A stretch of 54,479 nt of DNA from a bacterium (lineage in GTDB: Bacteria; Sysuimicrobiota; Sysuimicrobiia; Sysuimicrobiales; Segetimicrobiaceae): the NCBI GenBank assembly GCA_035945995.1, contig DASYZR010000096.1, positions 1-54,479 on the forward strand. The letters run 5' to 3'. Below, in pieces: positions 1 through 54,479 of this stretch (the stretch's first letter is position 1; each line of letters opens with the position of its first letter). The notes beneath the pieces were generated by a model, which did not search any database, had not been told where the DNA came from, and saw only the letters and a program-made list of their open reading frames with translations. The translations under genes and the position numbers were made by a program.

Positions 1-254
1 CCCGCCCAGTACACTTGAATGTCCGCGGCGGGAAGTCCCGCCGCCACGGCGCGGTCGTTCAGCAGATGCGCGGGGTCGGACAGCCGCACGTCGGCGACAG
101 GCGCGAGGATCTGCTCCACCATCTTGAGCGGGAAGTCATACCCTTCGGCGATCTCCGCCGTGGTCCGGCCCTTGCGGGCCGCGGCGCGAATTCGCGTGGT
201 TCGCTCCCGCACTTCGAGCGCGGCCGCGTTGAGGGGACGCCTCCGGATGTCCAC
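1..254 (-). CDS. Partial hypothetical protein with a possible helix-turn-helix
   Basis: An open frame runs from a GTG start to the left edge of the window, so the C-terminus is missing. The visible 84 residues begin with a basic segment rich in Arg and Ala. A stretch around residues 30-50 (TTAEIAEGYDFPLKMVEQIL) has the spacing of a helix-turn-helix or sigma region 4 recognition unit. I do not recognise the family. It starts 8 bases after the stop of the upstream small basic protein, so the two are probably co-transcribed. The start is the least certain part, because the frame stays open for several codons upstream. Confidence 0.4.
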   Translation of the reverse strand, partial: MDIRRRPLNAAALEVRERTTRIRAAARKGRTTAEIAEGYDFPLKMVEQILAPVADVRLSDPAHLLNDRAVAAGLPAADIQVYWA

Positions 255-262
255 GGGGCGCC

Positions 263-454
263 CTAGGTCCCTTGATGGGTCAGCGGGGCGTGGTCCTGCT
301 CCTGAGGGATCGGGGCGTTCGGTTCGGGTGGAACGTCCGGCTGCGGCGCCGGACTGCCTGCGCGGACCTGCCTGCGTGCCAACTTCGCGTCGCGTTTTGC
401 TTTCTGTTTCAGTTCGCGGGCTCGTTTCGCAGCATTGTAGTTTGGACGCTTCAA
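263..454 (-). CDS. Small conserved basic protein
   Basis: A 63-residue protein whose first half is a highly basic amphipathic stretch (MKRPNYNAAKRARELKQKAK, then more Lys and Arg). The tail is Pro-rich and acidic. Short proteins with this opening are widespread in bacteria as uncharacterised ORFs. The composition suggests nucleic-acid or ribosome binding, but that is inference. The start codon is TTG, with a GGGAG ribosome-binding site 8 bases upstream and an in-frame stop just before it. A TATACT hexamer (minus strand, 489-494) upstream could be a -10 element. Confidence 0.55.
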   Translation of the reverse strand: MKRPNYNAAKRARELKQKAKRDAKLARRQVRAGSPAPQPDVPPEPNAPIPQEQDHAPLTHQGT

Positions 455-570
455 ATATCACGCTCCCTACGCCGACTAAGTACCTCCCAGTATACCACTC
501 CGGCAGGCACCTCCGGCGATGACACAGCGTCACGATCGCGAAGGAACAAGAAGCAGGCGCCCCTTCCGCC

Positions 571-1053
571 CTATCGGCCCCCGTTTCTGCACCGCAATAT
601 GTTGAGGGCCTGGAGACTCATCACGACATCTCCGCGCTGGTTCACGATCTCCACCCGCGAACGCACCACGCCTCGATCAGGCTTCGACCGGGAGCGACGG
701 GCTTCCATGATCGACACTCGAACGCGCAACGAATCGCCTGGTCGCACCGGCCGTGTCCAACGAAGCTCATCCACGCCGGGAGAGCCGAGGCTGGCGACCT
801 TGGACAGATAGTGATCGGCGACGAGCCGCATCATCACGCTCGCAGTGTGCCATCCGCTCGCGATCAGTCCGCCAAACGGCCCTTCCGCCGCGGCGTCCGC
901 GTCGACGTGGAACGGCTGTGGATCAAACCGCTCCGCAAACTCGATCATGTCCTCCTCGGTCACGGTTATCGCTCCGTACTCGAGCACCGACCCCGGCACG
1001 TAATCCTCAAAGTAGCGTCTGTCGACGGGGACCGGAAGGTCTGTGGCGGTCAA
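571..1053 (-). CDS. MaoC-like (R)-specific enoyl-CoA hydratase family protein
   Basis: A 160-residue single hot-dog-fold protein. The opening RYFEDYVPGSVLEYG, the central D-P-Q-P-F-H-V-D segment and the GLIASGWHT segment match MaoC/R-hydratase proteins, which hydrate or dehydrate enoyl-CoA thioesters. The Asp and His of the hydratase site lie in the D-P-Q-P-F-H segment near residues 44-49. The start is TTG and overlaps the stop of the upstream sedolisin gene (TTGA), which implies translational coupling. That partnership is functionally odd, because a secreted protease and a cytosolic CoA enzyme have no obvious link. The substrate cannot be predicted. Confidence 0.8.
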   Translation of the reverse strand: MTATDLPVPVDRRYFEDYVPGSVLEYGAITVTEEDMIEFAERFDPQPFHVDADAAAEGPFGGLIASGWHTASVMMRLVADHYLSKVASLGSPGVDELRWTRPVRPGDSLRVRVSIMEARRSRSKPDRGVVRSRVEIVNQRGDVVMSLQALNILRCRNGGR

Positions 1054-2243
1054 TGTGTGTTCAAATACGGCACGATGTTGTTGGCGAGGGGACTACCGAG
1101 GCCGGTGACAAAATCATAACCGGTTCTTGCGGTACATGTTGCGCACGATCCGTTGCTGCCGCTTGTGATGTCACGGTAGTTCGATCCGTACACGGCCGAC
1201 GCCGCCGCGTGATACACGGGGGAGCTGCCCGTGCTGTTGCTCGACAGCGCCGCGCGACCCTGGTCGGCCAGTGCGAAGAGGGCAGACCACTGGGGCGCAC
1301 CGGCGCTGGTGCCGCCGACGCTGAACCAGCCCTTTTGGCCCTGGTAGTTCGTCGAGTCGTATACCGAGACTCCCGTGCCGGGATCGGCGTCATACGACAC
1401 GTCGGGGATGCCGCGCTTGCTTCCGCTGGCCGGAATGGGGTAGCCGGACTGATAGCCCGGCTCCGTCTCGTACGCGCTGATGCCGCCTCCGGAACCGCTC
1501 CAGGCGGTTTCTGAGCCGGTAAGATTGCCCGTAGCGTCGAGCGGCAAGGTCGTGCCACCCACGCCGACGACGTACGGAGACGCGGCCGGCCAGATGACGC
1601 CGGTGCCGGCGTCGCCGGAGGAGGCCACAAACGTCACGCCGCTGTGATTGAAGTGAGAGTCGCTCCCCGATTCGGTCGAGAATTCAGAGCCTCCCCAGCT
1701 CATGGACACGATCCTGGCTCCGTAGGTCACTGCGACATCGACGGCGGTCAGGAGGCTGGACACCCGGCCGTTCGCGGCTTCGACGAGGACAATGTCCGCG
1801 CCGGGAGCAATCGCGTGCGACCATTCAACATCGAGCGACATCTCGAGGGCCCAGCCGCCATCGGTGCGCGCCTTCCCCTGGGCAAAGACCTTTTGAAAAC
1901 ATGGGTGCGGACCGGCGCTCACCGTGCAGGGATCGGCGGCGGACAGACCATGCATCGGCTTCAGATTGAATTGGCTGATGAATTTCTGGAGATCGCCGGC
2001 GATCGCGGGATCGTCGTAGGCGTCGACAATCCCGACAACCACGGAGCTGCCATCCACGTTGAGGCGATCGAAGCCGTAGGCGTGGCGAATCTGACTCGGT
2101 GCGTACGCGGTCGGTGCGACGGTCGCATTGCCCCGGACGTGGATCGGGGGCCTCGCCTCCAGGGTGTCGGGCGGACCTGCGGGAGCAGACACGGCGGGCG
2201 CCGCCATCAGCATTGCCGCAAGCAGTGGAACCAAACGCTTCAT
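1050..2243 (-). CDS. Secreted sedolisin-type serine-carboxyl peptidase (S53)
   Basis: A 397-residue secreted protease of the sedolisin/kumamolisin family, which uses a Ser-Glu-Asp site in a subtilisin-like fold and usually acts at low pH. A signal peptide covers about residues 1-22. Catalytic residues visible by motif are Glu134 and Asp138 (ALEMSLD), the oxyanion Asp211 (SSGDAG) and the nucleophile Ser313 (GGTSAGAP). The large N-terminal pro-kumamolisin domain of most S53 enzymes is absent; the mature domain begins almost directly after the signal peptide. I chose the ATG preceded by GAGGTGG, because a longer open frame upstream lacks a signal sequence. The stop overlaps the MaoC gene start. 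Confidence 0.85.
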   Translation of the reverse strand: MKRLVPLLAAMLMAAPAVSAPAGPPDTLEARPPIHVRGNATVAPTAYAPSQIRHAYGFDRLNVDGSSVVVGIVDAYDDPAIAGDLQKFISQFNLKPMHGLSAADPCTVSAGPHPCFQKVFAQGKARTDGGWALEMSLDVEWSHAIAPGADIVLVEAANGRVSSLLTAVDVAVTYGARIVSMSWGGSEFSTESGSDSHFNHSGVTFVASSGDAGTGVIWPAASPYVVGVGGTTLPLDATGNLTGSETAWSGSGGGISAYETEPGYQSGYPIPASGSKRGIPDVSYDADPGTGVSVYDSTNYQGQKGWFSVGGTSAGAPQWSALFALADQGRAALSSNSTGSSPVYHAAASAVYGSNYRDITSGSNGSCATCTARTGYDFVTGLGSPLANNIVPYLNTH

Positions 2244-2265
2244 CGGATCCACCTCGGATCGTGTG

Positions 2266-2778
2266 TCAAGGTCGTGCCGGACCCACCACGACCGGCACAC
2301 GGATTGGTTTCGGGTTGGCTTCCGTACTGACCTCGACGGCATACGTGCCGCGTCTCGCCGGATTCCGGAGCCCGGCTCCCTTGGATAGCACAATCTCCAG
2401 CGGAAGTTCGGCTCCGCAGAGCATAGACCAGATGCGGCCGGGCGCCGGAGCGATCTGGAGGATATCATCCTTCCGGGTCACCGTGGCCGGCCCGTCGGCA
2501 AATGAAACCGCGGCAGAGGGGACTGACGGCGGCAGTATGAATGGCGGGAGGAAGCGGATGGTCACGTAACCGCCGACTTTGTAGCCGCCGCAATACGGAG
2601 TGAGCATGCGTACGGTCCACTGGACCCGTGAGGCCGCCGCCGTATCCGGTGCCAGCATCACCGACGTGCTCGCGGACCCGTTCGCCTGCAGCAGAGCTGG
2701 ACTAAGCGTCACCAAGCCCGCCAGCAACGCGGCGATCCGGGCAAATCCAGTCCGGCGCTGCACCAGCACGCACCCCAT
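2266..2778 (-). CDS. Secreted protein with a single surface-layer-type beta domain
   Basis: A 170-residue protein with an N-terminal hydrophobic signal segment at about residues 14-32. The rest follows a pattern seen in repeats of Gram-positive surface proteins: Y-x-V-G-G-Y-V-T-I-R-F-L-P-P, then a segment ending GAGLRNPARRGTYAVEVST. Those repeats are beta-sandwich modules, usually in tandem; here there is only one. Two cysteines could form a disulfide after export. It lies 22 bases upstream of the sedolisin gene on the same strand, so the two are probably co-expressed exported proteins. No enzymatic motif is visible. The family link is by pattern only. Confidence 0.6.
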   Translation of the reverse strand: MGCVLVQRRTGFARIAALLAGLVTLSPALLQANGSASTSVMLAPDTAAASRVQWTVRMLTPYCGGYKVGGYVTIRFLPPFILPPSVPSAAVSFADGPATVTRKDDILQIAPAPGRIWSMLCGAELPLEIVLSKGAGLRNPARRGTYAVEVSTEANPKPIRVPVVVGPARP

Positions 2779-2829
2779 TGCTTACGCCCCAATTAGAATT
2801 ACCCAATCTGTGAGGAACCCAGTGAGCTC

Positions 2830-3144
2830 TTATCCATGCAGGGCTTTCTCGACAGCCTCGTGGTTGCGCGAGATGGCGAACAGGAGCACACGCGCGGCGT
2901 CCGATGGCTCGCGTCGATGCTGCTCCCAATCCTCAATAGTCCGCTGCGACAGCATATAACGTTGCGCAAACTCTACCTGTGAGAGGCCAAGCCGCTCACG
3001 CAGTGCGCGGACATCGGTGCGCGGCGGAACATACCGCGGCGCACCGAGCCCATTCTCGTGTTGGGGAGCGGGCGGGCGGCCGCAGGAGGGGCAGATGTTT
3101 TCACCGGTCAGGAACTCAGCACATAGTCGCCGTTGATGTGCCAT
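2830..3144 (-). CDS. Antitoxin-like helix-turn-helix regulator (HigA/MqsA type)
   Basis: A 104-residue protein with an N-terminal C-x(10)-C-x2-C stretch that could bind zinc (CPSCG near residues 18-22). A C-terminal XRE helix-turn-helix follows, ALRERLGLSQVEFAQRYMLS then RTIEDWEQHRREP, typical of HigA and MqsA antitoxins. Such proteins repress their own promoter and neutralise an adjacent RNase toxin. No toxin gene is recognisable on either side, so this may be an orphan antitoxin or a stand-alone repressor. A strong GAGGAGG element lies upstream of the ATG but unusually far from it. The methyltransferase gene ends 66 bases upstream on the same strand. Confidence 0.65.
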   Translation of the reverse strand: MAHQRRLCAEFLTGENICPSCGRPPAPQHENGLGAPRYVPPRTDVRALRERLGLSQVEFAQRYMLSQRTIEDWEQHRREPSDAARVLLFAISRNHEAVEKALHG

Positions 3145-3210
3145 TGGGCCGCCACCGCACCACCTCCTCGTACCGCGTCAGCCGGAGGTCCCTTGTAGCG
3201 TTCCTCTCTC

Positions 3211-4014
3211 TCACTCACGGGGCTTTTCCATTCGGAAGTGCGTCGTGTAGATCGGACTGCATGATGGATCGATGCGCTCGAACAGCCATGCGAGGAAGTC
3301 CTCGGAGAACAGCGGGTACAGGCGCAGCCGCTCTCTGCTAAGCGGCGTCCGGTCTCCGACTATCTCTACGTTCGCAAAGCCGGCCTTGCGTCCGGTCTCC
3401 AAAAGCGCTTGCTCCGCAAGCGCACCGGCCAGTCAGCCGGCGTAGGCAGCCTCGCTCTCGAGCACCTCCGTAGGCAGCGTTCCATCGATCACCGAGTCGG
3501 AGAAGACGAGGCGCCCTCCCGGTCGCAGCACGCGGAAGATTTCACGGAATAACTTCCCTTTCGACGTGACGAGATTGATCACGCCGTTGCTGATGACAAC
3601 GTCCACGAAGGCGTCCGGCAGCGGAATCGCCTCCATCCGCCCCTCGATGAACTCAACGTTGGCCACCCCGCCCAGCGCGGCGTGCGCGCGCGCCCTCTCG
3701 AGCATCGCGGGGGTCATGTCGAGTCCGATCGCCCTCCCGGCGGAACCGACGAGTCGGGCCGCGTAGATGGAGTCGATACCGCCGCCGCTGCCCAAATCGA
3801 GCACCACCTCTCCGGGCCTGAGGGCAGCGTAACGAATTGGGTTCCCCAATCCAAGCGCCATCTCGGCCGCCGGCACCGGGACCGTCGCCAATTCCTCCGG
3901 TGTGTAGAGACTGGCGGCGACGCCGGTGTCTTTGGGAACGACGGCGCCGTATGTCTCGCGGACGATCCGGGCCGCGTCCTCGTCGGACCAGCGTAACTCC
4001 CGCTCCTGTGACAT
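3211..4014 (-). CDS. ArsM-like SAM methyltransferase with in-frame UGA; candidate selenoprotein
   Basis: A class I SAM-dependent methyltransferase of the arsenite methyltransferase type. After a strong AAGGAGG site, the frame encodes LYTPEELATVPVPAAEMALG, the SAM motif VLDLGSGGGID and the FREIFRVLRPGGRLVFSDSV segment. It then meets TGA at codon 194, where relatives read W/Y-A/V-G-C-V/L-A-G-A-L. The same frame continues after the TGA for 73 codons (LAGALAEQ, then RKAGFANVEIVGDR), matching the family C-terminus. The UGA therefore replaces the conserved Cys, the normal context for selenocysteine, and a hairpin follows directly. The other Cys usually seen in SNCVINL is Gly here, so arsenic as the substrate is uncertain. 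The alternative is a nonsense mutation, since neighbouring genes are decayed. Confidence 0.7.
3392..3435 (-). promoter_or_regulatory. Candidate bacterial SECIS hairpin after the in-frame UGA
   Basis: Reading the minus strand, 17 bases after the UGA comes a perfect hairpin, GCGCTTGC-GGA-GCAAGCGC (3405-3423): an 8-bp stem closed by a GGA triloop. An outer pairing CCGGT/ACCGG (3424-3428 with 3392-3396) can extend it across an asymmetric 8-base bulge. Bacterial SECIS elements lie inside the coding region just after the UGA, with the apical loop roughly 16-37 bases away and a G in the first loop positions. This element meets both conditions. No selA, selB, selC or selD gene lies in the window. Confidence 0.55.
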
Positions 4015-4047
4015 ACACCCTCCTTCTCGTGCTCGTCGGCCACCGGT

Positions 4048-4334
4048 TCATGCAGGTGTGCGCGATATATGGCCGTCGGAAAAGCGAATCACGACGCCGT
4101 CCGCTGCGAGTGTCTCGAGTCCATGGATCGGGTAGGTCGCAAAACTGGGTTTCGTCTGTTCTCCGTCGGTAATAACCCCGTCGCCTCGAAGCGTTCGATG
4201 GTGTCCCGGGTCGCGCGATCGTACAGTGCGTCCAATTCCCCGCGCGAAATGTGACCAGCATCGAACTCCCGGATCCCGTCAAGGAGTTCTTGCGGCCGGG
4301 GAACGCTGCCAATGGGCTCGGTGGGCAACGGCAT
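4048..4334 (-). pseudogene. N-terminal remnant of a MetE-like methionine synthase II family gene, frameshifted
   Basis: The frame starts MPLPTEPIGSVPRPQELLDG and continues to RDTIERFEATG, the recognisable N-terminus of cobalamin-independent methionine synthase-like proteins. Near 4175 the reading frame is lost. The expected continuation V-I-T-D-G-E-Q-T-K-P-S-F-A-T-Y-P-I-H-G-L appears in another frame and stops at 4048. The family is normally more than 300 residues long; only about 95 residues remain, so both a frameshift and a large 3' deletion have occurred. The methyltransferase gene begins 33 bases beyond the end. Whether the truncated product is made is unknown. Confidence 0.7.
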
Positions 4335-4450
4335 GTGAGTCGCTCCTCTCGCGGAATGCAGCGCAGTGCGTTGGTCCGCCTCTTCGATGGGCCTCTCCTG
4401 CCTCCTGTGAGGCCGCGCGCCATGGCGGTGATGCCTGCGAGGGTCCCTGC

Positions 4451-4722
4451 CTATCGGTGCCCTCCGGGCCAGGTCAACAGCGGGATATTTACCACCACGC
4501 CGGTATCTTTGGTCGCCAGCTCGCCCTTGCTTTCCGCGTCCTTGACCTCTGCCACGGACCGCAGGATCCGAGGACGTGTCCCCTCCTTCCACGTGACCAG
4601 CAAGATTCGCCGTAGCGGACTATAACCGGCGTTCCGGGAGCATTGTCGAAGACGTCGTGCCGACACTTCAAGGGCCGGTCATCTTTGACGCCGTTCGCAA
4701 AGACATAGACCTGCGCCAGCAT
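4451..4722 (-). pseudogene. Frameshifted fragment of a DUF7482-like conserved protein
   Basis: Two overlapping frames together spell one conserved sequence. The first gives LAQVYVFANGVK and DVFDNAPGTP. After a frameshift near 4640 the second gives GYSPLRRILLVTWKEGTRPR, then a segment ending GVVVNIPLLTWPGG. The combination P-G-x-P-G-Y-S-P-L and V-N-L/I-V-T-W with a terminal LTWPGG is typical of an uncharacterised family I recall as DUF7482. The N-terminal part is also missing, because an in-frame stop lies 18 codons upstream. The 116 bases between this remnant and the MetE-like remnant, and the 212 bases upstream to the enolase-superfamily gene, hold no gene I can recognise. Confidence 0.5.
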
Positions 4723-4934
4723 CGCCTGCGGCGCCTGGACTGGAGCGGGAAGTCGTCAACGCCAGCTGACTATGAACAGTCGCAAGACTGGGGACGGGTT
4801 CAAAGGCGCCGATCTTTGACTATGGGACCTCCGCCAAACTTATCATTTGCGGCTATGATTCTCGTGAAAGCTGGGTGCCCAAAGGAGGCTCCAACTTGCA
4901 ACAACCGTTTGGGCTTTCCGTCCGAGCGGCGGCA

Positions 4935-6089
4935 TCACGGTGGGGGCGGAAACGTGTCTGCTGCCATCAGTCCGCGTTGAATGAGCTTCGGGTCCTGGAG
5001 AGGACGCACCGGTTGATAGGGATGCTTGGCCGCGAAAGCGCGGTCGAGCGCGATCCCGAGGCCCGGCGCGGTCGGGATCGTCATATGCCCCCTCGTAACG
5101 ACGAACTCCGCCTGCACAAGGTCCGCGTACCACTCCACCTCGGCAAACTGGTACTCAAGTGTGACGAGAGCGTCGAGCGCCGCCGCGGCTTGTAGCGTAG
5201 CGGCCGTCGCGACAGGACCGCTCGGATTGTGCGGAGCCACCGAGACGCCAAAGGCGTCGGCAAGTGCGCCGATCTTGAGCAGCCCCTGAATCCCTCCCAC
5301 GAACTTGATATCAGGCATCAGGACGTCAGCGCATCCGGCCATGAGCAGGCCGGTGTAGTCGCGCGGGCGGGTCTTGAGTTCCCCGCACGCGATGCGCAGG
5401 CCGGTGCGGGTCTTGACCTCGAGAGTGTCGGCTGGGTGCACCTCGGGGACAGGACACTCGTACCAGAAGAGTCCGAGCGGCGCCAAGCGCGTGCCCACGT
5501 CGATGGCCGTTGGCACGTCGAAGCGCCAGTGACAGTCCACCATGAGCGCCACCCGGTCGGGCAGCGCGGCACGAATGGCTTCGACTCGCCGCACGCCCAT
5601 ATCCAACGCGCTCCGCTCGGGCTTCCACGGCAGGTACTCGTCGAAGGGCGCACACTTAACAGCCAAATATCCGGCCGCTACAGCCGCGGCAGCGCGCGCG
5701 GCGAACCCGTCGGGCGAACGGTCACGCGTGCCGCGATTGATGTTCGCGTATACGGGCACAATTGAACGGCGGCTCCCGAGAAGAGCGTGCACAGGCATCC
5801 CGCAGGCTTTGCCACGTAGGTCCCACGCGGCTTGCTCTAACCCGGAGACGGCCACGACCTGGACCATATCGGCAGAGCCGCCCCATCCCGATGCGTCGAT
5901 GCGAAACGGATCTTGCCCCGCGAGCGCACGCCCGAGCGTCTCCAGAGCGGCCACGACGGCCGGCTCATTACCGACCAGAGTGGCCTCTCCCACGCCCGAG
6001 AGGCCGTCGTCGGTATCGAGACGCACAAAGACCCAGTTCGTGTGTGGTGTTGCGTTAACAACGATCGGTTCTACGCGGGTGATACGCAT
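4935..6089 (-). CDS. Mandelate racemase/sugar-acid dehydratase (enolase superfamily)
   Basis: A 384-residue enolase-superfamily enzyme, which abstracts a proton next to a carboxylate with Mg2+ help and typically dehydrates or cycloisomerises sugar acids. The N-terminal capping domain is followed by a TIM barrel with AVKCAPFDE on the second strand. Metal-ligand strands are MVDCHWRFD (Asp), WYECPVPE (Glu) and IACGELK (Glu). A late APHNPSGPVA segment carries the general-acid/base His seen in galactonate-dehydratase-like members. I start at MRITRVEP, where homology begins, although the frame is open 41 codons further upstream. The UxaA-type dehydratase and sugar importer in the same orientation suggest a sugar-acid substrate. 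The exact substrate is not predictable. Confidence 0.85.
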   Translation of the reverse strand: MRITRVEPIVVNATPHTNWVFVRLDTDDGLSGVGEATLVGNEPAVVAALETLGRALAGQDPFRIDASGWGGSADMVQVVAVSGLEQAAWDLRGKACGMPVHALLGSRRSIVPVYANINRGTRDRSPDGFAARAAAAVAAGYLAVKCAPFDEYLPWKPERSALDMGVRRVEAIRAALPDRVALMVDCHWRFDVPTAIDVGTRLAPLGLFWYECPVPEVHPADTLEVKTRTGLRIACGELKTRPRDYTGLLMAGCADVLMPDIKFVGGIQGLLKIGALADAFGVSVAPHNPSGPVATAATLQAAAALDALVTLEYQFAEVEWYADLVQAEFVVTRGHMTIPTAPGLGIALDRAFAAKHPYQPVRPLQDPKLIQRGLMAADTFPPPP

Positions 6090-6254
6090 GGCCTGACTTT
6101 GTATGCGCGCTCCTGTCAGAACGAATGGGCTCCCAGGGCCTCGATATGCCGGCGGGCTGCCGTCAGTAAGTCGCCGCTCCGACGGCCCGTAACCTGGGAC
6201 TCTGCTACCCATGGGCCGAGCCGGTCGTGCGTCATCACCATTGCTGAAACCCGA

Positions 6255-6623
6255 TCAGGCTGCACTACGCCTTCTCAGATCATCAACCTCCACAGAAATG
6301 GGCACTCCAGAGGCATCCGGTCGCCGGACAGGCCCATCCTCCAAGGCGAAGAAACCGTCCGGAAGAACCTCAACCAGAATCTTGCTATGAGCAGGGGCCC
6401 GAAACTGCTTCGCGATGACCGCTCTGAGCGCGGGGGCGTGCCTGTGGCCTGCCTCGACCTCGCTCACTCCGAAGACGCCGGCATCTGTCTTGATCACGAC
6501 CACGCTCCTGGGCATTAGGACGGAGCACACGGGCCCCATGCGAATCACCAGCATCTGGACTGCTGAATTACATCGGCCCTGGGGCGTGACGTTCTCAAAT
6601 CCGCGGCTCCTCGATACCGTCAC
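6255..6623 (-). pseudogene. Internally deleted remnant of a second enolase-superfamily gene
   Basis: The 122-codon frame carries SVVVIKTDAGVFGVSEVE, which resembles the capping-domain strand V-x-I-x-T-D-x-G-x-x-G-x-G-E of mandelate racemase-like enzymes. It ends with GFFALEDGPVRRPDASGVPI and a following VEVDDLRR, resembling the family's C-terminal P-D-G-P-G-L-G-V-E-V-D. The whole barrel between them is missing, so this looks like an N-terminus joined to a C-terminus by an internal deletion. It sits between an intact enolase-superfamily gene and the UxaA-type gene. A short unrelated protein cannot be excluded. Confidence 0.4.
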
Positions 6624-6627
6624 GGGT

Positions 6628-8139
6628 TCACACAGACGGATTCAAGCGGCTAATTGCGATTTCCAGATCGCCGAGAATCTCAGCACGCGTGAGCTTCCCC
6701 GAGGCGACCTCCAGCGTCAGGCTGAACGCCCGCTCAGCGCTTGTTGCCAATGAGTCCGTCCCCATGATGACGCCGCTCACGTCCAGATCGATGTGATCAC
6801 GCATTCTCTGCGCCGTCCGAGGGTTGCCCGTGATTTTGACGGTAGGTGCAAAAGGGTTCCCGACGGGGTTGCACGTCCCCGTGCCGAAGAGGATAAGATG
6901 CGCGCCTCCCGCGGCGAGGGCGGTCATGTTCTCCACCGCGGGGCTGGGAGCGTCCATCACGACCAACCCAGTGTGGCCGGGACTCGCGCCGTGGTCGACA
7001 ACCTCGCAGATCGTTGAGCTCCCGGCTTTCTGAATCGCTCCCATGGCCTTTTCCTCTATCGTAGAGAGACCGGCGGCGATGTTGACGGGGCCGGGGTTGA
7101 CGCCCAGGAGATCCACCCCCAAGCTCTTAGCTAACCCGTACCGCCTCGCGATGATCTCCGACAACTGACGCGCCACTTCCTCATTGGCGCAACGTTGTGC
7201 CAAGAGATGCTCAGCCCCCAACATCTCCGTCGGTTCGCTGATGATCACCGTCCCTCCCAACCGCACAAGCCGGTCGGCCACCAGCCCGATGACCGGATTG
7301 GCGGTGATTCCGGATGTATTGTCGGAGGCACCGCATTCCAGGCCCACAATGAGTTCGGCGCGCAGCGGTTCGCGGGTCTGACGCGCCGCCTCTCGCACCA
7401 TGCGTGCAGCCAGCCCAGCACCTTGTTCGGCCGCGGCGACCGTCCCGCCGGCCCGCTGGACGTCGACGACCTCAACCAGCCGTCCGGCGGCGGCCACGGC
7501 TTCGGCCAGCGGAGCAGCGGAGGCTCCCTCCAGGCCGACCAGGACAGCGCCCGCCACGTTCGGGTGTGTGGCCAGCCCGAGCCAAACCCTCTGGCGCAGG
7601 ATGTGGTCAGGGCCGAACTGCGCCAATCCGAACCACGATCCCACGGCAACGGCTTCGGGGACCGTTGCGCCGATGCGCCGCACAACCGAGGTACTGTTGT
7701 CCTGAAGGGCGAGGACGACCACTAGGTTGCGGATCCCTGTGGTCCCGTCACGGCGCCGGTACCCGGAGAACGTCACTCCGGAGCCGACTGCGGTTGCCGG
7801 CTCCACCTTCCGATCGTGAGGCTTGGGCACCTGGAAGGTGACCGAGGAGCGTGTGGCCGCCTCGCCCTCGGCCTTGTATCGGCTTGCCACGTTGTGGGTG
7901 TGGACGTGTCGACCGGGCGGAATGTCGGACGTGGCGACCCCGATCACTTCACCGTACCTGCGTACCGGCTCTCCCGTGCGAATTGGACGGATCGACACCT
8001 TGTGCCCGAATGGCACGACCTCCGCGGCGCGAAGGCCGCGAAGTGGGTTCCCGTCGACGCTCAGGGGTTCGCCGGACGCGACATCTTCGAGGGCGATCCC
8101 GACGTCGTCACGGGGATCGATTACCAGCAGACGGCCCAC
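6628..8139 (-). CDS. uxaA: UxaA-family altronate/galactarate dehydratase
   Basis: A 503-residue protein of the UxaA/GarD family, which dehydrates hexarates or hexonates to 2-keto-3-deoxy products using iron. The N-terminal about 85 residues form an SAF domain (GRLLVIDPRDDVGIALED, then GHKVSIRPIRTGEPVRRYGE). The catalytic domain follows, with GYRRRDGTTGIRN, ELIVGLECGASDNTSGITAN and a late FGTGTCNPVGNPFAPTVKIT segment. Some relatives split these domains into two genes; here they are fused as in classic UxaA. The GTG start has a GAGGGAG site; the longer open frame upstream only shadows the permease gene. The permease stop lies 53 bases upstream, so it is likely part of the transporter operon. 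Confidence 0.85.
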   Translation of the reverse strand: MGRLLVIDPRDDVGIALEDVASGEPLSVDGNPLRGLRAAEVVPFGHKVSIRPIRTGEPVRRYGEVIGVATSDIPPGRHVHTHNVASRYKAEGEAATRSSVTFQVPKPHDRKVEPATAVGSGVTFSGYRRRDGTTGIRNLVVVLALQDNSTSVVRRIGATVPEAVAVGSWFGLAQFGPDHILRQRVWLGLATHPNVAGAVLVGLEGASAAPLAEAVAAAGRLVEVVDVQRAGGTVAAAEQGAGLAARMVREAARQTREPLRAELIVGLECGASDNTSGITANPVIGLVADRLVRLGGTVIISEPTEMLGAEHLLAQRCANEEVARQLSEIIARRYGLAKSLGVDLLGVNPGPVNIAAGLSTIEEKAMGAIQKAGSSTICEVVDHGASPGHTGLVVMDAPSPAVENMTALAAGGAHLILFGTGTCNPVGNPFAPTVKITGNPRTAQRMRDHIDLDVSGVIMGTDSLATSAERAFSLTLEVASGKLTRAEILGDLEIAISRLNPSV

Positions 8140-8192
8140 GGTCTCCCTCTTAGCCTGGGACTTGGCGCCGCGACATTGCCAGCGGGCGCGAC

Positions 8193-9089
8193 CTATTCCT
8201 TGAGCGCGCCGGCCGTAAGGCCGGAGACGAGATGTTTCTGTACGAGGAGGAAGAAGATCACGGTCGGCAGCGTCGCCGCCGAGGACGCGGCCATGACGCG
8301 GCCCCACTCCGTCGTGTACTCGCCGAAGAACGAGGCGAGGCCGACCTGGACCGTCCGGAGTTCGCTGTGCGTCATCAGCGTCAGCGCAAAAACGAACTCG
8401 CTCCAGGCCTGGGCGAACGCGTACGTGGCGGTGCCCGCGATGCCGGGGGCCGCGACCGGGACGATGACCCGCCAGATGATCTTCCACGTCGAGCATCCGT
8501 CGATCGCCGCGGCGTCGTCTAGTTCGCGCGGGATCGAGGCGAGGTACCCCAGCAGCATGAAGACGCAGAAGGGAGTGGTGATAGCGACGTATGCGATGAT
8601 GAGCCCCGTGTAGGTGTTGACGAGGTGGAGCCGCCAAAAGAGCACGTACACCGGCGTGACGAGAATGATCCAGGGGAACATTTGGGTGAAAGCGACAAAC
8701 CCCAGCAGGCTCTCATTGCCGCGGAAATTGAATCGCGAGAAGCCGTACGCCGCCAGAACGGCCAACACCATCGAGCCGCCCACGGCAGCCGTCGAGACGA
8801 CGATGCTGTTGAGGAAGTAGCGCGGGAACCCCGCACCGACCAGACCCGCGTAGTGTTCGAACGTGAAGCCGCCGATGAGGCGGAACGTGCCGGAGAAAAG
8901 ATCACGCTCCGGGGTGATGCTGCTTAGCAGCATCCACACCCACGGGAACACGAACCAGGCCAAGACGCACAGCGTCGTCCCGACCACCGCGAGATCCTGC
9001 AGCCGGCGCACGGTCTTCGCGCGCTTGCCGGGCGCACCCCGGTGGGCGCTCCACCCGTGGACGAACGACGTTCGAGGCGGTCCGCTCAC
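8193..9089 (-). CDS. Sugar ABC transporter permease, MalG type (system 1)
   Basis: A 298-residue inner-membrane permease of the carbohydrate-uptake-1 class with six predicted transmembrane segments. The cytoplasmic EAA loop that docks the ATPase reads IPRELDDAAAIDGCSTWKII. The C-terminus ends GLTAGALKE, as usual for MalG-like subunits. The GTG start overlaps the stop of the MalF-type gene (GTGA), so the two are translationally coupled. A longer frame upstream lies wholly inside the MalF gene and is not used. Its partners are the MalF-type and binding-protein genes immediately upstream. No ATPase gene is present in this operon. Confidence 0.9.
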   Translation of the reverse strand: MSGPPRTSFVHGWSAHRGAPGKRAKTVRRLQDLAVVGTTLCVLAWFVFPWVWMLLSSITPERDLFSGTFRLIGGFTFEHYAGLVGAGFPRYFLNSIVVSTAAVGGSMVLAVLAAYGFSRFNFRGNESLLGFVAFTQMFPWIILVTPVYVLFWRLHLVNTYTGLIIAYVAITTPFCVFMLLGYLASIPRELDDAAAIDGCSTWKIIWRVIVPVAAPGIAGTATYAFAQAWSEFVFALTLMTHSELRTVQVGLASFFGEYTTEWGRVMAASSAATLPTVIFFLLVQKHLVSGLTAGALKE

Positions 9090-10036
9090 GACGTTACCAG
9101 GCTTCGGCGGAAGACCACACGGAAGTACACGAGCGCGAACAGCACGAGGATGCCGGTCATGGCCATCCCCAGCGCCGCGCTGTACCCCAACCGATAATTG
9201 GTAAATGCCTCGAGGTAGACCTGCGTGCCAAGCACGGTGGTGAAGTAGCCCGGTCCACCGCGGGTGCTCAGCCACACGTAGACGAAGTTATTGAACGTCC
9301 AGATCGTCGACAGCAGGCCCACCACGCCGACAATCGGCGCGAGGAGAGGCAGGGTGATGTACTTGAACGCCGCGAGATCGTTGGCGCCGTCGACACGGGC
9401 CGCGTCGTAGTACTCACGGGAGATCGACTGCAGCCCCGCGAGGAACGACAGCACCACGAAGGGCACCTCGCGCCAGACGATGATCGTGTCCACGGCAAGC
9501 CAGACGGTGGACGTCATGGCGAAGAACGCGATCGGGGAAGAGATCAAGCCCAGCGCCACCAGGACCTGATTCACGATCCCGTATTGCTGCTCGAGCATCC
9601 ACTTCCACGTCGCCACCGCGACCACGGGGGGCGTGGCCCAGGGGATCAGCATCAAAGCGCGGGCGATGCCGCGGAGGCGCCAGCGCTGGAGCGCCGCGCT
9701 GTTGAGCAGAAGCGCGATTACCATACCGAGGACGAGCCGCGCTACGACCGTGACCAGCGTAAGCCACAAGACCGTGTTCGTGAGCGCGAGTCGAGCGTGG
9801 GCATCCCGCGTGAGGGCGTCGTAGTTGGCCAGCCCGACGAAACGGCCACCGCGCGCCAGGCTCGCCAAGTCAAGGTCGAAGAATCCCAGGCGCAGATTGT
9901 AGAGCGACGGAACGATGAAGAAGAACGCAAGCACGGCAAGCGCCGGAGCGATGAGCCCGGTCGCCTGCCGCACGCGCGTCTTCGCGCGCCCGCCTGACCG
10001 GGGATGCGGCGAGGCCGGTGTTGTACGTCCGCGCAC
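9086..10036 (-). CDS. Sugar ABC transporter permease, MalF type (system 1)
   Basis: A 316-residue inner-membrane permease. After a basic N-terminus come six hydrophobic segments beginning at TGLIAPALAVLAFFFIVPSL. The EAA loop is ISREYYDAARVDGANDLAAF, followed by TLPLLAPI. It forms the membrane pore with the MalG-type subunit, to which it is coupled by a 4-base overlap. The GTG start shares one base with the stop codon of the binding-protein gene (TAGTG). Substrate specificity resides in the binding protein and cannot be read here, but the neighbouring dehydratases suggest sugar acids or their oligomers. Confidence 0.9.
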   Translation of the reverse strand: MRGRTTPASPHPRSGGRAKTRVRQATGLIAPALAVLAFFFIVPSLYNLRLGFFDLDLASLARGGRFVGLANYDALTRDAHARLALTNTVLWLTLVTVVARLVLGMVIALLLNSAALQRWRLRGIARALMLIPWATPPVVAVATWKWMLEQQYGIVNQVLVALGLISSPIAFFAMTSTVWLAVDTIIVWREVPFVVLSFLAGLQSISREYYDAARVDGANDLAAFKYITLPLLAPIVGVVGLLSTIWTFNNFVYVWLSTRGGPGYFTTVLGTQVYLEAFTNYRLGYSAALGMAMTGILVLFALVYFRVVFRRSLVTS

Positions 10037-11310
10037 TACCGCCGGCCCAGGAGCTGTCGAATCGCCGCGATGAGGTCCCGGGCGGCCGCGTCGGGATCCT
10101 TTTGGCCAGAGAACGCCGCGTCGTACTCCCGGTCGACCGCGTCCCACACCGCCGGCCAGGGCGCCGGTGAGAGCGTGTCAGCGTAGAAGGTGCGCGCGAT
10201 CGGCAACATCTCCGCGTAGCCCTTGAACTGCGGCGGAAGCTTCACCTCGCTGAGCAGAGCTTTTTGGGCCGGCATCTGCTCGGTGTAGTAGAGTCGGAAG
10301 ACGCGCGCGGATGTCAGGTACTTCATGAATTCCCAGGCCTCACGAGAATACTTGGTGTGCGCAGAGATGGCGAGCGTCCTGCCGCCCAGGTGCGAGATCC
10401 GCCGCACCATACCGCGCGGAATAGGCGCGGAGGCAAGCGGCAGGTTTGGGTCGGCCTTGAGCACGGCCTGCAATGTAGCCGGCGGCCACAGGGTGACGGC
10501 GAAGTTGCCGGACTGCATGCCGCGGACGATCGTGGGATCCGCCCACGAACTGATGGCGATGAGGGACCGCGGCGATGCTCCCTGGTCGAAGAACTGTTTG
10601 AAGTAGCGGATCGAATCGGCCAGCGCCTTCTGGTCGATCCCCACGTCCCACGTGCCGGGCTGGGGGTTCCTCTTGAGCCAGTCGTAGCCGTTGCTCCAGA
10701 TGAAGTAGGTGGCCGGGAAGACCATGGCGCCTCCGGGAGCCGCACCCGCCCCCCAAACGAATCCGAATCGCCCGCGTTCTTTGCTCAGGGCCACCGCCAC
10801 TTTCTGAAAGTCCTGCCACGTGTCTGGAAACGTCTTGATGCCGGCGTTACGGAGAACGTCCGTCCGGTACACCATTGCGAACGTGTCGGCGGTCCAGGGA
10901 AGCGCGTCAATGGCGTTTCCCGCGCGAGCATAATCCAGCGCGAGGAAGTCGTTGAGCCCGTGGGGCGGCGGGTCTTGCTTGAGGAACCCCGAGAGGTCCA
11001 TCAGCATGCCCGCTTTGGCGAAGTCCGGCGTCCATACGAAGGCGAGCTGTGCAACGTCAGGCGCGCCTCCAACTTGGGACTCCCGGATGAACTGATCGCG
11101 CGCATCGCTCCACGGCACCGTCTCGAAGCGCACCTGAACGCTCGGGTGCTCGTGGTTCCACACCGTGATCGCCGCGAGCAGACCAGCGGCTTCGAGCGGC
11201 GTATCGTTCTGTCGGAAGACGAGCGTCACCGCGCCCTGCCCCACCGCCGCCCGGCCGACCGAGACGATGAGGAGAAACGCGAGCATGCAGCCCAGCATTC
11301 GCTTCGTCAT
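10036..11310 (-). CDS. Sugar ABC transporter substrate-binding protein (system 1)
   Basis: A 424-residue family 1 extracellular solute-binding protein. An export signal covers about residues 1-25 (CMLAFLLIVSVGRAAVGQG). The mature protein shows the usual features of this fold: V-T-L-V-F-R-Q-N-D near the start, W-N-x-E-H-P-S-V-Q-V-R-F-E-T-V-P-W and later FPDTWQDFQKVAVALSKERG. I start at MTKRML, which gives a normal signal peptide; a frame 14 codons longer does not. It heads an operon with two permeases and the UxaA-type gene, and supplies ligand to that importer in the cell envelope. Confidence 0.9.
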   Translation of the reverse strand: MTKRMLGCMLAFLLIVSVGRAAVGQGAVTLVFRQNDTPLEAAGLLAAITVWNHEHPSVQVRFETVPWSDARDQFIRESQVGGAPDVAQLAFVWTPDFAKAGMLMDLSGFLKQDPPPHGLNDFLALDYARAGNAIDALPWTADTFAMVYRTDVLRNAGIKTFPDTWQDFQKVAVALSKERGRFGFVWGAGAAPGGAMVFPATYFIWSNGYDWLKRNPQPGTWDVGIDQKALADSIRYFKQFFDQGASPRSLIAISSWADPTIVRGMQSGNFAVTLWPPATLQAVLKADPNLPLASAPIPRGMVRRISHLGGRTLAISAHTKYSREAWEFMKYLTSARVFRLYYTEQMPAQKALLSEVKLPPQFKGYAEMLPIARTFYADTLSPAPWPAVWDAVDREYDAAFSGQKDPDAAARDLIAAIRQLLGRR

Positions 11311-11360
11311 CTCAACCGCCCCCTTCGCGTGCGGTATCCGCGAGAGTACCATTTGACTGC

Positions 11361-11773
11361 CTAGATAACCCTGCCGTCCGGATAGCGCCGAAGCACCTCC
11401 GGATCATGTCCCGGAAGCACCACGCCATCCCGGGCGCGCACCCACTCCAGGGCGCGGAACGCCTCGCCAAGATTGGTGATCAACCCCGGCGGGGTCATCA
11501 TCTCAATGCTGCGGTAAAGGTAGGCTGCTGCATCACGATCCGGGCCTTCGAAAAGAGTGGCAACCCCGAACAGTGATCGAGATGCAGGTGGGTGAGAATC
11601 ACAGTGTCAACGTCGTCGGGCCGAACGCCGCGGGCCGCGAGCTGGTCGGGGAGTGATTCTCGAGTCTCTTGCAGGGGCATTTTGTCCCGCGGCCGGTGCG
11701 CATTCATGCGGGCCAGGTCGAGGAATCCCGTGTCAACGACGATCGTATGGCCGCCGCCGCGCACGAGCCAGAC
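11361..11773 (-). pseudogene. Internally deleted metallo-beta-lactamase-fold (lactonase-like) gene
   Basis: This section encodes VWLVRGGGHTIVVDTGFLD, then the metal-binding DTVILTHLHLDHCSGLPLF typical of AHL-lactonase-like metallo-beta-lactamase proteins. After KARIVMQQPTFTAALR the frame stops. The family C-terminus is found in another frame (EAFRALEWVRARDGVVLPGH, then DPEVLRRYPDGRVI to 11361). The middle of the protein, including the later metal ligands, is absent. Its 5' end is fused in frame to the short-chain dehydrogenase remnant, with no start codon of its own. It therefore carries a 5' truncation, an internal deletion and a frameshift. Confidence 0.7.
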
Positions 11774-12366
11774 ATCGGCCAGCAGGTGGCGGTTGAAGTC
11801 GGTCTCGATCGTCCCCGGCGAAATCGCATTGACCCGGATCCCGTGCGGCGCCAACTCGACGGCCATGCCGCGGGTGAGCATGAGCACGCCCCCCTTGGCA
11901 GCGCAGTAGTGCACCTGCTCCCTGGTGACGACCAGGCTCCCGACCGACGCGACGTTGATGATGTTGCCGCCGTGGCCGCGGCGAACCATCTCGCGCGCGA
12001 CCCACTGGCCCGTGACGAAATATGCGCGCAGGTCGACGCGGTGCACACCGTCCCAATCGTCGAGGGTGATATCGAGGAAGGGCTTACGCGTGATCGCGGC
12101 CGCCGTGTTCACGAGAATGTCGATAGGACCGAGGGTCGCGCTGACCTGCTCGAGTCCGGCGATCGCTTGCTCGGCGGTCCCGAGGTCAACGGGGCGCCCG
12201 CGGCGCGCCGGCCCGTGGTTTTCACGAGGGCGAGGGTCTCGGCCGCGGGGCGGATGTCAAGCACCGCCACGTCTGCCCCCTCCCGCGCGAACGCGAGGGC
12301 GATCGCGCGCCCGATGCCGTTCCCGGCCGACCCCGTCACCGCGGCGATCTTGCCTGCTAACCGCAT
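11774..12366 (-). pseudogene. Frameshifted, 3'-truncated short-chain dehydrogenase fused to a lactonase remnant
   Basis: It starts [20 protein letters not shown], the NAD(P)-binding glycine motif of short-chain dehydrogenases, after an AAGGAGA site. A frameshift near 12190 breaks the frame. The second half (NTAAAITRKPFLDITLDDWD, IINVASVGSLV, the catalytic Y-C-A-A-K and NAISPGTIETDFN) is in another frame. The C-terminal substrate-binding part is replaced in frame by the metallo-beta-lactamase remnant at about 11773. The resulting 204-codon open frame is an artefact of deletion rather than a working enzyme, although a fusion product could be made. Confidence 0.75.
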
Positions 12367-12381
12367 CCGTGCATCTTCTCC

Positions 12382-13275
12382 TTATTCCGCCAGACGAATG
12401 CGTACGCCGAGGAAATCTGCCTGCGCGCCGAGGATCACCCCCACGTCCTGTCCGCCGTAACCACCCGCGACCAACGCGGAGCACAGCTGGAGGGTCAACG
12501 CAGCGAGGGGCACGGGTACCTCCAATTGCTGGGCCAGGCCGACCGCGAGGCCGACGTCCTTCCGAGCCAGCCGAACGGTGAACCCCGGCGTGAAGTCGCC
12601 CTTGAAGGCCTTGGCCGGGAGTGCATCGGTCAACTGCGCATTCCTCGCCATCGTGTTCGTCAGCACGGTCAGCATCGTCTCGAGGGACAGTCCCGCCTTG
12701 GCTCCCAGCGTGAGCGCTTCAGTCGTGCCCTGCATCACGATCGACGCCAGCATGTTGTTGACTAGCTTCATCGCCTGTCCCATGCCGGGGCCTCCACAGT
12801 AGACGAGGTCCTTGCCCATGCACATGAGCACCGGTCGGGCGCGCTCGACCGCGGCGCGATCCCCTCCCGCCATCAGCAGCAGGGTGCCGGCCGCCGCGTG
12901 CGCCTGCGTCCGGCCGACGGGACAGTCGATCACGACGACGCCCCGTGCGCCCAACGCGCGCGCCAACCGCTGCGCAAGGACCGGCTCACCCGTACTCATG
13001 TCGATGTAGACGAGACCCGAAGCCGCCCCTTCCAGAATGCCGTCGGGGCCGAACACCGCAGCCTCCACCACGGCGGGCGTCGGCAACATCGTGATCACGA
13101 CGTCGCACGCCGCTGCGAGCCGCTTGGCGTTCGCCGCGCCCTCCGCGCCCGCCCGGACGAGCGCCTCGACCGCGTCCCGGTTGGTATCGTAAACGAGGAC
13201 GGTATGCCCGCCCTTCAGCATATTTTGGGCCATCGGCGCGCCCATGACGCCGACGCCCACAAATCCGACTCGCAT
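12382..13275 (-). CDS. 3-hydroxyisobutyrate/tartronate-semialdehyde reductase family dehydrogenase
   Basis: A 297-residue beta-hydroxyacid dehydrogenase. Residues 4-19 form the dinucleotide-binding motif GFVGVGVMGAPMAQNM. The substrate-binding motif is ICDCP-like (IDCPVGRTQAHAAAGTLLLM), and catalytic Lys170 lies in GQAMKLVNNML. Family members reduce or oxidise short beta-hydroxy acids such as tartronate semialdehyde. The second-domain motif usually reads D-A-P-V-S-G-G; D-C-P-V-G-R-T is a variant, so the substrate may differ. The ATG is preceded by GAGGTG. It lies 23 bases after the binding-protein gene of the SsuABC-type importer and probably acts on a product of the imported compound. Confidence 0.85.
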   Translation of the reverse strand: MRVGFVGVGVMGAPMAQNMLKGGHTVLVYDTNRDAVEALVRAGAEGAANAKRLAAACDVVITMLPTPAVVEAAVFGPDGILEGAASGLVYIDMSTGEPVLAQRLARALGARGVVVIDCPVGRTQAHAAAGTLLLMAGGDRAAVERARPVLMCMGKDLVYCGGPGMGQAMKLVNNMLASIVMQGTTEALTLGAKAGLSLETMLTVLTNTMARNAQLTDALPAKAFKGDFTPGFTVRLARKDVGLAVGLAQQLEVPVPLAALTLQLCSALVAGGYGGQDVGVILGAQADFLGVRIRLAE

Positions 13276-13298
13276 TCCCGACACCTCGATCCGGTGCG

Positions 13299-14525
13299 CT
13301 ACTGGGTCGGCAGCTTCCACTTGCTCACATCCCAGACCGGCAGACCGCGGAGGTCCCGCGCGTTCTTGTCCGTGAATGCCGCGGCCGGCGGGTAGGAACC
13401 CATGCGGGTATAGGCCGTCTGGAGAAGCGGCGCGGCCTTTGCGAGGTCGTCGGTGACCTCCTTCCAGGTAAGCGGTTTGTCGATCATCTTGCCGGCCACC
13501 ATGAATTGTGACGTTTTGACCAATGCCCAGGCATCTCCCTGAGTGGGCCACACCCAGTTGCGGATGAACAGCACCTCATCCTTGACGACCTTCGCACCGA
13601 CATCGGGCGGTAATTGCCAGTACTTCTGAACGAGCGCCGCCACCGGGCCCGGTTGCATCTTGTCCAGCGCCTCGACCGCCGCCTGTTGCGCCATAATGAA
13701 CGCCACCACGAGATTCGGGTATTTATCCATGATCGCGTTGCGGACGACCCAGAACGACCGGTGGAGGTAGAACCCGTCGGGATAAAAAGGTGATTTCTTC
13801 ACCTCAGGGTACAGGTGCCCTGCACCTTCGCCGAGCCGGCCCTTATAGTAGTCCTCCGTGTAGCCGAAACTGTTCGCGATGCCCTTGACATTGGGATCGG
13901 TCAGCTGGGCTTCAAGGTACGCCGGGTACGTGACGACGGTGGCGTCCATACCCTTCGGAACGGTCGCCGCCTGCGCCTGCGTCGGCGTGTTGACCAGCCG
14001 GATGTTAAGCGCCCTCGGGTCGCCGTTCCCAAGCACCCAGTACAGCATTTGCGAGAATGCGTTGTAGGGGTCGCCACCGAGCAGGACGCCAACCGTCTTC
14101 CCCTTGAGGTCGTGAAGGTTGCGGATGCCGGACCCCGCGCGCGTCGCGATGATGAACCGGAAATGTCCCTCCCCTACGTCAAGCACGCTGAGCGGAACCT
14201 GCTGCGCGATCGCGCGGACAATCGGGGTGTTACCCCACATCCCGAAGTCGAGCTTGCCGCCGACCATCGCCTCGACCATCGGCAGCGCCGACGGGTAGTC
14301 GCGGTAGTCGACGGTGACGTCGAAGCCGAACTGCGCAGCGTACTTCTCGAAAAGCTTGTGGTCGATCATATACTGCGTGATGGGCGAATTTCCCGCCGCC
14401 CAGGGCTGTCGGCCGACGGAGACGGTTATCTTGGTCGCGGACATCGCCGATGGCACCGTCAAGAGCGACGCGACCGCGACGACGGCAATCGCGGCCACAA
14501 CCCAACGAACAGACAAGATGCGCAT
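13299..14525 (-). CDS. SsuA/NrtA-type ABC transporter substrate-binding protein
   Basis: A 408-residue exported binding protein of the nitrate/sulfonate/taurine class. A signal peptide covers about residues 1-28. The mature part begins TKITVSVGRQPWAAGNSPIT and includes GGKLDFGMWGNTPIVRAIAQ and RNLHDLKGKTVGVLLGGDPY, both characteristic of NMT1/SsuA-like folds. I start at MRILSV, which follows a strong GAGGAGGAAAG site. It is the last transporter gene of the operon, after the two permeases and the ATPase. Ligands of this class are usually sulfonates, nitrate or pyrimidines; which one applies cannot be read from the sequence. Confidence 0.85.
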   Translation of the reverse strand: MRILSVRWVVAAIAVVAVASLLTVPSAMSATKITVSVGRQPWAAGNSPITQYMIDHKLFEKYAAQFGFDVTVDYRDYPSALPMVEAMVGGKLDFGMWGNTPIVRAIAQQVPLSVLDVGEGHFRFIIATRAGSGIRNLHDLKGKTVGVLLGGDPYNAFSQMLYWVLGNGDPRALNIRLVNTPTQAQAATVPKGMDATVVTYPAYLEAQLTDPNVKGIANSFGYTEDYYKGRLGEGAGHLYPEVKKSPFYPDGFYLHRSFWVVRNAIMDKYPNLVVAFIMAQQAAVEALDKMQPGPVAALVQKYWQLPPDVGAKVVKDEVLFIRNWVWPTQGDAWALVKTSQFMVAGKMIDKPLTWKEVTDDLAKAAPLLQTAYTRMGSYPPAAAFTDKNARDLRGLPVWDVSKWKLPTQ

Positions 14526-14592
14526 GCCCTTTCCTCCTCTGCTCATGCATTCTGGACGAGCGTACCGCCGCACCACTGCCTTGCGTCCCGGA

Positions 14593-15408
14593 TTACTGCA
14601 CGCTTGCCGAGTACGCTTCGCTCTTGATCAGATCCCAAATCGCTGTGAAGAGCTCTCGAAACTGCGCCGTGCCCCGCATCTCGTCCAGCCGGGGTCTGGG
14701 AAGGTTGACGGCAAAAATCTCCTTGATTCGCCCGGGGCGGCTGCTCAGCACGACCGTCCGATCCGAAAGAAAGATCGCTTCGTCGATCGAGTGCGTGACG
14801 TACAGGACCGTCTTGCGCTCGGCGTGGGGTGCCTCCTGGCCCCAGATGCGCAGCAGCTCACTCTGCAACACGATGCGCGTCTGCGCGTCGAGGGCCGCCA
14901 ACGGCTCATCCATCAGCAGGACGTCCGGCCGGGCGACGAAGAGCCGAGCCAACGCGCACCGCTGCTTCATGCCGCCCGACAACTGGTGCGGGTACTTCTG
15001 CTCGGAGCCGGTGAGGCCGACCAAGTCGATGTACCGCTGAACCAACCGCCGCCGCTCCTCGCCCTGCACCCGAAGCGACGGCGCACCGTATCGCGGGCCA
15101 AACTCGACATTGTGCCAGACGGTCTTCCAAGGAAACAGCGCGTAATCTTGAAAGAGGACGCCACGGTCGGGGCCGGGACCTGCAATCGTCCGTCCGTCGA
15201 TGCGCACGCTTCCGCCGGTCGGCTCCTCCAAGCCCGCCACGATGTTCAGCAGCGTGGACTTGCCGCATCCACTCGGCCCGAGGATCGACAGGAATTCGCC
15301 GGCCCGGATCTCCAGGTCGATGGCGGCGAGCGCCGGCACCGGTTGGCCGGTCAGTGGTAGGACGAAGGTCTTCTCCACGCCGCGGATCAGAATCTTGGCG
15401 TCCGCCAT
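14593..15408 (-). CDS. SsuB/NrtD-type ABC transporter ATPase
   Basis: A 271-residue ABC ATPase with all canonical motifs: Walker A GPSGCGKST (about residues 44-52), Q-loop LFQDYALFPW, signature LSGGMKQR, Walker B VLLMDEP and the H-loop VTHSIDEA. The W in the Q-loop region and the C-terminal S-S-R-P-G-R-I segment are typical of the nitrate/sulfonate/taurine importers. It energises the two adjacent permeases from the cytoplasmic face. It is the only ABC ATPase in the window. The three sugar importers lack one, and an ATPase of this subfamily would not normally serve them. Confidence 0.92.
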   Translation of the reverse strand: MADAKILIRGVEKTFVLPLTGQPVPALAAIDLEIRAGEFLSILGPSGCGKSTLLNIVAGLEEPTGGSVRIDGRTIAGPGPDRGVLFQDYALFPWKTVWHNVEFGPRYGAPSLRVQGEERRRLVQRYIDLVGLTGSEQKYPHQLSGGMKQRCALARLFVARPDVLLMDEPLAALDAQTRIVLQSELLRIWGQEAPHAERKTVLYVTHSIDEAIFLSDRTVVLSSRPGRIKEIFAVNLPRPRLDEMRGTAQFRELFTAIWDLIKSEAYSASVQ

Positions 15409-15423
15409 GGTCGCTTCTCCAGA

Positions 15424-16209
15424 CTAGGATCGCTGTGCCCACGGGATAAGCCGCCGCGACAGCAGGCGGATCATCTGATCCAAGGCAAACCCGATCACGC
15501 CGACGACGATCATGCTGGCGACAATCGGGTTCGGGTCCGTGTTGTACAAATAGAAGGTGAACATCAACTGTCCGATTCCGCCGGTGCCGCCTCCGCCGGC
15601 CTTGGCGCCCACCGCGAGTTCTGCCGCAACCACCGACGTCCAGGCCGCCCCCATCGCGAGCCGCGCCCCCGTAAGGACGGCAGGCAGGGCACCGGGCAGA
15701 ATGACCTGGTGCATGATCGTCCACTCGCTCGCCCCGATGGTGCGCGCCACGCGCACCATCGACATGCTCACCCGGCGCACTCCGGCCACGGCGTTCAGGA
15801 TCATCGGGAAAAACGCCGCGTACGACACGATGAACACTGCCGCCGGACTGCCTGTGCCGAACCACAGGATCGCGAGCGGGAGAAGCGCGATCGGGGCCAC
15901 CGATCGGCAGCTCTCGATGAGCGGATCGAGCGTCTGCTCGACGACCGGGTAGTATCCCATGAGGAGCCCGACGAGCGCCGCCGTCGCCGAGGCGAGCAGG
16001 AATCCCAGAAGCACCCGTCCGAGGCTAATGGGGATGGCGGTCAGGAGGGCACCGTTGCCCACCAGCACTTCGAATGCCGTGAGAACCCTGACCGGGCGTG
16101 GGGTATAGGGTGACGTCGGTGCAAAGGTCGTCGCAAGGTACCACACGATCAGGAGCGCTACGGGGAGAAACACCCGGAGCCACACGCGCCGCCGCGTCGC
16201 GCGAACCAT
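15424..16209 (-). CDS. SsuC/NrtB-type ABC transporter permease (second of pair)
   Basis: A 261-residue inner-membrane permease starting MVRATRRRVWLRVFLPVALL, with about six hydrophobic segments. The ATPase-docking loop is SMVRVARTIGASEWTIMHQV followed by LPGALP, matching the SsuC family. A Gly-rich insertion (GAKAGGGGTGGIG) lies before the penultimate helix. Two permease genes side by side suggest a heterodimeric pore. The open frame extends far upstream as a shadow of the other permease gene; I start at the ATG 5 bases after that gene's stop. The ATPase gene follows after 15 bases. Confidence 0.9.
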   Translation of the reverse strand: MVRATRRRVWLRVFLPVALLIVWYLATTFAPTSPYTPRPVRVLTAFEVLVGNGALLTAIPISLGRVLLGFLLASATAALVGLLMGYYPVVEQTLDPLIESCRSVAPIALLPLAILWFGTGSPAAVFIVSYAAFFPMILNAVAGVRRVSMSMVRVARTIGASEWTIMHQVILPGALPAVLTGARLAMGAAWTSVVAAELAVGAKAGGGGTGGIGQLMFTFYLYNTDPNPIVASMIVVGVIGFALDQMIRLLSRRLIPWAQRS

Positions 16210-16214
16210 GGCGC

Positions 16215-17000
16215 CTACACCCCCGCCGCCTGTCCGGCGCTCCACGGCGTGAGACGACGCCGGATATCTCGAAGCACGCGGTCCGTGAGATATCCGAGGA
16301 CCCCGATGACGACGATTACGGCCACGACTTTGGGCGTCATAAGCAACTCTCGGTACCACTCGACGGCGAAACCCAGACCGGTCGGTGCGCCTACCAGTTC
16401 CGCCGCCACGAGCGACATCCACGCGAGCCCCATGCCGACCCGAGCGCCCACCAGGACCGTGGGGAGCGCGGCCGGTAGGACGACCTGCGTCAAGACAACC
16501 CAACGACTCGCGCCGAACGTGCGCGCGGCCTGGATGAGCTGCGGATCGCAGCCGCGCACACCCGCAAGCGTGTTGACGATCACCGCGAACAGCGACCCGT
16601 AGAAGATGATGAACACCGTCAGCTGATCGCCTACACCGAAGATCAACAGGGCGAGCGGGATCCACGCGATCCCCGAGATCGGACGCAACAACTCGATCAC
16701 CGGGTCGATCAGGTCGTGGATCGTATCCGACAGCCCCATCAGGATGCCAAGCACCATGCCGACCCCGAGTGCGAGGCCATATCCGAGCAGGATGCGGCGG
16801 AGACTCGTCAGAGCGTTTCCCAAGAGTTCGTGGCTTCCGAAGAGAGCGACGACTGCCTGCCCAACCTCGAGCGGACCGGGCAACAGCACCGGATTTCCAA
16901 CGGAGCGCGCGACGAGATGCCAAATCGCCAGCACGGGGATCATGGTACGCAGGTAAAGGTACGCGGTCTGCAATAGCGGAAGGCGCATTGTGGCTTCCAT
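16215..17000 (-). CDS. SsuC/NrtB-type ABC transporter permease (first of pair)
   Basis: A 261-residue inner-membrane permease with six hydrophobic segments. The docking loop is QLIQAARTFGASRWVVLTQV followed by LPAALP. It is homologous to, but diverged from, the next gene, so the operon encodes a two-permease importer. The chosen ATG overlaps the stop of the LacI-type gene (TGATG), which implies translational coupling. A second ATG 12 bases further in, preceded by GGAAG, is an alternative start. Expression is probably controlled by the palindrome just upstream, inside the regulator gene. Confidence 0.9.
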   Translation of the reverse strand: MEATMRLPLLQTAYLYLRTMIPVLAIWHLVARSVGNPVLLPGPLEVGQAVVALFGSHELLGNALTSLRRILLGYGLALGVGMVLGILMGLSDTIHDLIDPVIELLRPISGIAWIPLALLIFGVGDQLTVFIIFYGSLFAVIVNTLAGVRGCDPQLIQAARTFGASRWVVLTQVVLPAALPTVLVGARVGMGLAWMSLVAAELVGAPTGLGFAVEWYRELLMTPKVVAVIVVIGVLGYLTDRVLRDIRRRLTPWSAGQAAGV

Positions 17001-18052
17001 CAAGTTGTTCGCTCATGTAACCGGTTACATTTTGAAACAAACGGCCCGGCGGCGGGGCAGGCGCACGAGGCACCAATCACGAGTCTTCCCGGTGTCATCA
17101 ATTCCTTTCGCGGCGCTCGAGGCTGCCGCTGTCGCCGGAAGAGCAATTCTACGGCATCGCCACCGAGGATCGCGCCGTCGTATACGACGGCGGTAAGCGG
17201 CGGATCGACCAACTCGTTCCACCCGGTGTCCCCGTACACGACCAAGGAAAGCTCATCCGGCACCTTGAGTTTGAGCGCGCGCAGCGCACCGACAAGCGGT
17301 TGTGTGTACGCGTAGCTGAGCGCGATTATCGCACTCGGTCGGCGCCCAGGTGGAAGATTCAGAAGGGTCCGCAGCGGCGGCTCCACATCCGGCCGCGCCT
17401 CAGGCAACTCGATCTGCCACCGTGGATCTGGGATCACCCCCGACGTCGCCAGTGCCTTGTGATAGCCCGCAAATCGCTCCCGACCGATGTTCGTACCCCT
17501 GGGGCCGATCGCTGCGATGCGACAGTGCCCAAGCCGCAGAAGGTACGAAACCGCCTCGAAGGTCGCACCCGCATTGTCGGGGTAAGCTCCGTCAATCCGC
17601 AGATCCGCACACCGGCGATCGAGCGCCACGATCGGAGTCCCCTCCGTTAGAAAGATCCGATATTCGCGGGCGGATACTCCGGATGAGGACACGATGAGCC
17701 CATCGACCCGGCGCCCGACCAGTTCCTGCAAGTGTATGCGCTCGCGTTCAGGATCGTCCGCCGTATTACAGACGATCAGGCGATAGCCCCGCCGGTAGAC
17801 CTGGTCCTCGATCACCGTCATCAGCCGTGCCACCATGTGGTTTGCGGTGTTGGGAAGGAGCAGCCCAATCGTCTTACTCGAGCCCACGCGGAGCGCCCGA
17901 GCCAGCGCGTCGGGCTGGTAGCCAACTTTTTCGGCTGCCTGCAATACCTTCTCGCGCGTGGCGGGCCGAACAGGCACAGTCTCGCTAAACACCCGCGAGA
18001 CCGTCGCGGTGGAAACGCCAGCGAGGTGGGCGACGAGTTTGATACGCCGCAT
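17000..18052 (-). CDS. LacI-family transcriptional regulator
   Basis: A 350-residue repressor. Residues 4-22 form the LacI helix-turn-helix (IKLVAHLAGVSTATVSRVF), followed by the hinge GYQPDALARALRVGSSKTIG. The periplasmic-binding-protein-like effector domain includes GLLLPNTANHMVARL, the GLIVSSSGVS segment and GDTGWNELVDPPLTAV. The C-terminal about 20 residues (CPAAGPFVSKCNRLHERTT) extend past the usual end of the family, and they are encoded by the DNA that contains the 16-bp palindrome. The gene is first in an operon with the SsuABC-type importer and its stop overlaps the permease start. LacI proteins usually sense sugars, so control of a sulfonate/nitrate-type importer is unusual. Confidence 0.9.
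   Translation of the reverse strand: MRRIKLVAHLAGVSTATVSRVFSETVPVRPATREKVLQAAEKVGYQPDALARALRVGSSKTIGLLLPNTANHMVARLMTVIEDQVYRRGYRLIVCNTADDPERERIHLQELVGRRVDGLIVSSSGVSAREYRIFLTEGTPIVALDRRCADLRIDGAYPDNAGATFEAVSYLLRLGHCRIAAIGPRGTNIGRERFAGYHKALATSGVIPDPRWQIELPEARPDVEPPLRTLLNLPPGRRPSAIIALSYAYTQPLVGALRALKLKVPDELSLVVYGDTGWNELVDPPLTAVVYDGAILGGDAVELLFRRQRQPRAPRKELMTPGRLVIGASCACPAAGPFVSKCNRLHERTT
17015..17030. promoter_or_regulatory. Perfect 16-bp palindrome, candidate LacI-family operator
   Basis: The sequence ATGTAACCGGTTACAT is a perfect inverted repeat with a central CG, the form of most LacI-family operators; GntR and KdgR sites share the A-A-C-C-G-G-T-T core. It lies inside the last codons of the LacI-type gene, about 15 bases before the permease start. 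Binding here could act as a roadblock for transcripts crossing from the regulator into the transporter genes, or repress an internal promoter. The assignment to the adjacent regulator is inference. Confidence 0.65.
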
Positions 18053-18557
18053 GCCGCGCTATTCCACCCCTCTCCTGATGCGGCTCACATACGCGCCGAA
18101 GGTGAGGATCTTCATGCTGGCCGGTCAAATTCTTGCTGCGGAAATTGGACGTTCGTCAGTACAGGTCCTCCCTCGATGAACCGCCTGCCGGACATAGCGA
18201 TGCGGCCGCCCAAAGCGGTGGGCACACGCGCTGACCGTTCTCGGCCCGCCGAGGGCAGCAGAAGGCTGCGATTGAGTGCCTCGCGCAGACGCGCAGACGA
18301 TGGTGATCGACGGCTCCGCCATCAGCAATCCCGTGCCTGCCGGTTGGACGTTGCTTCTCCGCGTTAAGGGCTGCCAGCGACTGCTCGCTCCCGCCTTGCC
18401 GGGGCCCAAGAGCAACAACCTCGTGGAACTTGCGGCTTCGCTGCGCGGCTTGAGGGCTCTGAGGTGCCGGCACAATGGTCACCGTCGTGACTGACGGCGA
18501 ATACCTACACAACGTGTTGGCCCTGGGATGCAGACCATTGCCATGCCATCGTCATCG
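18053..18557. other. 505-base gap with no intact gene; possible tiny remnants
   Basis: No convincing complete gene lies between the LacI-type and sulfatase genes. On the minus strand, a short segment ending GGPVLTNVQFPQQEFDRPA (stop near 18118) is followed, with an ATGA overlap, by an 18-codon frame starting MKILTFGA. That coupling pattern looks like the junction of two operon genes whose bodies have been deleted; MKILTFGA resembles the start of PIG-L deacetylases. This is weak evidence and I do not call either as a gene. Confidence 0.25.
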
Positions 18558-20045
18558 TCACCCGCGCAGCCCTAACCGTTCGTACTGTTCGGGCGGTGTG
18601 CCCTCGGCGGCAAGCAGTCCGTGCAACAGGTCAAGCATTCTCGCCCGCTGCCGCTGCTCGTCTTCCCATCGGTTTCGGCTCTGCGCCGGATCGTCGGTGC
18701 GGTTGAACAGGCAGTTCTCTCTGCTCCGCGGCCGATTCCGCACGGGCACCTTCCACTGCGGAAATTTGACCCCCGGGATGAACAGACCGTGATCGACAGG
18801 GAGAACGAGGGTATCGGCCGTCAAGGATTTGAAGAGTAACGGCGAGTACGAGAAGAGGGGACCATTTCGCTCCGGCGACTTGAAGATCGTCCACTCGCCG
18901 TCGGTACCACAGATTCCTTCGCCAAAGGTGCCATAGAGCAACGCGTGTCGATGACTAGACCTCGTACCTTCAAGGACGGGTAGCAGGCTATAACTCTGGG
19001 TCGGTTCCGGCACGGCGACTCCTGCAGCTTCCAGCACTGTGGCGAAGAGATCGACCGTGGAGGTGAGGGCGGAGACGCTCCGGCCATTGCCGGGATAGCG
19101 CGGATGCCAGATCAGCAGTGGAATGTTGGCGTGGCTATCAAAATGTGGGTACTGCTTACCAAATGCGCGGCGGTCGCCGAGGTCGTGCCCGTGGTCCGTG
19201 GTCACGATCACCATCGTGTTGTCCCAGAGACCCAACCGGTCGAAGGTCCGGAGGAGTTCACCAAACCACCGGTCGACCATCGTGAGCTTGCCCGCGTATT
19301 GCGAGCGGATGAACTCGAGTGCCTCTGGGCTGGCCTGCGCCATGAACGCAGCGAGCCGTTCGGGGTCTTGGTACGGTGGCCAGACGGTGAACACGTCTCT
19401 TCGCGAACCGTCCCCGTACATGGAAGCATACGGCTCGGGAATGTGAAACGGCTCATGAACATCGAAGGACTCGACCTGCAGGAAGAACCGCCTGTTGCGG
19501 GCGTTCTCCGCCAGCCACGCCGCCGATTGCGCCATGACCTTGGCTGGGAAAAAATCCTCCTCCCTCGAAAAGTCCTTCACGTTCCCGAAGTAGCGCCGGC
19601 CCGAACCGGGGCGCCACCGATCGATGTTCTCGACCCAACGAGGGACCGGTTCGTCCTCAGAAACCGCCGGCTTCCAGAAGTCGAGTTCATGCCCCCGCAC
19701 GAGGTCCGCACTCTCGAACGCTTGAATGTAGCCGTTGGCTTCCTGCTCCCAATAATGGTAGTGATCTGTGACAATCCCCGTAGCGTATCCTGACTGCCGG
19801 AGCAGCGCCGGAAGCCGAACGTCGTAGGGCTCCAGCGGTCCCCACGGCCGCCACATCATCTCCTTGCGGCCGGCAAAGATCTCACGTCGCGCCGGCATGC
19901 AAGGCAAACTGCCGACGAAATGGTTGTCGAACCGCCACGCCCGCTGTGTAAACTTCGAAAGGTTCGGTGTCCTGACAAACGTGGGCACATATGCGGATAG
20001 ATGATGGCGGTTCAGGCTGTCGATCAGCACCAAGGTGATATTCAC
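18558..20045 (-). CDS. Sulfatase-family hydrolase (formylglycine type)
   Basis: A 495-residue alkaline-phosphatase-superfamily sulfatase. The N-terminus MNITLVLIDSLNRHH provides a metal-binding Asp. The activation motif is C-M-P-A-R at Cys49-Arg53, where Cys would be oxidised to formylglycine. Further metal and catalytic segments are TTDHGHDLGDRRAFGKQYPH and PLLIWHPRYPG. No signal peptide is seen, so it probably acts in the cytoplasm. I start at a GTG preceded by GAAGGGA; the longer frame upstream has no homology. A formylglycine-generating enzyme is not present in the window. Some arylsulfatase-like proteins with this motif are phosphodiesterases, so the substrate is open. Confidence 0.85.
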   Translation of the reverse strand: MNITLVLIDSLNRHHLSAYVPTFVRTPNLSKFTQRAWRFDNHFVGSLPCMPARREIFAGRKEMMWRPWGPLEPYDVRLPALLRQSGYATGIVTDHYHYWEQEANGYIQAFESADLVRGHELDFWKPAVSEDEPVPRWVENIDRWRPGSGRRYFGNVKDFSREEDFFPAKVMAQSAAWLAENARNRRFFLQVESFDVHEPFHIPEPYASMYGDGSRRDVFTVWPPYQDPERLAAFMAQASPEALEFIRSQYAGKLTMVDRWFGELLRTFDRLGLWDNTMVIVTTDHGHDLGDRRAFGKQYPHFDSHANIPLLIWHPRYPGNGRSVSALTSTVDLFATVLEAAGVAVPEPTQSYSLLPVLEGTRSSHRHALLYGTFGEGICGTDGEWTIFKSPERNGPLFSYSPLLFKSLTADTLVLPVDHGLFIPGVKFPQWKVPVRNRPRSRENCLFNRTDDPAQSRNRWEDEQRQRARMLDLLHGLLAAEGTPPEQYERLGLRG

Positions 20046-20290
20046 GAGTATCCCTTCGGATGCGCCGCTCGGACATCCCCCACGTTTGCAATTCGATGCG
20101 CCCAGACTCCGGCCGCGTTGATGACCGTGCGCCTGGTCACGAACCCTCCGACGTCGTGGTCGATCGCCGGGTGATCTGGAACGGATGCCCCGTCCCGGGC
20201 GGCGCGGCATGTCCGAAGGCTCCTGCCAGACGAATCGCGTCCGCTCGGGCGGCGTCGGCGCTGGCCCATGCGGTGGCGACGTTGGCGCAC
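20046..20290 (-). pseudogene. Fragment of a DAO-type FAD-dependent oxidoreductase
   Basis: The frame contains GGFVTRRTVINAAGVWAHRIANV. The T-V-I-N-A-A-G-x-W-A block is a hallmark of D-amino-acid-oxidase/sarcosine-oxidase-like flavoproteins, near the FAD-binding region in the middle of the protein. Nothing resembling the N-terminal GxGxxG motif precedes it and no C-terminal domain follows; the sulfatase gene begins directly after it. It is therefore read as a residual internal fragment. A parallel frame upstream (EVCANVATAWASADAARADA) may belong to the same ancestral gene after a frameshift. Confidence 0.35.
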
Positions 20291-20323
20291 ACCTCTGAGG
20301 CGAACGACGCCGACCGCCGAGAA

Positions 20324-20693
20324 GTGATCACGACGCAGGAAGGCTGCCCCAAGTGCGGCGGGCTCCTTCGGGCGACCGTGGTCGCCGGAGTACGTGACCC
20401 TCGTTTGCGAACGCGCTTCGGAATGCGGCTACAAGCGACGGCTCCGTAAGCACGACAAGATCCCGACGGATCGCTCGTGCCCGGCCTGTCAACAACCCAT
20501 GATCATGAAGGTGGGGAATTACGGCCCTGCTTATCTCGCGTGCTCTGGGTATCCGACGTGCAAAAAGACGGTCACGTTGGGACGGCGCATGGGGCTCCCA
20601 TCCACGGACACCTCCAGGAGGCTGCGAGGTGGCGACCTCGAGAACAAGCCAGACATGAGGCTCATCCTTTATCATCACTGCGAACAAAATTGA
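20324..20693 (+). pseudogene. Topoisomerase-type C4 zinc-ribbon protein with a one-base frameshift
   Basis: Starting from a GTG, the first frame reads VITTQEGCPKCGGLLR. A single extra base near 20370 moves the rest into another frame: RPWSPEYVTLVCERASECGY, then RSCPACQQPMIMKVG, then YGPAYLACSGYPTCKKTV. The paired C-x2-C and C-x(4-5)-C spacings are those of the zinc ribbons at the C-terminus of DNA topoisomerase I. No topoisomerase catalytic domain is present, so this was a small stand-alone zinc-ribbon protein or the 3' end of a lost gene. Apart from the one indel it is well preserved, so a sequencing error is possible. The 158 bases to the kinase gene hold nothing recognisable. Confidence 0.55.
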
Positions 20694-20851
20694 GCCGGCC
20701 ACCAGTTCGGTGATGCATAGCCGGACCCGCAACGTCGTGCCGTCCGGACGACCGCAACGTGCAACGATTGGATCGGGTCGAGGAAGGAACGGAATTCGTC
20801 GCGTTCGTGACCAGGCCGATTGCTGGATACATCAATGGCGCAAGTCTTGGG

Positions 20852-21730
20852 TTACTGGGTTCCACGAGTGTCACTCTCAGCGGCCAGCAGCGACTCAACC
20901 TCGGAACGCGTCGGCACGCGTCCCATCCGGCAGCGCACTGCGGCCGCCGCAGATGCACGACGGAGCGCCTCGTCCTCCCCCCGGTGCTCGGCGATCGCCA
21001 GGACGAACGCTCCGTGAAACACGTCTCCCGCGCCGGTCGTGTCATGCGCGGGAACGGGGAACGCCGGCATGCGCCCGGCGGCGTGGGCCACTCCGCCCGG
21101 ACCAAGGGTCACCGCGCCCCAGGTCCGGGCGCGGGCCAGCCGGTTGAGTACGGCCGCCACGCCACCACAACGGGTTGCCAGTTCTTCGTCGGCGATCGCG
21201 TGGGTGGCCGCGGCAGCCACCGCCCACGCCTCCGGACTGTCCGTATCCAGATCAACCACCACCGGCAACCCTACAGCGCGGGCCGCACGGCTCAGCACCG
21301 CCGCTCCGGCGGGCCATCGCGAGTCGACGAGAACGGCGTTTGCACGGTCCAGTTCCCGCAGCGGGATCCAATGCGTCGTCTCCGGCAGCCCCGCGCCCGC
21401 GTAGGGGAAGATGAAGCGGTCTCCTCGAGAATCAATTAGGACGGCGGCCACAGGGGTCCTCGCCCCGGGCACCGCGCGGAGGTGGCGCGTGTCTACGGCC
21501 TGCTTCCGCAGGAGCGTCTCCACACGTTCCCCTGCCGGATCGTCACCTCGCCGCCCGATGAACACGGCTTCTCCGCCGATCTGCGCGACCGTTTCTGCCG
21601 CGACCGCCGCCGGGCCGCCAACGGCTTCCACGTAGTCCAGCGTTGGGGTGCGGTTCGCGGCAGGAGGAAACCGTTCGACCCAAAAGCGGTGGTCGAGGAC
21701 CACGCGGCCAAGCAACAGCACCCGGGTCAT
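20852..21730 (-). CDS. PfkB/ribokinase-family sugar kinase
   Basis: A 292-residue carbohydrate kinase. The N-terminal GGPAAVAAETVAQIGGEAVF glycine motif and the C-terminal DTTGAGDVFHGAF motif, whose second Asp is the catalytic base, define the PfkB/ribokinase fold. It transfers phosphate from ATP to a sugar or sugar phosphate in the cytoplasm. It is the last gene of the operon running from the aldolase gene, 43 bases after the dehydrogenase. With a dehydrogenase and a LacD-type aldolase it would make the phosphorylated ketose the aldolase cleaves; that order of steps is inference. Confidence 0.88.
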   Translation of the reverse strand: MTRVLLLGRVVLDHRFWVERFPPAANRTPTLDYVEAVGGPAAVAAETVAQIGGEAVFIGRRGDDPAGERVETLLRKQAVDTRHLRAVPGARTPVAAVLIDSRGDRFIFPYAGAGLPETTHWIPLRELDRANAVLVDSRWPAGAAVLSRAARAVGLPVVVDLDTDSPEAWAVAAAATHAIADEELATRCGGVAAVLNRLARARTWGAVTLGPGGVAHAAGRMPAFPVPAHDTTGAGDVFHGAFVLAIAEHRGEDEALRRASAAAAVRCRMGRVPTRSEVESLLAAESDTRGTQ

Positions 21731-21773
21731 CGTCGCCGTCCGTAACGCTCCACCTGCTCGGCGCTGGGGTCCA

Positions 21774-22745
21774 TCATTCGAAGGTGAGCTCCGGCTTGAT
21801 CAGGTCACCCGAGGCGAATCGTTCAAAGAGCGCGCCGAGGCCGTCGAGCGAGGCCCGGCCGTCGACCAGCCGGGCGTAGTCTGAACGCGCGCGCCGGAGC
21901 AGGGTGAGGTTGTCGTTGACATCCCGGAGCGGGAAATAGAACGACCGGAGCACGAAGAAATCCTTGCGGCGGATGCGCGGGGTTGGCTCGATGGTCCACG
22001 GCGCACTGTTCTCCCCGAGCAAGACGAGCGCTCCTCCGGGGGCCGTCGCGTCAAGCCCCTGGGCTCGCGCCGCCAGGTTGCCGCTCGCCTCGACGACGAG
22101 GGGAAACCGGCGTTCCACGGTGCCCACCGCGAGCGGTCGCGCGCCCAGCTCTCGCGCCAGGGTTGCTCGCTCCGCCGCCGGCTCCGCGCAGAAGACAGGG
22201 TCGAAGCCGAACTGGCGGAGGGTAATCACACACCCGAGGCCGAGCGGACCCGCACCCAGCACGGCGGCCGGGCCACTCGCGACGACCCGCCCCGCGAGCC
22301 GGAGCGCGTGGGCCGCCGTCCCGATCGTGTCCAGCAGCAAGGGCGCAAGATCGGTCGGGATGTCGTCCGGCATCGGGATGAGGTTGCGCGTCGGGACGGC
22401 CAGCGCCTCGGCGTACCCGCCGGGTCGCTGCCATCCGATCAGGTCGGTCAGCCGTTCGCACAGGTGGGGGTCGCCGCCTCGACAATACGCACATTCCCCG
22501 CAGTACACCGGGATATAGACAAGGACGCGCCGGCCGTGCAGCGGGTGGCCGGGGGTATCCACGACACCCACGATCTCGTGTCCCGGGACGTGCGCCGCGC
22601 CTCCGCGCCACAGGCGCAGATCGCTGCCGCAGAGCGCACAGCGAAGAACGCGTACGATGACTTCCTCGGGCCGCAGCGGGGCCAGTTCCGTCGATTCGAC
22701 GACCACCTTGCCGGCGCCGACGAAGCGGGCGGACCGGATCGTCAT
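21774..22745 (-). CDS. Zinc-dependent medium-chain alcohol/polyol dehydrogenase
   Basis: A 323-residue medium-chain dehydrogenase, slightly shorter than the usual 340-350. Catalytic zinc ligands lie in RCALCGSDLRLWRG and HVPGHEIVG. The structural zinc site is C-G-E-C-A-Y-C-R-G-G-D-P-H-L-C, with all four Cys intact. The nucleotide-binding motif reads AAVLGAGPLGLGC. Such enzymes oxidise polyols or sugars with NAD(P)+. The position between an importer and a kinase supports a role in turning an imported polyol into a ketose, but the natural substrate is not visible. Confidence 0.87.
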   Translation of the reverse strand: MTIRSARFVGAGKVVVESTELAPLRPEEVIVRVLRCALCGSDLRLWRGGAAHVPGHEIVGVVDTPGHPLHGRRVLVYIPVYCGECAYCRGGDPHLCERLTDLIGWQRPGGYAEALAVPTRNLIPMPDDIPTDLAPLLLDTIGTAAHALRLAGRVVASGPAAVLGAGPLGLGCVITLRQFGFDPVFCAEPAAERATLARELGARPLAVGTVERRFPLVVEASGNLAARAQGLDATAPGGALVLLGENSAPWTIEPTPRIRRKDFFVLRSFYFPLRDVNDNLTLLRRARSDYARLVDGRASLDGLGALFERFASGDLIKPELTFE

Positions 22746-22782
22746 GACCCGTACCGCGACAGCGTGATTTGTCGCATGGCGT

Positions 22783-23610
22783 CTATCCTTTGACCGCCCC
22801 GAACGTGAGGCCCGCCACCAGCCACTGCTGCACCAGGAACGCCAGGGCGAGCGGCGGGAGGGCCAGCAGGGTCGCGGTGCCCATTAGCATCCCCCAGTCC
22901 GTCACCCCTTCCCCGACGAACTGGAACGCCGCGACGGTGAGGGGGGTCGTGTTGATGCCCGAGAGGACGAGCGCGAACAAAAAATAATTCCACGACAGGA
23001 TGAAGCTCAACACGGTTGCCACGACGACTCCGGGCGCCGCGAGCGGAATCGCGACCGAAGCGATCGTGCGGCCGAGCGTGCTCCCGTCCACGAGGGACGA
23101 CTCCAGCACGTCTCTCGGGATCGCGTCGAAAAACGAGATCATCGTCCAGAGGACGACCGGCATCGTAATGACCGCGTGCGTGAGGATCAGCGCCGTGTAG
23201 GTGTTGATCAGGTGGAGACGGGTGAACAGCACGTACCAGGGCAGCAGGAACAGTCCGCCCGGTGCCATGCGCGCGACGAGCGCGAGCGACGCCGGCCAAG
23301 CGACCTGATACCAGGACACCGCGAACGCTGCGGGCACCGCCAGGAGAAGCCCAAAGAACGTCGACCCGCCGGCTATAATTACGCTGTTGAGTCCGTAGTG
23401 CAGCAAAGGCACGGTGGTGAAGAGTCGCTCGTAGTTTTCGAGCGTCGGCGAGAACAGGACCGCCGGGGGATACCCGGTGACCGCCGCCGACGGCTTAAAG
23501 CTGGAGAGCACGGTCCATACGATCGGCGCGAGGATCACGGCGCTCACAATCCCGTACTGCGTGTAGAGCCACGCCGCCGACAGGACGCCGACCCGGCGGG
23601 GCGGTGTCAT
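22783..23610 (-). CDS. Sugar ABC transporter permease, MalG type (system 2)
   Basis: A 275-residue permease with six hydrophobic segments beginning at ILAPIVWTVLSSFKPSAAVT. The EAA loop reads IPRDVLESSLVDGSTLGRTI, a conservative E-S-S variant of E-A-A. The C-terminus LTFGAVKG is characteristic of MalG subunits. The ATG overlaps the stop of the MalF-type gene by four bases (ATGA). The dehydrogenase gene starts 37 bases after its stop on the same strand, so transporter and enzymes appear to share a transcript. There is no ATPase gene in this operon. Confidence 0.9.
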   Translation of the reverse strand: MTPPRRVGVLSAAWLYTQYGIVSAVILAPIVWTVLSSFKPSAAVTGYPPAVLFSPTLENYERLFTTVPLLHYGLNSVIIAGGSTFFGLLLAVPAAFAVSWYQVAWPASLALVARMAPGGLFLLPWYVLFTRLHLINTYTALILTHAVITMPVVLWTMISFFDAIPRDVLESSLVDGSTLGRTIASVAIPLAAPGVVVATVLSFILSWNYFLFALVLSGINTTPLTVAAFQFVGEGVTDWGMLMGTATLLALPPLALAFLVQQWLVAGLTFGAVKG

Positions 23611-24491
23611 GCGATCGCCCGCCGCACCCTCGCCAGCGCCGTGACCACGAGGAGAACGGCCGCCAGCAGCGTCAGCATCAGGGCGCTGGCGTACCCGAGC
23701 TCAAAGAACTGGAATCCCTGCTGGTACGCGTAGATGTTCAGCGTCGTCGATGCGTTGCCGGGACCGCCCTGGGTCGTGATGTAGATCGTGTCAAAGAACC
23801 GCAGCAGGTCGACACTTCGGAGGATAGCCGCGGCCAGCAGCGCGGGACGCAGCAGCGGCAGCGTGACGAAACGGAACAACTGCAACGGCGACGCCCCGTC
23901 CATGACCGCCGCTTCGTACGGGTCCTGCGGCAGAGACTGGAGTCCGCCGAGAATGATGAGCGCGACAAATGGGGTCCACTGCCACGTGTCGATCGCGGCC
24001 AGGGTCGGAACGGCAAGCGACGGCGATGCCAGAAACAGGCTCTTCGGCAGGCCGGCGAGTTGCAGCAGGTAGTTCACGGAGCCGAATGACGGATCCAGCA
24101 GGATGAGCCACATCATTCCGACGGCGACTGAGGGCATGGCAAACGGCGAGAGGAGAAGCGTGCGCAGGAGCCGCGCGGCGCGAATTGGCCGGTTGAGAAG
24201 CATACCGACGTACAGCCCGAGCGCGAGCTGGGCCGCCAGCGACGCCAGGTACAGCACGAACGTAACCCGGAGGCCCGTCCAGAACAGAGGATCGCGCAGC
24301 ATCTCGGCGTAGTTGCCGAGGCCGATGAAGCGCGGCGAGTTTCCGAACAGAAACCGGTTGAGGCTCAAGTAGATCGCGTACAGGAACGGAAAGCCGGTCA
24401 GGAGCACCACGAACGCGAGCGCCGGACCCAGTAGCCACACGGCGGGCGAGACGCCCCATCGCCGCGTCCGACCTGTCGCCGTCATCTGCAC
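23607..24491 (-). CDS. Sugar ABC transporter permease, MalF type (system 2)
   Basis: A 294-residue permease. A hydrophobic stretch from about residue 16 (VWLLGPALAFVVLLTGFPFL) begins six transmembrane segments. The EAA loop is LPQDPYEAAVMDGASPLQLF followed by TLPLLRP. It pairs with the MalG-type subunit. The 87 bases between the binding-protein stop and this start contain small inverted repeats (AACGTC-GA-GACGTT and GGACG/CGTCC), which could temper downstream expression relative to the binding protein, as is common in sugar importer operons. Confidence 0.9.
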   Translation of the reverse strand: MQMTATGRTRRWGVSPAVWLLGPALAFVVLLTGFPFLYAIYLSLNRFLFGNSPRFIGLGNYAEMLRDPLFWTGLRVTFVLYLASLAAQLALGLYVGMLLNRPIRAARLLRTLLLSPFAMPSVAVGMMWLILLDPSFGSVNYLLQLAGLPKSLFLASPSLAVPTLAAIDTWQWTPFVALIILGGLQSLPQDPYEAAVMDGASPLQLFRFVTLPLLRPALLAAAILRSVDLLRFFDTIYITTQGGPGNASTTLNIYAYQQGFQFFELGYASALMLTLLAAVLLVVTALARVRRAIA

Positions 24492-24578
24492 AGGACGAAC
24501 GTCGAGACGTTGGGACGTTGATGCCCGGGCGTCCGGATCCGCCGGCCCGGTCTCACGCGTGGACGGCGTCGGTCCCTT

Positions 24579-25901
24579 TCATTTGGCTTCTGATTGCTGG
24601 ATCAACTTGTCGATCTGCTGATCGGCGCTCGACGCGGCGGCTTGGGGCGTGGCTTGACCAAGAATCACGCTGTCCACCGCGTTGCCGATAATCTGCCGGG
24701 CCTGCGGCTGCAGCAGCATGTTCGGTCCGACCTGCCCCGTTCCGGTCCTCGAGAGGGTCGCGAGCGCCTCGGCCCACTCTCGCCTGACCGGCAGGGCCCC
24801 GAGCCACTTGGCGAAGACCGGCGCTGTCCACGGTGAGGTCCGGGGCGGCGCCAATCCCTCGAGACCGAGCGTCACCTCCATCTGCCTGCCCGTCGCCCAC
24901 TGGAGGAAATACCAGGCCGCGTCTTTGTGGGCCGAGAACGTCGAGACGGAGAGCTCCCAGCCGATCACCGTCGGGAAGCTTCCCGCCGGTCCCGGCGGGA
25001 GCACCGTGACGCCCGTGTCCTGAGCCCGCTCGGGGGCGGCGACTACCTTGCCGAACTCGTTGCTCGACTCAAACGACATGACCGCCTGCCCGTTTCCGTA
25101 CAGCGCCGTCAATTGGGGGAACGAGTAGTTGACCACGCCGGGTGGTCCGTACTCCTTCAAGAGCGTCACGTAGTACGTGATCGCCTTGAGTGTCGGAGGA
25201 GTGGAGAGTGCCGAGCGTCCGGCGCCCGTGAGATAGACGCCGCCGAAGTTGTGCAGGAAGTTACTGAACGTGTAGGGCAGCGCGGGCGCGAGCCCCCGGC
25301 TGGCGAACGGCACCATGTTGGGCACGCACTTCTTGAGGGCCGCGGCCACCGTTTCGATATGCGACAGGGTCTTGGGCGCCGTGAGCCCGCACTTCGCCAG
25401 CACATCCTTCCGGTAGTAGAGCACCGGCCCTTCGATGTTGACCGGAATTCCCGTCAACTGACCGTTCACGACGGACGATCTGGCCACCCCGGCGCCGAAG
25501 TCCGAAAAGTCGTAATCCGGCGCCGTCTGCGACGCATCATGGACGAGCGGGTTGAGGTCCGCGTACCATCCCGCCCGGCGATAGAGCAAGCCCTCGAGCG
25601 AGACCAGGGACATGAACACGTCCACCTGGTCGCTCTTGGCCTGCAGGATCGTCGTGAGGCGCTGGCGGAACTGCTGCTCGCTGAACAGCAGGACGTTGAC
25701 CCGGATCCCGGTCTGCGCGGTGAATTCCGGCGCGTGTTTCTTCAGCAGGACGCCGACCGGATTGTCGTCGGCGAGGAAGTTCAACGTCGTGCCGGAGTAC
25801 TTCTTCCAGTCGAACGACGGCGCGCTGGTTGCGGCCGTCGTTGCCAGCGTGATCACCGCGGCGATCGCCGTGAGCATCATGATCCCGGTCCGTCTCATCA
25901 T
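24579..25901 (-). CDS. Sugar ABC transporter substrate-binding protein (system 2)
   Basis: A 440-residue family 1 extracellular solute-binding protein. An export signal covers about residues 1-26, and the mature protein begins with an aromatic-rich stretch (PSFDWKKYSGTTLNFLADDN). Fold-typical segments include FTAQTGIRVNVLLFSEQQFR, YADLNPLVHDASQ and the C-terminal half F-L-Q-W-A-T-G-R-Q. I start at MMRRTG, after a GGGGGAG site, and reject the 73-codon longer frame, which contains the end of the aldolase region. It delivers substrate to the system 2 permeases. Confidence 0.9.
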   Translation of the reverse strand: MMRRTGIMMLTAIAAVITLATTAATSAPSFDWKKYSGTTLNFLADDNPVGVLLKKHAPEFTAQTGIRVNVLLFSEQQFRQRLTTILQAKSDQVDVFMSLVSLEGLLYRRAGWYADLNPLVHDASQTAPDYDFSDFGAGVARSSVVNGQLTGIPVNIEGPVLYYRKDVLAKCGLTAPKTLSHIETVAAALKKCVPNMVPFASRGLAPALPYTFSNFLHNFGGVYLTGAGRSALSTPPTLKAITYYVTLLKEYGPPGVVNYSFPQLTALYGNGQAVMSFESSNEFGKVVAAPERAQDTGVTVLPPGPAGSFPTVIGWELSVSTFSAHKDAAWYFLQWATGRQMEVTLGLEGLAPPRTSPWTAPVFAKWLGALPVRREWAEALATLSRTGTGQVGPNMLLQPQARQIIGNAVDSVILGQATPQAAASSADQQIDKLIQQSEAK

Positions 25902-25939
25902 CTGCTCCCCCCTTCGCTGTGGGAGTGTCCTCGGGCCTG

Positions 25940-26965
25940 TTATCGCACCCACTCCTCCTGCGGGGCCGGACCCCGGGTGCCGACGCGCCAGTCGCTCGCA
26001 GGAGGCCCGGGCGGGAGGGCCTGCACAATGCGGTTGAGCGACTGGAGCACGCGTGACGCGTCGTCGTTCAAACGTCGTCGCACCGCGTCGATATCGGGGT
26101 AGGCTTCCACGGCGCGCCACCAGATCGCGCGGCCCGCAAGGTACCCTCGCGCGCCGGCCGCGGCGGCCAACCGGAGCGACTCAATGAAATGATCCGAGGG
26201 CATGCCGCCGCTGAGCAACACCCAAGGCGCGGGAAGGAGCCTGGTCGTCCGCGCCATGGCATCGCCGAGGTCCGGTAGACCGTAGAGCGTGCCACCCCAC
26301 TCCCTCACGCCGTCGGGGCGTCCGGGCAGCGCGAGTTTGTAGAGATCAACCAGAAACGAACGCGCCGCAAACGCCTCGACGAGGTCCCTCGACAAATCGG
26401 GGAACCGGTGCGCATAGACGTCCGGGGGCTCGCCGGCCAGCGGATACAGCAGCAATTCGAGCACGAACGGCCGGTCGACCCTGGCGCACGCATCGCCGAC
26501 CAGACGCACGAGGGCCTCCTGCGCCGTCCGCACGTCTGCCGGAGCGTCTGGACGGTACCAGACGAGCAATTTTAGCGCATCGGCACCGGCCCGAACAGCG
26601 GCATCGACGTCCCAGCCGCGAATCAACCCGCTGCGCCGATAGCCATCGGCCGTCGTCTCAAAGCGGTGGTCTTCGAGCGTGAGCAGCAGGCCGGTCGCCC
26701 GCGGGAGCAGTGAGAGCACGCGAGGGTACCCCAAGAACGGGTCAATGAGAAGACCGGTCACCGCCCCGGCAAGGGCGTCGGCGATGAGTCCCTTAAGCAG
26801 CCCGACCTCGGCGCCCACCACGTTTTCAGGTGTGCCCAAGGCCTCCGACACGAGCTTGAGGAGCGGCGGACGCTGATCCACGGCAAGCATCGAGTAACGA
26901 CCGAACCCATCGGAGATGCGGACCAGCCCGTGTGCCTTACCGGGTGTTCGCGGCGAACGCGTCAT
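25940..26965 (-). CDS. LacD-type class I aldolase
   Basis: A 341-residue TIM-barrel aldolase related to tagatose-1,6-bisphosphate aldolase (LacD, about 325 residues) and sulfofructose-phosphate aldolase. Matching segments are SMLAVDQRPPLLKLV, LIDPFLGYP, RAGADALKLLVWYRPDAP, PFVLELLLYPL and FLVDLYKLALPG, whose Lys is the likely Schiff-base residue; the phosphate site is VLLSGGMP. It would split a ketose phosphate into two three-carbon units. I start at MTRSPRT with GAAGG upstream rather than the earlier GTG, which would run into the putative operator. It is the first gene of the importer-dehydrogenase-kinase operon and diverges from a GntR-type regulator. Confidence 0.82.
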   Translation of the reverse strand: MTRSPRTPGKAHGLVRISDGFGRYSMLAVDQRPPLLKLVSEALGTPENVVGAEVGLLKGLIADALAGAVTGLLIDPFLGYPRVLSLLPRATGLLLTLEDHRFETTADGYRRSGLIRGWDVDAAVRAGADALKLLVWYRPDAPADVRTAQEALVRLVGDACARVDRPFVLELLLYPLAGEPPDVYAHRFPDLSRDLVEAFAARSFLVDLYKLALPGRPDGVREWGGTLYGLPDLGDAMARTTRLLPAPWVLLSGGMPSDHFIESLRLAAAAGARGYLAGRAIWWRAVEAYPDIDAVRRRLNDDASRVLQSLNRIVQALPPGPPASDWRVGTRGPAPQEEWVR

Positions 26966-27014
26966 GCGCCGCCTTCGCGCGGAATGCGGCAGGGACGGAA
27001 GTCGCACATATTGT

Positions 27015-27030
27015 ATTTTGGATTCAAAAT
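27015..27030. promoter_or_regulatory. Inverted repeat, candidate GntR operator
   Basis: ATTTTG-GATT-CAAAAT is a 16-bp inverted repeat with 6-bp perfect arms, in an AT-rich patch that stands out from the GC-rich surroundings. It lies between the divergent aldolase and GntR genes, ending one base before the regulator's ATG. The location suits a site through which the GntR-type protein represses both itself and the catabolic operon. The pairing of site and regulator is inferred from position. Confidence 0.5.
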
Positions 27031-27031
27031 C

Positions 27032-27751
27032 ATGCCCCGCTTATCCTCTCGCACTCGCGACGCGGGCATCCAGGTTCGCCTGCCGGGAACGCGGACGACC
27101 TTACAGCAGGAGGCCTATCGCGCGCTACGGTCGGCGATCATTGCCCGGCGCCTTCAGCCGGGGGCCAAACTTCTCGTGCGAGCCCTCGCGGAGGAGTTGG
27201 GGTTGTCGCCCACCCCGATCAAAGGAGCGCTGTCCGCCCTCGAACGCGAGGGATTGGTCGTCGCGATTCCGCATCGCGGCTACTTCATTCCCCGCATGTC
27301 GCCGCACGATATCGAAGAGATCTATGCGCTTCGCGAGGTCGTCGAGGCGCTGGCCGCCCGCCTCGCGGCCTCCCGAGCCGATAAGCAGTTGCCGCGGCGG
27401 CTCAAGATCCTGATCGCCGGCCAAAGGGCCTGCGTGTCATCGAGGGACTTCGAGCGATACGGGGATCTGGACCTCGCATTCCACCAGTGCATCCGAAAGG
27501 CCTCCGGCAACGGCCGGCTCATCAGGGCAGCGGAGGCATTCGATGGACAGATCCGGCTGCTCATTGACACGTCGACGAGAGCGCGGACCCTGGCCACGTC
27601 GGTTCGCGAGCACGCCGCCATTGCCGATGCCGTCGCCGCCAACGACCCAGAAGCCGCGGAGACGGCCATGCGCCGCCATGTCGAGGCGGCGGGCCGCGCG
27701 CTGAAGCTCCACTTCCAGACCACCCTGCTCGTATCGCTCGCGAGAGCATGA
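27032..27751 (+). CDS. GntR-family regulator with FCD effector domain
   Basis: A 239-residue FadR-subfamily regulator. The winged helix-turn-helix (TLQQEAYRALRSAIIARRLQ, then ALAEELGLSPTPIKGALSAL and IPHRGYFI) covers about residues 20-90. An all-helical FCD ligand domain follows (IYALREVVEALAARLAASRA, FHQCIRKASGN, the H-A-A-I-A-D-A-V segment and a late M-R-R-H-V-E). FCD domains bind small organic acids or sugar derivatives through a metal. No ribosome-binding site precedes the ATG and the inverted repeat abuts it, so a leaderless transcript is possible. Its target is probably the divergent operon. Confidence 0.88.
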   Translation: MPRLSSRTRDAGIQVRLPGTRTTLQQEAYRALRSAIIARRLQPGAKLLVRALAEELGLSPTPIKGALSALEREGLVVAIPHRGYFIPRMSPHDIEEIYALREVVEALAARLAASRADKQLPRRLKILIAGQRACVSSRDFERYGDLDLAFHQCIRKASGNGRLIRAAEAFDGQIRLLIDTSTRARTLATSVREHAAIADAVAANDPEAAETAMRRHVEAAGRALKLHFQTTLLVSLARA

Positions 27752-28228
27752 TGTTCCGGGAGGTGGAAGGATGCCGAACGTCAGTGGCGCCGCCGCATGG
27801 AGGCCTCTTCTCGGCGCGGCTCTAACTGAAAGCCGGTGGACAACTCATCGGCCGTGCCTCCGGCTTGACTGGATCCAGCTGAAGCTTTCGGCTGCGCCGA
27901 TAGCGGTTACGACGATTGGTCGGAAGCCGGAGATCCCGGAGACCCGGGCGCGGCCATGCTTGGAAACGCAATGAAGAACGGCACTGAGAGCAGCGCTCGC
28001 ACGATCCTGAATCGATCCGGCCGTGACATTGGCATGAGCCCCTTCGGAGGCATTGATGGTCCTGTCCCGCTTTCTGACCACGGCGAAGCCCTCACAAACA
28101 TGTGCCCGCGTGTACCTGCCTCGACTTTCGCGCACGAATTCCTGAAGGGGCGCTCGGACCAATGCATAACCTGAGAGATGTCACGACGGGGCGTGGATTC
28201 AGCGCGCTCCTGAGCCAGGAGGCGCCGC
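27752..28228. other. 477-base gap upstream of the plus-strand catabolic operon; no gene recognised
   Basis: Open frames here on both strands are short and match no family I know. A TTGACT hexamer near 27867 could be a -35 element, but no convincing -10 follows. The final 20 bases hold a GAGCCAGGAGG ribosome-binding region for the Gfo/Idh/MocA gene. The promoter and any operator for the 28229-33286 operon should lie here, but I see no strong palindrome. Confidence 0.3.
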
Positions 28229-29272
28229 ATGTCAACCCTGCGACGGGTGCGTCTAGGAATCATCGGTTGCGGAGACCACTCGATCACAAGCCTGCAGCCA
28301 TGTATCCCGCTCATCCCGGCATTCGACTACATTGCCTCCTGTGACCTCAACCCGGACCGCGCGGCTCTCGGGTTGCGGTTTGGAGCCAAGCGGTGCTATT
28401 CCGATTTCAGTCGCATGCTGGCCGCGGAAGAGCTGGATGCCGTCATCGTTGTAGGCCCGGCCCCGATGCACTATGAAGCAGGGCTGGCATGCGCCGCGTC
28501 GGGCGTGCATCTCTTTGTGGAAAAGCCCGTTGCACCCACGGTCGCGCAGGCGCGGCAGGTCGCCGACGTAATCCGAGCCAAGGGCACGATCGGCATGACC
28601 GGTACGATGTGGCGCCATGCACCGGCGGTACGGACGCAGAAACGCGTGATTGAGGCGCCGGAGTTCGGCCACGCCGTGCTCTTCCAGGGCGCGCACATCG
28701 CCCCAGGATCTCATGCGACCGGGCCGGGCGGCGCCGGCGGAGGATCAGCGCTGTGGCGGTTTATGCTGGATCAGGGCAGCCATGTGGCGGACTGCTTGCG
28801 GTTTCTGATGGGTCCCGTTCAGAGGGTCGCGTCCGCCGTCTCATCTTCGGCTCAACGAGAACACGGGGTGTTTTTGTCGGCGCTGCTGACGTTTACCGGC
28901 GGCGCGACAGGTACTCTACTGCTCGCGTCACACGCCACGGTCATGAGCCCGATCCTCACGGTCTTGGGGGACGCCGGTACAGCGGTCACGGTTCGCAACC
29001 TGACGTCGCTTCGCATCTTTCCACTCACCGACGATTTGAGCGGCGGTTATCCGCGGGCGCAGAGCTCGCGTATCTGGGAGCACGGGGCGAACTATCGAGG
29101 GATCAGCCGGCCGGGGTACTTGGAGGAGCTGGAGGCGTTCGCGAAAGCCGTGACCGGCGAAGAACCGCCCTCGCCGTCCCTGGACGATGGGTGGCGCGCT
29201 CTCGAGCTGTGCCAAGCCATCATCGATGCCGCAGACGGCCCAATACATCTCAATCAGGCCCCGGAAAGGTGA
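28229..29272 (+). CDS. Gfo/Idh/MocA-family oxidoreductase
   Basis: A 347-residue NAD(P)-dependent sugar or cyclitol dehydrogenase. The Rossmann motif is RLGIIGCGDHS at residues 8-18, with the catalytic-lysine motif HLFVEKPVAP. The D-Q-G-S-H-V-A-D segment places the usual D and H of the active site, followed by the C-terminal alpha/beta domain. An AGGAGG site lies 7 bases before the ATG. Its stop overlaps the start of the TIM-barrel gene (GTGA). With an IolE-like partner and a sugar importer it probably initiates oxidation of an imported sugar or inositol-like compound; the substrate is not resolvable. Confidence 0.88.
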   Translation: MSTLRRVRLGIIGCGDHSITSLQPCIPLIPAFDYIASCDLNPDRAALGLRFGAKRCYSDFSRMLAAEELDAVIVVGPAPMHYEAGLACAASGVHLFVEKPVAPTVAQARQVADVIRAKGTIGMTGTMWRHAPAVRTQKRVIEAPEFGHAVLFQGAHIAPGSHATGPGGAGGGSALWRFMLDQGSHVADCLRFLMGPVQRVASAVSSSAQREHGVFLSALLTFTGGATGTLLLASHATVMSPILTVLGDAGTAVTVRNLTSLRIFPLTDDLSGGYPRAQSSRIWEHGANYRGISRPGYLEELEAFAKAVTGEEPPSPSLDDGWRALELCQAIIDAADGPIHLNQAPER

Positions 29273-30126
29273 CCGGCCCGGCGAGCGATGCGTTAGACAA
29301 GGCCGACAGGGCATCCCGACGGCCGCTGGCATGTCAAACCTGGCTGTGGGAGATGCAAGGCGGCCGGTGGACGGGAACGGTCGAGGACATTCTTGACACC
29401 GCGAAACGCGCTCGGCTCGACGGTATCGAGCTCACGATGGCCGTCGCCGCGCGGTTTGGCGGCCGACCGCGCGACCTGAGAACGGCCGTTGAAACGCGCG
29501 GGCTCTCGCTGGCGTGCGTACGCTACACCATGGCGACCGGCTTTACGGATCCAAGGGACGCCGAAGCGGAACTCACCGGTCTGGAACGCGCGTTGGTGTT
29601 CACGCTGGAAGCGGGGGCGCGTCGGCTCGGTCTGAAGGGGCTTTCCAGTCCCCACCCCGAGCGGGACCGGTGCGCAAAGGTGGCCCACGCATGCAGGATG
29701 TATAACGAGATCGCGCGGCGAGCAGACGCCGTGGGGCTGACGATCAACGTTCACCTACACTCGCACCCCGACGCGGTTGTATGGACGCCTGACGAATGGG
29801 ATGCGTTCTTGGACCGAACCGACTCCTCGCGCGTCTTCGTTTGCGCCGACACCGGGCATCTCCTGCGGTGCGGCCACAATCCCGCCGAGACGATCCGTCG
29901 ACATCTCTCGAGAATCAACCACATTCACCTCAAGGATGCCAGCGCCGACGGATCCTTTCCGCCTCTCGGCGAAGGTATCTTGGACATTCGGTCGGTGTGC
30001 GACGTGCTGACGCAGCGGAGGTATGAAGACTGGATTGTGCTCGAGGAAGAGCACGAATCACAGATCGCGGATCCGGTTTCCGCGTTGCAACGGGCGGCCG
30101 CGCGTGTCCGGCAGGCCGGTTGTTAA
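29269..30126 (+). CDS. Sugar-phosphate isomerase/epimerase-like TIM barrel (AP endonuclease 2 fold)
   Basis: A 285-residue xylose-isomerase-like TIM-barrel protein of the IolE/IolI/epimerase type. Putative metal-binding residues lie in FVCADTGHLLRCG (Asp, His), RINHIHLKDA (His) and VLEEEHE (Glu). The N-terminus LACQTWLWEMQGGRWTGTVE matches this family's first strand. The GTG start overlaps the preceding stop by four bases; the much longer frame upstream is a shadow of the oxidoreductase gene. It likely isomerises, epimerises or dehydrates the keto-intermediate made by the Gfo/Idh/MocA enzyme. Confidence 0.83.
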   Translation: MTGPASDALDKADRASRRPLACQTWLWEMQGGRWTGTVEDILDTAKRARLDGIELTMAVAARFGGRPRDLRTAVETRGLSLACVRYTMATGFTDPRDAEAELTGLERALVFTLEAGARRLGLKGLSSPHPERDRCAKVAHACRMYNEIARRADAVGLTINVHLHSHPDAVVWTPDEWDAFLDRTDSSRVFVCADTGHLLRCGHNPAETIRRHLSRINHIHLKDASADGSFPPLGEGILDIRSVCDVLTQRRYEDWIVLEEEHESQIADPVSALQRAAARVRQAGC

Positions 30127-30188
30127 CGGCGTGGAGACCCGGGTGAGCCACGCGCCATCCGGTATGAAAAGTTCGTGCGGAGCCCTGG

Positions 30189-31019
30189 GTGCGTAGCCCC
30201 GGCTGGCAGCCAGCTGCCGTGTACTCGGCCCTCGCGGTAGCGTCGCTCCTGGTGATGCTGCCCGTCGCGTGGATGTTCACCGTCTCCATTCGACCGAACG
30301 GAATGATCTTCACGGTGCCCCCGAGATGGGTGCCCGCTGTGCTCACCCTTGAGGCATACCGTCGGGTCTTGGGTTCCCCGGCGACCCTTCGGTTCTTTTT
30401 CAACAGCTACGTGGTGGCTGGGACCACCACCGTGGCATCGCTGGCCCTCGCGATGATGGCCGGGTACGGTTTTTCCCGTTTTCGGTTCCCCGGGGCGTCG
30501 GCACTTCGCGTCTTCATCATCGGCACACAGATGATCCCGCCGATTGCCCTGGTGGTTCCGTACTTCGTCGTCATTGCGGCGCTTGGATTGTACGATTCGT
30601 ACACGGCGCTCATTGCGACGTATACGTCGTTCGCCCTGCCGTTCGCGACGCTGATGATGACGAGTTACTTCGATACCATTCCTCGGGACCTGGAAGAGGC
30701 GGCGATGGTCGACGGGTGTACGCGCCTTGGGGCGTTGCGGCGAATCCTTGCCCCGCTGACGGTCCCCGGCGTGGTGGCCACCGGTGCGTTCGCGTTTCTC
30801 TTGGCCTGGAACGAATTCTTATTCGCGGTCACCCTCACCCAAACCACGTCCATGCGTACCGTTCCGGTAGGGATCGCCCTGCTCATGGGCGAGCACGCCT
30901 ACGAATGGAACGTGATGATGGCGCTGTCACTTCTCGCAAGTCTCCCGCTGTTCGCGGTGTTCGTGTTCGTGCAGCGCTACCTGATCGCCGGCCTCGCGGC
31001 GGGAGCCGTCAAAGGCTGA
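30189..31019 (+). CDS. Sugar ABC transporter permease, MalG type (system 3)
   Basis: A 276-residue permease with six hydrophobic segments from VYSALAVASLLVMLPVAWMF onward. The EAA loop is IPRDLEEAAMVDGCTRLGAL, and the C-terminus is GLAAGAVKG. It begins with GTG, and the ribosome-binding site is not obvious. Unlike systems 1 and 2, where the order is binding protein, MalF, MalG, this MalG gene comes first, followed by the binding protein and then MalF. That permutation suggests local rearrangement. No ATPase gene accompanies it. Confidence 0.9.
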   Translation: MRSPGWQPAAVYSALAVASLLVMLPVAWMFTVSIRPNGMIFTVPPRWVPAVLTLEAYRRVLGSPATLRFFFNSYVVAGTTTVASLALAMMAGYGFSRFRFPGASALRVFIIGTQMIPPIALVVPYFVVIAALGLYDSYTALIATYTSFALPFATLMMTSYFDTIPRDLEEAAMVDGCTRLGALRRILAPLTVPGVVATGAFAFLLAWNEFLFAVTLTQTTSMRTVPVGIALLMGEHAYEWNVMMALSLLASLPLFAVFVFVQRYLIAGLAAGAVKG

Positions 31020-31036
31020 CCAAACGGAGGTGGGAA

Positions 31037-32338
31037 ATGTCGCATCGAATTGGCGGGCGGAACGTGGGCTGGTGGAGCGCGGGGATCGCGTTTGGTCTGG
31101 CCCTGCTTGTGGGCGTGCTGGGCTGGCCGGCGGCCTCGGCGGCTCCGACGCAGGCCGTGAAGATCCAATGGCTGGAGTGGATTACGCCGGAAATCGGCGA
31201 AGCGTCGATGAAAGCCATCCTCGACGCCTTCGGCCGGGAACATCCGGACATCACGGTCGAGCGAATCTCGATGCCGTTTGGTCAGGTGCACGACAAGATC
31301 GTGGTGTTAAACGCCGCGAAGGATCTTCCCGACGTCCTCAACATGAACATGCCCTGGACGGTGGAATTCGCCGAGGCGCGCATCTTGGAACCGCTGAACC
31401 CGTACCTGCAGCGGTCGGATCAGGCGTGGGTGCATGAGCTCGTCAAAGCCCCGACAACGCCCTGGAAAGGCAAGACGTATTTGTTGCCGCTCACGTCCAT
31501 CCCGTTCCTCCTCTTCTACAACAGGACGATCCTGAGAGATGCCGGCTACACGAACCCGCCTCAGACGTGGGCAGAGCTTCGCGAGATGGCGATTAAGACG
31601 ACAAAGCCCGAGAAGAACCAGTATGCCTTTACGTCGGGCATGGCGGACAAGAGTCCGTACAACGGCGGTGCGATCGAGATCTTCCCGCTCATATACCAGC
31701 AGGGCACCACGACGATCAAGAACGGCCGCGCGAACATCAACAGCCCGGCTGCAGTGCGCGCGGTGCAATTCTATATGGATTTGGTGAACAAGGACAAGGT
31801 CTACGCTCCCGGGACGCTGACGAACGTCGAGAGCGATAAGGTAGAGGCCTTTGCGTCCGGACGCAACGCGTTCATGGTCAGCAATGTGGCTCACATCAAA
31901 CTGCTGAGGACCCGCAACCCGCAACTGGATTTCTCGGTCGCGCCGCTGCCGAGGGGGACCACCAGTGGAACTCGATTGACCGGATGGAATCTTGCGATGT
32001 CCGCTCAGACCAGACACAAGGAAGCCGTGTGGACGTTCATGCAATGGCTCACCAGCCCAAGGGGAAATGCGCTCATGGCCGAAATGGCGGGCCAGTTACC
32101 GGGAAATACGGCCGCGGCCGTTCCGTCAATACGAACCGACCCATTGTTGAAAGTTGCCGCGACGATTCTGAAGGACCCTCGCGTCATGGCCGAGGATGCC
32201 ACCACGCCGCAGAATACTGACCTCTGGCGGGTTTTCGTCGAGCACGTGCAGGCGGCGCTGCAGGGTCGAATGTCCACGCAGCAAGCGATGGATGACGCCG
32301 CCAAAGCGTGGGATGAGATTCTCGCCCGATACCGGTAG
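31037..32338 (+). CDS. Sugar ABC transporter substrate-binding protein (system 3)
   Basis: A 433-residue family 1 extracellular binding protein. A signal peptide covers about residues 1-36 (GWWSAGIAFGLALLVGVLGW). The mature protein starts VKIQWLEWITPEIGE and includes HPDITVERISMPFG, VLNMNMPWTVEFAEARILEP and a C-terminal W-x-F-M-Q-W-L-T-S-P segment typical of the family. The ATG follows ACGGAGGTGG, 17 bases after the MalG gene; the longer frame upstream is a shadow of that gene. It captures the ligand for system 3. Confidence 0.9.
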   Translation: MSHRIGGRNVGWWSAGIAFGLALLVGVLGWPAASAAPTQAVKIQWLEWITPEIGEASMKAILDAFGREHPDITVERISMPFGQVHDKIVVLNAAKDLPDVLNMNMPWTVEFAEARILEPLNPYLQRSDQAWVHELVKAPTTPWKGKTYLLPLTSIPFLLFYNRTILRDAGYTNPPQTWAELREMAIKTTKPEKNQYAFTSGMADKSPYNGGAIEIFPLIYQQGTTTIKNGRANINSPAAVRAVQFYMDLVNKDKVYAPGTLTNVESDKVEAFASGRNAFMVSNVAHIKLLRTRNPQLDFSVAPLPRGTTSGTRLTGWNLAMSAQTRHKEAVWTFMQWLTSPRGNALMAEMAGQLPGNTAAAVPSIRTDPLLKVAATILKDPRVMAEDATTPQNTDLWRVFVEHVQAALQGRMSTQQAMDDAAKAWDEILARYR

Positions 32339-32431
32339 CCGGCGCTGAGGCCGATCCCTGTTATAACCGGGGAGGCGGCGGGCCGACCGCAGTGGCGGAC
32401 ACGCCTGGTCGGCGCGCGAACGCGAGCCAAC

Positions 32432-33286
32432 GTGGTGCCCTACATCCTTGTGGCACCGGCAGTCGTAGTGCTATGCGTTCTGTTCGTTTATCCAATTGCC
32501 AGGCTCGTACAACTGAGCATGCTTGACAACTCTTTGGTCGCCTCGAGCACGCGGTTTGTGGGGTCTCAGAATTTCGTCGCACTCAAAAGCGATCCGGTCT
32601 TTTGGTCGTCGTTCGGCAACACGCTGATGTTCACGGCCAGCTCGGTCCTGCTCCATCTGGCTCTCGGATTGGCCCTGGCCCTCCTTCTCCACCAACGGCT
32701 GCGCCCGTCGATTCGATCGGTCTTTCGCGGCATCCTGATCGTGCCGTGGATGTTCACGGCGGCGGTCGTCGCCATTAATTGGCGGCTGATCCTGAGCCCG
32801 TTCGGCGTCCTCAACGGTACACTCGCGTTGATGCGAGTGACGCCGGCGGCGAGACCGGTCGACTGGCTGGGGGAGCCGGCGCTCGCGATGCCCGCCTTGG
32901 TCGTCATCAACCTATGGCGGGGATACCCGCTTGTGATGCTGCTTTTGCTCGCCGGCCTTCAGAATATCCCTCCGGAGCTGCACGAAGCCGGGGCCGTCGA
33001 TGGGGCGAACCTGTGGGGGCAGTTTCGATATATTACCTTGCCCAGCCTCAAGCCGGTCATCGCAAGTGTGGCCTTGCTCGATGCGATCTGGAACTTTCGT
33101 TTGTTCGATTTGGTCTTCCTCACAACGGGCGGCGGGCCCATGAACCAAACGCAGGTGCTGTCGACGTACGACTATCGACTGGCCTTCGAGAGCTTCCGGT
33201 TTGGCACGGCGTCGGCCCTCTCAGTGATGATGCTTCTCTTCACGCTGCTTCTGAGCCTGGCGTACTTTAGGTATCAGCAATCTTGA
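32432..33286 (+). CDS. Sugar ABC transporter permease, MalF type (system 3); start uncertain
   Basis: At least 284 residues with six hydrophobic segments, beginning VVPYILVAPAVVVLCVLFVY. The EAA loop is IPPELHEAGAVDGANLWGQF followed by TLPSLKP. The frame is open upstream to the binding-protein stop, and the extra codons (RPQWRTRLVGARTRAN) look like a genuine MalF N-terminus. However, that stretch has no ATG, GTG or TTG in frame. A GGGGAGGCGG site points instead to a GTG at 32392, which is out of frame. Either a CTG start is used or a small indel separates the true start from the body. I give the first in-frame GTG. Confidence 0.8.
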   Translation: MVPYILVAPAVVVLCVLFVYPIARLVQLSMLDNSLVASSTRFVGSQNFVALKSDPVFWSSFGNTLMFTASSVLLHLALGLALALLLHQRLRPSIRSVFRGILIVPWMFTAAVVAINWRLILSPFGVLNGTLALMRVTPAARPVDWLGEPALAMPALVVINLWRGYPLVMLLLLAGLQNIPPELHEAGAVDGANLWGQFRYITLPSLKPVIASVALLDAIWNFRLFDLVFLTTGGGPMNQTQVLSTYDYRLAFESFRFGTASALSVMMLLFTLLLSLAYFRYQQS

Positions 33287-33403
33287 ACGAGCACCGGCCG
33301 GCATGCTCGCCGCTGATTGTGATCGAACAGTGCCCCGGGCCAAGATGCGCATGGCTTCCCCATTCCGGGGAGACGCCTGTTCGCGTCGTTTTCGACCTTC
33401 CCG

Positions 33404-33883
33404 GTGTTTCCGTCGCTGCTGCTGGGCCTTCTCGTGGTAGCCACGCTGGGTGCCGGCCTTGAGAATACGATCGTTGCCGTGGCCCTATCCCTCGTGCCCC
33501 AATTCGCACGACTCGCGCGCGGCGCCACCCTCGCCGTCCGCGAGATGGCTTATGTAGAATGGTGCAATAGCTCAGGGGCGACGCAGACGCGCACCCTGAC
33601 CCGCCACATCTTGCCGAACATCATCGGTCCCATCACCGTCATGGGCACGCTGTGGGTGAGCACGGCGATTCGTACCGAAGCGAGCCTGAGTTTCCTCGGG
33701 CTGGGCATTCAACCTCCTACGCCGAGTTGGGGCACCATGATCAAGGCCGGCGTCGACCAAATAGGCTTGACACCGTGGTTGGCAATTTCGCCGGGCTTGG
33801 CGATCATGGTTTCTGTCTTGGCTTTTAACATGGTTGGCGACGGCCTTCGAGACGTCTTGGATCCAAAGAGCAGAGGAAGGTGA
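33404..33883 (+). pseudogene. 5'-truncated DppC/OppC-type peptide permease
   Basis: The 159 codons match the C-terminal half of dipeptide/oligopeptide permeases: FPSLLLGLLVVATLGAGLEN, the docking loop NSSGATQTRTLTRHILPNII, then SFLGLGIQPPTPSWGTMIKA and a final FNMVGDGLRDVLDPK. About 120 N-terminal residues, including the first transmembrane segments, are missing. The sequence just upstream in this frame has no homology. No other peptide-transporter subunits are nearby. A product could be translated from the GTG but should not form a working channel, so it is treated as a gene remnant. Confidence 0.75.
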
Positions 33884-33928
33884 ACGCTATCCCGTCCGCT
33901 CAGTCGTCAAGGAGGAGGAATCACCCCT

Positions 33929-34906
33929 ATGAGAGTGGCAGAAATGTTGCCCGCGGCTCGGAAGGTGGTCTGCAAGCTGCTTGCGGTGAAGCCCGGCGAG
34001 GAAGTTGTGGTCATTGCCGACTCCGATACCGACACCGCGATGGTGTACGCGATCGTAGGCACGCTGAAGGACGTCGGTGCCGAATACTCACTGGCCTTCA
34101 TTCCGAATCGGGCCGGGATCCGTAATCACGATCTGACGAAATTCGTCGATCAGGGGTTGGAAGCCGCCGACGTGGTCATCGGCATCACGACCGCTTCTCC
34201 CGCTGGCGCCTACGCGAAGCGTATCGCTCAACTCAAGAATGCCGGACGTTTGCGCAGTATGTCGATGGTTCTACGGGATTACGAAGACTGGACGGGCGGT
34301 GCGGCATCGGCGGATTACGATGGGATCAGGGACCGCGGGAATCGCCTTGGCGAGATCTGGGCGCGCGGTAAGGAGCTGCGTCTGACGTCGCCGGCGGGCA
34401 CGGAGTTTCATGCGAGAATCGAGGGAGAGAAACTGGAGCCAAATCTCGGATTCGCAACGCAGGCGGGCGAGGCCGCGGCTTTCCCCGACGGCGAACAATC
34501 GCAAATGCCGACCGAGGGCACTGCCCAGGGCGTGATCGTGATCGACGGTCCGCTTTTTCGGTTCGGAATACCTCAGCGGCCCCTGGTCTTCCACGTCGAG
34601 GAAGGCCGCGTCCGGTCGATTGACGGAACGGGGAACGTCGCCGAACGCATCCGGAGGCTCCTAGCGACCCATCGGAATGCCGACAACGTCGCCGAAATCG
34701 GCGTGGGGCTAAACGATGGGGCCGAGTTCAACGGCCGGTTCGAGGAGGAAAAGAAGGCCTTGGGAACGGTGCACGTGGCCTTGGGCGACAATATTTCATA
34801 TGGCGGTACAGTTGCGTGTACGTTGCATATGGATATGGTGCTCTACAATCCCACGCTGCGGATCGATTCTCGCGTGGTCCTTGAGGGAGGCAAGCTGACC
34901 ATTTGA
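33929..34906 (+). CDS. M29 aminopeptidase/NicX-like metalloenzyme
   Basis: A 325-residue protein of the group that includes thermophilic M29 aminopeptidases and 2,5-dihydroxypyridine 5,6-dioxygenase (NicX). Shared segments are L-A-V-K-P-G-E-E-V near the start, GLEAADVVIGITTAS, F-P-D-G-E in the middle and the metal-binding C-terminus IGVGLNDGAEFNGRFEEEKK, GTVHVALGDNISYGG and TLHMDMVLYNPTL. An AGGAGGAGG site precedes the ATG. Peptide hydrolysis or ring-cleaving oxidation are both possible; sequence alone does not decide. It lies 45 bases after the truncated peptide permease, which hints at an ancestral peptide-use operon. Confidence 0.75.
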   Translation: MRVAEMLPAARKVVCKLLAVKPGEEVVVIADSDTDTAMVYAIVGTLKDVGAEYSLAFIPNRAGIRNHDLTKFVDQGLEAADVVIGITTASPAGAYAKRIAQLKNAGRLRSMSMVLRDYEDWTGGAASADYDGIRDRGNRLGEIWARGKELRLTSPAGTEFHARIEGEKLEPNLGFATQAGEAAAFPDGEQSQMPTEGTAQGVIVIDGPLFRFGIPQRPLVFHVEEGRVRSIDGTGNVAERIRRLLATHRNADNVAEIGVGLNDGAEFNGRFEEEKKALGTVHVALGDNISYGGTVACTLHMDMVLYNPTLRIDSRVVLEGGKLTI

Positions 34907-34933
34907 GCGATCGCGGCTTCGCAGCGATGCGCC

Positions 34934-35348
34934 CTACCTGTTCCGTTCGTCAATCACGCCAAAGGCATCGATCTCTACGAGCAGGTCGGAGGTCGCCAGG
35001 CCTTTGACGACCACTCCGGTGCTGCAATGGTGCGCATTGACGAAGTACCTATCGACGACGGCGTAGACGGCCGGTCTGTAAGAGGCGTCGGTGACGTAGA
35101 TCGTGAGCTTGCAGATGTCTTCGATCGTGTCGCCCAGCTTCCTCGATAAGTGACTTGATATTCTTGCAGGCCTGCTCCGCCTGCGCGCCAGGATCACCGT
35201 GTCCCACGAACTTACCGTCGAGATCGAAGCCCATCTGGCCCTGAAAGAACACCATGTCGCCTCTCGCCCCGATGGCTCTGGAACCGATCCGCTTTGTGTT
35301 CATGTTCAGCGCTGACGTGTCAAACTGCCGAATGCACCGCTTTGCCAT
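34934..35348 (-). pseudogene. RidA/YjgF-family deaminase with a frameshift
   Basis: The first frame, after a GGGAGG site, reads IGSRAIGARGDMVFFQGQMG, GKFVGHGDPGAQAEQACKNI and KSLIEEAG. Near 35140 the frame breaks and the rest continues in another frame as KLGDTIEDICKLTIYVTDAS, YRPAVYAVVDRYFV and LATSDLLVEIDAFGVID. Together these make a full-length RidA-type 2-iminobutanoate deaminase of about 130 residues. Only one indel separates them. It lies convergent to the M29/NicX-like gene. Confidence 0.75.
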
Positions 35349-35512
35349 CTCGGTTGCCTCCCGGAAGTCGTCATGCATATATCCTACCGGACACTCATAC
35401 TACGCCTGTTTGTTCGGCAGGAAGCTCGGGCCTCGAGCGCAAGGCTTCTCCATGCGCCGCGTCGTCCAGGACTACGTTGCCGCCTCTATCAGCCGCACGA
35501 GGCCGCAGCTTG

Positions 35513-35983
35513 GGCAGTAACATTGTCCAGCATCTGAAATATCGCGAGCCGTTTCCCTTTATCTTCGCCGAACCCATGGCGTCAATTCTCGAGATCCGCC
35601 ACGCGAAAATTACCCCGCGGTTTCGCGCCGACTATCCACCGTTGGGCGTTATCGCCACAATGCACATTACCCGGACGAAACAAATGACACCGACCGGCAT
35701 CATTAAGTGGCAAACGCTGAGTAAGAAGTCACTTCTGGCAGCGCGAAAAAAGGGTTTACCGGTTCACGCGCTAATGCCTGTCGGGGAGCACCTCGGTGGC
35801 AAGGAGCTTCGATTTGTTCAGCGGCGCAATGAGGTCGCGCACGGAAGGATCGATCACTTCATAAAGACCATCGCCGATTACGATATAGGTTCCGAGGCTG
35901 AGGCACCCCAACCAGCATTGACGGGAGTCATGCTGGTCAAGAGAACAAAGTTGGTCCGCAATGAATGCAAAGGAGAATACACA
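35513..35983 (+). pseudogene. Fragment of a HEPN-like hypothetical protein, AT-richer than neighbours
   Basis: A coherent reading begins SNIVQHLKYREPFPFIFAEP and continues through PRFRADYPPLGVIATMHITR and LSKKSLLAARKKGLPVHALM to RFVQRRNEVAHGRIDHFIKT. R-N-E-V-A-H is an R-x4-H motif of the kind found in HEPN RNases. The frame then runs, without its own stop, straight into the start of the epoxide-hydrolase remnant, so the 3' end is lost. The stretch is visibly less GC-rich than its surroundings, which suggests a different origin. Function is unknown; the HEPN link rests on the motif alone. Confidence 0.35.
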
Positions 35984-37147
35984 ATGACCCAAGTCGAAAA
36001 AGTGCAGTATCCGGCCGAAGCCAACGCAGTCCGCTCCTTCCGCATCAACGTTCCGGAAGCGGCGCTCGTCGACCTCCGCCGACGCGTGGCGGCGACACGG
36101 TGGCCCGACCGAGACGGTCACTGATCAATCCCAGGGCGTGCAGCTGGCGACGATCCAGGGGCTCGTACGCTACTGGGGGACGGACTACGACTGGCGGAAG
36201 GCGGAAGCGAAGCTGAATGCCTTGCCGCAGTTCGTGACCAATATCGACGGGCTCGACATTCAGTACGTGCACGTCCCCTCTCGTCATCCGAATGCCCTGC
36301 CGCTGATCATGACCCATGGCTGGCCCGGCTCGATCTTCGAACTCCTGAAGGTCATTGGTCCGCTCACGGATCCCACGGCCTATGGCGGACGCGCAGAGGA
36401 CGCCTTCGATCTCGTGCCGCCCTCGATGCCCGGCTATGCCTTCTCGGGCAAGCACTGGCTGGGGTCCCGACCACATCGCGCGCGCCTGGGCCGAGCGGAT
36501 GGGGCGCCTGGGATACACGCGCTATGTGTCGCAAGGCGGCCAATAGGGTTCGGTCGTCTCAGACGTGATGGCGCGTCAGGCGCCGGCGGGACTGCTGGGA
36601 TCCACGTCAACACGCCCGCGACCGTGCCACCGGATATTGCGAAGGCCCTCACCAATAGCGATCCGGCGCCGTCCGGGTTGTCCGCCGCGGAAAAGGCTGC
36701 GTTCGATCGAATTAATTGCTGGTACGCGCAGGGCTCTGGCTATGCCGCCATCATGGGGACCCGCCCGCAAACCCTGGGCTACAGCCTGGCGGATTCGCCC
36801 GCCGGCCTCGCGGCCTGATTCTACGACAAGTTCGCCGCGTGGACGTATACTGGCGGTCACCCCGAGCGGGAACTCACGCGCGACGAGATGCTCGACGACA
36901 CGTCTTCCGCGCGGCTCTACTGGGAAAGTAAACGCCAACAACTTTTCAACGCGGTGGACATCTCCATCCCTGCTGCCGTGACGGTCTTCCCCGACGAGCT
37001 CTACCGTGCTCCACGCAGCTGGGCCAAGCGTGCGTATCACAAGCTCATCTATTTCCACGAAGTCGACAAAGGTGGTCACTTCGCGGCGTGGAACAGCCGG
37101 AGCTGTTCACGGCCGAGATCCGGGCGGCGTTCGAATCGTTGCGCTAA
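35984..37147 (+). pseudogene. Epoxide hydrolase (EHN plus alpha/beta-hydrolase) with several lesions
   Basis: An epoxide hydrolase-like sequence can be followed across frames. AGGAG and ATG are followed by VRSFRINVPEAALVDLRRRV, a frameshift, GLVRYWGTDYDWRKAEAKLN, ALPLIMTHGWPGSIFELLKV, then another frameshift (GPDHIARAWAERMGRLGYTR). The body continues VPPDIAKALTNSDPAPSGLS to SLADSPAGLAA, where TGA stands in place of the expected Trp before FYDKFAAWTYTGG. Further frameshifts follow before the end (AYHKLIYFHEVDKGGHFAAW). At least four lesions make this a clear pseudogene of a roughly 385-residue enzyme. A small GCCGCGC/GCGCGGC hairpin lies after the stop. Confidence 0.85.
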
Positions 37148-37254
37148 TCTAATAAGCCGCGCGCGAATGCGCGGCGGGCCATGGGCTACCCTGAAAACGC
37201 GCTTCTCCTCTATTGAAGCGAGCGACTATACTTCGGCGCGTCGAGGAAGAGTAC

Positions 37255-37329
37255 TGGTGGAGCTGGAGGGAATTGAACCCTCGACCTCCTCTACGCCAAA
37301 GAGGCGCTCTCCCGCTGAGCTACAGCCCC
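37255..37329 (-). tRNA. tRNA-Ala (GGC anticodon)
   Basis: On the minus strand the sequence folds as a 75-nt tRNA. The acceptor stem pairs GGGGCTG with CAGCTCC, the D-arm contains AGCTCAGCGGGAGAGC, and the anticodon stem-loop is CCTCT-TTGGCGT-AGAGG with anticodon GGC. The T-arm is GAGGG-TTCAATT-CCCTC. Discriminator A and an encoded CCA end the molecule. It reads GCC codons. Its 3' end faces the accessory region with many broken genes. Confidence 0.95.
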
Positions 37330-37442
37330 ACGCGCATCGTGCGGGAACCGAACGAACCGGACGTATTATACCGGACCATACGGACGAGGTCTACGCGGCC
37401 GGGCGGTGATTGCGCCGATACCGCCCGCCGCGCCCGCCCGGG

Positions 37443-38354
37443 TCACAACGGCCGTTCGGCGTAGAGATAGACGCGCTCCGTCGCGAATCCGAGGGACGAT
37501 CCGAACGCTTCCGCCGCGCTGTCCCCGGCCCAGTGCGTGGCGACCACCAGGTGCGCGCCCCGGGCACTGAGCGCGGCGAGCGCCGTGTGCGCGAGCACGC
37601 CGCCGAGCCCCCGCCGCCGGTGCGGCTGGCGCACGCCGAGCCGCCATTCCCCAACGCCGTCCCGCGCGGCGGCCATGACGAACCCGATCGGATAGCCGTC
37701 GCGGGTCGCCAGAAACGTGCGGACGTCGCGACCGGCCAGATGGTGGGCGAGATCGTGGGGCTGCGCGCGCCCGCCGAGGCATTCCTCGTCGAGCCGCGCG
37801 ACCGCGTCTTCGTCCTGGCCGGCGAACGCCCGGCGCACCACGTAGCCTTCCGGCACGACGCCGACATCCGGCGCGGTGTCCGCCCCCGCGACGGCCGCGG
37901 GGAGATCGAGGCTCGAGACGACGAGGGCGTCGGCGACGGTGAACCCGCCGCTCGTCAGCAGCACCATGCCGAGCGGGTTGCGCTCCATCGTGCGGAATCG
38001 GAGGCGGTCCTGCCGCGCCTCCTGAAATTTCCTGGTGAGTTCCAGGTGCACGCGCTCCACGACGGTGCGCAGCGCCTGCGGGCCGGGGGCCTGGCGCAGG
38101 GCATCGGGCAGCAGCAGCACTTCCTCGGCCAGCAGCCGGTTCTTGTCCCGGCCCAGCACCAGCAGCCCGGCCGGCGCGCGATTCAATTCGAGAATGAGCA
38201 CCTCTCGTTCCGACTGGATCCACCAGACGTCCTTCGGCCCGATGGCGCCGTACCGGCCGAAGCACGCGGAGTACCCCCCGCGGTAGACGCCCTCATACAG
38301 CCGCAACAACGCCTCCGCGTCCCCGCTTTCGGCGGGACGCAGCGTCAGCAGCAC
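37443..38354 (-). CDS. Tandem GNAT-type N-acetyltransferase
   Basis: A 303-residue protein with two GNAT-like halves. The first (residues about 1-145) carries PAGLLVLGRDKNRLLAEEVL but lacks a clear acetyl-CoA loop. The second (about 155-303) has the full motif GVRQPHRRRGLGGVLAHTAL, where R-R-x-G-L-G binds the CoA pyrophosphate. Only the C-terminal half is therefore likely to be catalytic. The substrate is unknown. It lies 15 bases after the rsfS gene on the same strand and may be co-transcribed with the housekeeping cluster. Confidence 0.75.
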   Translation of the reverse strand: MLLTLRPAESGDAEALLRLYEGVYRGGYSACFGRYGAIGPKDVWWIQSEREVLILELNRAPAGLLVLGRDKNRLLAEEVLLLPDALRQAPGPQALRTVVERVHLELTRKFQEARQDRLRFRTMERNPLGMVLLTSGGFTVADALVVSSLDLPAAVAGADTAPDVGVVPEGYVVRRAFAGQDEDAVARLDEECLGGRAQPHDLAHHLAGRDVRTFLATRDGYPIGFVMAAARDGVGEWRLGVRQPHRRRGLGGVLAHTALAALSARGAHLVVATHWAGDSAAEAFGSSLGFATERVYLYAERPL

Positions 38355-38369
38355 GCTATGGCGCGCCCG

Positions 38370-38708
38370 CTAACGTTCGAGGATCGGCGTGTCGCCCCAC
38401 AGGCGCTCCAGATTGTAGTATTCGCGCTCGCGCGGGTTCATGATGTGCACGACCACGTCGCCGAAATCGAGCAGCACCCAGCGGCCGTCGTCCCGCCCTT
38501 CCGCCCTCGGCCGCGCGGCCCCGGCTTCCTCCAACGCGTGTTCCACCGCCTCCGTGATCGCGCGAATCTGGACGCGCGTGGTGCCGCTCGCGATCACGAA
38601 AAAGTCCGTGATGGGCGTCTGCTCCTGAAGGTCCATGACGACGACGTCGGCCGCGAGCTTCGCTTCCGCCACGTCCGCGGCCAGCAACGCCTTCCGCCGG
38701 GAGTCCAC
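38370..38708 (-). CDS. rsfS: Ribosomal silencing factor RsfS
   Basis: A 112-residue RsfS/Iojap protein, which binds ribosomal protein uL14 and blocks subunit joining when nutrients are scarce. Typical segments are VVVMDLQEQTPITDFFVIAS, RVQIRAITEAVEHALEEAG, and the core DGRWVLLDFGDVVVHIMNP followed by REYYNLERLWGD. The length is normal for the family. The GTG start follows the nadD stop with no gap, so translation is probably coupled. The nadD-rsfS pairing is conserved in many bacteria; the HD-hydrolase gene often found between them is absent here. Confidence 0.93.
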   Translation of the reverse strand: MDSRRKALLAADVAEAKLAADVVVMDLQEQTPITDFFVIASGTTRVQIRAITEAVEHALEEAGAARPRAEGRDDGRWVLLDFGDVVVHIMNPREREYYNLERLWGDTPILER

Positions 38709-40797
<2,089 letters not shown>

Positions 40798-40808
<11 letters not shown>

Positions 40809-41133
40809 GGTCGGCCCCTCCCGCTACGTCGATCCGCTCGATCCGCACCCGGCTCAGCGGTTGCCGGTGCCCGACCCGGCGGCGATAGTGCTTCTTCGGC
40901 CGGAACTTGCCGACGATCACCTTCCGCATCCGCCCGTGCGACAGCACCCGGGCCGTGACCCGCGCGCCGTCGACGACCGGCGTCCCGCACCGCACCTGGT
41001 CGGCATCGACGACCATCAGTACGCGCCCCAGCACGACCTCGGCCCCCGCATCCTCCGCCAGACGGTCCACTTCGAGGACCTGGCCCTCCTCGACGCGCAT
41101 CTGCTTGCCGCCCCTGTCAATCACCGCGTACAT
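40798..41133 (-). CDS. rplU: 50S ribosomal protein L21
   Basis: A 111-residue L21 starting [20 protein letters not shown]. The family signature is in [20 protein letters not shown], which contacts 23S rRNA. The length is slightly above the usual 103 because of a short acidic/basic tail ([11 protein letters not shown]). It is the first gene of the rplU-rpmA-obgE-nadD-rsfS operon. A good promoter lies upstream. The stop overlaps the rpmA start region, so the two ribosomal proteins are translationally linked. Confidence 0.97.
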
Positions 41134-41179
41134 GCCTGTCCCACCATCCTGTCGTCTTGCCGGCCCAAATGCCCACGAG

Positions 41180-41209
41180 ATCGTAGCACGGACCCTCCGG
41201 CAGTGTCAA
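41180..41209 (-). promoter_or_regulatory. Sigma-70-type promoter for the rplU operon
   Basis: On the minus strand a perfect TTGACA (41204-41209) is followed, after an 18-base spacer, by TACGAT (41180-41185), a four-of-six match to the -10 consensus. Transcription would start near 41174, giving a leader of about 40 bases before the L21 ATG. The divergent methyltransferase gene begins 163 bases on the other side; the remaining sequence up to it shows no further gene. Confidence 0.55.
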
Positions 41210-41371
41210 ACGAACGCGGTTCGACCGTACCAGCCCGGGAAAGACGCGGAAGCGCAGATCATCGCGGCGGCCGTCGCAAACGTCTCCGCAGGAAGCGGGG
41301 AAATAACTTTGGCGGGAGACGCCGGCCGCGAATGTGGCAACGCGGCATCGTCCTGCATCGGGGAGTTACGT

Positions 41372-42028
41372 ATGAGACCGGCCGCGCGGGTTGCGTTCGT
41401 CATTCTTCCCACCATAGCGTATCTTGCCCTGGCCGTGGTCGGCTGGGATGGGATTGCGCCGTTCTTCTCCCACCCGGCGCTGACCGCGCTCGCGATCGCG
41501 GTGCTGGTCCTGGCGTGTGTAGCGTTTTTTGCCGACGGGAATTTGAGCCCGGGCCAGCACGAGGATCGCTCCAACCGCTGGGTTATCGCGGCCCTGGGAG
41601 TGATTGGGCTGCTGGACGCCTACCTCCCGGCGTGGACGGACCACACCGGGTTCCGGACAGTAGACGGCGATTCCATCCGGTGGCTCGGAGTCGTTTTATT
41701 CGCCGCGGGCGGCGCGCTACGGCTCTGGCCGGTCTTCGTGCTCGGCCGCCGGTTCAGCGGGTTAGTCGCCATCCAGCCCGAGCATGCCCTGGTCACGACC
41801 GGGATCTACCGTGTGGTCCGCCACCCCAGTTATCTGGGCCTGCTGGTCACGACGCTGGGATGGGCCTTGGCTTTTCGCTCGGGCGTCGGTCTGATTCTGA
41901 CCGTACTTACGCTGGTGCCGGTCGTCGCGCGGATTCGCTCAGAGGAAAAGCTGCTGGGCACGCAGTTTGGCGACGAGTACCGTGCCTACCGTTCACGGAC
42001 GTCACGGCTGATTCCGGGCCTGTATTGA
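41372..42028 (+). CDS. Isoprenylcysteine carboxyl methyltransferase-family membrane protein
   Basis: A 218-residue integral membrane protein with about five to six hydrophobic helices, starting [20 protein letters not shown]. The C-terminal half carries the ICMT/phospholipid-methyltransferase motifs: [20 protein letters not shown] (SAM-binding R-H-P-x-Y) and [20 protein letters not shown], ending in SRLIPGLY. Bacterial members methylate diverse small molecules or lipids, and no prenylated protein substrate is implied. A GGGAG site precedes the ATG. It is the only plus-strand gene in the core region, standing between rplU and rng. Confidence 0.82.
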
Positions 42029-42074
42029 ATCTGCCGTCGGAGATTCGCCCTGGATCCGCCCAGGGTGGTTTGAT

Positions 42075-43874
42075 TCAGCGGCGCCCGCGAGGCACGCCCT
42101 GCCGGGCCCGCCGCCCGCGCCCCCGGCGTCGCGGCCGCACCCGGTCCTCGTGCGGCGCCAACGACAGCGGCACCGGTTCCGCGCGCGCCGGCTGGGGGGC
42201 GGGCGTGGCGCGGCGGCCCCGGAGCCAATCCCACAGCCGTCCGAGGATCCCGGGACGCCGCGGCTCGGTCGAACGCAGCATCCGCGCATCGACCCGCTCG
42301 TCGTCCGGCACGTCCAGGACTTCGCCGCGCACGGGATCCAGCCACACGGCGGCGCCGGCCCCGTCCGCCTGCGCGGCCTGCCGGGCCGCGCCCTCCGGCG
42401 TGTCGGCCTGCCGGATGTTGGCGCGGTCGATGTGGATGCCGGGCCGCGGGAGCACGAGCAGGCGCTTGCCGGTCCCCTGCTCCACCGCCTGACGCCACGC
42501 CGCGTCCTGCTCGAGCAACGCCGCCACCTCGGGATGCACCTCGGCGACCACGAACGCGGCGCGCGCCGTCTGCGCGAGCCGGCGCAGTTCTCGCCGCACC
42601 CGCACGGCGACGCTGCGCGGCGACAGCACCCGGCCGCGGCCCTCGCAGTACGGACACGGAATCCGCATCAGCTCTTCCAGATCCTGGTAGACGCGCTTGC
42701 GCGTCATCTCGACGAGCCCGAGCCCGGTGAGATCGATGATGTGGATCTTCGTGCGGTCCGCGCGCACGGCGTCCGCGAGCGCGTCGAGGACCGCGCGGCG
42801 GTGCTGGACGGACTCCATGTCGATGAAGTCGATGAGGATCATGCCGCCGATGTCCCGCAGGCGGATCTGGCGGGCGATCTCACGCGCGGCCTCGACGTTC
42901 GTCTTCACGATCGTGGTCGCGAGGTCGGTCTTGCCGACGTATTTGCCGGTGTTCACGTCGATGACGGTCGCCGCCTCGGTGCGGTCGAAGACCACGTACC
43001 CGCCGCTGCGGAGCCACACTTTCCGGTGGAGCGCCCGCTCGATCTCGCGTTCGACCTGGTGCGCCTCGAAGATCGGGACCGGCTCCTCGTGGAGCTCCAC
43101 CCGGTCCGCGAGCTCGGGGGCGAACGCCCCGACGAGATCGCGCACGCGCTGCCACTCGTCGCGTGAATCCACCAGAAACCGCTCCACCTCGCCGGTGAAC
43201 AGGTCGCGCACGACGCGCCGGATCAGCCCGAGGTCCTGATAGAGCAGCGCCGGGGCGCGGGCGTCGCGCGCCCGCTCGGCCACGCTTCCCCACAGCTGCA
43301 GCAGGAAGCGGACGTCGTCGGCGAGCTCGGACTCCGCCATCCCTTCGGCGGCGGTGCGCACGATCAGCCCCATCGCTTCGGGCCGCAGCCGTTCGGCAAT
43401 CGCGCGCAGCCGGCGGCGTTCCTGCTCGTCGTCGATTTTGCGGCTGACGCCGATGCCGGGCACCGTCGGGGTGAGCACAAGATAGTGGCCCGGCAGCGCC
43501 ACGTAGGTCGTCGCCCGCGCCCCCTTGCTGCCGCGCGGCTCCTTGGTCACCTGCACCAGGATCTCCTGACCCACGCGCAACCGCTCGGCGATCACCGATC
43601 CGCGGCCGATCTGGTCCTCGACCTCCTCGGCGTCGCCGAACGGGGCGATCCGGCGGCTCCGAATGTCGGACAGGTGCAGGAACGCGTTGCGATCGAGCCC
43701 CACGTCGACGAACGCGGCCTCCATGCCCGGCAGCACGCTGGCCACGCGGCCCTTGTACACGTTGCCGGCGAGGGGCTCCTCCCGCTCGATGAGCACGCCG
43801 ACGACGGCGCCGTCCTCGAGGACGGCCACCCGCACCTCGAACGGCTCGACGTTGGCGATGATGACCCTGGCCAT
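42075..43874 (-). CDS. rng: Ribonuclease G/E family endoribonuclease
   Basis: A 599-residue Rng/CafA-type RNase that cleaves single-stranded AU-rich RNA and helps mature 16S rRNA. The N-terminal S1 domain ([20 protein letters not shown], then [10 protein letters not shown]) carries an inserted loop. The catalytic Asp residues lie in [13 protein letters not shown] and [11 protein letters not shown], and the zinc-linker is CPYCEGRG. After about residue 480 comes a family-variable C-terminal region ending in a very basic tail ([20 protein letters not shown]), probably for RNA binding. I start at MARVII; a GTG 6 bases upstream is possible. It follows rodA after 16 bases. Confidence 0.93.
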
Positions 43875-43890
43875 GCCCACCCCCGACCGC

Positions 43891-45000
43891 TTAGAAGAGG
43901 ATCTTCTGCCGCCGCATCGCGATGTTGAGCAGTAGAGCCGCCGCCCAAATCATCGTCATGAGCGCGCTGCCCCCGTAACTGATGAACGGCAGTGGAATGC
44001 CGGTGATGGGCATGATCCCGACCGTCATCCCGATGTTGACGAAGACGTGGAATGCGACCATGGACACGATCCCGACGGCCATGAGCGCGCCGAACCGATC
44101 CCGCGCCACCGCGGCGGCGCGGAGCCCGCGCGCCAGCCAGACGTAGAACAACACGAGCAGTAGCAGGGCGCCGATGAACCCGAGCTCCTCGCCGACGACT
44201 GAGAAGATGAAGTCGGTGTGGTGCTCCGGCACGAACTGCAGCACGTTTTGGGTCCCGGCGAAGAGCCCCTTGCCCCACAGCATCCCGCTGCCGACCGCGA
44301 TCTTGGACTGGATGATACCGTAGCCGGAGCCGCGCGGGTCGAGCGCCGGATCGAGGAACGCGAGCAACCGCCGCCGCTGATATTCCTTGAACACGTGCCA
44401 GAGCAGCGGCGTCACCCCGGCGCCGGCGACGCCGAGGAGCGCCAAATCCCGCCGCCGCGCGCCCCCGGCATAGAGCATCCCGGCGAAGATCGCCGCGTAC
44501 ACAAGGGCGGTCCCGAGGTCCGGCTGCCGGAAGATCAGCAACATGGGCGGCGCGATATGCGCCAGGAACGGCACGAGGTCGCGGACCGAGGTGTACGGAC
44601 CCGGACGTTCGGACAGATGCCGGGCGAGCGTGATCACGATGGCCAGTTTGGCGAACTCCGACGGCTGGAACTGCCCGAGCGGCCCGAGCCCGATCCAGCG
44701 TTGGGCGCCGAGACTGGATCGGCCGGCCACCAGCACCGCCGCCAGCAGCGCGAGGTTTACCACGTACAACAGGCGGGCGCCGGAGCCGAACGAGCGGTAA
44801 TCGACGAGGAGGATCGCCGCGGCCAGCACCACGCCGACGACCAGGTGGAGCATCTGGCTCCGGACGAAGACGAGCGGATGCGGTCCGTAGCGCGTCGTGC
44901 TGTAGACCATGACGAGGCCGAACACGCAGAGCGCCAGGGTCGAACCGAGCAGGATCGGATCCAGGTTCCGGACGACCCGGCGATCGAGACCCACGCTCAC
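43891..45000 (-). CDS. rodA: Peptidoglycan glycosyltransferase RodA
   Basis: A 369-residue SEDS-family polytopic protein that polymerises glycan strands in the rod-elongation complex with its PBP2 partner. Conserved segments are GAQRWIGLGPLGQFQPSEFA near residue 100, the PDLGTALVYAAIFAGMLYAG block with the catalytic Asp region, LWGKGLFAGTQNVLQFVPEH, DFIFSVVGEELGFIG and MPITGIPLPFISYGGSALMT. The length is typical. The GTG start overlaps the mrdA stop (GTGA). Confidence 0.96.
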   Translation of the reverse strand: MSVGLDRRVVRNLDPILLGSTLALCVFGLVMVYSTTRYGPHPLVFVRSQMLHLVVGVVLAAAILLVDYRSFGSGARLLYVVNLALLAAVLVAGRSSLGAQRWIGLGPLGQFQPSEFAKLAIVITLARHLSERPGPYTSVRDLVPFLAHIAPPMLLIFRQPDLGTALVYAAIFAGMLYAGGARRRDLALLGVAGAGVTPLLWHVFKEYQRRRLLAFLDPALDPRGSGYGIIQSKIAVGSGMLWGKGLFAGTQNVLQFVPEHHTDFIFSVVGEELGFIGALLLLVLFYVWLARGLRAAAVARDRFGALMAVGIVSMVAFHVFVNIGMTVGIMPITGIPLPFISYGGSALMTMIWAAALLLNIAMRRQKILF

Positions 45001-46793
45001 GGGTGGGGGCTCCCCTGGGCGGCGGCCCCGCGCGGGGCGCGGGGCGCCTCCCCCTGCGCGGGCGGGAACGCCGCCTGCAGCACCCGCTTCACGATCGGCG
45101 CGGCGAACTCGTCACCGAACCCCGCGTTCTCGACCATCGCGACCACCACGAGCCGGGGCGCGTCGACCGGCGCGTAGGCGGCGAACCACGCGACCGGCTT
45201 GCCGTGAGCCGCCTCCGCGGTGCCCGTCTTGCCAGCGATGGTGAGCCCGGGGATCTGGACGTTCGTGGCGGTCCCGCGCGTGACGACGGCGGCGAGCCCG
45301 GTCCGCAGCACCGCCATCGTCTCCGGGCTGAGCCGCAGGTGACCGGCCGGCGGCGGGGTGATCCGCGCGATCACCCGGCCGTCCGGGCCGCGGATCTCCG
45401 TCACGAGATGCGGCGTGACCAACGTCCCGCCGTTTGCGACGGCGGCGAGCATCCGCGCCACCTGCAGCGGCGTCGTGAGGACGTATCCCTGGCCGATTCC
45501 CATGTTGAGCGTGTCGCCGCCGAACCACGGCTGCTTCCACACGCGCTGCTTCCACGCGGGATCGGGCACGACGCCCCGGCTATCGTCCGGAAGATCGACG
45601 TCCGTCAACTGCCCCAGACCGTACATGTGGGCGAACGCGGCCATCTGGGTCGGCCCGGCGCGCCGGGCAAGCTCATAGAAGCACGCGTCGCACGACAGCG
45701 CGATCGCGTCGATGAAGTTGACGTTGCCGAGGGCCTTCCATTCATGGAACGTCCAGCCGCCGAGGTTGTAGTAACCGGGCGAGAAAAAACGGCTGTCGGG
45801 CTGGACCAGGCCGAGCTGGAGCGCGGTCGACGCGGTGACGATCTTGAAGACCGAGCCGGGCGGATACGTGCCCTGGGCGGCCCGGTCCAGCAGGGGCTGC
45901 CGCGGATCCTTCATCAACCCGTTCCACGCCGCCGCCGTGATCCCGGCCGAGAACACGTTGGGGTCGAACGCCGGATGGCTGACGAAGGTCACGACCGCCC
46001 CGTCGCGCGGATCCATCGCCACGACGGCGCCGGGTCGATCGCCGAGCGCAGCCTCGGCGGCCTGCTGCAGCGCGAGGTCGAGGCCGAGCGCGACCGTATC
46101 GCCGGGCACCGCGGGGACCGTCCCGAGCGTCCTGACCACGTGCCCCTGCGCGTCGACCTCGGCCTGAAACTCTCCGCTGCGGCCCCGAAGGTACGCGTCG
46201 TACGTCCGCTCGACGCCGTCCTTACCGATCAGGTCGCCGGACTCATACCCCGCGGCGCGCAGGCGCCGCAGTTCCTGCTCGTTGATTTCACCGACATACC
46301 CGAACGCGTGCGCGCCGAGCGTCTTGTAAAGGTACTGTCGCACCGGCTCGACCTCGACCAGCACCCCGGGCAGATCGAGCTGGCTCTCTTCGATCCCGGC
46401 GACGATCTCTTTCGGCACGTCGCGCCGAAGCCGCACGGGGTCAAACGGACGGTCGCGGCCCGCCGCCAGGCGCGACAGGATCTCGGCGGGGTCCATCCCG
46501 AGCACCTTGCCGAGGGCGGCCGCTTCGGGCCCCGGGTGGCGGAGCTCGAGCGGCAGCAGCGCCACGGTAAAGGCGGGGCGGTTCGCGACGAGCGTGCGGC
46601 CGTGCCGGTCGACGAGCGACCCGCGGGGGGCCGCAAGCGGCGTCACCCGCAGGCGGTTCTCCTCCGACAGCCTGAGGAAATAATCGCCTTGGACGATCTG
46701 CACCTGCCACAGGCGGATGACCAGGATCCCGAGCAGCAGGCCGACGACGGCGAGCAGCGTGAGCAGGCGGCGTTCGAAGACGTCCCGTTCCAT
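44997..46793 (-). CDS. mrdA: Penicillin-binding protein 2 (elongasome transpeptidase)
   Basis: A 598-residue class B PBP that cross-links peptidoglycan during lateral wall growth. A single N-terminal membrane anchor (TLLAVVGLLLGILVIRLWQV) is followed by the pedestal domain (EENRLRVTPLAAPRGSLVDR). The transpeptidase motifs are S-V-F-K in GTYPPGSVFKIVTAS (active-site Ser), S-C-D in ALSCDACFYELA and K-T-G in IAGKTGTAEA. The S-C-D form of the second motif is normal for PBP2. It lies 2 bases after the mreD stop and overlaps rodA, so the mre and rod genes form one operon. Confidence 0.96.
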   Translation of the reverse strand: MERDVFERRLLTLLAVVGLLLGILVIRLWQVQIVQGDYFLRLSEENRLRVTPLAAPRGSLVDRHGRTLVANRPAFTVALLPLELRHPGPEAAALGKVLGMDPAEILSRLAAGRDRPFDPVRLRRDVPKEIVAGIEESQLDLPGVLVEVEPVRQYLYKTLGAHAFGYVGEINEQELRRLRAAGYESGDLIGKDGVERTYDAYLRGRSGEFQAEVDAQGHVVRTLGTVPAVPGDTVALGLDLALQQAAEAALGDRPGAVVAMDPRDGAVVTFVSHPAFDPNVFSAGITAAAWNGLMKDPRQPLLDRAAQGTYPPGSVFKIVTASTALQLGLVQPDSRFFSPGYYNLGGWTFHEWKALGNVNFIDAIALSCDACFYELARRAGPTQMAAFAHMYGLGQLTDVDLPDDSRGVVPDPAWKQRVWKQPWFGGDTLNMGIGQGYVLTTPLQVARMLAAVANGGTLVTPHLVTEIRGPDGRVIARITPPPAGHLRLSPETMAVLRTGLAAVVTRGTATNVQIPGLTIAGKTGTAEAAHGKPVAWFAAYAPVDAPRLVVVAMVENAGFGDEFAAPIVKRVLQAAFPPAQGEAPRAPRGAAAQGSPHP

Positions 46794-46795
46794 GG

Positions 46796-47308
46796 TCAGA
46801 CCGGGTGAGACCGCTCGTACAGACGGACCAACGCCGCATCGAGCCGGCGGAGTCCGCGGAAGATGGGCACGGCGATGACGCCATTATAGCATGCGCTCCC
46901 GAGGACGGCCCGGGCGACGTCGGGAAGCGGCGCCTGCAGCAGCCCGACGAGGTGCGCGGCCCCGGCCGAGAGCGCCCCGCTTATCACCGTGAGCACCACA
47001 CCGCCGACGGCCGGAAGCCACAGGCTCTCCGCGGAAAGACTTCGCTCGCCCAGTCCCGCGACAAACCCGACGGAGACGGCGGCCAGCATGCCGAGCCCAA
47101 GGGGCGATCCCGACATCACGTCGTGCAGCAGGCCGATGCCCGCCCCGACGAGGGCCCCTTCCTCGGATCCGTGGAGCAGCCCCACGGTCATGACGATGGG
47201 CAGCAGCGGATCGGCGATGCCGCCGCCGAGCGGCAGATAGCCGAGCCACGCCGTCTGCAGCACGGTCCCGGCCGCCGCCGCCACCCCGTAGACCACAAAG
47301 CGCGTCAC
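46796..47308 (-). CDS. mreD: Rod shape-determining protein MreD
   Basis: A 170-residue membrane protein with about five hydrophobic helices (VVYGVAAAAGTVLQTAWLGY onward). The family-typical block is HGSEEGALVGAGIGLLHDVM followed by SGSPLGLGMLAAVSVGFVAG. It belongs to the MreBCD-RodA-PBP2 elongasome, although its precise role is not settled. The GTG start overlaps the mreC stop by four bases. The far longer frame upstream has no homology and is rejected. Confidence 0.9.
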   Translation of the reverse strand: MTRFVVYGVAAAAGTVLQTAWLGYLPLGGGIADPLLPIVMTVGLLHGSEEGALVGAGIGLLHDVMSGSPLGLGMLAAVSVGFVAGLGERSLSAESLWLPAVGGVVLTVISGALSAGAAHLVGLLQAPLPDVARAVLGSACYNGVIAVPIFRGLRRLDAALVRLYERSHPV

Positions 47309-48132
47309 CGGGCGGGGCCGTGCAGAACGATCAAGACGTCCTCCAGGTGGCCGAGGTCCGTCGCCGGCCGGGCGACCGCATCCTGAAACATCGGCCCGCG
47401 GGTCACGCCGGTGACGGTCGCGAGCGGCAGCCCGCGGGGATAGATCGGACCGAGTCCCGAGGTGAGGATGACGTCCCCGGGCCGGACGTCGGCGTCCCGC
47501 GACAGGTACGTCACTTTGAGCGGCGTCTGGCCCTGGCCGAGCGCGACGCCCACTTCGCGCGACCGCTCGAGCACGACGCTCACCGCGCTGCGCGGATCGG
47601 AGACGAGCAGCACGCGCGCCCATCCCCCCGCCGTCTCGACCACGTGGCCCACGACGCCGTCGCTCGTGATCACGGGATCGTCCCGCTGCACGCCGTCGGC
47701 CGCGCCGCGGTCGACGAGCACCGTACTGAACCACCGGCTGGGATCGCGGCCGACGACCCGCGCGGCGACCGCGCGGTACGGCAGCTGCTGTTTGAATGCG
47801 AGGAGCGCCCGGAGGTGCGCGTTCTCCTGGGCGTCCGGGCGCAGCCGTGCGTTTTCCTCACGGAGGCGAGCCACCTCGGTCCGCAGGCGCTGATTTTCCG
47901 TCCGCAGCGTGCCGATTTCGGTGATGAACGACCACGCATCCACGAACGTGCCGCTCATGCGCGCCAGCGCCACGGCCGGCGGCGCCAGCACCGCCTCGAC
48001 GGCGGTGCCGATCCATCCGATGCGCCGGCCGTCCGGGGCGCGCAGTTGCGTGGTAAGGATCACCAGCGCGAGCACGCAGAGCGTGGCCGCCACGAGGAGC
48101 CGGCGGCGGACCAGGGTGGGCGACTGCAACAC
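47305..48132 (-). CDS. mreC: Cell shape-determining protein MreC
   Basis: A 275-residue protein. A short basic N-terminus and one membrane helix (RRLLVAATLCVLALVILTTQ) are followed by a coiled coil at about residues 65-105 (TENQRLRTEVARLREENARL). Two beta domains follow, including VVGRDPSRWFSTVLVDRGAA and RPGDVILTSGLGPIYPRGLP. MreC bridges MreB to PBP2 and activates it in the periplasm or cell-wall space. The gene sits between mreB (1-base gap) and mreD (overlap), the canonical order. Confidence 0.93.
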   Translation of the reverse strand: MLQSPTLVRRRLLVAATLCVLALVILTTQLRAPDGRRIGWIGTAVEAVLAPPAVALARMSGTFVDAWSFITEIGTLRTENQRLRTEVARLREENARLRPDAQENAHLRALLAFKQQLPYRAVAARVVGRDPSRWFSTVLVDRGAADGVQRDDPVITSDGVVGHVVETAGGWARVLLVSDPRSAVSVVLERSREVGVALGQGQTPLKVTYLSRDADVRPGDVILTSGLGPIYPRGLPLATVTGVTRGPMFQDAVARPATDLGHLEDVLIVLHGPAR

Positions 48133-48133
48133 G

Positions 48134-49168
48134 TCACATCTTCTTGCTCGTGATCAAGACCTTCTTCAGCGTCTCGATCTCCTCGAGGGCGCGGCCGGTG
48201 CCGAGCACGACGGCGCTCAGCGGATCCTCGGCCAGCATCACCGGCATCCCGGTCTCCTCGCTGAGCAGCCGGTCCAGTCCGCGCAACAGCGACCCGCCGC
48301 CGGCCATGATGATCCCGCGGTCGACGATGTCGGCGGCGAGTTCCGGCGGCGTCCGTTCCAGCGTCATCTTTAGCGCCTCCACGATCGCCGCGATCGGCTC
48401 CGCCATCGCCTCGCGGATCTCGTTGCTGGTCATGCGTACCGTCCGCGGCAGCCCGGACACGAGGTCGCGGCCGCGCACCTCGATCGACTGCTCGTCCTTT
48501 TGCGGGTACGCGGAGCCGATCTTGATCTTGATGTCTTCCGAGGTGCGCTCGCCGATCAGCAGATTGTACGCCTTGCGGGCGTATTGGATGATCGCCTCGT
48601 CCATCTCGTCGCCGGCGATGCGGATGCTTCGGGCGGTCACGATGCCGCCGAGCGCGATCACGGCGACCTCCGTGGTGCCGCCGCCGACGTCCACGACCAT
48701 GCTCCCCACGGGCTCCGACACCGGCAGGCCCGCGCCGATGGCCGCGGCCATCGGCTCCTCGATCAGGTAGGCTTCGCGCGCGCCCGCCTGCAGCGTCGCG
48801 TCGATCACGGCGCGCTTCTCCACCTCGGTGACGCCGCTCGGGATGCCGACGATCACCCGGGGCCGCATCAGGCTGCGGCCCCGCAACCCGCGGCGGATGA
48901 AGTAGGCCAGCATGGACGCCGTCGTGTCGAAGTCGGCGATCACGCCGTCGCGCAGCGGGCGCGTCGCGATGATGTCGCCGGGCGTGCGGCCGATCATCCG
49001 CTTGGCCTCCTCACCGACGGCCAGCACCTCGCCGCCGTCGACGCGCCGGGCCACCACCGACGGCTCCCGCAGCACGACCCCCTCGCGCCGCACGTAGACC
49101 AGCGTGTTGGCCGTGCCGAGGTCCACTCCCATGTCGCGGGTGAATCGGGCCAGCAATCCGTTCAGCAC
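48134..49168 (-). CDS. mreB: Rod shape-determining protein MreB
   Basis: A 344-residue bacterial actin. The ATP-binding elements are the phosphate-1 loop [15 protein letters not shown], phosphate-2 [20 protein letters not shown] and the adenosine motif [17 protein letters not shown]; the connector segment is [15 protein letters not shown]. It assembles into membrane-associated filaments that orient the elongasome. I start at the GTG preceded by GGAGGAG, giving an N-terminal LLARFTRD stretch before the conserved core; an ATG 36 bases in is less likely. It leads the mreB-mreC-mreD-mrdA-rodA-rng series, with radC just upstream. Confidence 0.96.
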
Positions 49169-49202
49169 TCCCCTCACACTCCTCCCCCGTCTGGACACGG
49201 GG

Positions 49203-49232
49203 CCCCCGGTCGCCTCCCGGCGGCCTCCTGTC
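49203..49232. repeat. 30-bp GC-rich repeat, copy B
   Basis: This element in the radC-mreB intergenic region matches the one at 54136-54165 at 27 of 30 positions by direct comparison. It contains an imperfect palindrome around C-C-G-G-T-C-G-C-C-T and C-C-G-G-C-G-G-C-C. The high similarity of two copies nearly 5 kb apart indicates a dispersed repeat family rather than chance in GC-rich DNA. Confidence 0.6.
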
Positions 49233-49268
49233 GGACCGCGAGGCCCGTCTATCCTGCCTGTGCCCCAG

Positions 49269-50063
49269 TTAGGCGTCGGCGAACGGCGACCCTTCGACGG
49301 CCTCCCGTTCGCGTCGAGGCCCGCCGCGGCCTCGCTCATGAGCGTCCGCGCCGCCGCATTCCCAGCCTCGGGGCATCCGTTCCCGCAGGCTGACCCACCG
49401 GCCGTCTCCGACGATCAGGTGGTCCAATACCGGAATGCCCAATACCGCCGCCGCCCGGCACAAGCGCGCCGTGACCGCAAGATCGGCCCGGCTCGGCGTC
49501 GGGTCTCCCGACGGGTGATTATGCACCAAAATGACCGCCGCGGCGCCCTCGCGGACGGCGATCTTGAAGACCTCACGCGGGTGGACCGGTGAGCTCGCCA
49601 GCCCTCCCCGCGTGACTTCGACCGCGTCGAGGACTTCGTGCCGGGTGTTGAGCAGCAGGACGAGGAAACGCTCCACCTCCGCGAAGCGCAGCCGGTCCAT
49701 CACCACCGAGGCGGCGTCGGCCGGCCCGGACACGCGCGGACGCCGCCGGGCGGGCAGCGTGCCGAGCCGGCGGCCCAACTCGAACGCGGCGAGGAGATGC
49801 AGGGCCTTCACCGGCCCGACCCCGTCGGTCCCGCACAACTCGCGCACGCCGGCCGCCGCCAGCCGAGCGAGGCCTCCGTACCGACCGATCAGATCGGCCG
49901 CCACGTCGAGCGCGCTGCGGGCCGGTGATCCGGTCCGGAGCAGCACCGCAACGAGTTCCGCCGTGCTGAGGGCGTCGGGGCCGTGGCGGAGCAGCCGTTC
50001 CCGCGGGCGCAGCTCGGCCGGCAGGTCCTTGATTCGCGGCGCCCTCACGGATGCCGACGTCAC
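49269..50063 (-). CDS. radC: RadC-family JAMM-domain protein
   Basis: A 264-residue protein named for a now-doubted role in DNA repair. An N-terminal helix-hairpin-helix region ([29 protein letters not shown] and [20 protein letters not shown]) is followed by the JAMM metalloprotease-like domain with the zinc motif [14 protein letters not shown]. The C-terminus has an extra about 30 residues rich in Arg and Gly ([20 protein letters not shown]), beyond the usual family end. I start at a GTG after GGGGGTG. RadC beside mreB is a common arrangement. Confidence 0.93.
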
Positions 50064-50100
50064 AGCACCCCCGTCTTCGAAGGCCGGATAGACAAAGAAC

Positions 50101-50119
50101 GGGGCGGAGCCGGCGCCCC
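50101..50119 (-). terminator. Possible intrinsic terminator before radC
   Basis: Reading the minus strand, GGGGCG-CCGGCTC-CGCCCC is followed by GTTCTTTG. The stem is only 6 bp, and the T-rich tract is interrupted. It lies between the DUF4321 stop and the radC start, so it could end the upstream transcript or moderate readthrough into radC-mreB. Confidence 0.35.
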
Positions 50120-50162
50120 TTGGGACGCGCCCCACCCCTCGGTGTATCGGACGACGAGCCGA

Positions 50163-50441
50163 CTACAGCGCGCGAAACACGAATATCGCTGCGATTATAC
50201 CAAGCACGATGCCGAGGTTCAATCGGACGACGAAGCCGAGCGTCAGTGTCACGACCCGGAGGTCGAGCGTGACCGGCGGATCCATGCCGAAGGCGACGGA
50301 GTGCCCGAGCGGTGCAAGATACGTGAACTGCCCCAGCGCATCGGCCACCACGCTTCCCAGCATCGCCCCGGCGACGACGACGATGATGAAGATCCACCAC
50401 GGGTCGCGCGCGGTCCGCTTGGCGGTCCTCGCCACCCTCAT
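50163..50441 (-). CDS. DUF4321 membrane protein
   Basis: A roughly 92-residue protein with two hydrophobic helices (WIFIIVVVAGAMLGSVVADA and LNLGIVLGIIAAIFVFRAL). Between them is the family block PLGHSVAFGMDPPVTLDLRV followed by VTLTLGFVVRLN. DUF4321 proteins are small, uncharacterised and commonly encoded near radC and mreB in Bacillota and related phyla. The start is uncertain: an ATG at 50459 and a GTG at 50435 are alternatives. No function is known. Confidence 0.8.
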   Translation of the reverse strand: MRVARTAKRTARDPWWIFIIVVVAGAMLGSVVADALGQFTYLAPLGHSVAFGMDPPVTLDLRVVTLTLGFVVRLNLGIVLGIIAAIFVFRAL

Positions 50442-50501
50442 CTCCGGCGGCGGGCGCATAACGGAGTTTCGCCGCGCACCCCCGCCGTGCGGCGCGCATA
50501 C

Positions 50502-50529
50502 AAAACGGGAGCGGCGGGCTGCCGCTCCC
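50502..50529 (-). terminator. Intrinsic terminator after tatA
   Basis: On the minus strand GGGAGCGGC-AGCCC-GCCGCTCCC forms a perfect 9-bp stem with a 5-base loop, directly followed by GTTTTG. It lies 72 bases after the tatA stop and before the DUF4321 gene. The geometry is that of a rho-independent terminator, so tatA is probably monocistronic. Confidence 0.65.
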
Positions 50530-50601
50530 ATCCCATATCCACTCGGCGGCGCCCGGCGGGCGTCCCCCGGCGGGGACCGGCCGGACGCGGTTCGATGCCG
50601 A

Positions 50602-50790
50602 TCAGGCCTTCGTGCCGGTTTCGCCGCTTCGGTCGGCCGACGGGCCTTTGGGCTCCTCCGGCTTCGTCGCTTCCTTGAACTCTCGCATCGCCTTGCCGAC
50701 CGCCCCGCCCAACCCCGCGAGCCGGCTCGGGCCAAACAACAGAATAACGATCGCCAGCACGATGATCAGTTCCCAAAACTTGGGCCCCAT
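50602..50790 (-). CDS. tatA: Twin-arginine translocase subunit TatA/TatE
   Basis: A 62-residue Tat component. The N-terminal membrane helix is FWELIIVLAIVILLFGPSRL, followed by the hinge F-G-P-S-R-L and amphipathic helix GLGGAVGKAMREFKEATKPE, then a short polar tail. TatA oligomers form the pathway for folded proteins across the membrane. A GGAGG site precedes the ATG. No tatC gene lies in the window. Confidence 0.95.
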   Translation of the reverse strand: MGPKFWELIIVLAIVILLFGPSRLAGLGGAVGKAMREFKEATKPEEPKGPSADRSGETGTKA

Positions 50791-50807
50791 GACGCACCTC
50801 CGGCTCG

Positions 50808-50813
50808 ATTATA
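50808..50813 (-). promoter_or_regulatory. Possible -10 element of the tatA promoter
   Basis: A perfect TATAAT on the minus strand lies 17 bases before the tatA start codon, just upstream of its GGAGG site, and is directly preceded by GTG. No acceptable -35 hexamer is found at the normal distance. The leader would be very short. Confidence 0.35.
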
Positions 50814-50927
50814 CACCACAAACCGAAGCGCCGCCGGATGGGCGACCGTTCCCGCGACCGCAAGTCACGACTCGGGTCCACCCCCGGGCGGACGCGCCTG
50901 AGCGAGCGCGCCCGGCGCAGCGACGCG

Positions 50928-51971
50928 TCATCGGGTGCGGACCGTGACGAACTCCACGAGGGCGGCGAGACTGTCCCGCGCCGCGGACGGCGGCAGGCCG
51001 GCGAGCGCCTGGGCGGCCCGCGTCGCGCGGTCGCGCGCGACGGCGAGTGCGCGGTCGATCGCGCCGCTCCGCGTGAGAATGCCCTGCACCTCATCGGGAG
51101 CAGCGCCGCAGGCGGCCGCCCGGGCCGCGGTGCCGCCCACGTCGCCGTTGATGGCCCCGAGGCCCGCCGCCCCGTCGGCGTCGAGAATTTCCCGCAACCG
51201 CCGGCCATCCGGCTCCGGCGCGTCGCGCAGCGCGTAGATGACCGGCAGCGTCACTTTGCCGGTTTGGATATCACTGCCGATCGGCTTGCCGAGGTGGTCG
51301 GCGCTCGCGGTGACGTCGAGCGTATCGTCGGTAATCTGGAACGCCATGCCCCACTCGAGGCCAAACGCGCCCAGGGCCTCGGCCGACTCGGCCCGGGCGC
51401 CGGCCGTCAGCGCCCCGCACCGGCACGCGGCGCTCGTCAGCGCCGCCGTCTTGCCGTCGATGATGTCGAAGTAAACGGCCTCGTCGGTGTGGGCGGTGTT
51501 GCCGTACTTGATCTGCTTGATTTCGGCCTGGGCCATGCGCACGGTCGCGGCCGCCATCGCGGCGGCCACGTCGTCCGCGCGCAGCCGCGCCAATATATGG
51601 AAGGCTTTGCTGAAGAGATAGTCGCCGAGCAGGACCGCGACCTGATTGCCCCACACCGCGTTCACGGAAGCCAGCCCGCGGCGGCGATCGGCCGCGTCGA
51701 TCACGTCGTCATGGATAAGCGACGCCACGTGGATCAGTTCGACGGCGGCGGCGACGCCGAGCCGCGCCGCGCTCCCGCCGCCCGTGGCCTTGGCGGAGAG
51801 ACAGACGAGCGCCGGCCGGAGCATCTTCCCCCGCGTGGTGAGGACGTGCGTCACAAGCTCGCCGATAAACGCATCCTCCGAGGACAGTTCCGCGCGGAAC
51901 AGCCGCTCGAGGGCCTCAAGATCCTCGCGCACCGGGGCGTAGATGCGGTCCAGCGCTGCGGCCTGCGTCAC
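50928..51971 (-). CDS. Polyprenyl diphosphate synthase (long-chain trans type)
   Basis: A 347-residue isoprenyl synthase that extends allylic diphosphates with isopentenyl diphosphate, usually to make the side chain of menaquinone or another quinone. The first Asp-rich motif is in ASLIHDDVIDAADRRRG and the second in AFQITDDTLDVTASADHLGK; the substrate Lys/Arg region is TTRGKMLRPALV. The length and motifs match HepT/IspB-like catalytic subunits. The next gene on this strand begins a membrane redox cluster, consistent with quinone-linked electron transfer. Confidence 0.9.
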   Translation of the reverse strand: MTQAAALDRIYAPVREDLEALERLFRAELSSEDAFIGELVTHVLTTRGKMLRPALVCLSAKATGGGSAARLGVAAAVELIHVASLIHDDVIDAADRRRGLASVNAVWGNQVAVLLGDYLFSKAFHILARLRADDVAAAMAAATVRMAQAEIKQIKYGNTAHTDEAVYFDIIDGKTAALTSAACRCGALTAGARAESAEALGAFGLEWGMAFQITDDTLDVTASADHLGKPIGSDIQTGKVTLPVIYALRDAPEPDGRRLREILDADGAAGLGAINGDVGGTAARAAACGAAPDEVQGILTRSGAIDRALAVARDRATRAAQALAGLPPSAARDSLAALVEFVTVRTR

Positions 51972-52019
51972 GGTCGCGCCTCCAGAACGTCCCTCACGAA
52001 CGGCTCCCGACGCGGGCCG

Positions 52020-52178
52020 TTAGGCTTCGGCGACAATTCCGTAGAGCGAGACGAAGTAGATCAGGCCGAAGAGAAGCAGCCAGAAGATCAGATAGCGCCA
52101 GTAGATAACGCTCTGCGATGGGGATTGCGAGGCGCGCGCGGCGCCGGCGGCGTCCGCGGCCGGCCGATGCTCTGCCAT
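52020..52178 (-). CDS. 52-residue single-helix membrane protein
   Basis: A short protein with an Ala-rich polar N-terminus (MAEHRPAADAAGAARASQSP), one strong membrane helix (VIYWRYLIFWLLLFGLIYFV) and a brief tail. An AGGAGG site precedes the ATG, which follows the stop of the MvhD-like gene after a single base step (TGAATG). This tight coupling argues it is a real small subunit of the redox complex encoded upstream. No family is recognised. Confidence 0.7.
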   Translation of the reverse strand: MAEHRPAADAAGAARASQSPSQSVIYWRYLIFWLLLFGLIYFVSLYGIVAEA

Positions 52179-52775
52179 TCAGGATTCCTCCTGCGCCTGG
52201 TCCGCCTGCCCCGCCTGCCCCGCGCTAGACGGGGCGCTAGACGGGGCGCCAGACGGGGCCTGCCCCGCGCCAGACGGGGTGCCGGGCGGCTCCGGGGCGC
52301 CCTGCCGGGCCGCGGGCCGCGGGGCCGCCGCCCGGGGTGCCGGCACGACCGGACCGGGCAGTTGCGCGACCTGGTTGCTGAACGCCCGAACGGCCGCGAG
52401 GAAGCCCGCCTGATCGTGCAGGCCGAAATAGATCGCCGCGATCCGATCGGGATGGATTTTCTGCCGCTCGAACCGGCGCCGCAACTGTGCCACGCGGTCG
52501 CCGATCAGGTTGTTGCCGAAACGGTTGAAGCAGTCGCCGAGCGGGCAGCCGCAGACGAACGTGCCCTCGGCGCCGTTGCGGAGGGCGAACTCCAGCCACG
52601 ATGGCCGGATGAACCCCGAGCACGGGATGTTGATCAGCGTGACGTTGGGGAGGTCCCGCATCGTGCCGTCCGGGGCCACGAGGGCCGAGGCGTCGACCGC
52701 GAAATCGCACAGAAAGCCGACGATGCGCGGACGGCCCGTTCCGGCGGCGGGTTCCCGCCGGGCTAGCTCCGGCAT
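52179..52775 (-). CDS. MvhD/FlpD-like hydrogenase iron-sulfur subunit with repeat-encoded tail
   Basis: A 198-residue protein. Residues about 17-130 match the MvhD delta-subunit family, which carries an iron-sulfur cluster and passes electrons to heterodisulfide-reductase-like partners. Segments are RIVGFLCDFAVDA, INIPCSGFIRPSWLEFALRN, GAEGTFVCGCPLGDC and FNRFGNNLIGDRVAQLRRRF. The usual N-terminal C-N-W-C pair is reduced to one Cys. The last about 55 residues are Pro/Ala/Gly/Ser-rich, partly built from a 12-bp tandem repeat (A-P-S-S units). It overlaps the cytochrome b-ferredoxin gene by 13 bases, so the products probably form one complex. Confidence 0.8.
   Translation of the reverse strand: MPELARREPAAGTGRPRIVGFLCDFAVDASALVAPDGTMRDLPNVTLINIPCSGFIRPSWLEFALRNGAEGTFVCGCPLGDCFNRFGNNLIGDRVAQLRRRFERQKIHPDRIAAIYFGLHDQAGFLAAVRAFSNQVAQLPGPVVPAPRAAAPRPAARQGAPEPPGTPSGAGQAPSGAPSSAPSSAGQAGQADQAQEES
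52222..52278. repeat. Four copies of a 12-bp GC-rich unit
   Basis: The unit GCGCYAGACGGG occurs three times head to tail (52222-52257) and again at 52267-52278 after a CCTGCCCC-containing spacer. Overlapping inverted repeats CCCCG/CGGGG occur around single units. Because 12 is a multiple of three, expansion adds four residues (A-P-S-S or A-P-S-G) to the MvhD-like protein without a frameshift. Confidence 0.75.
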
Positions 52776-53920
52776 GCCTGCACCACCTTCTCCTGGATGT
52801 CGCGTTCCAAGAATCGCGGCAACTCGAGCGCCTCGAACGGGCACGCACCGATGCAGATGCCGCACTCGACGCACCGCGATTCGAGCACGATCGCGAAGAG
52901 CTTCCGGGCCTGGGCCGCCTTGGTCACCCCCGGATGCGGACTCGGCACCATGACGATCGCGCTGTACGGACAGTCATAGTAGCACAGTTCGCAGCCGGTG
53001 CAGTTGGCGTCGATGACCTGCGCGATGCCGGAATCGCGGATGCCGAGCGCCTGGGGCGTTTCGGGCAGTTGATACGGGATGTAGAGGCCGTAGACCGTAA
53101 TCACGACGGCCAGGGCGACGAGCACGAGCGGCGGCAGCACCTTGAGACCGACGTACGGCAGCAGGAACAACCAGTCGACGGCGAGCGTCGTCGGCGTAAC
53201 GGTGGCGCGGGCCGGCGCCTGGCTGGTCGCCGGCACGAGCGCGGTCAGCAGCACGATGAGGCCCAGGGAGAACAGCGTCCAGACGGCCGGCGGCCACACC
53301 TTCGGGTGCCGGATCCGCACGTAGTGCCACCACAGCAGCACGTAGAGCACGACCGCGGCGCCCACGTGCAGGTAGAGCATCCGCGGCAGCAGCAGGTTCG
53401 AGATCCCGGCGCTGCCCTGGAAGATGGACTGCAGCCAGCCGCCGGCAACCGGGACCGCCCCGAGCATCCGCGCGGTCATGGCGACGAGCAGCTCGGCGCG
53501 CTGGTCCCACACGAGCACGTATCCGGTCACCCCAAGAAAGCCCGAGAACAGAATCAGCATCATGCCGCTCAGCCACGGCTCGTCCCGTGAGAACCGGAAC
53601 CGGTCGGTGAACCAATTCCGGAAGAAATGCAGCAGGATCGCGATCATGAACGCGTCCGCGGCGTACCGGTGGATGCCCCGGATGACCTGCCCGTACGGGA
53701 CCTGCGCGGTGATGAACTGCACCGACGTGTAGGCGTCGTTGAACGACGGGATGTAGTACAGGAACAGAAAGATCCCCGACAGCACGAGCACGGTCAGGAA
53801 CAGGTTGGCCAGCCCGCCGGTGTAGTACAGCGGATTGAAGTCTTCCGGGTAGACGCGGTTGATCGCGACGTCGAGCCGCAGCGTCCACTGGAGCAGGCGC
53901 GCGAGCAACCGGCTATACAC
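52763..53920 (-). CDS. Cytochrome b N-terminal domain fused to a two-cluster ferredoxin
   Basis: A 385-residue membrane protein. The first about 220 residues are the four-helix cytochrome b domain with two haem-binding His pairs: IHRYAADAFMIAILLHFFRN and YLHVGAAVVLYVLLWWHYVR. In both pairs 13 residues separate the His, the bc1-type spacing rather than the longer second spacing of b6. A further two hydrophobic segments lead to a ferredoxin domain with C-T-G-C-E-L-C-Y-Y-D-C-P at about 307 and C-V-E-C-G-I-C-I-G-A-C-P at about 350, suited to two 4Fe-4S clusters. The C-terminal cytochrome b domain with its PEWY quinol-oxidising motif is absent. The GTG follows a GGGAGGG site. Confidence 0.87.
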   Translation of the reverse strand: MYSRLLARLLQWTLRLDVAINRVYPEDFNPLYYTGGLANLFLTVLVLSGIFLFLYYIPSFNDAYTSVQFITAQVPYGQVIRGIHRYAADAFMIAILLHFFRNWFTDRFRFSRDEPWLSGMMLILFSGFLGVTGYVLVWDQRAELLVAMTARMLGAVPVAGGWLQSIFQGSAGISNLLLPRMLYLHVGAAVVLYVLLWWHYVRIRHPKVWPPAVWTLFSLGLIVLLTALVPATSQAPARATVTPTTLAVDWLFLLPYVGLKVLPPLVLVALAVVITVYGLYIPYQLPETPQALGIRDSGIAQVIDANCTGCELCYYDCPYSAIVMVPSPHPGVTKAAQARKLFAIVLESRCVECGICIGACPFEALELPRFLERDIQEKVVQACRS

Positions 53921-54107
53921 CTGTGAACCCTCCCTTCCTCAAGAACAAAAGGATGAAGGAATACGCCAGCAGCACGACGCCGATCGCGCCGCCGGCCAGC
54001 AGCCGGCGTCCCACGAGCTCGCCCCAGGCGATCGTCACGACGGCAACGAGACTCACCAGCGCGAGCGCGATGATCCAGGACCCGTATCTCGCTTCCCGGT
54101 CGGTCAT
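53913..54107 (-). CDS. 64-residue two-helix membrane protein
   Basis: A small protein with hydrophobic helices at about residues 10-28 (SWIIALALVSLVAVVTIAWG) and 36-58 (LLAGGAIGVVLLAYSFILLF), then a basic end. A GGAGGAG site precedes the ATG. It overlaps the preceding gene by four bases (ATGA) and the cytochrome b-ferredoxin gene by eight, so it is translated as part of this tightly packed operon and is probably a small subunit of the complex. No family is recognised. Confidence 0.7.
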   Translation of the reverse strand: MTDREARYGSWIIALALVSLVAVVTIAWGELVGRRLLAGGAIGVVLLAYSFILLFLRKGGFTGV

Positions 54108-54421
54108 CGGCCCGCTCCTCCCGTCGGGCGCGGGACCCCCGGCCGCCTGCAGGCGGCCTCCTGTCCCGTCCGGCGCATCGCGATCACCCACTCGTAGACG
54201 CCGACTTGATGACGAACCCGGCCGGCCGCACGGTCCACTTCGTAGAGCAGGAATCCGAGCCAGCCCATGACCAGCACCAGCGCCAGGCCGAGGACCGCGG
54301 CCGCCGCCGCGTGATCGAACGTCGGGACGGTCCGCCAGCTCCGCCAGGCCGCGAGGAACTGGCTCAGCGTCAGCACCGCGGCGATCAAGAGGCCCCAGAA
54401 CATGAGCTTGCGGCTCGACAT
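54104..54421 (-). CDS. 105-residue two-helix membrane protein with repeat-derived tail
   Basis: The N-terminal helix MFWGLLIAAVLTLSQFLAAW and a second helix AVLGLALVLVMGWLGFLLYE are followed by a polar segment (VDRAAGRVRHQVGVYEWVIA). The final about 20 residues (TGQEAACRRPGVPRPTGGAG) are encoded by a 30-bp repeat also found near mreB, so the original stop may have been displaced by its insertion. It is coupled by an ATGA overlap to the next small membrane gene. The upstream gene ends one base before its start. No known family. Confidence 0.65.
   Translation of the reverse strand: MSSRKLMFWGLLIAAVLTLSQFLAAWRSWRTVPTFDHAAAAAVLGLALVLVMGWLGFLLYEVDRAAGRVRHQVGVYEWVIAMRRTGQEAACRRPGVPRPTGGAGR
54136..54165. 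repeat. 30-bp GC-rich repeat, copy A, with an 18-bp palindrome
   Basis: The core GGCCGCCTGCAGGCGGCC (54141-54158) is a perfect palindrome. Flanking CGGGAC (54131-54136) and GTCCCG (54163-54168) can pair to lengthen the stem. The 30-bp element matches copy B at 49203-49232 at 27 positions. It lies inside the C-terminal codons of the membrane-protein gene. Confidence 0.65.
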
Positions 54422-54422
54422 C

Positions 54423-54479
54423 CTACGACACCGCCACCGGCCGGTCGCCCGCCGGGGACGGAGCGGCCGCGGCGCCCCG
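54423..54479 (-). CDS. C-terminal end of an upstream gene (partial)
   Basis: Eighteen codons are open from the right edge of the window to a TAG one base before the next start. They read as an Ala/Pro-rich tail (RGAAAAPSPAGDRPVAVS). The position suggests the first visible gene of the cytochrome b operon, possibly another redox subunit, but nothing in these residues identifies it. Confidence 0.4.
   Translation of the reverse strand, partial: RGAAAAPSPAGDRPVAVS

Follow-up and report, generated by a model that had tools for sequence, protein, structure and literature searches.

This locus raises two questions: is an in-frame UGA, codon 194 of a methyltransferase gene resembling arsenite methyltransferase (ArsM), read as selenocysteine (Sec), and what would the resulting protein do? 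The window, that is, the whole 54,479-nucleotide stretch of DNA analysed, corresponds to contig C96; the genome comprises 4.15 Mb and is 98.8% complete. Automatic annotation, in which UGA is a stop, would cut the gene at residue 193 and conceal it. The features discussed below are as follows.

3211..4014, minus strand: predicted Sec-containing class I SAM methyltransferase of the ArsM-like subfamily MT1, 267 residues with UGA read as Sec; frame open except for UGA194
4018..4025, minus strand: likely ribosome-binding site AAGGAGGG, read from the sequence upstream of the ATG at 4014
3847..3849, minus strand: codon of Leu56, at the position of CmArsM Cys72 by alignment; arsenic ligand lost
3778..3804, minus strand: SAM-binding motif I, VLDLGSGGG, from the sequence, a Pfam match and the subfamily alignment
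3583..3585, minus strand: codon of Gly144, at the position of CmArsM Cys174 by alignment; arsenic ligand lost
3433..3435, minus strand: in-frame UGA, codon 194, aligned with CmArsM Cys224 and flanked by Y-A-G and L-A-G-A-L
3405..3423, minus strand: SECIS-like hairpin, a perfect 8-bp stem with a GGA loop (3413-3415), the loop lying 17 nt after the UGA
3307..3318, minus strand: YPLF motif, an MT1-specific C-terminal signature 3' of Sec, by alignment
3211..3432, minus strand: post-UGA coding region of 73 codons plus the final TGA stop, supported by dN/dS and an invariant YPL motif

The gene starts with an ATG at 4014, meets the TGA of codon 194 at 3435-3433, and runs on for 73 more sense codons before a second TGA, at 3213-3211, ends it. 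The preliminary description had reported this codon, its flanking residues and the frame beyond it, all of which the sequence confirms, and alignment with CmArsM Cys224 upholds its placing of the UGA at the conserved Cys position of arsenite methyltransferase-type proteins. The protein matches the Pfam families Methyltransf_31 (111 bits), Methyltransf_11 and Methyltransf_25, and its nearest curated family is the arsenite methyltransferase NF008823, at 236.7 bits under a cut-off of 263. An AlphaFold2 model, for which 11 subfamily sequences were the input, had a mean pLDDT of 90; its best fold matches in the PDB were CmArsM structures, the top one carrying As(III) and SAH. The SAM-binding motif is intact, and is near-invariant in the MT1 alignment. 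Directly downstream of the gene, on the same strand, a small HTH_3 protein is encoded (2830-3144; NadS-like at 38 bits, under the cut-off). Directly upstream (~4100-4390, minus strand) lies a short, apparently frameshifted frame that by eye resembles the N-terminus of a MetE-type methionine synthase. This fragment (~4.1-4.4 kb) was suspected to be a partner of the Sec gene and was set aside, a Pfam search having returned no match.

UGA194 is very probably decoded as Sec, to judge from the machinery present and from the conservation of the codon. All four of selA, selB, selC and selD, for which the preliminary description had suggested a search, were found in the genome: contig C155 carries selA (551 bits), selB (352 bits, over the cut-off) and a tRNA-Sec (70.8 bits) with a UCA anticodon, and SelD (386 bits) is encoded on contig C5 (L169, 47185-48105). 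This SelD is a selenoprotein itself, with an in-frame UGA within its motif CAGU-ASK. A second MT1 copy, on contig C111 of the same genome, is 77% identical and has kept its UGA. In a comparison set of 43 genomes, probably belonging to CSP1-3/Sysuimicrobiota, UGA stands at the same codon in 12 intact genes from 11 genomes (two in the window's own genome and ten in ten others). Relatives include a MAG labelled Armatimonadetes and Bacterium HR32, which we take to belong to CSP1-3/Sysuimicrobiota, although it is entered at NCBI as unclassified Bacteria and goes unmentioned in the paper on Sysuimicrobiota. The frame after the UGA is under purifying selection: compared with the C111, G009 and G003 copies, the window gene has a dN/dS of 0.13-0.24 there, and of 0.44 against the more distant G017; the YPL motif is invariant in this C-terminal part across the MT1 alignment.

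The Sec codon also exchanges with Cys, an alternation that the preliminary description had proposed looking for. HR32 has TGC at this position, and Cys is found in four actinobacteria (Glycomyces, Nitriliruptoraceae, G188 and G262), as it is in canonical ArsMs. A maximum-likelihood tree groups the 17 MT1 sequences in a single clade (97/80), separate from canonical ArsM; Sec and Cys interchange twice within this clade, and the Cys gene of HR32 is nested in a group of Sec genes. Besides the subclade of the window gene, MT1 includes a sister subclade, about 50% identical to it, that contains Sec or Cys forms. SelB scored over its cut-off in 10 of the 11 genomes with an intact UGA gene; G017, the other one, is 72% complete and gave no match over the cut-off. 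In the same profile search of the genomes, SelB over the cut-off was not found in HR32 (G034), G014 or G028. The UGA-containing copies of the last two are broken: in G028 (L059, 9598-10157) a deletion joins residue 139 of an ECF sigma factor to residue 141 of the methyltransferase, and in G014 (L060, 9381-9650) the C-terminal third remains. In these three genomes, then, doubtful Sec machinery goes with replacement of the UGA codon or with decay of the gene. Across the phylum SelB is so common that its enrichment with the intact UGA gene is weak (Fisher p 0.14); when only carriers are compared, SelB separates intact UGA genes from Cys or broken copies (p 0.011, a statistic that ignores relatedness).

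The hairpin following the UGA supports Sec decoding and is not decisive. Its strands on the minus strand are GCGCUUGC-GGA-GCAAGCGC (3423-3405), so that the perfect 8-bp stem and the GGA loop described earlier stand, but the 17 bases previously given as the spacing of the hairpin are the distance from the UGA to the loop, and the stem starts 9 nt past the UGA. A single hairpin of this kind is weak evidence, since an 8-bp stem is not unusual in so GC-rich a setting: 8.6% (5-10%) of synonymous shuffles yield a stem of at least 8 bp, and the dinucleotide z-score over 43 nt is -1.5. It gains meaning from conservation. Stem, GGA loop and 17-nt spacing recur in each of the five intact genes of the window subclade, and among six sequences, the G014 remnant included, two pairs show compensatory changes (G-C to A-U in G017 and U-A to G-C in the G014 remnant), which is the extent of the covariation. 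Standard pairs fill 97.9% of the pair cells in these six sequences, and slid versions of the stem reach at most 44%. In the sister subclade the usual stem is another one, of 9 bp, whose loop lies about 21 nt after the UGA and which shows no double changes. An Rfam search of the hairpin region returned no credible family.

Other ways of reading UGA194 fare poorly against this evidence. It is very improbable that the codon is read by a different suppressor tRNA, for which the candidate is a second tRNA with a UCA anticodon, on contig C24 (L010, 4244-4330), scoring 56.6 bits with the tRNA-Sec model: the complete selABCD set is present, homologues of the gene exchange with Cys and not with Ser or Trp, and this tRNA is not kept as UCA, its sole near full-length match in the phylum having the anticodon CCA, whereas UGA194 is conserved. 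That match, in the congener G002 (L180, 1502-1582), is 80% identical. The C24 tRNA has a long variable arm and lies just before an odd UGC tRNA, also with a long variable arm (4355-4441); the two are possibly mobile or suppressor-type. It is scarcely credible that UGA194 is a genuine stop or nonsense mutation leaving a pseudogene or a 193-residue protein; UGA is an ordinary stop in this genome and the window does hold decayed genes, such as an epoxide hydrolase near 36 kb, but both paralogues keep the codon, as do orthologues from several families, and the selected downstream frame and its invariant YPL contradict decay. The epoxide-hydrolase-like gene in question (EHN, 101 bits; ~35950-37300, plus strand) shows apparent frame changes and an in-frame TGA, which are due to decay or to assembly errors. 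Conservation of the UGA and of the frame likewise rejects a sequencing error or pseudogene, a local error being ruled out by the retention of TGA in paralogues and orthologues alike. A reassigned code, against which the preliminary description had already argued, is rejected by the complete selABCD set and by the UGA that ends this same gene. Taken together, the Sec genes, the Sec/Cys alternation, the selection and the conserved hairpin give strong sequence support to its proposal of a Sec-containing methyltransferase homologous to ArsM.

The term "ArsM-like" needs qualification. Homology and fold bear it out, but on the alignment it is not to be taken as meaning arsenite methyltransferase, as this branch lacks two of the three arsenic ligands. 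Cys72, Cys174 and Cys224 are conserved in every ArsM orthologue of PMC5552862, and PMC3877260, in its summary of CmArsM mutants, gives C174A and C224A as having no activity on either iAs or MMA. In MT1 the position of Cys224 is conserved, with Sec194 in place of Cys in the window protein. The position of Cys174 holds Gly in 17 of 17 MT1 members and Cys in all 37 canonical ArsMs compared; that of Cys72 holds Leu, Val or Met, and the Cys-rich N-terminal cluster is absent. The subfamily is thus marked by the motifs LGLGNP, LGVGNP or LGMGNP, SNGVIN and AGU, in contrast to canonical ArsMs, whether of this phylum or of other origin, which have Cys at the Cys72 position (typically LGCGNP), SNCVIN, Cys at the Cys224 position and often the N-terminal Cys cluster. 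Since Cys174 is lost and CmArsM C174A is inactive, ordinary arsenite methylation by MT1 is unlikely, and its sequences do not look like those of a canonical arsenite METHYLTRANSFERASE. The loss of the other residues that grip arsenic makes a different job probable for this branch.

An alternative that we consider unlikely, though it is the likeliest of the rivals, is that MT1 does methylate arsenic, with Sec standing in for Cys224 and the remaining arsenic ligands provided by small thiols. It is consistent with NF008823 being the closest curated family, with the closest folds being CmArsM structures, the first of them arsenic-bound, and with the published listing of Sec-ArsM among selenoprotein families, where it carries the UxxG motif seen here as well (PMC13188914). 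Against it stand the score below the family cut-off, the loss of the two ligands and of the N-terminal cluster, the reported inactivity of C174A, and the coexistence of a canonical ArsM in the window's genome (contig C114); nor were ars genes recognised by eye beside the MT1 members examined.

The genomic neighbourhood offers a different indication, which comes from the sister subclade. Around the window gene and its closest relatives no conserved neighbours were found, the flanking genes differing in every relative examined. Genes for an ECF sigma factor and a zinc anti-sigma factor lie directly upstream in all 12 intact sister-subclade loci and in none of the six window-subclade loci, although absent partners do not prove absence, since contigs are short at some loci. 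An OsmC gene is present in seven of the 12 sister-subclade loci, and several carry genes for AhpD-like (CMD), cupin and DUF1326 proteins; 48 canonical-ArsM loci, taken as a control, gave two ECF matches and none for the other operon partners. The anti-sigma factor is nearest to RsrA (TIGR03988; 52.1 bits, cut-off 62.5) and the ECF factor to SigH (TIGR02947; 99 bits, cut-off 251.6), so that "SigR/RsrA-like" denotes resemblance and not membership, both scores being under the cut-offs. In the Actinomycetota members, which have Cys, the ECF and anti-sigma genes are present too; OsmC accompanies them in Glycomyces and in the Nitriliruptoraceae MAG, and in the latter the MT1 methyltransferase is fused to a cupin-like C-terminus. 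By analogy, the sister-subclade operon points to thiol or peroxide stress; for the window gene this link is carried over, as its own subclade lies outside the sigma/OsmC operon. A literature search for the combination of ECF, OsmC and arsenite methyltransferase found no report.

At three actinobacterial loci the gene directly downstream of MT1 belongs to a second ArsM-like subfamily, MT2 (motifs HFHTGR, AGVANPF and SNG), and has Cys; in a Nitriliruptoraceae MAG, MT2 has an in-frame UGA (WKGUIAGALP). The MT2 loci are L177 (G044:C24:3977-4546), L176, L178 and L179, and the best curated match of the subfamily is NF041537 (243 bits for a Cys member).

An additional scenario, which we regard as quite improbable, is that the methyltransferase fold has been repurposed into a redox enzyme with Sec as a peroxidatic or disulfide-reducing centre. 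The OsmC, AhpD-like and RsrA-like anti-sigma partners of the sister-clade operon would suit such an enzyme, and redox enzymes make up the majority of selenoproteins; the intact, near-invariant SAM-binding motif argues instead for methyl transfer, and a conserved resolving Cys was not seen.

Our preferred reading is that the window gene encodes a Sec protein with a single-ligand site, a methyltransferase of the ArsM superfamily, which on the sequence evidence we hold with considerable confidence. Comparison across genomes shows the capacity to decode Sec, the Sec/Cys exchange, the loss of the other ligands, the intact SAM site and the sister-clade operon. SelB and Sec-tRNA would read UGA194, aided by the hairpin just downstream, to give a SAM-dependent methyltransferase of 267 residues. 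In MT1 the equivalent of Cys224 is predicted to be Sec (Cys where SelB is lost or outside the phylum), while Gly and Leu/Val/Met stand at the equivalents of Cys174 and Cys72; next to the methyl group of SAM, Sec194 would be the one soft residue able to act as nucleophile or ligand. We infer that the enzyme methylates a substrate requiring one selenolate or thiolate: Sec194 may capture a substrate of soft electrophilic or of chalcogen/metalloid type, perhaps delivered together with a small thiol, with no need for a second protein thiolate. This substrate would be methylated within a thiol/peroxide-stress response, the enzyme not serving as the cell's arsenite methylase; the substrate class is a guess by analogy with the operon, and it counts against this reading that a mono-selenolate As(III)-thiol complex could also be accepted. 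Taken alone, a non-arsenic stress role has a little less than an even chance of being right. Only tentatively do we suggest the fuller picture, in which a lone-selenolate methyltransferase derived from ArsM acts on a non-arsenic substrate, methylating it or passing the methyl group through Sec, as the output of a SigR/RsrA-like thiol-stress switch common to the window's phylum (Sec) and the Actinomycetota (Cys), and would represent a previously undescribed class of selenoenzyme.

Compared with ArsM/AS3MT (NF008823; CmArsM 4FR0 and 6CX6), the window protein shares the fold, the SAM motif, the site of the last conserved Cys, occupied by Sec, and the SN-x-VIN and A-G-x-x-x-G-A motifs; it differs in the lost Cys72 and Cys174 equivalents and N-terminal Cys cluster, in a C-terminal region with YPLF, and in its score under the curated cut-off. 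Like the window protein, NF041537 (ArsM_AhpD_UU), NF041536 (ArsM_DUF2284_UU) and NF047649 (MTase_UXPK_star) have an ArsM-like domain with Sec at UxxG, and an AhpD-like gene also adjoins several sister-clade MT1 genes. These are, however, fusion or multi-Sec proteins, whereas the window protein has one Sec, lacks a fused domain and reaches 153-187 bits where the cut-offs are 460-575. Haft and Tolstoy reportedly described related fusion selenoproteins in 2025. Sister-clade operons begin, as SigR/RsrA thiol-stress regulons do, with an ECF factor (nearest SigH) and a zinc anti-sigma factor (nearest RsrA), but they score under the curated cut-offs and the window gene lies outside such an operon.

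Sec in ArsM proteins is already known. A Sec-containing arsenite methyltransferase with a UxxG motif is on published selenoprotein lists (PMC13188914, PMC9312934), and Sec-ArsM was detected in marine metagenomes in 2008 (PMC2398784), which bears out the mention of such surveys in the preliminary description. The listed Sec form (WP_011987699.1, PMC13188914) shares UxxG with the window protein, in which it is ULAG, the two being compared by the listed motif. What may be new is the MT1 branch, whose loss of the other arsenic ligands was established against canonical ArsMs. Neither the single-ligand branch nor the sigma-factor operon was found described in the literature searched, whose coverage of the closest work was partial.

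Sec-ArsM has so far been filed as "arsenite methyltransferase" by homology. As MT1 shows, Sec can outlast the other arsenic ligands and still exchange with Cys, which suggests that this position is selected for something besides a two- or three-thiolate arsenic site. The subfamily supplies a natural Sec/Cys pair within one operon type, and opens the function of single-ligand ArsM relatives to direct testing.
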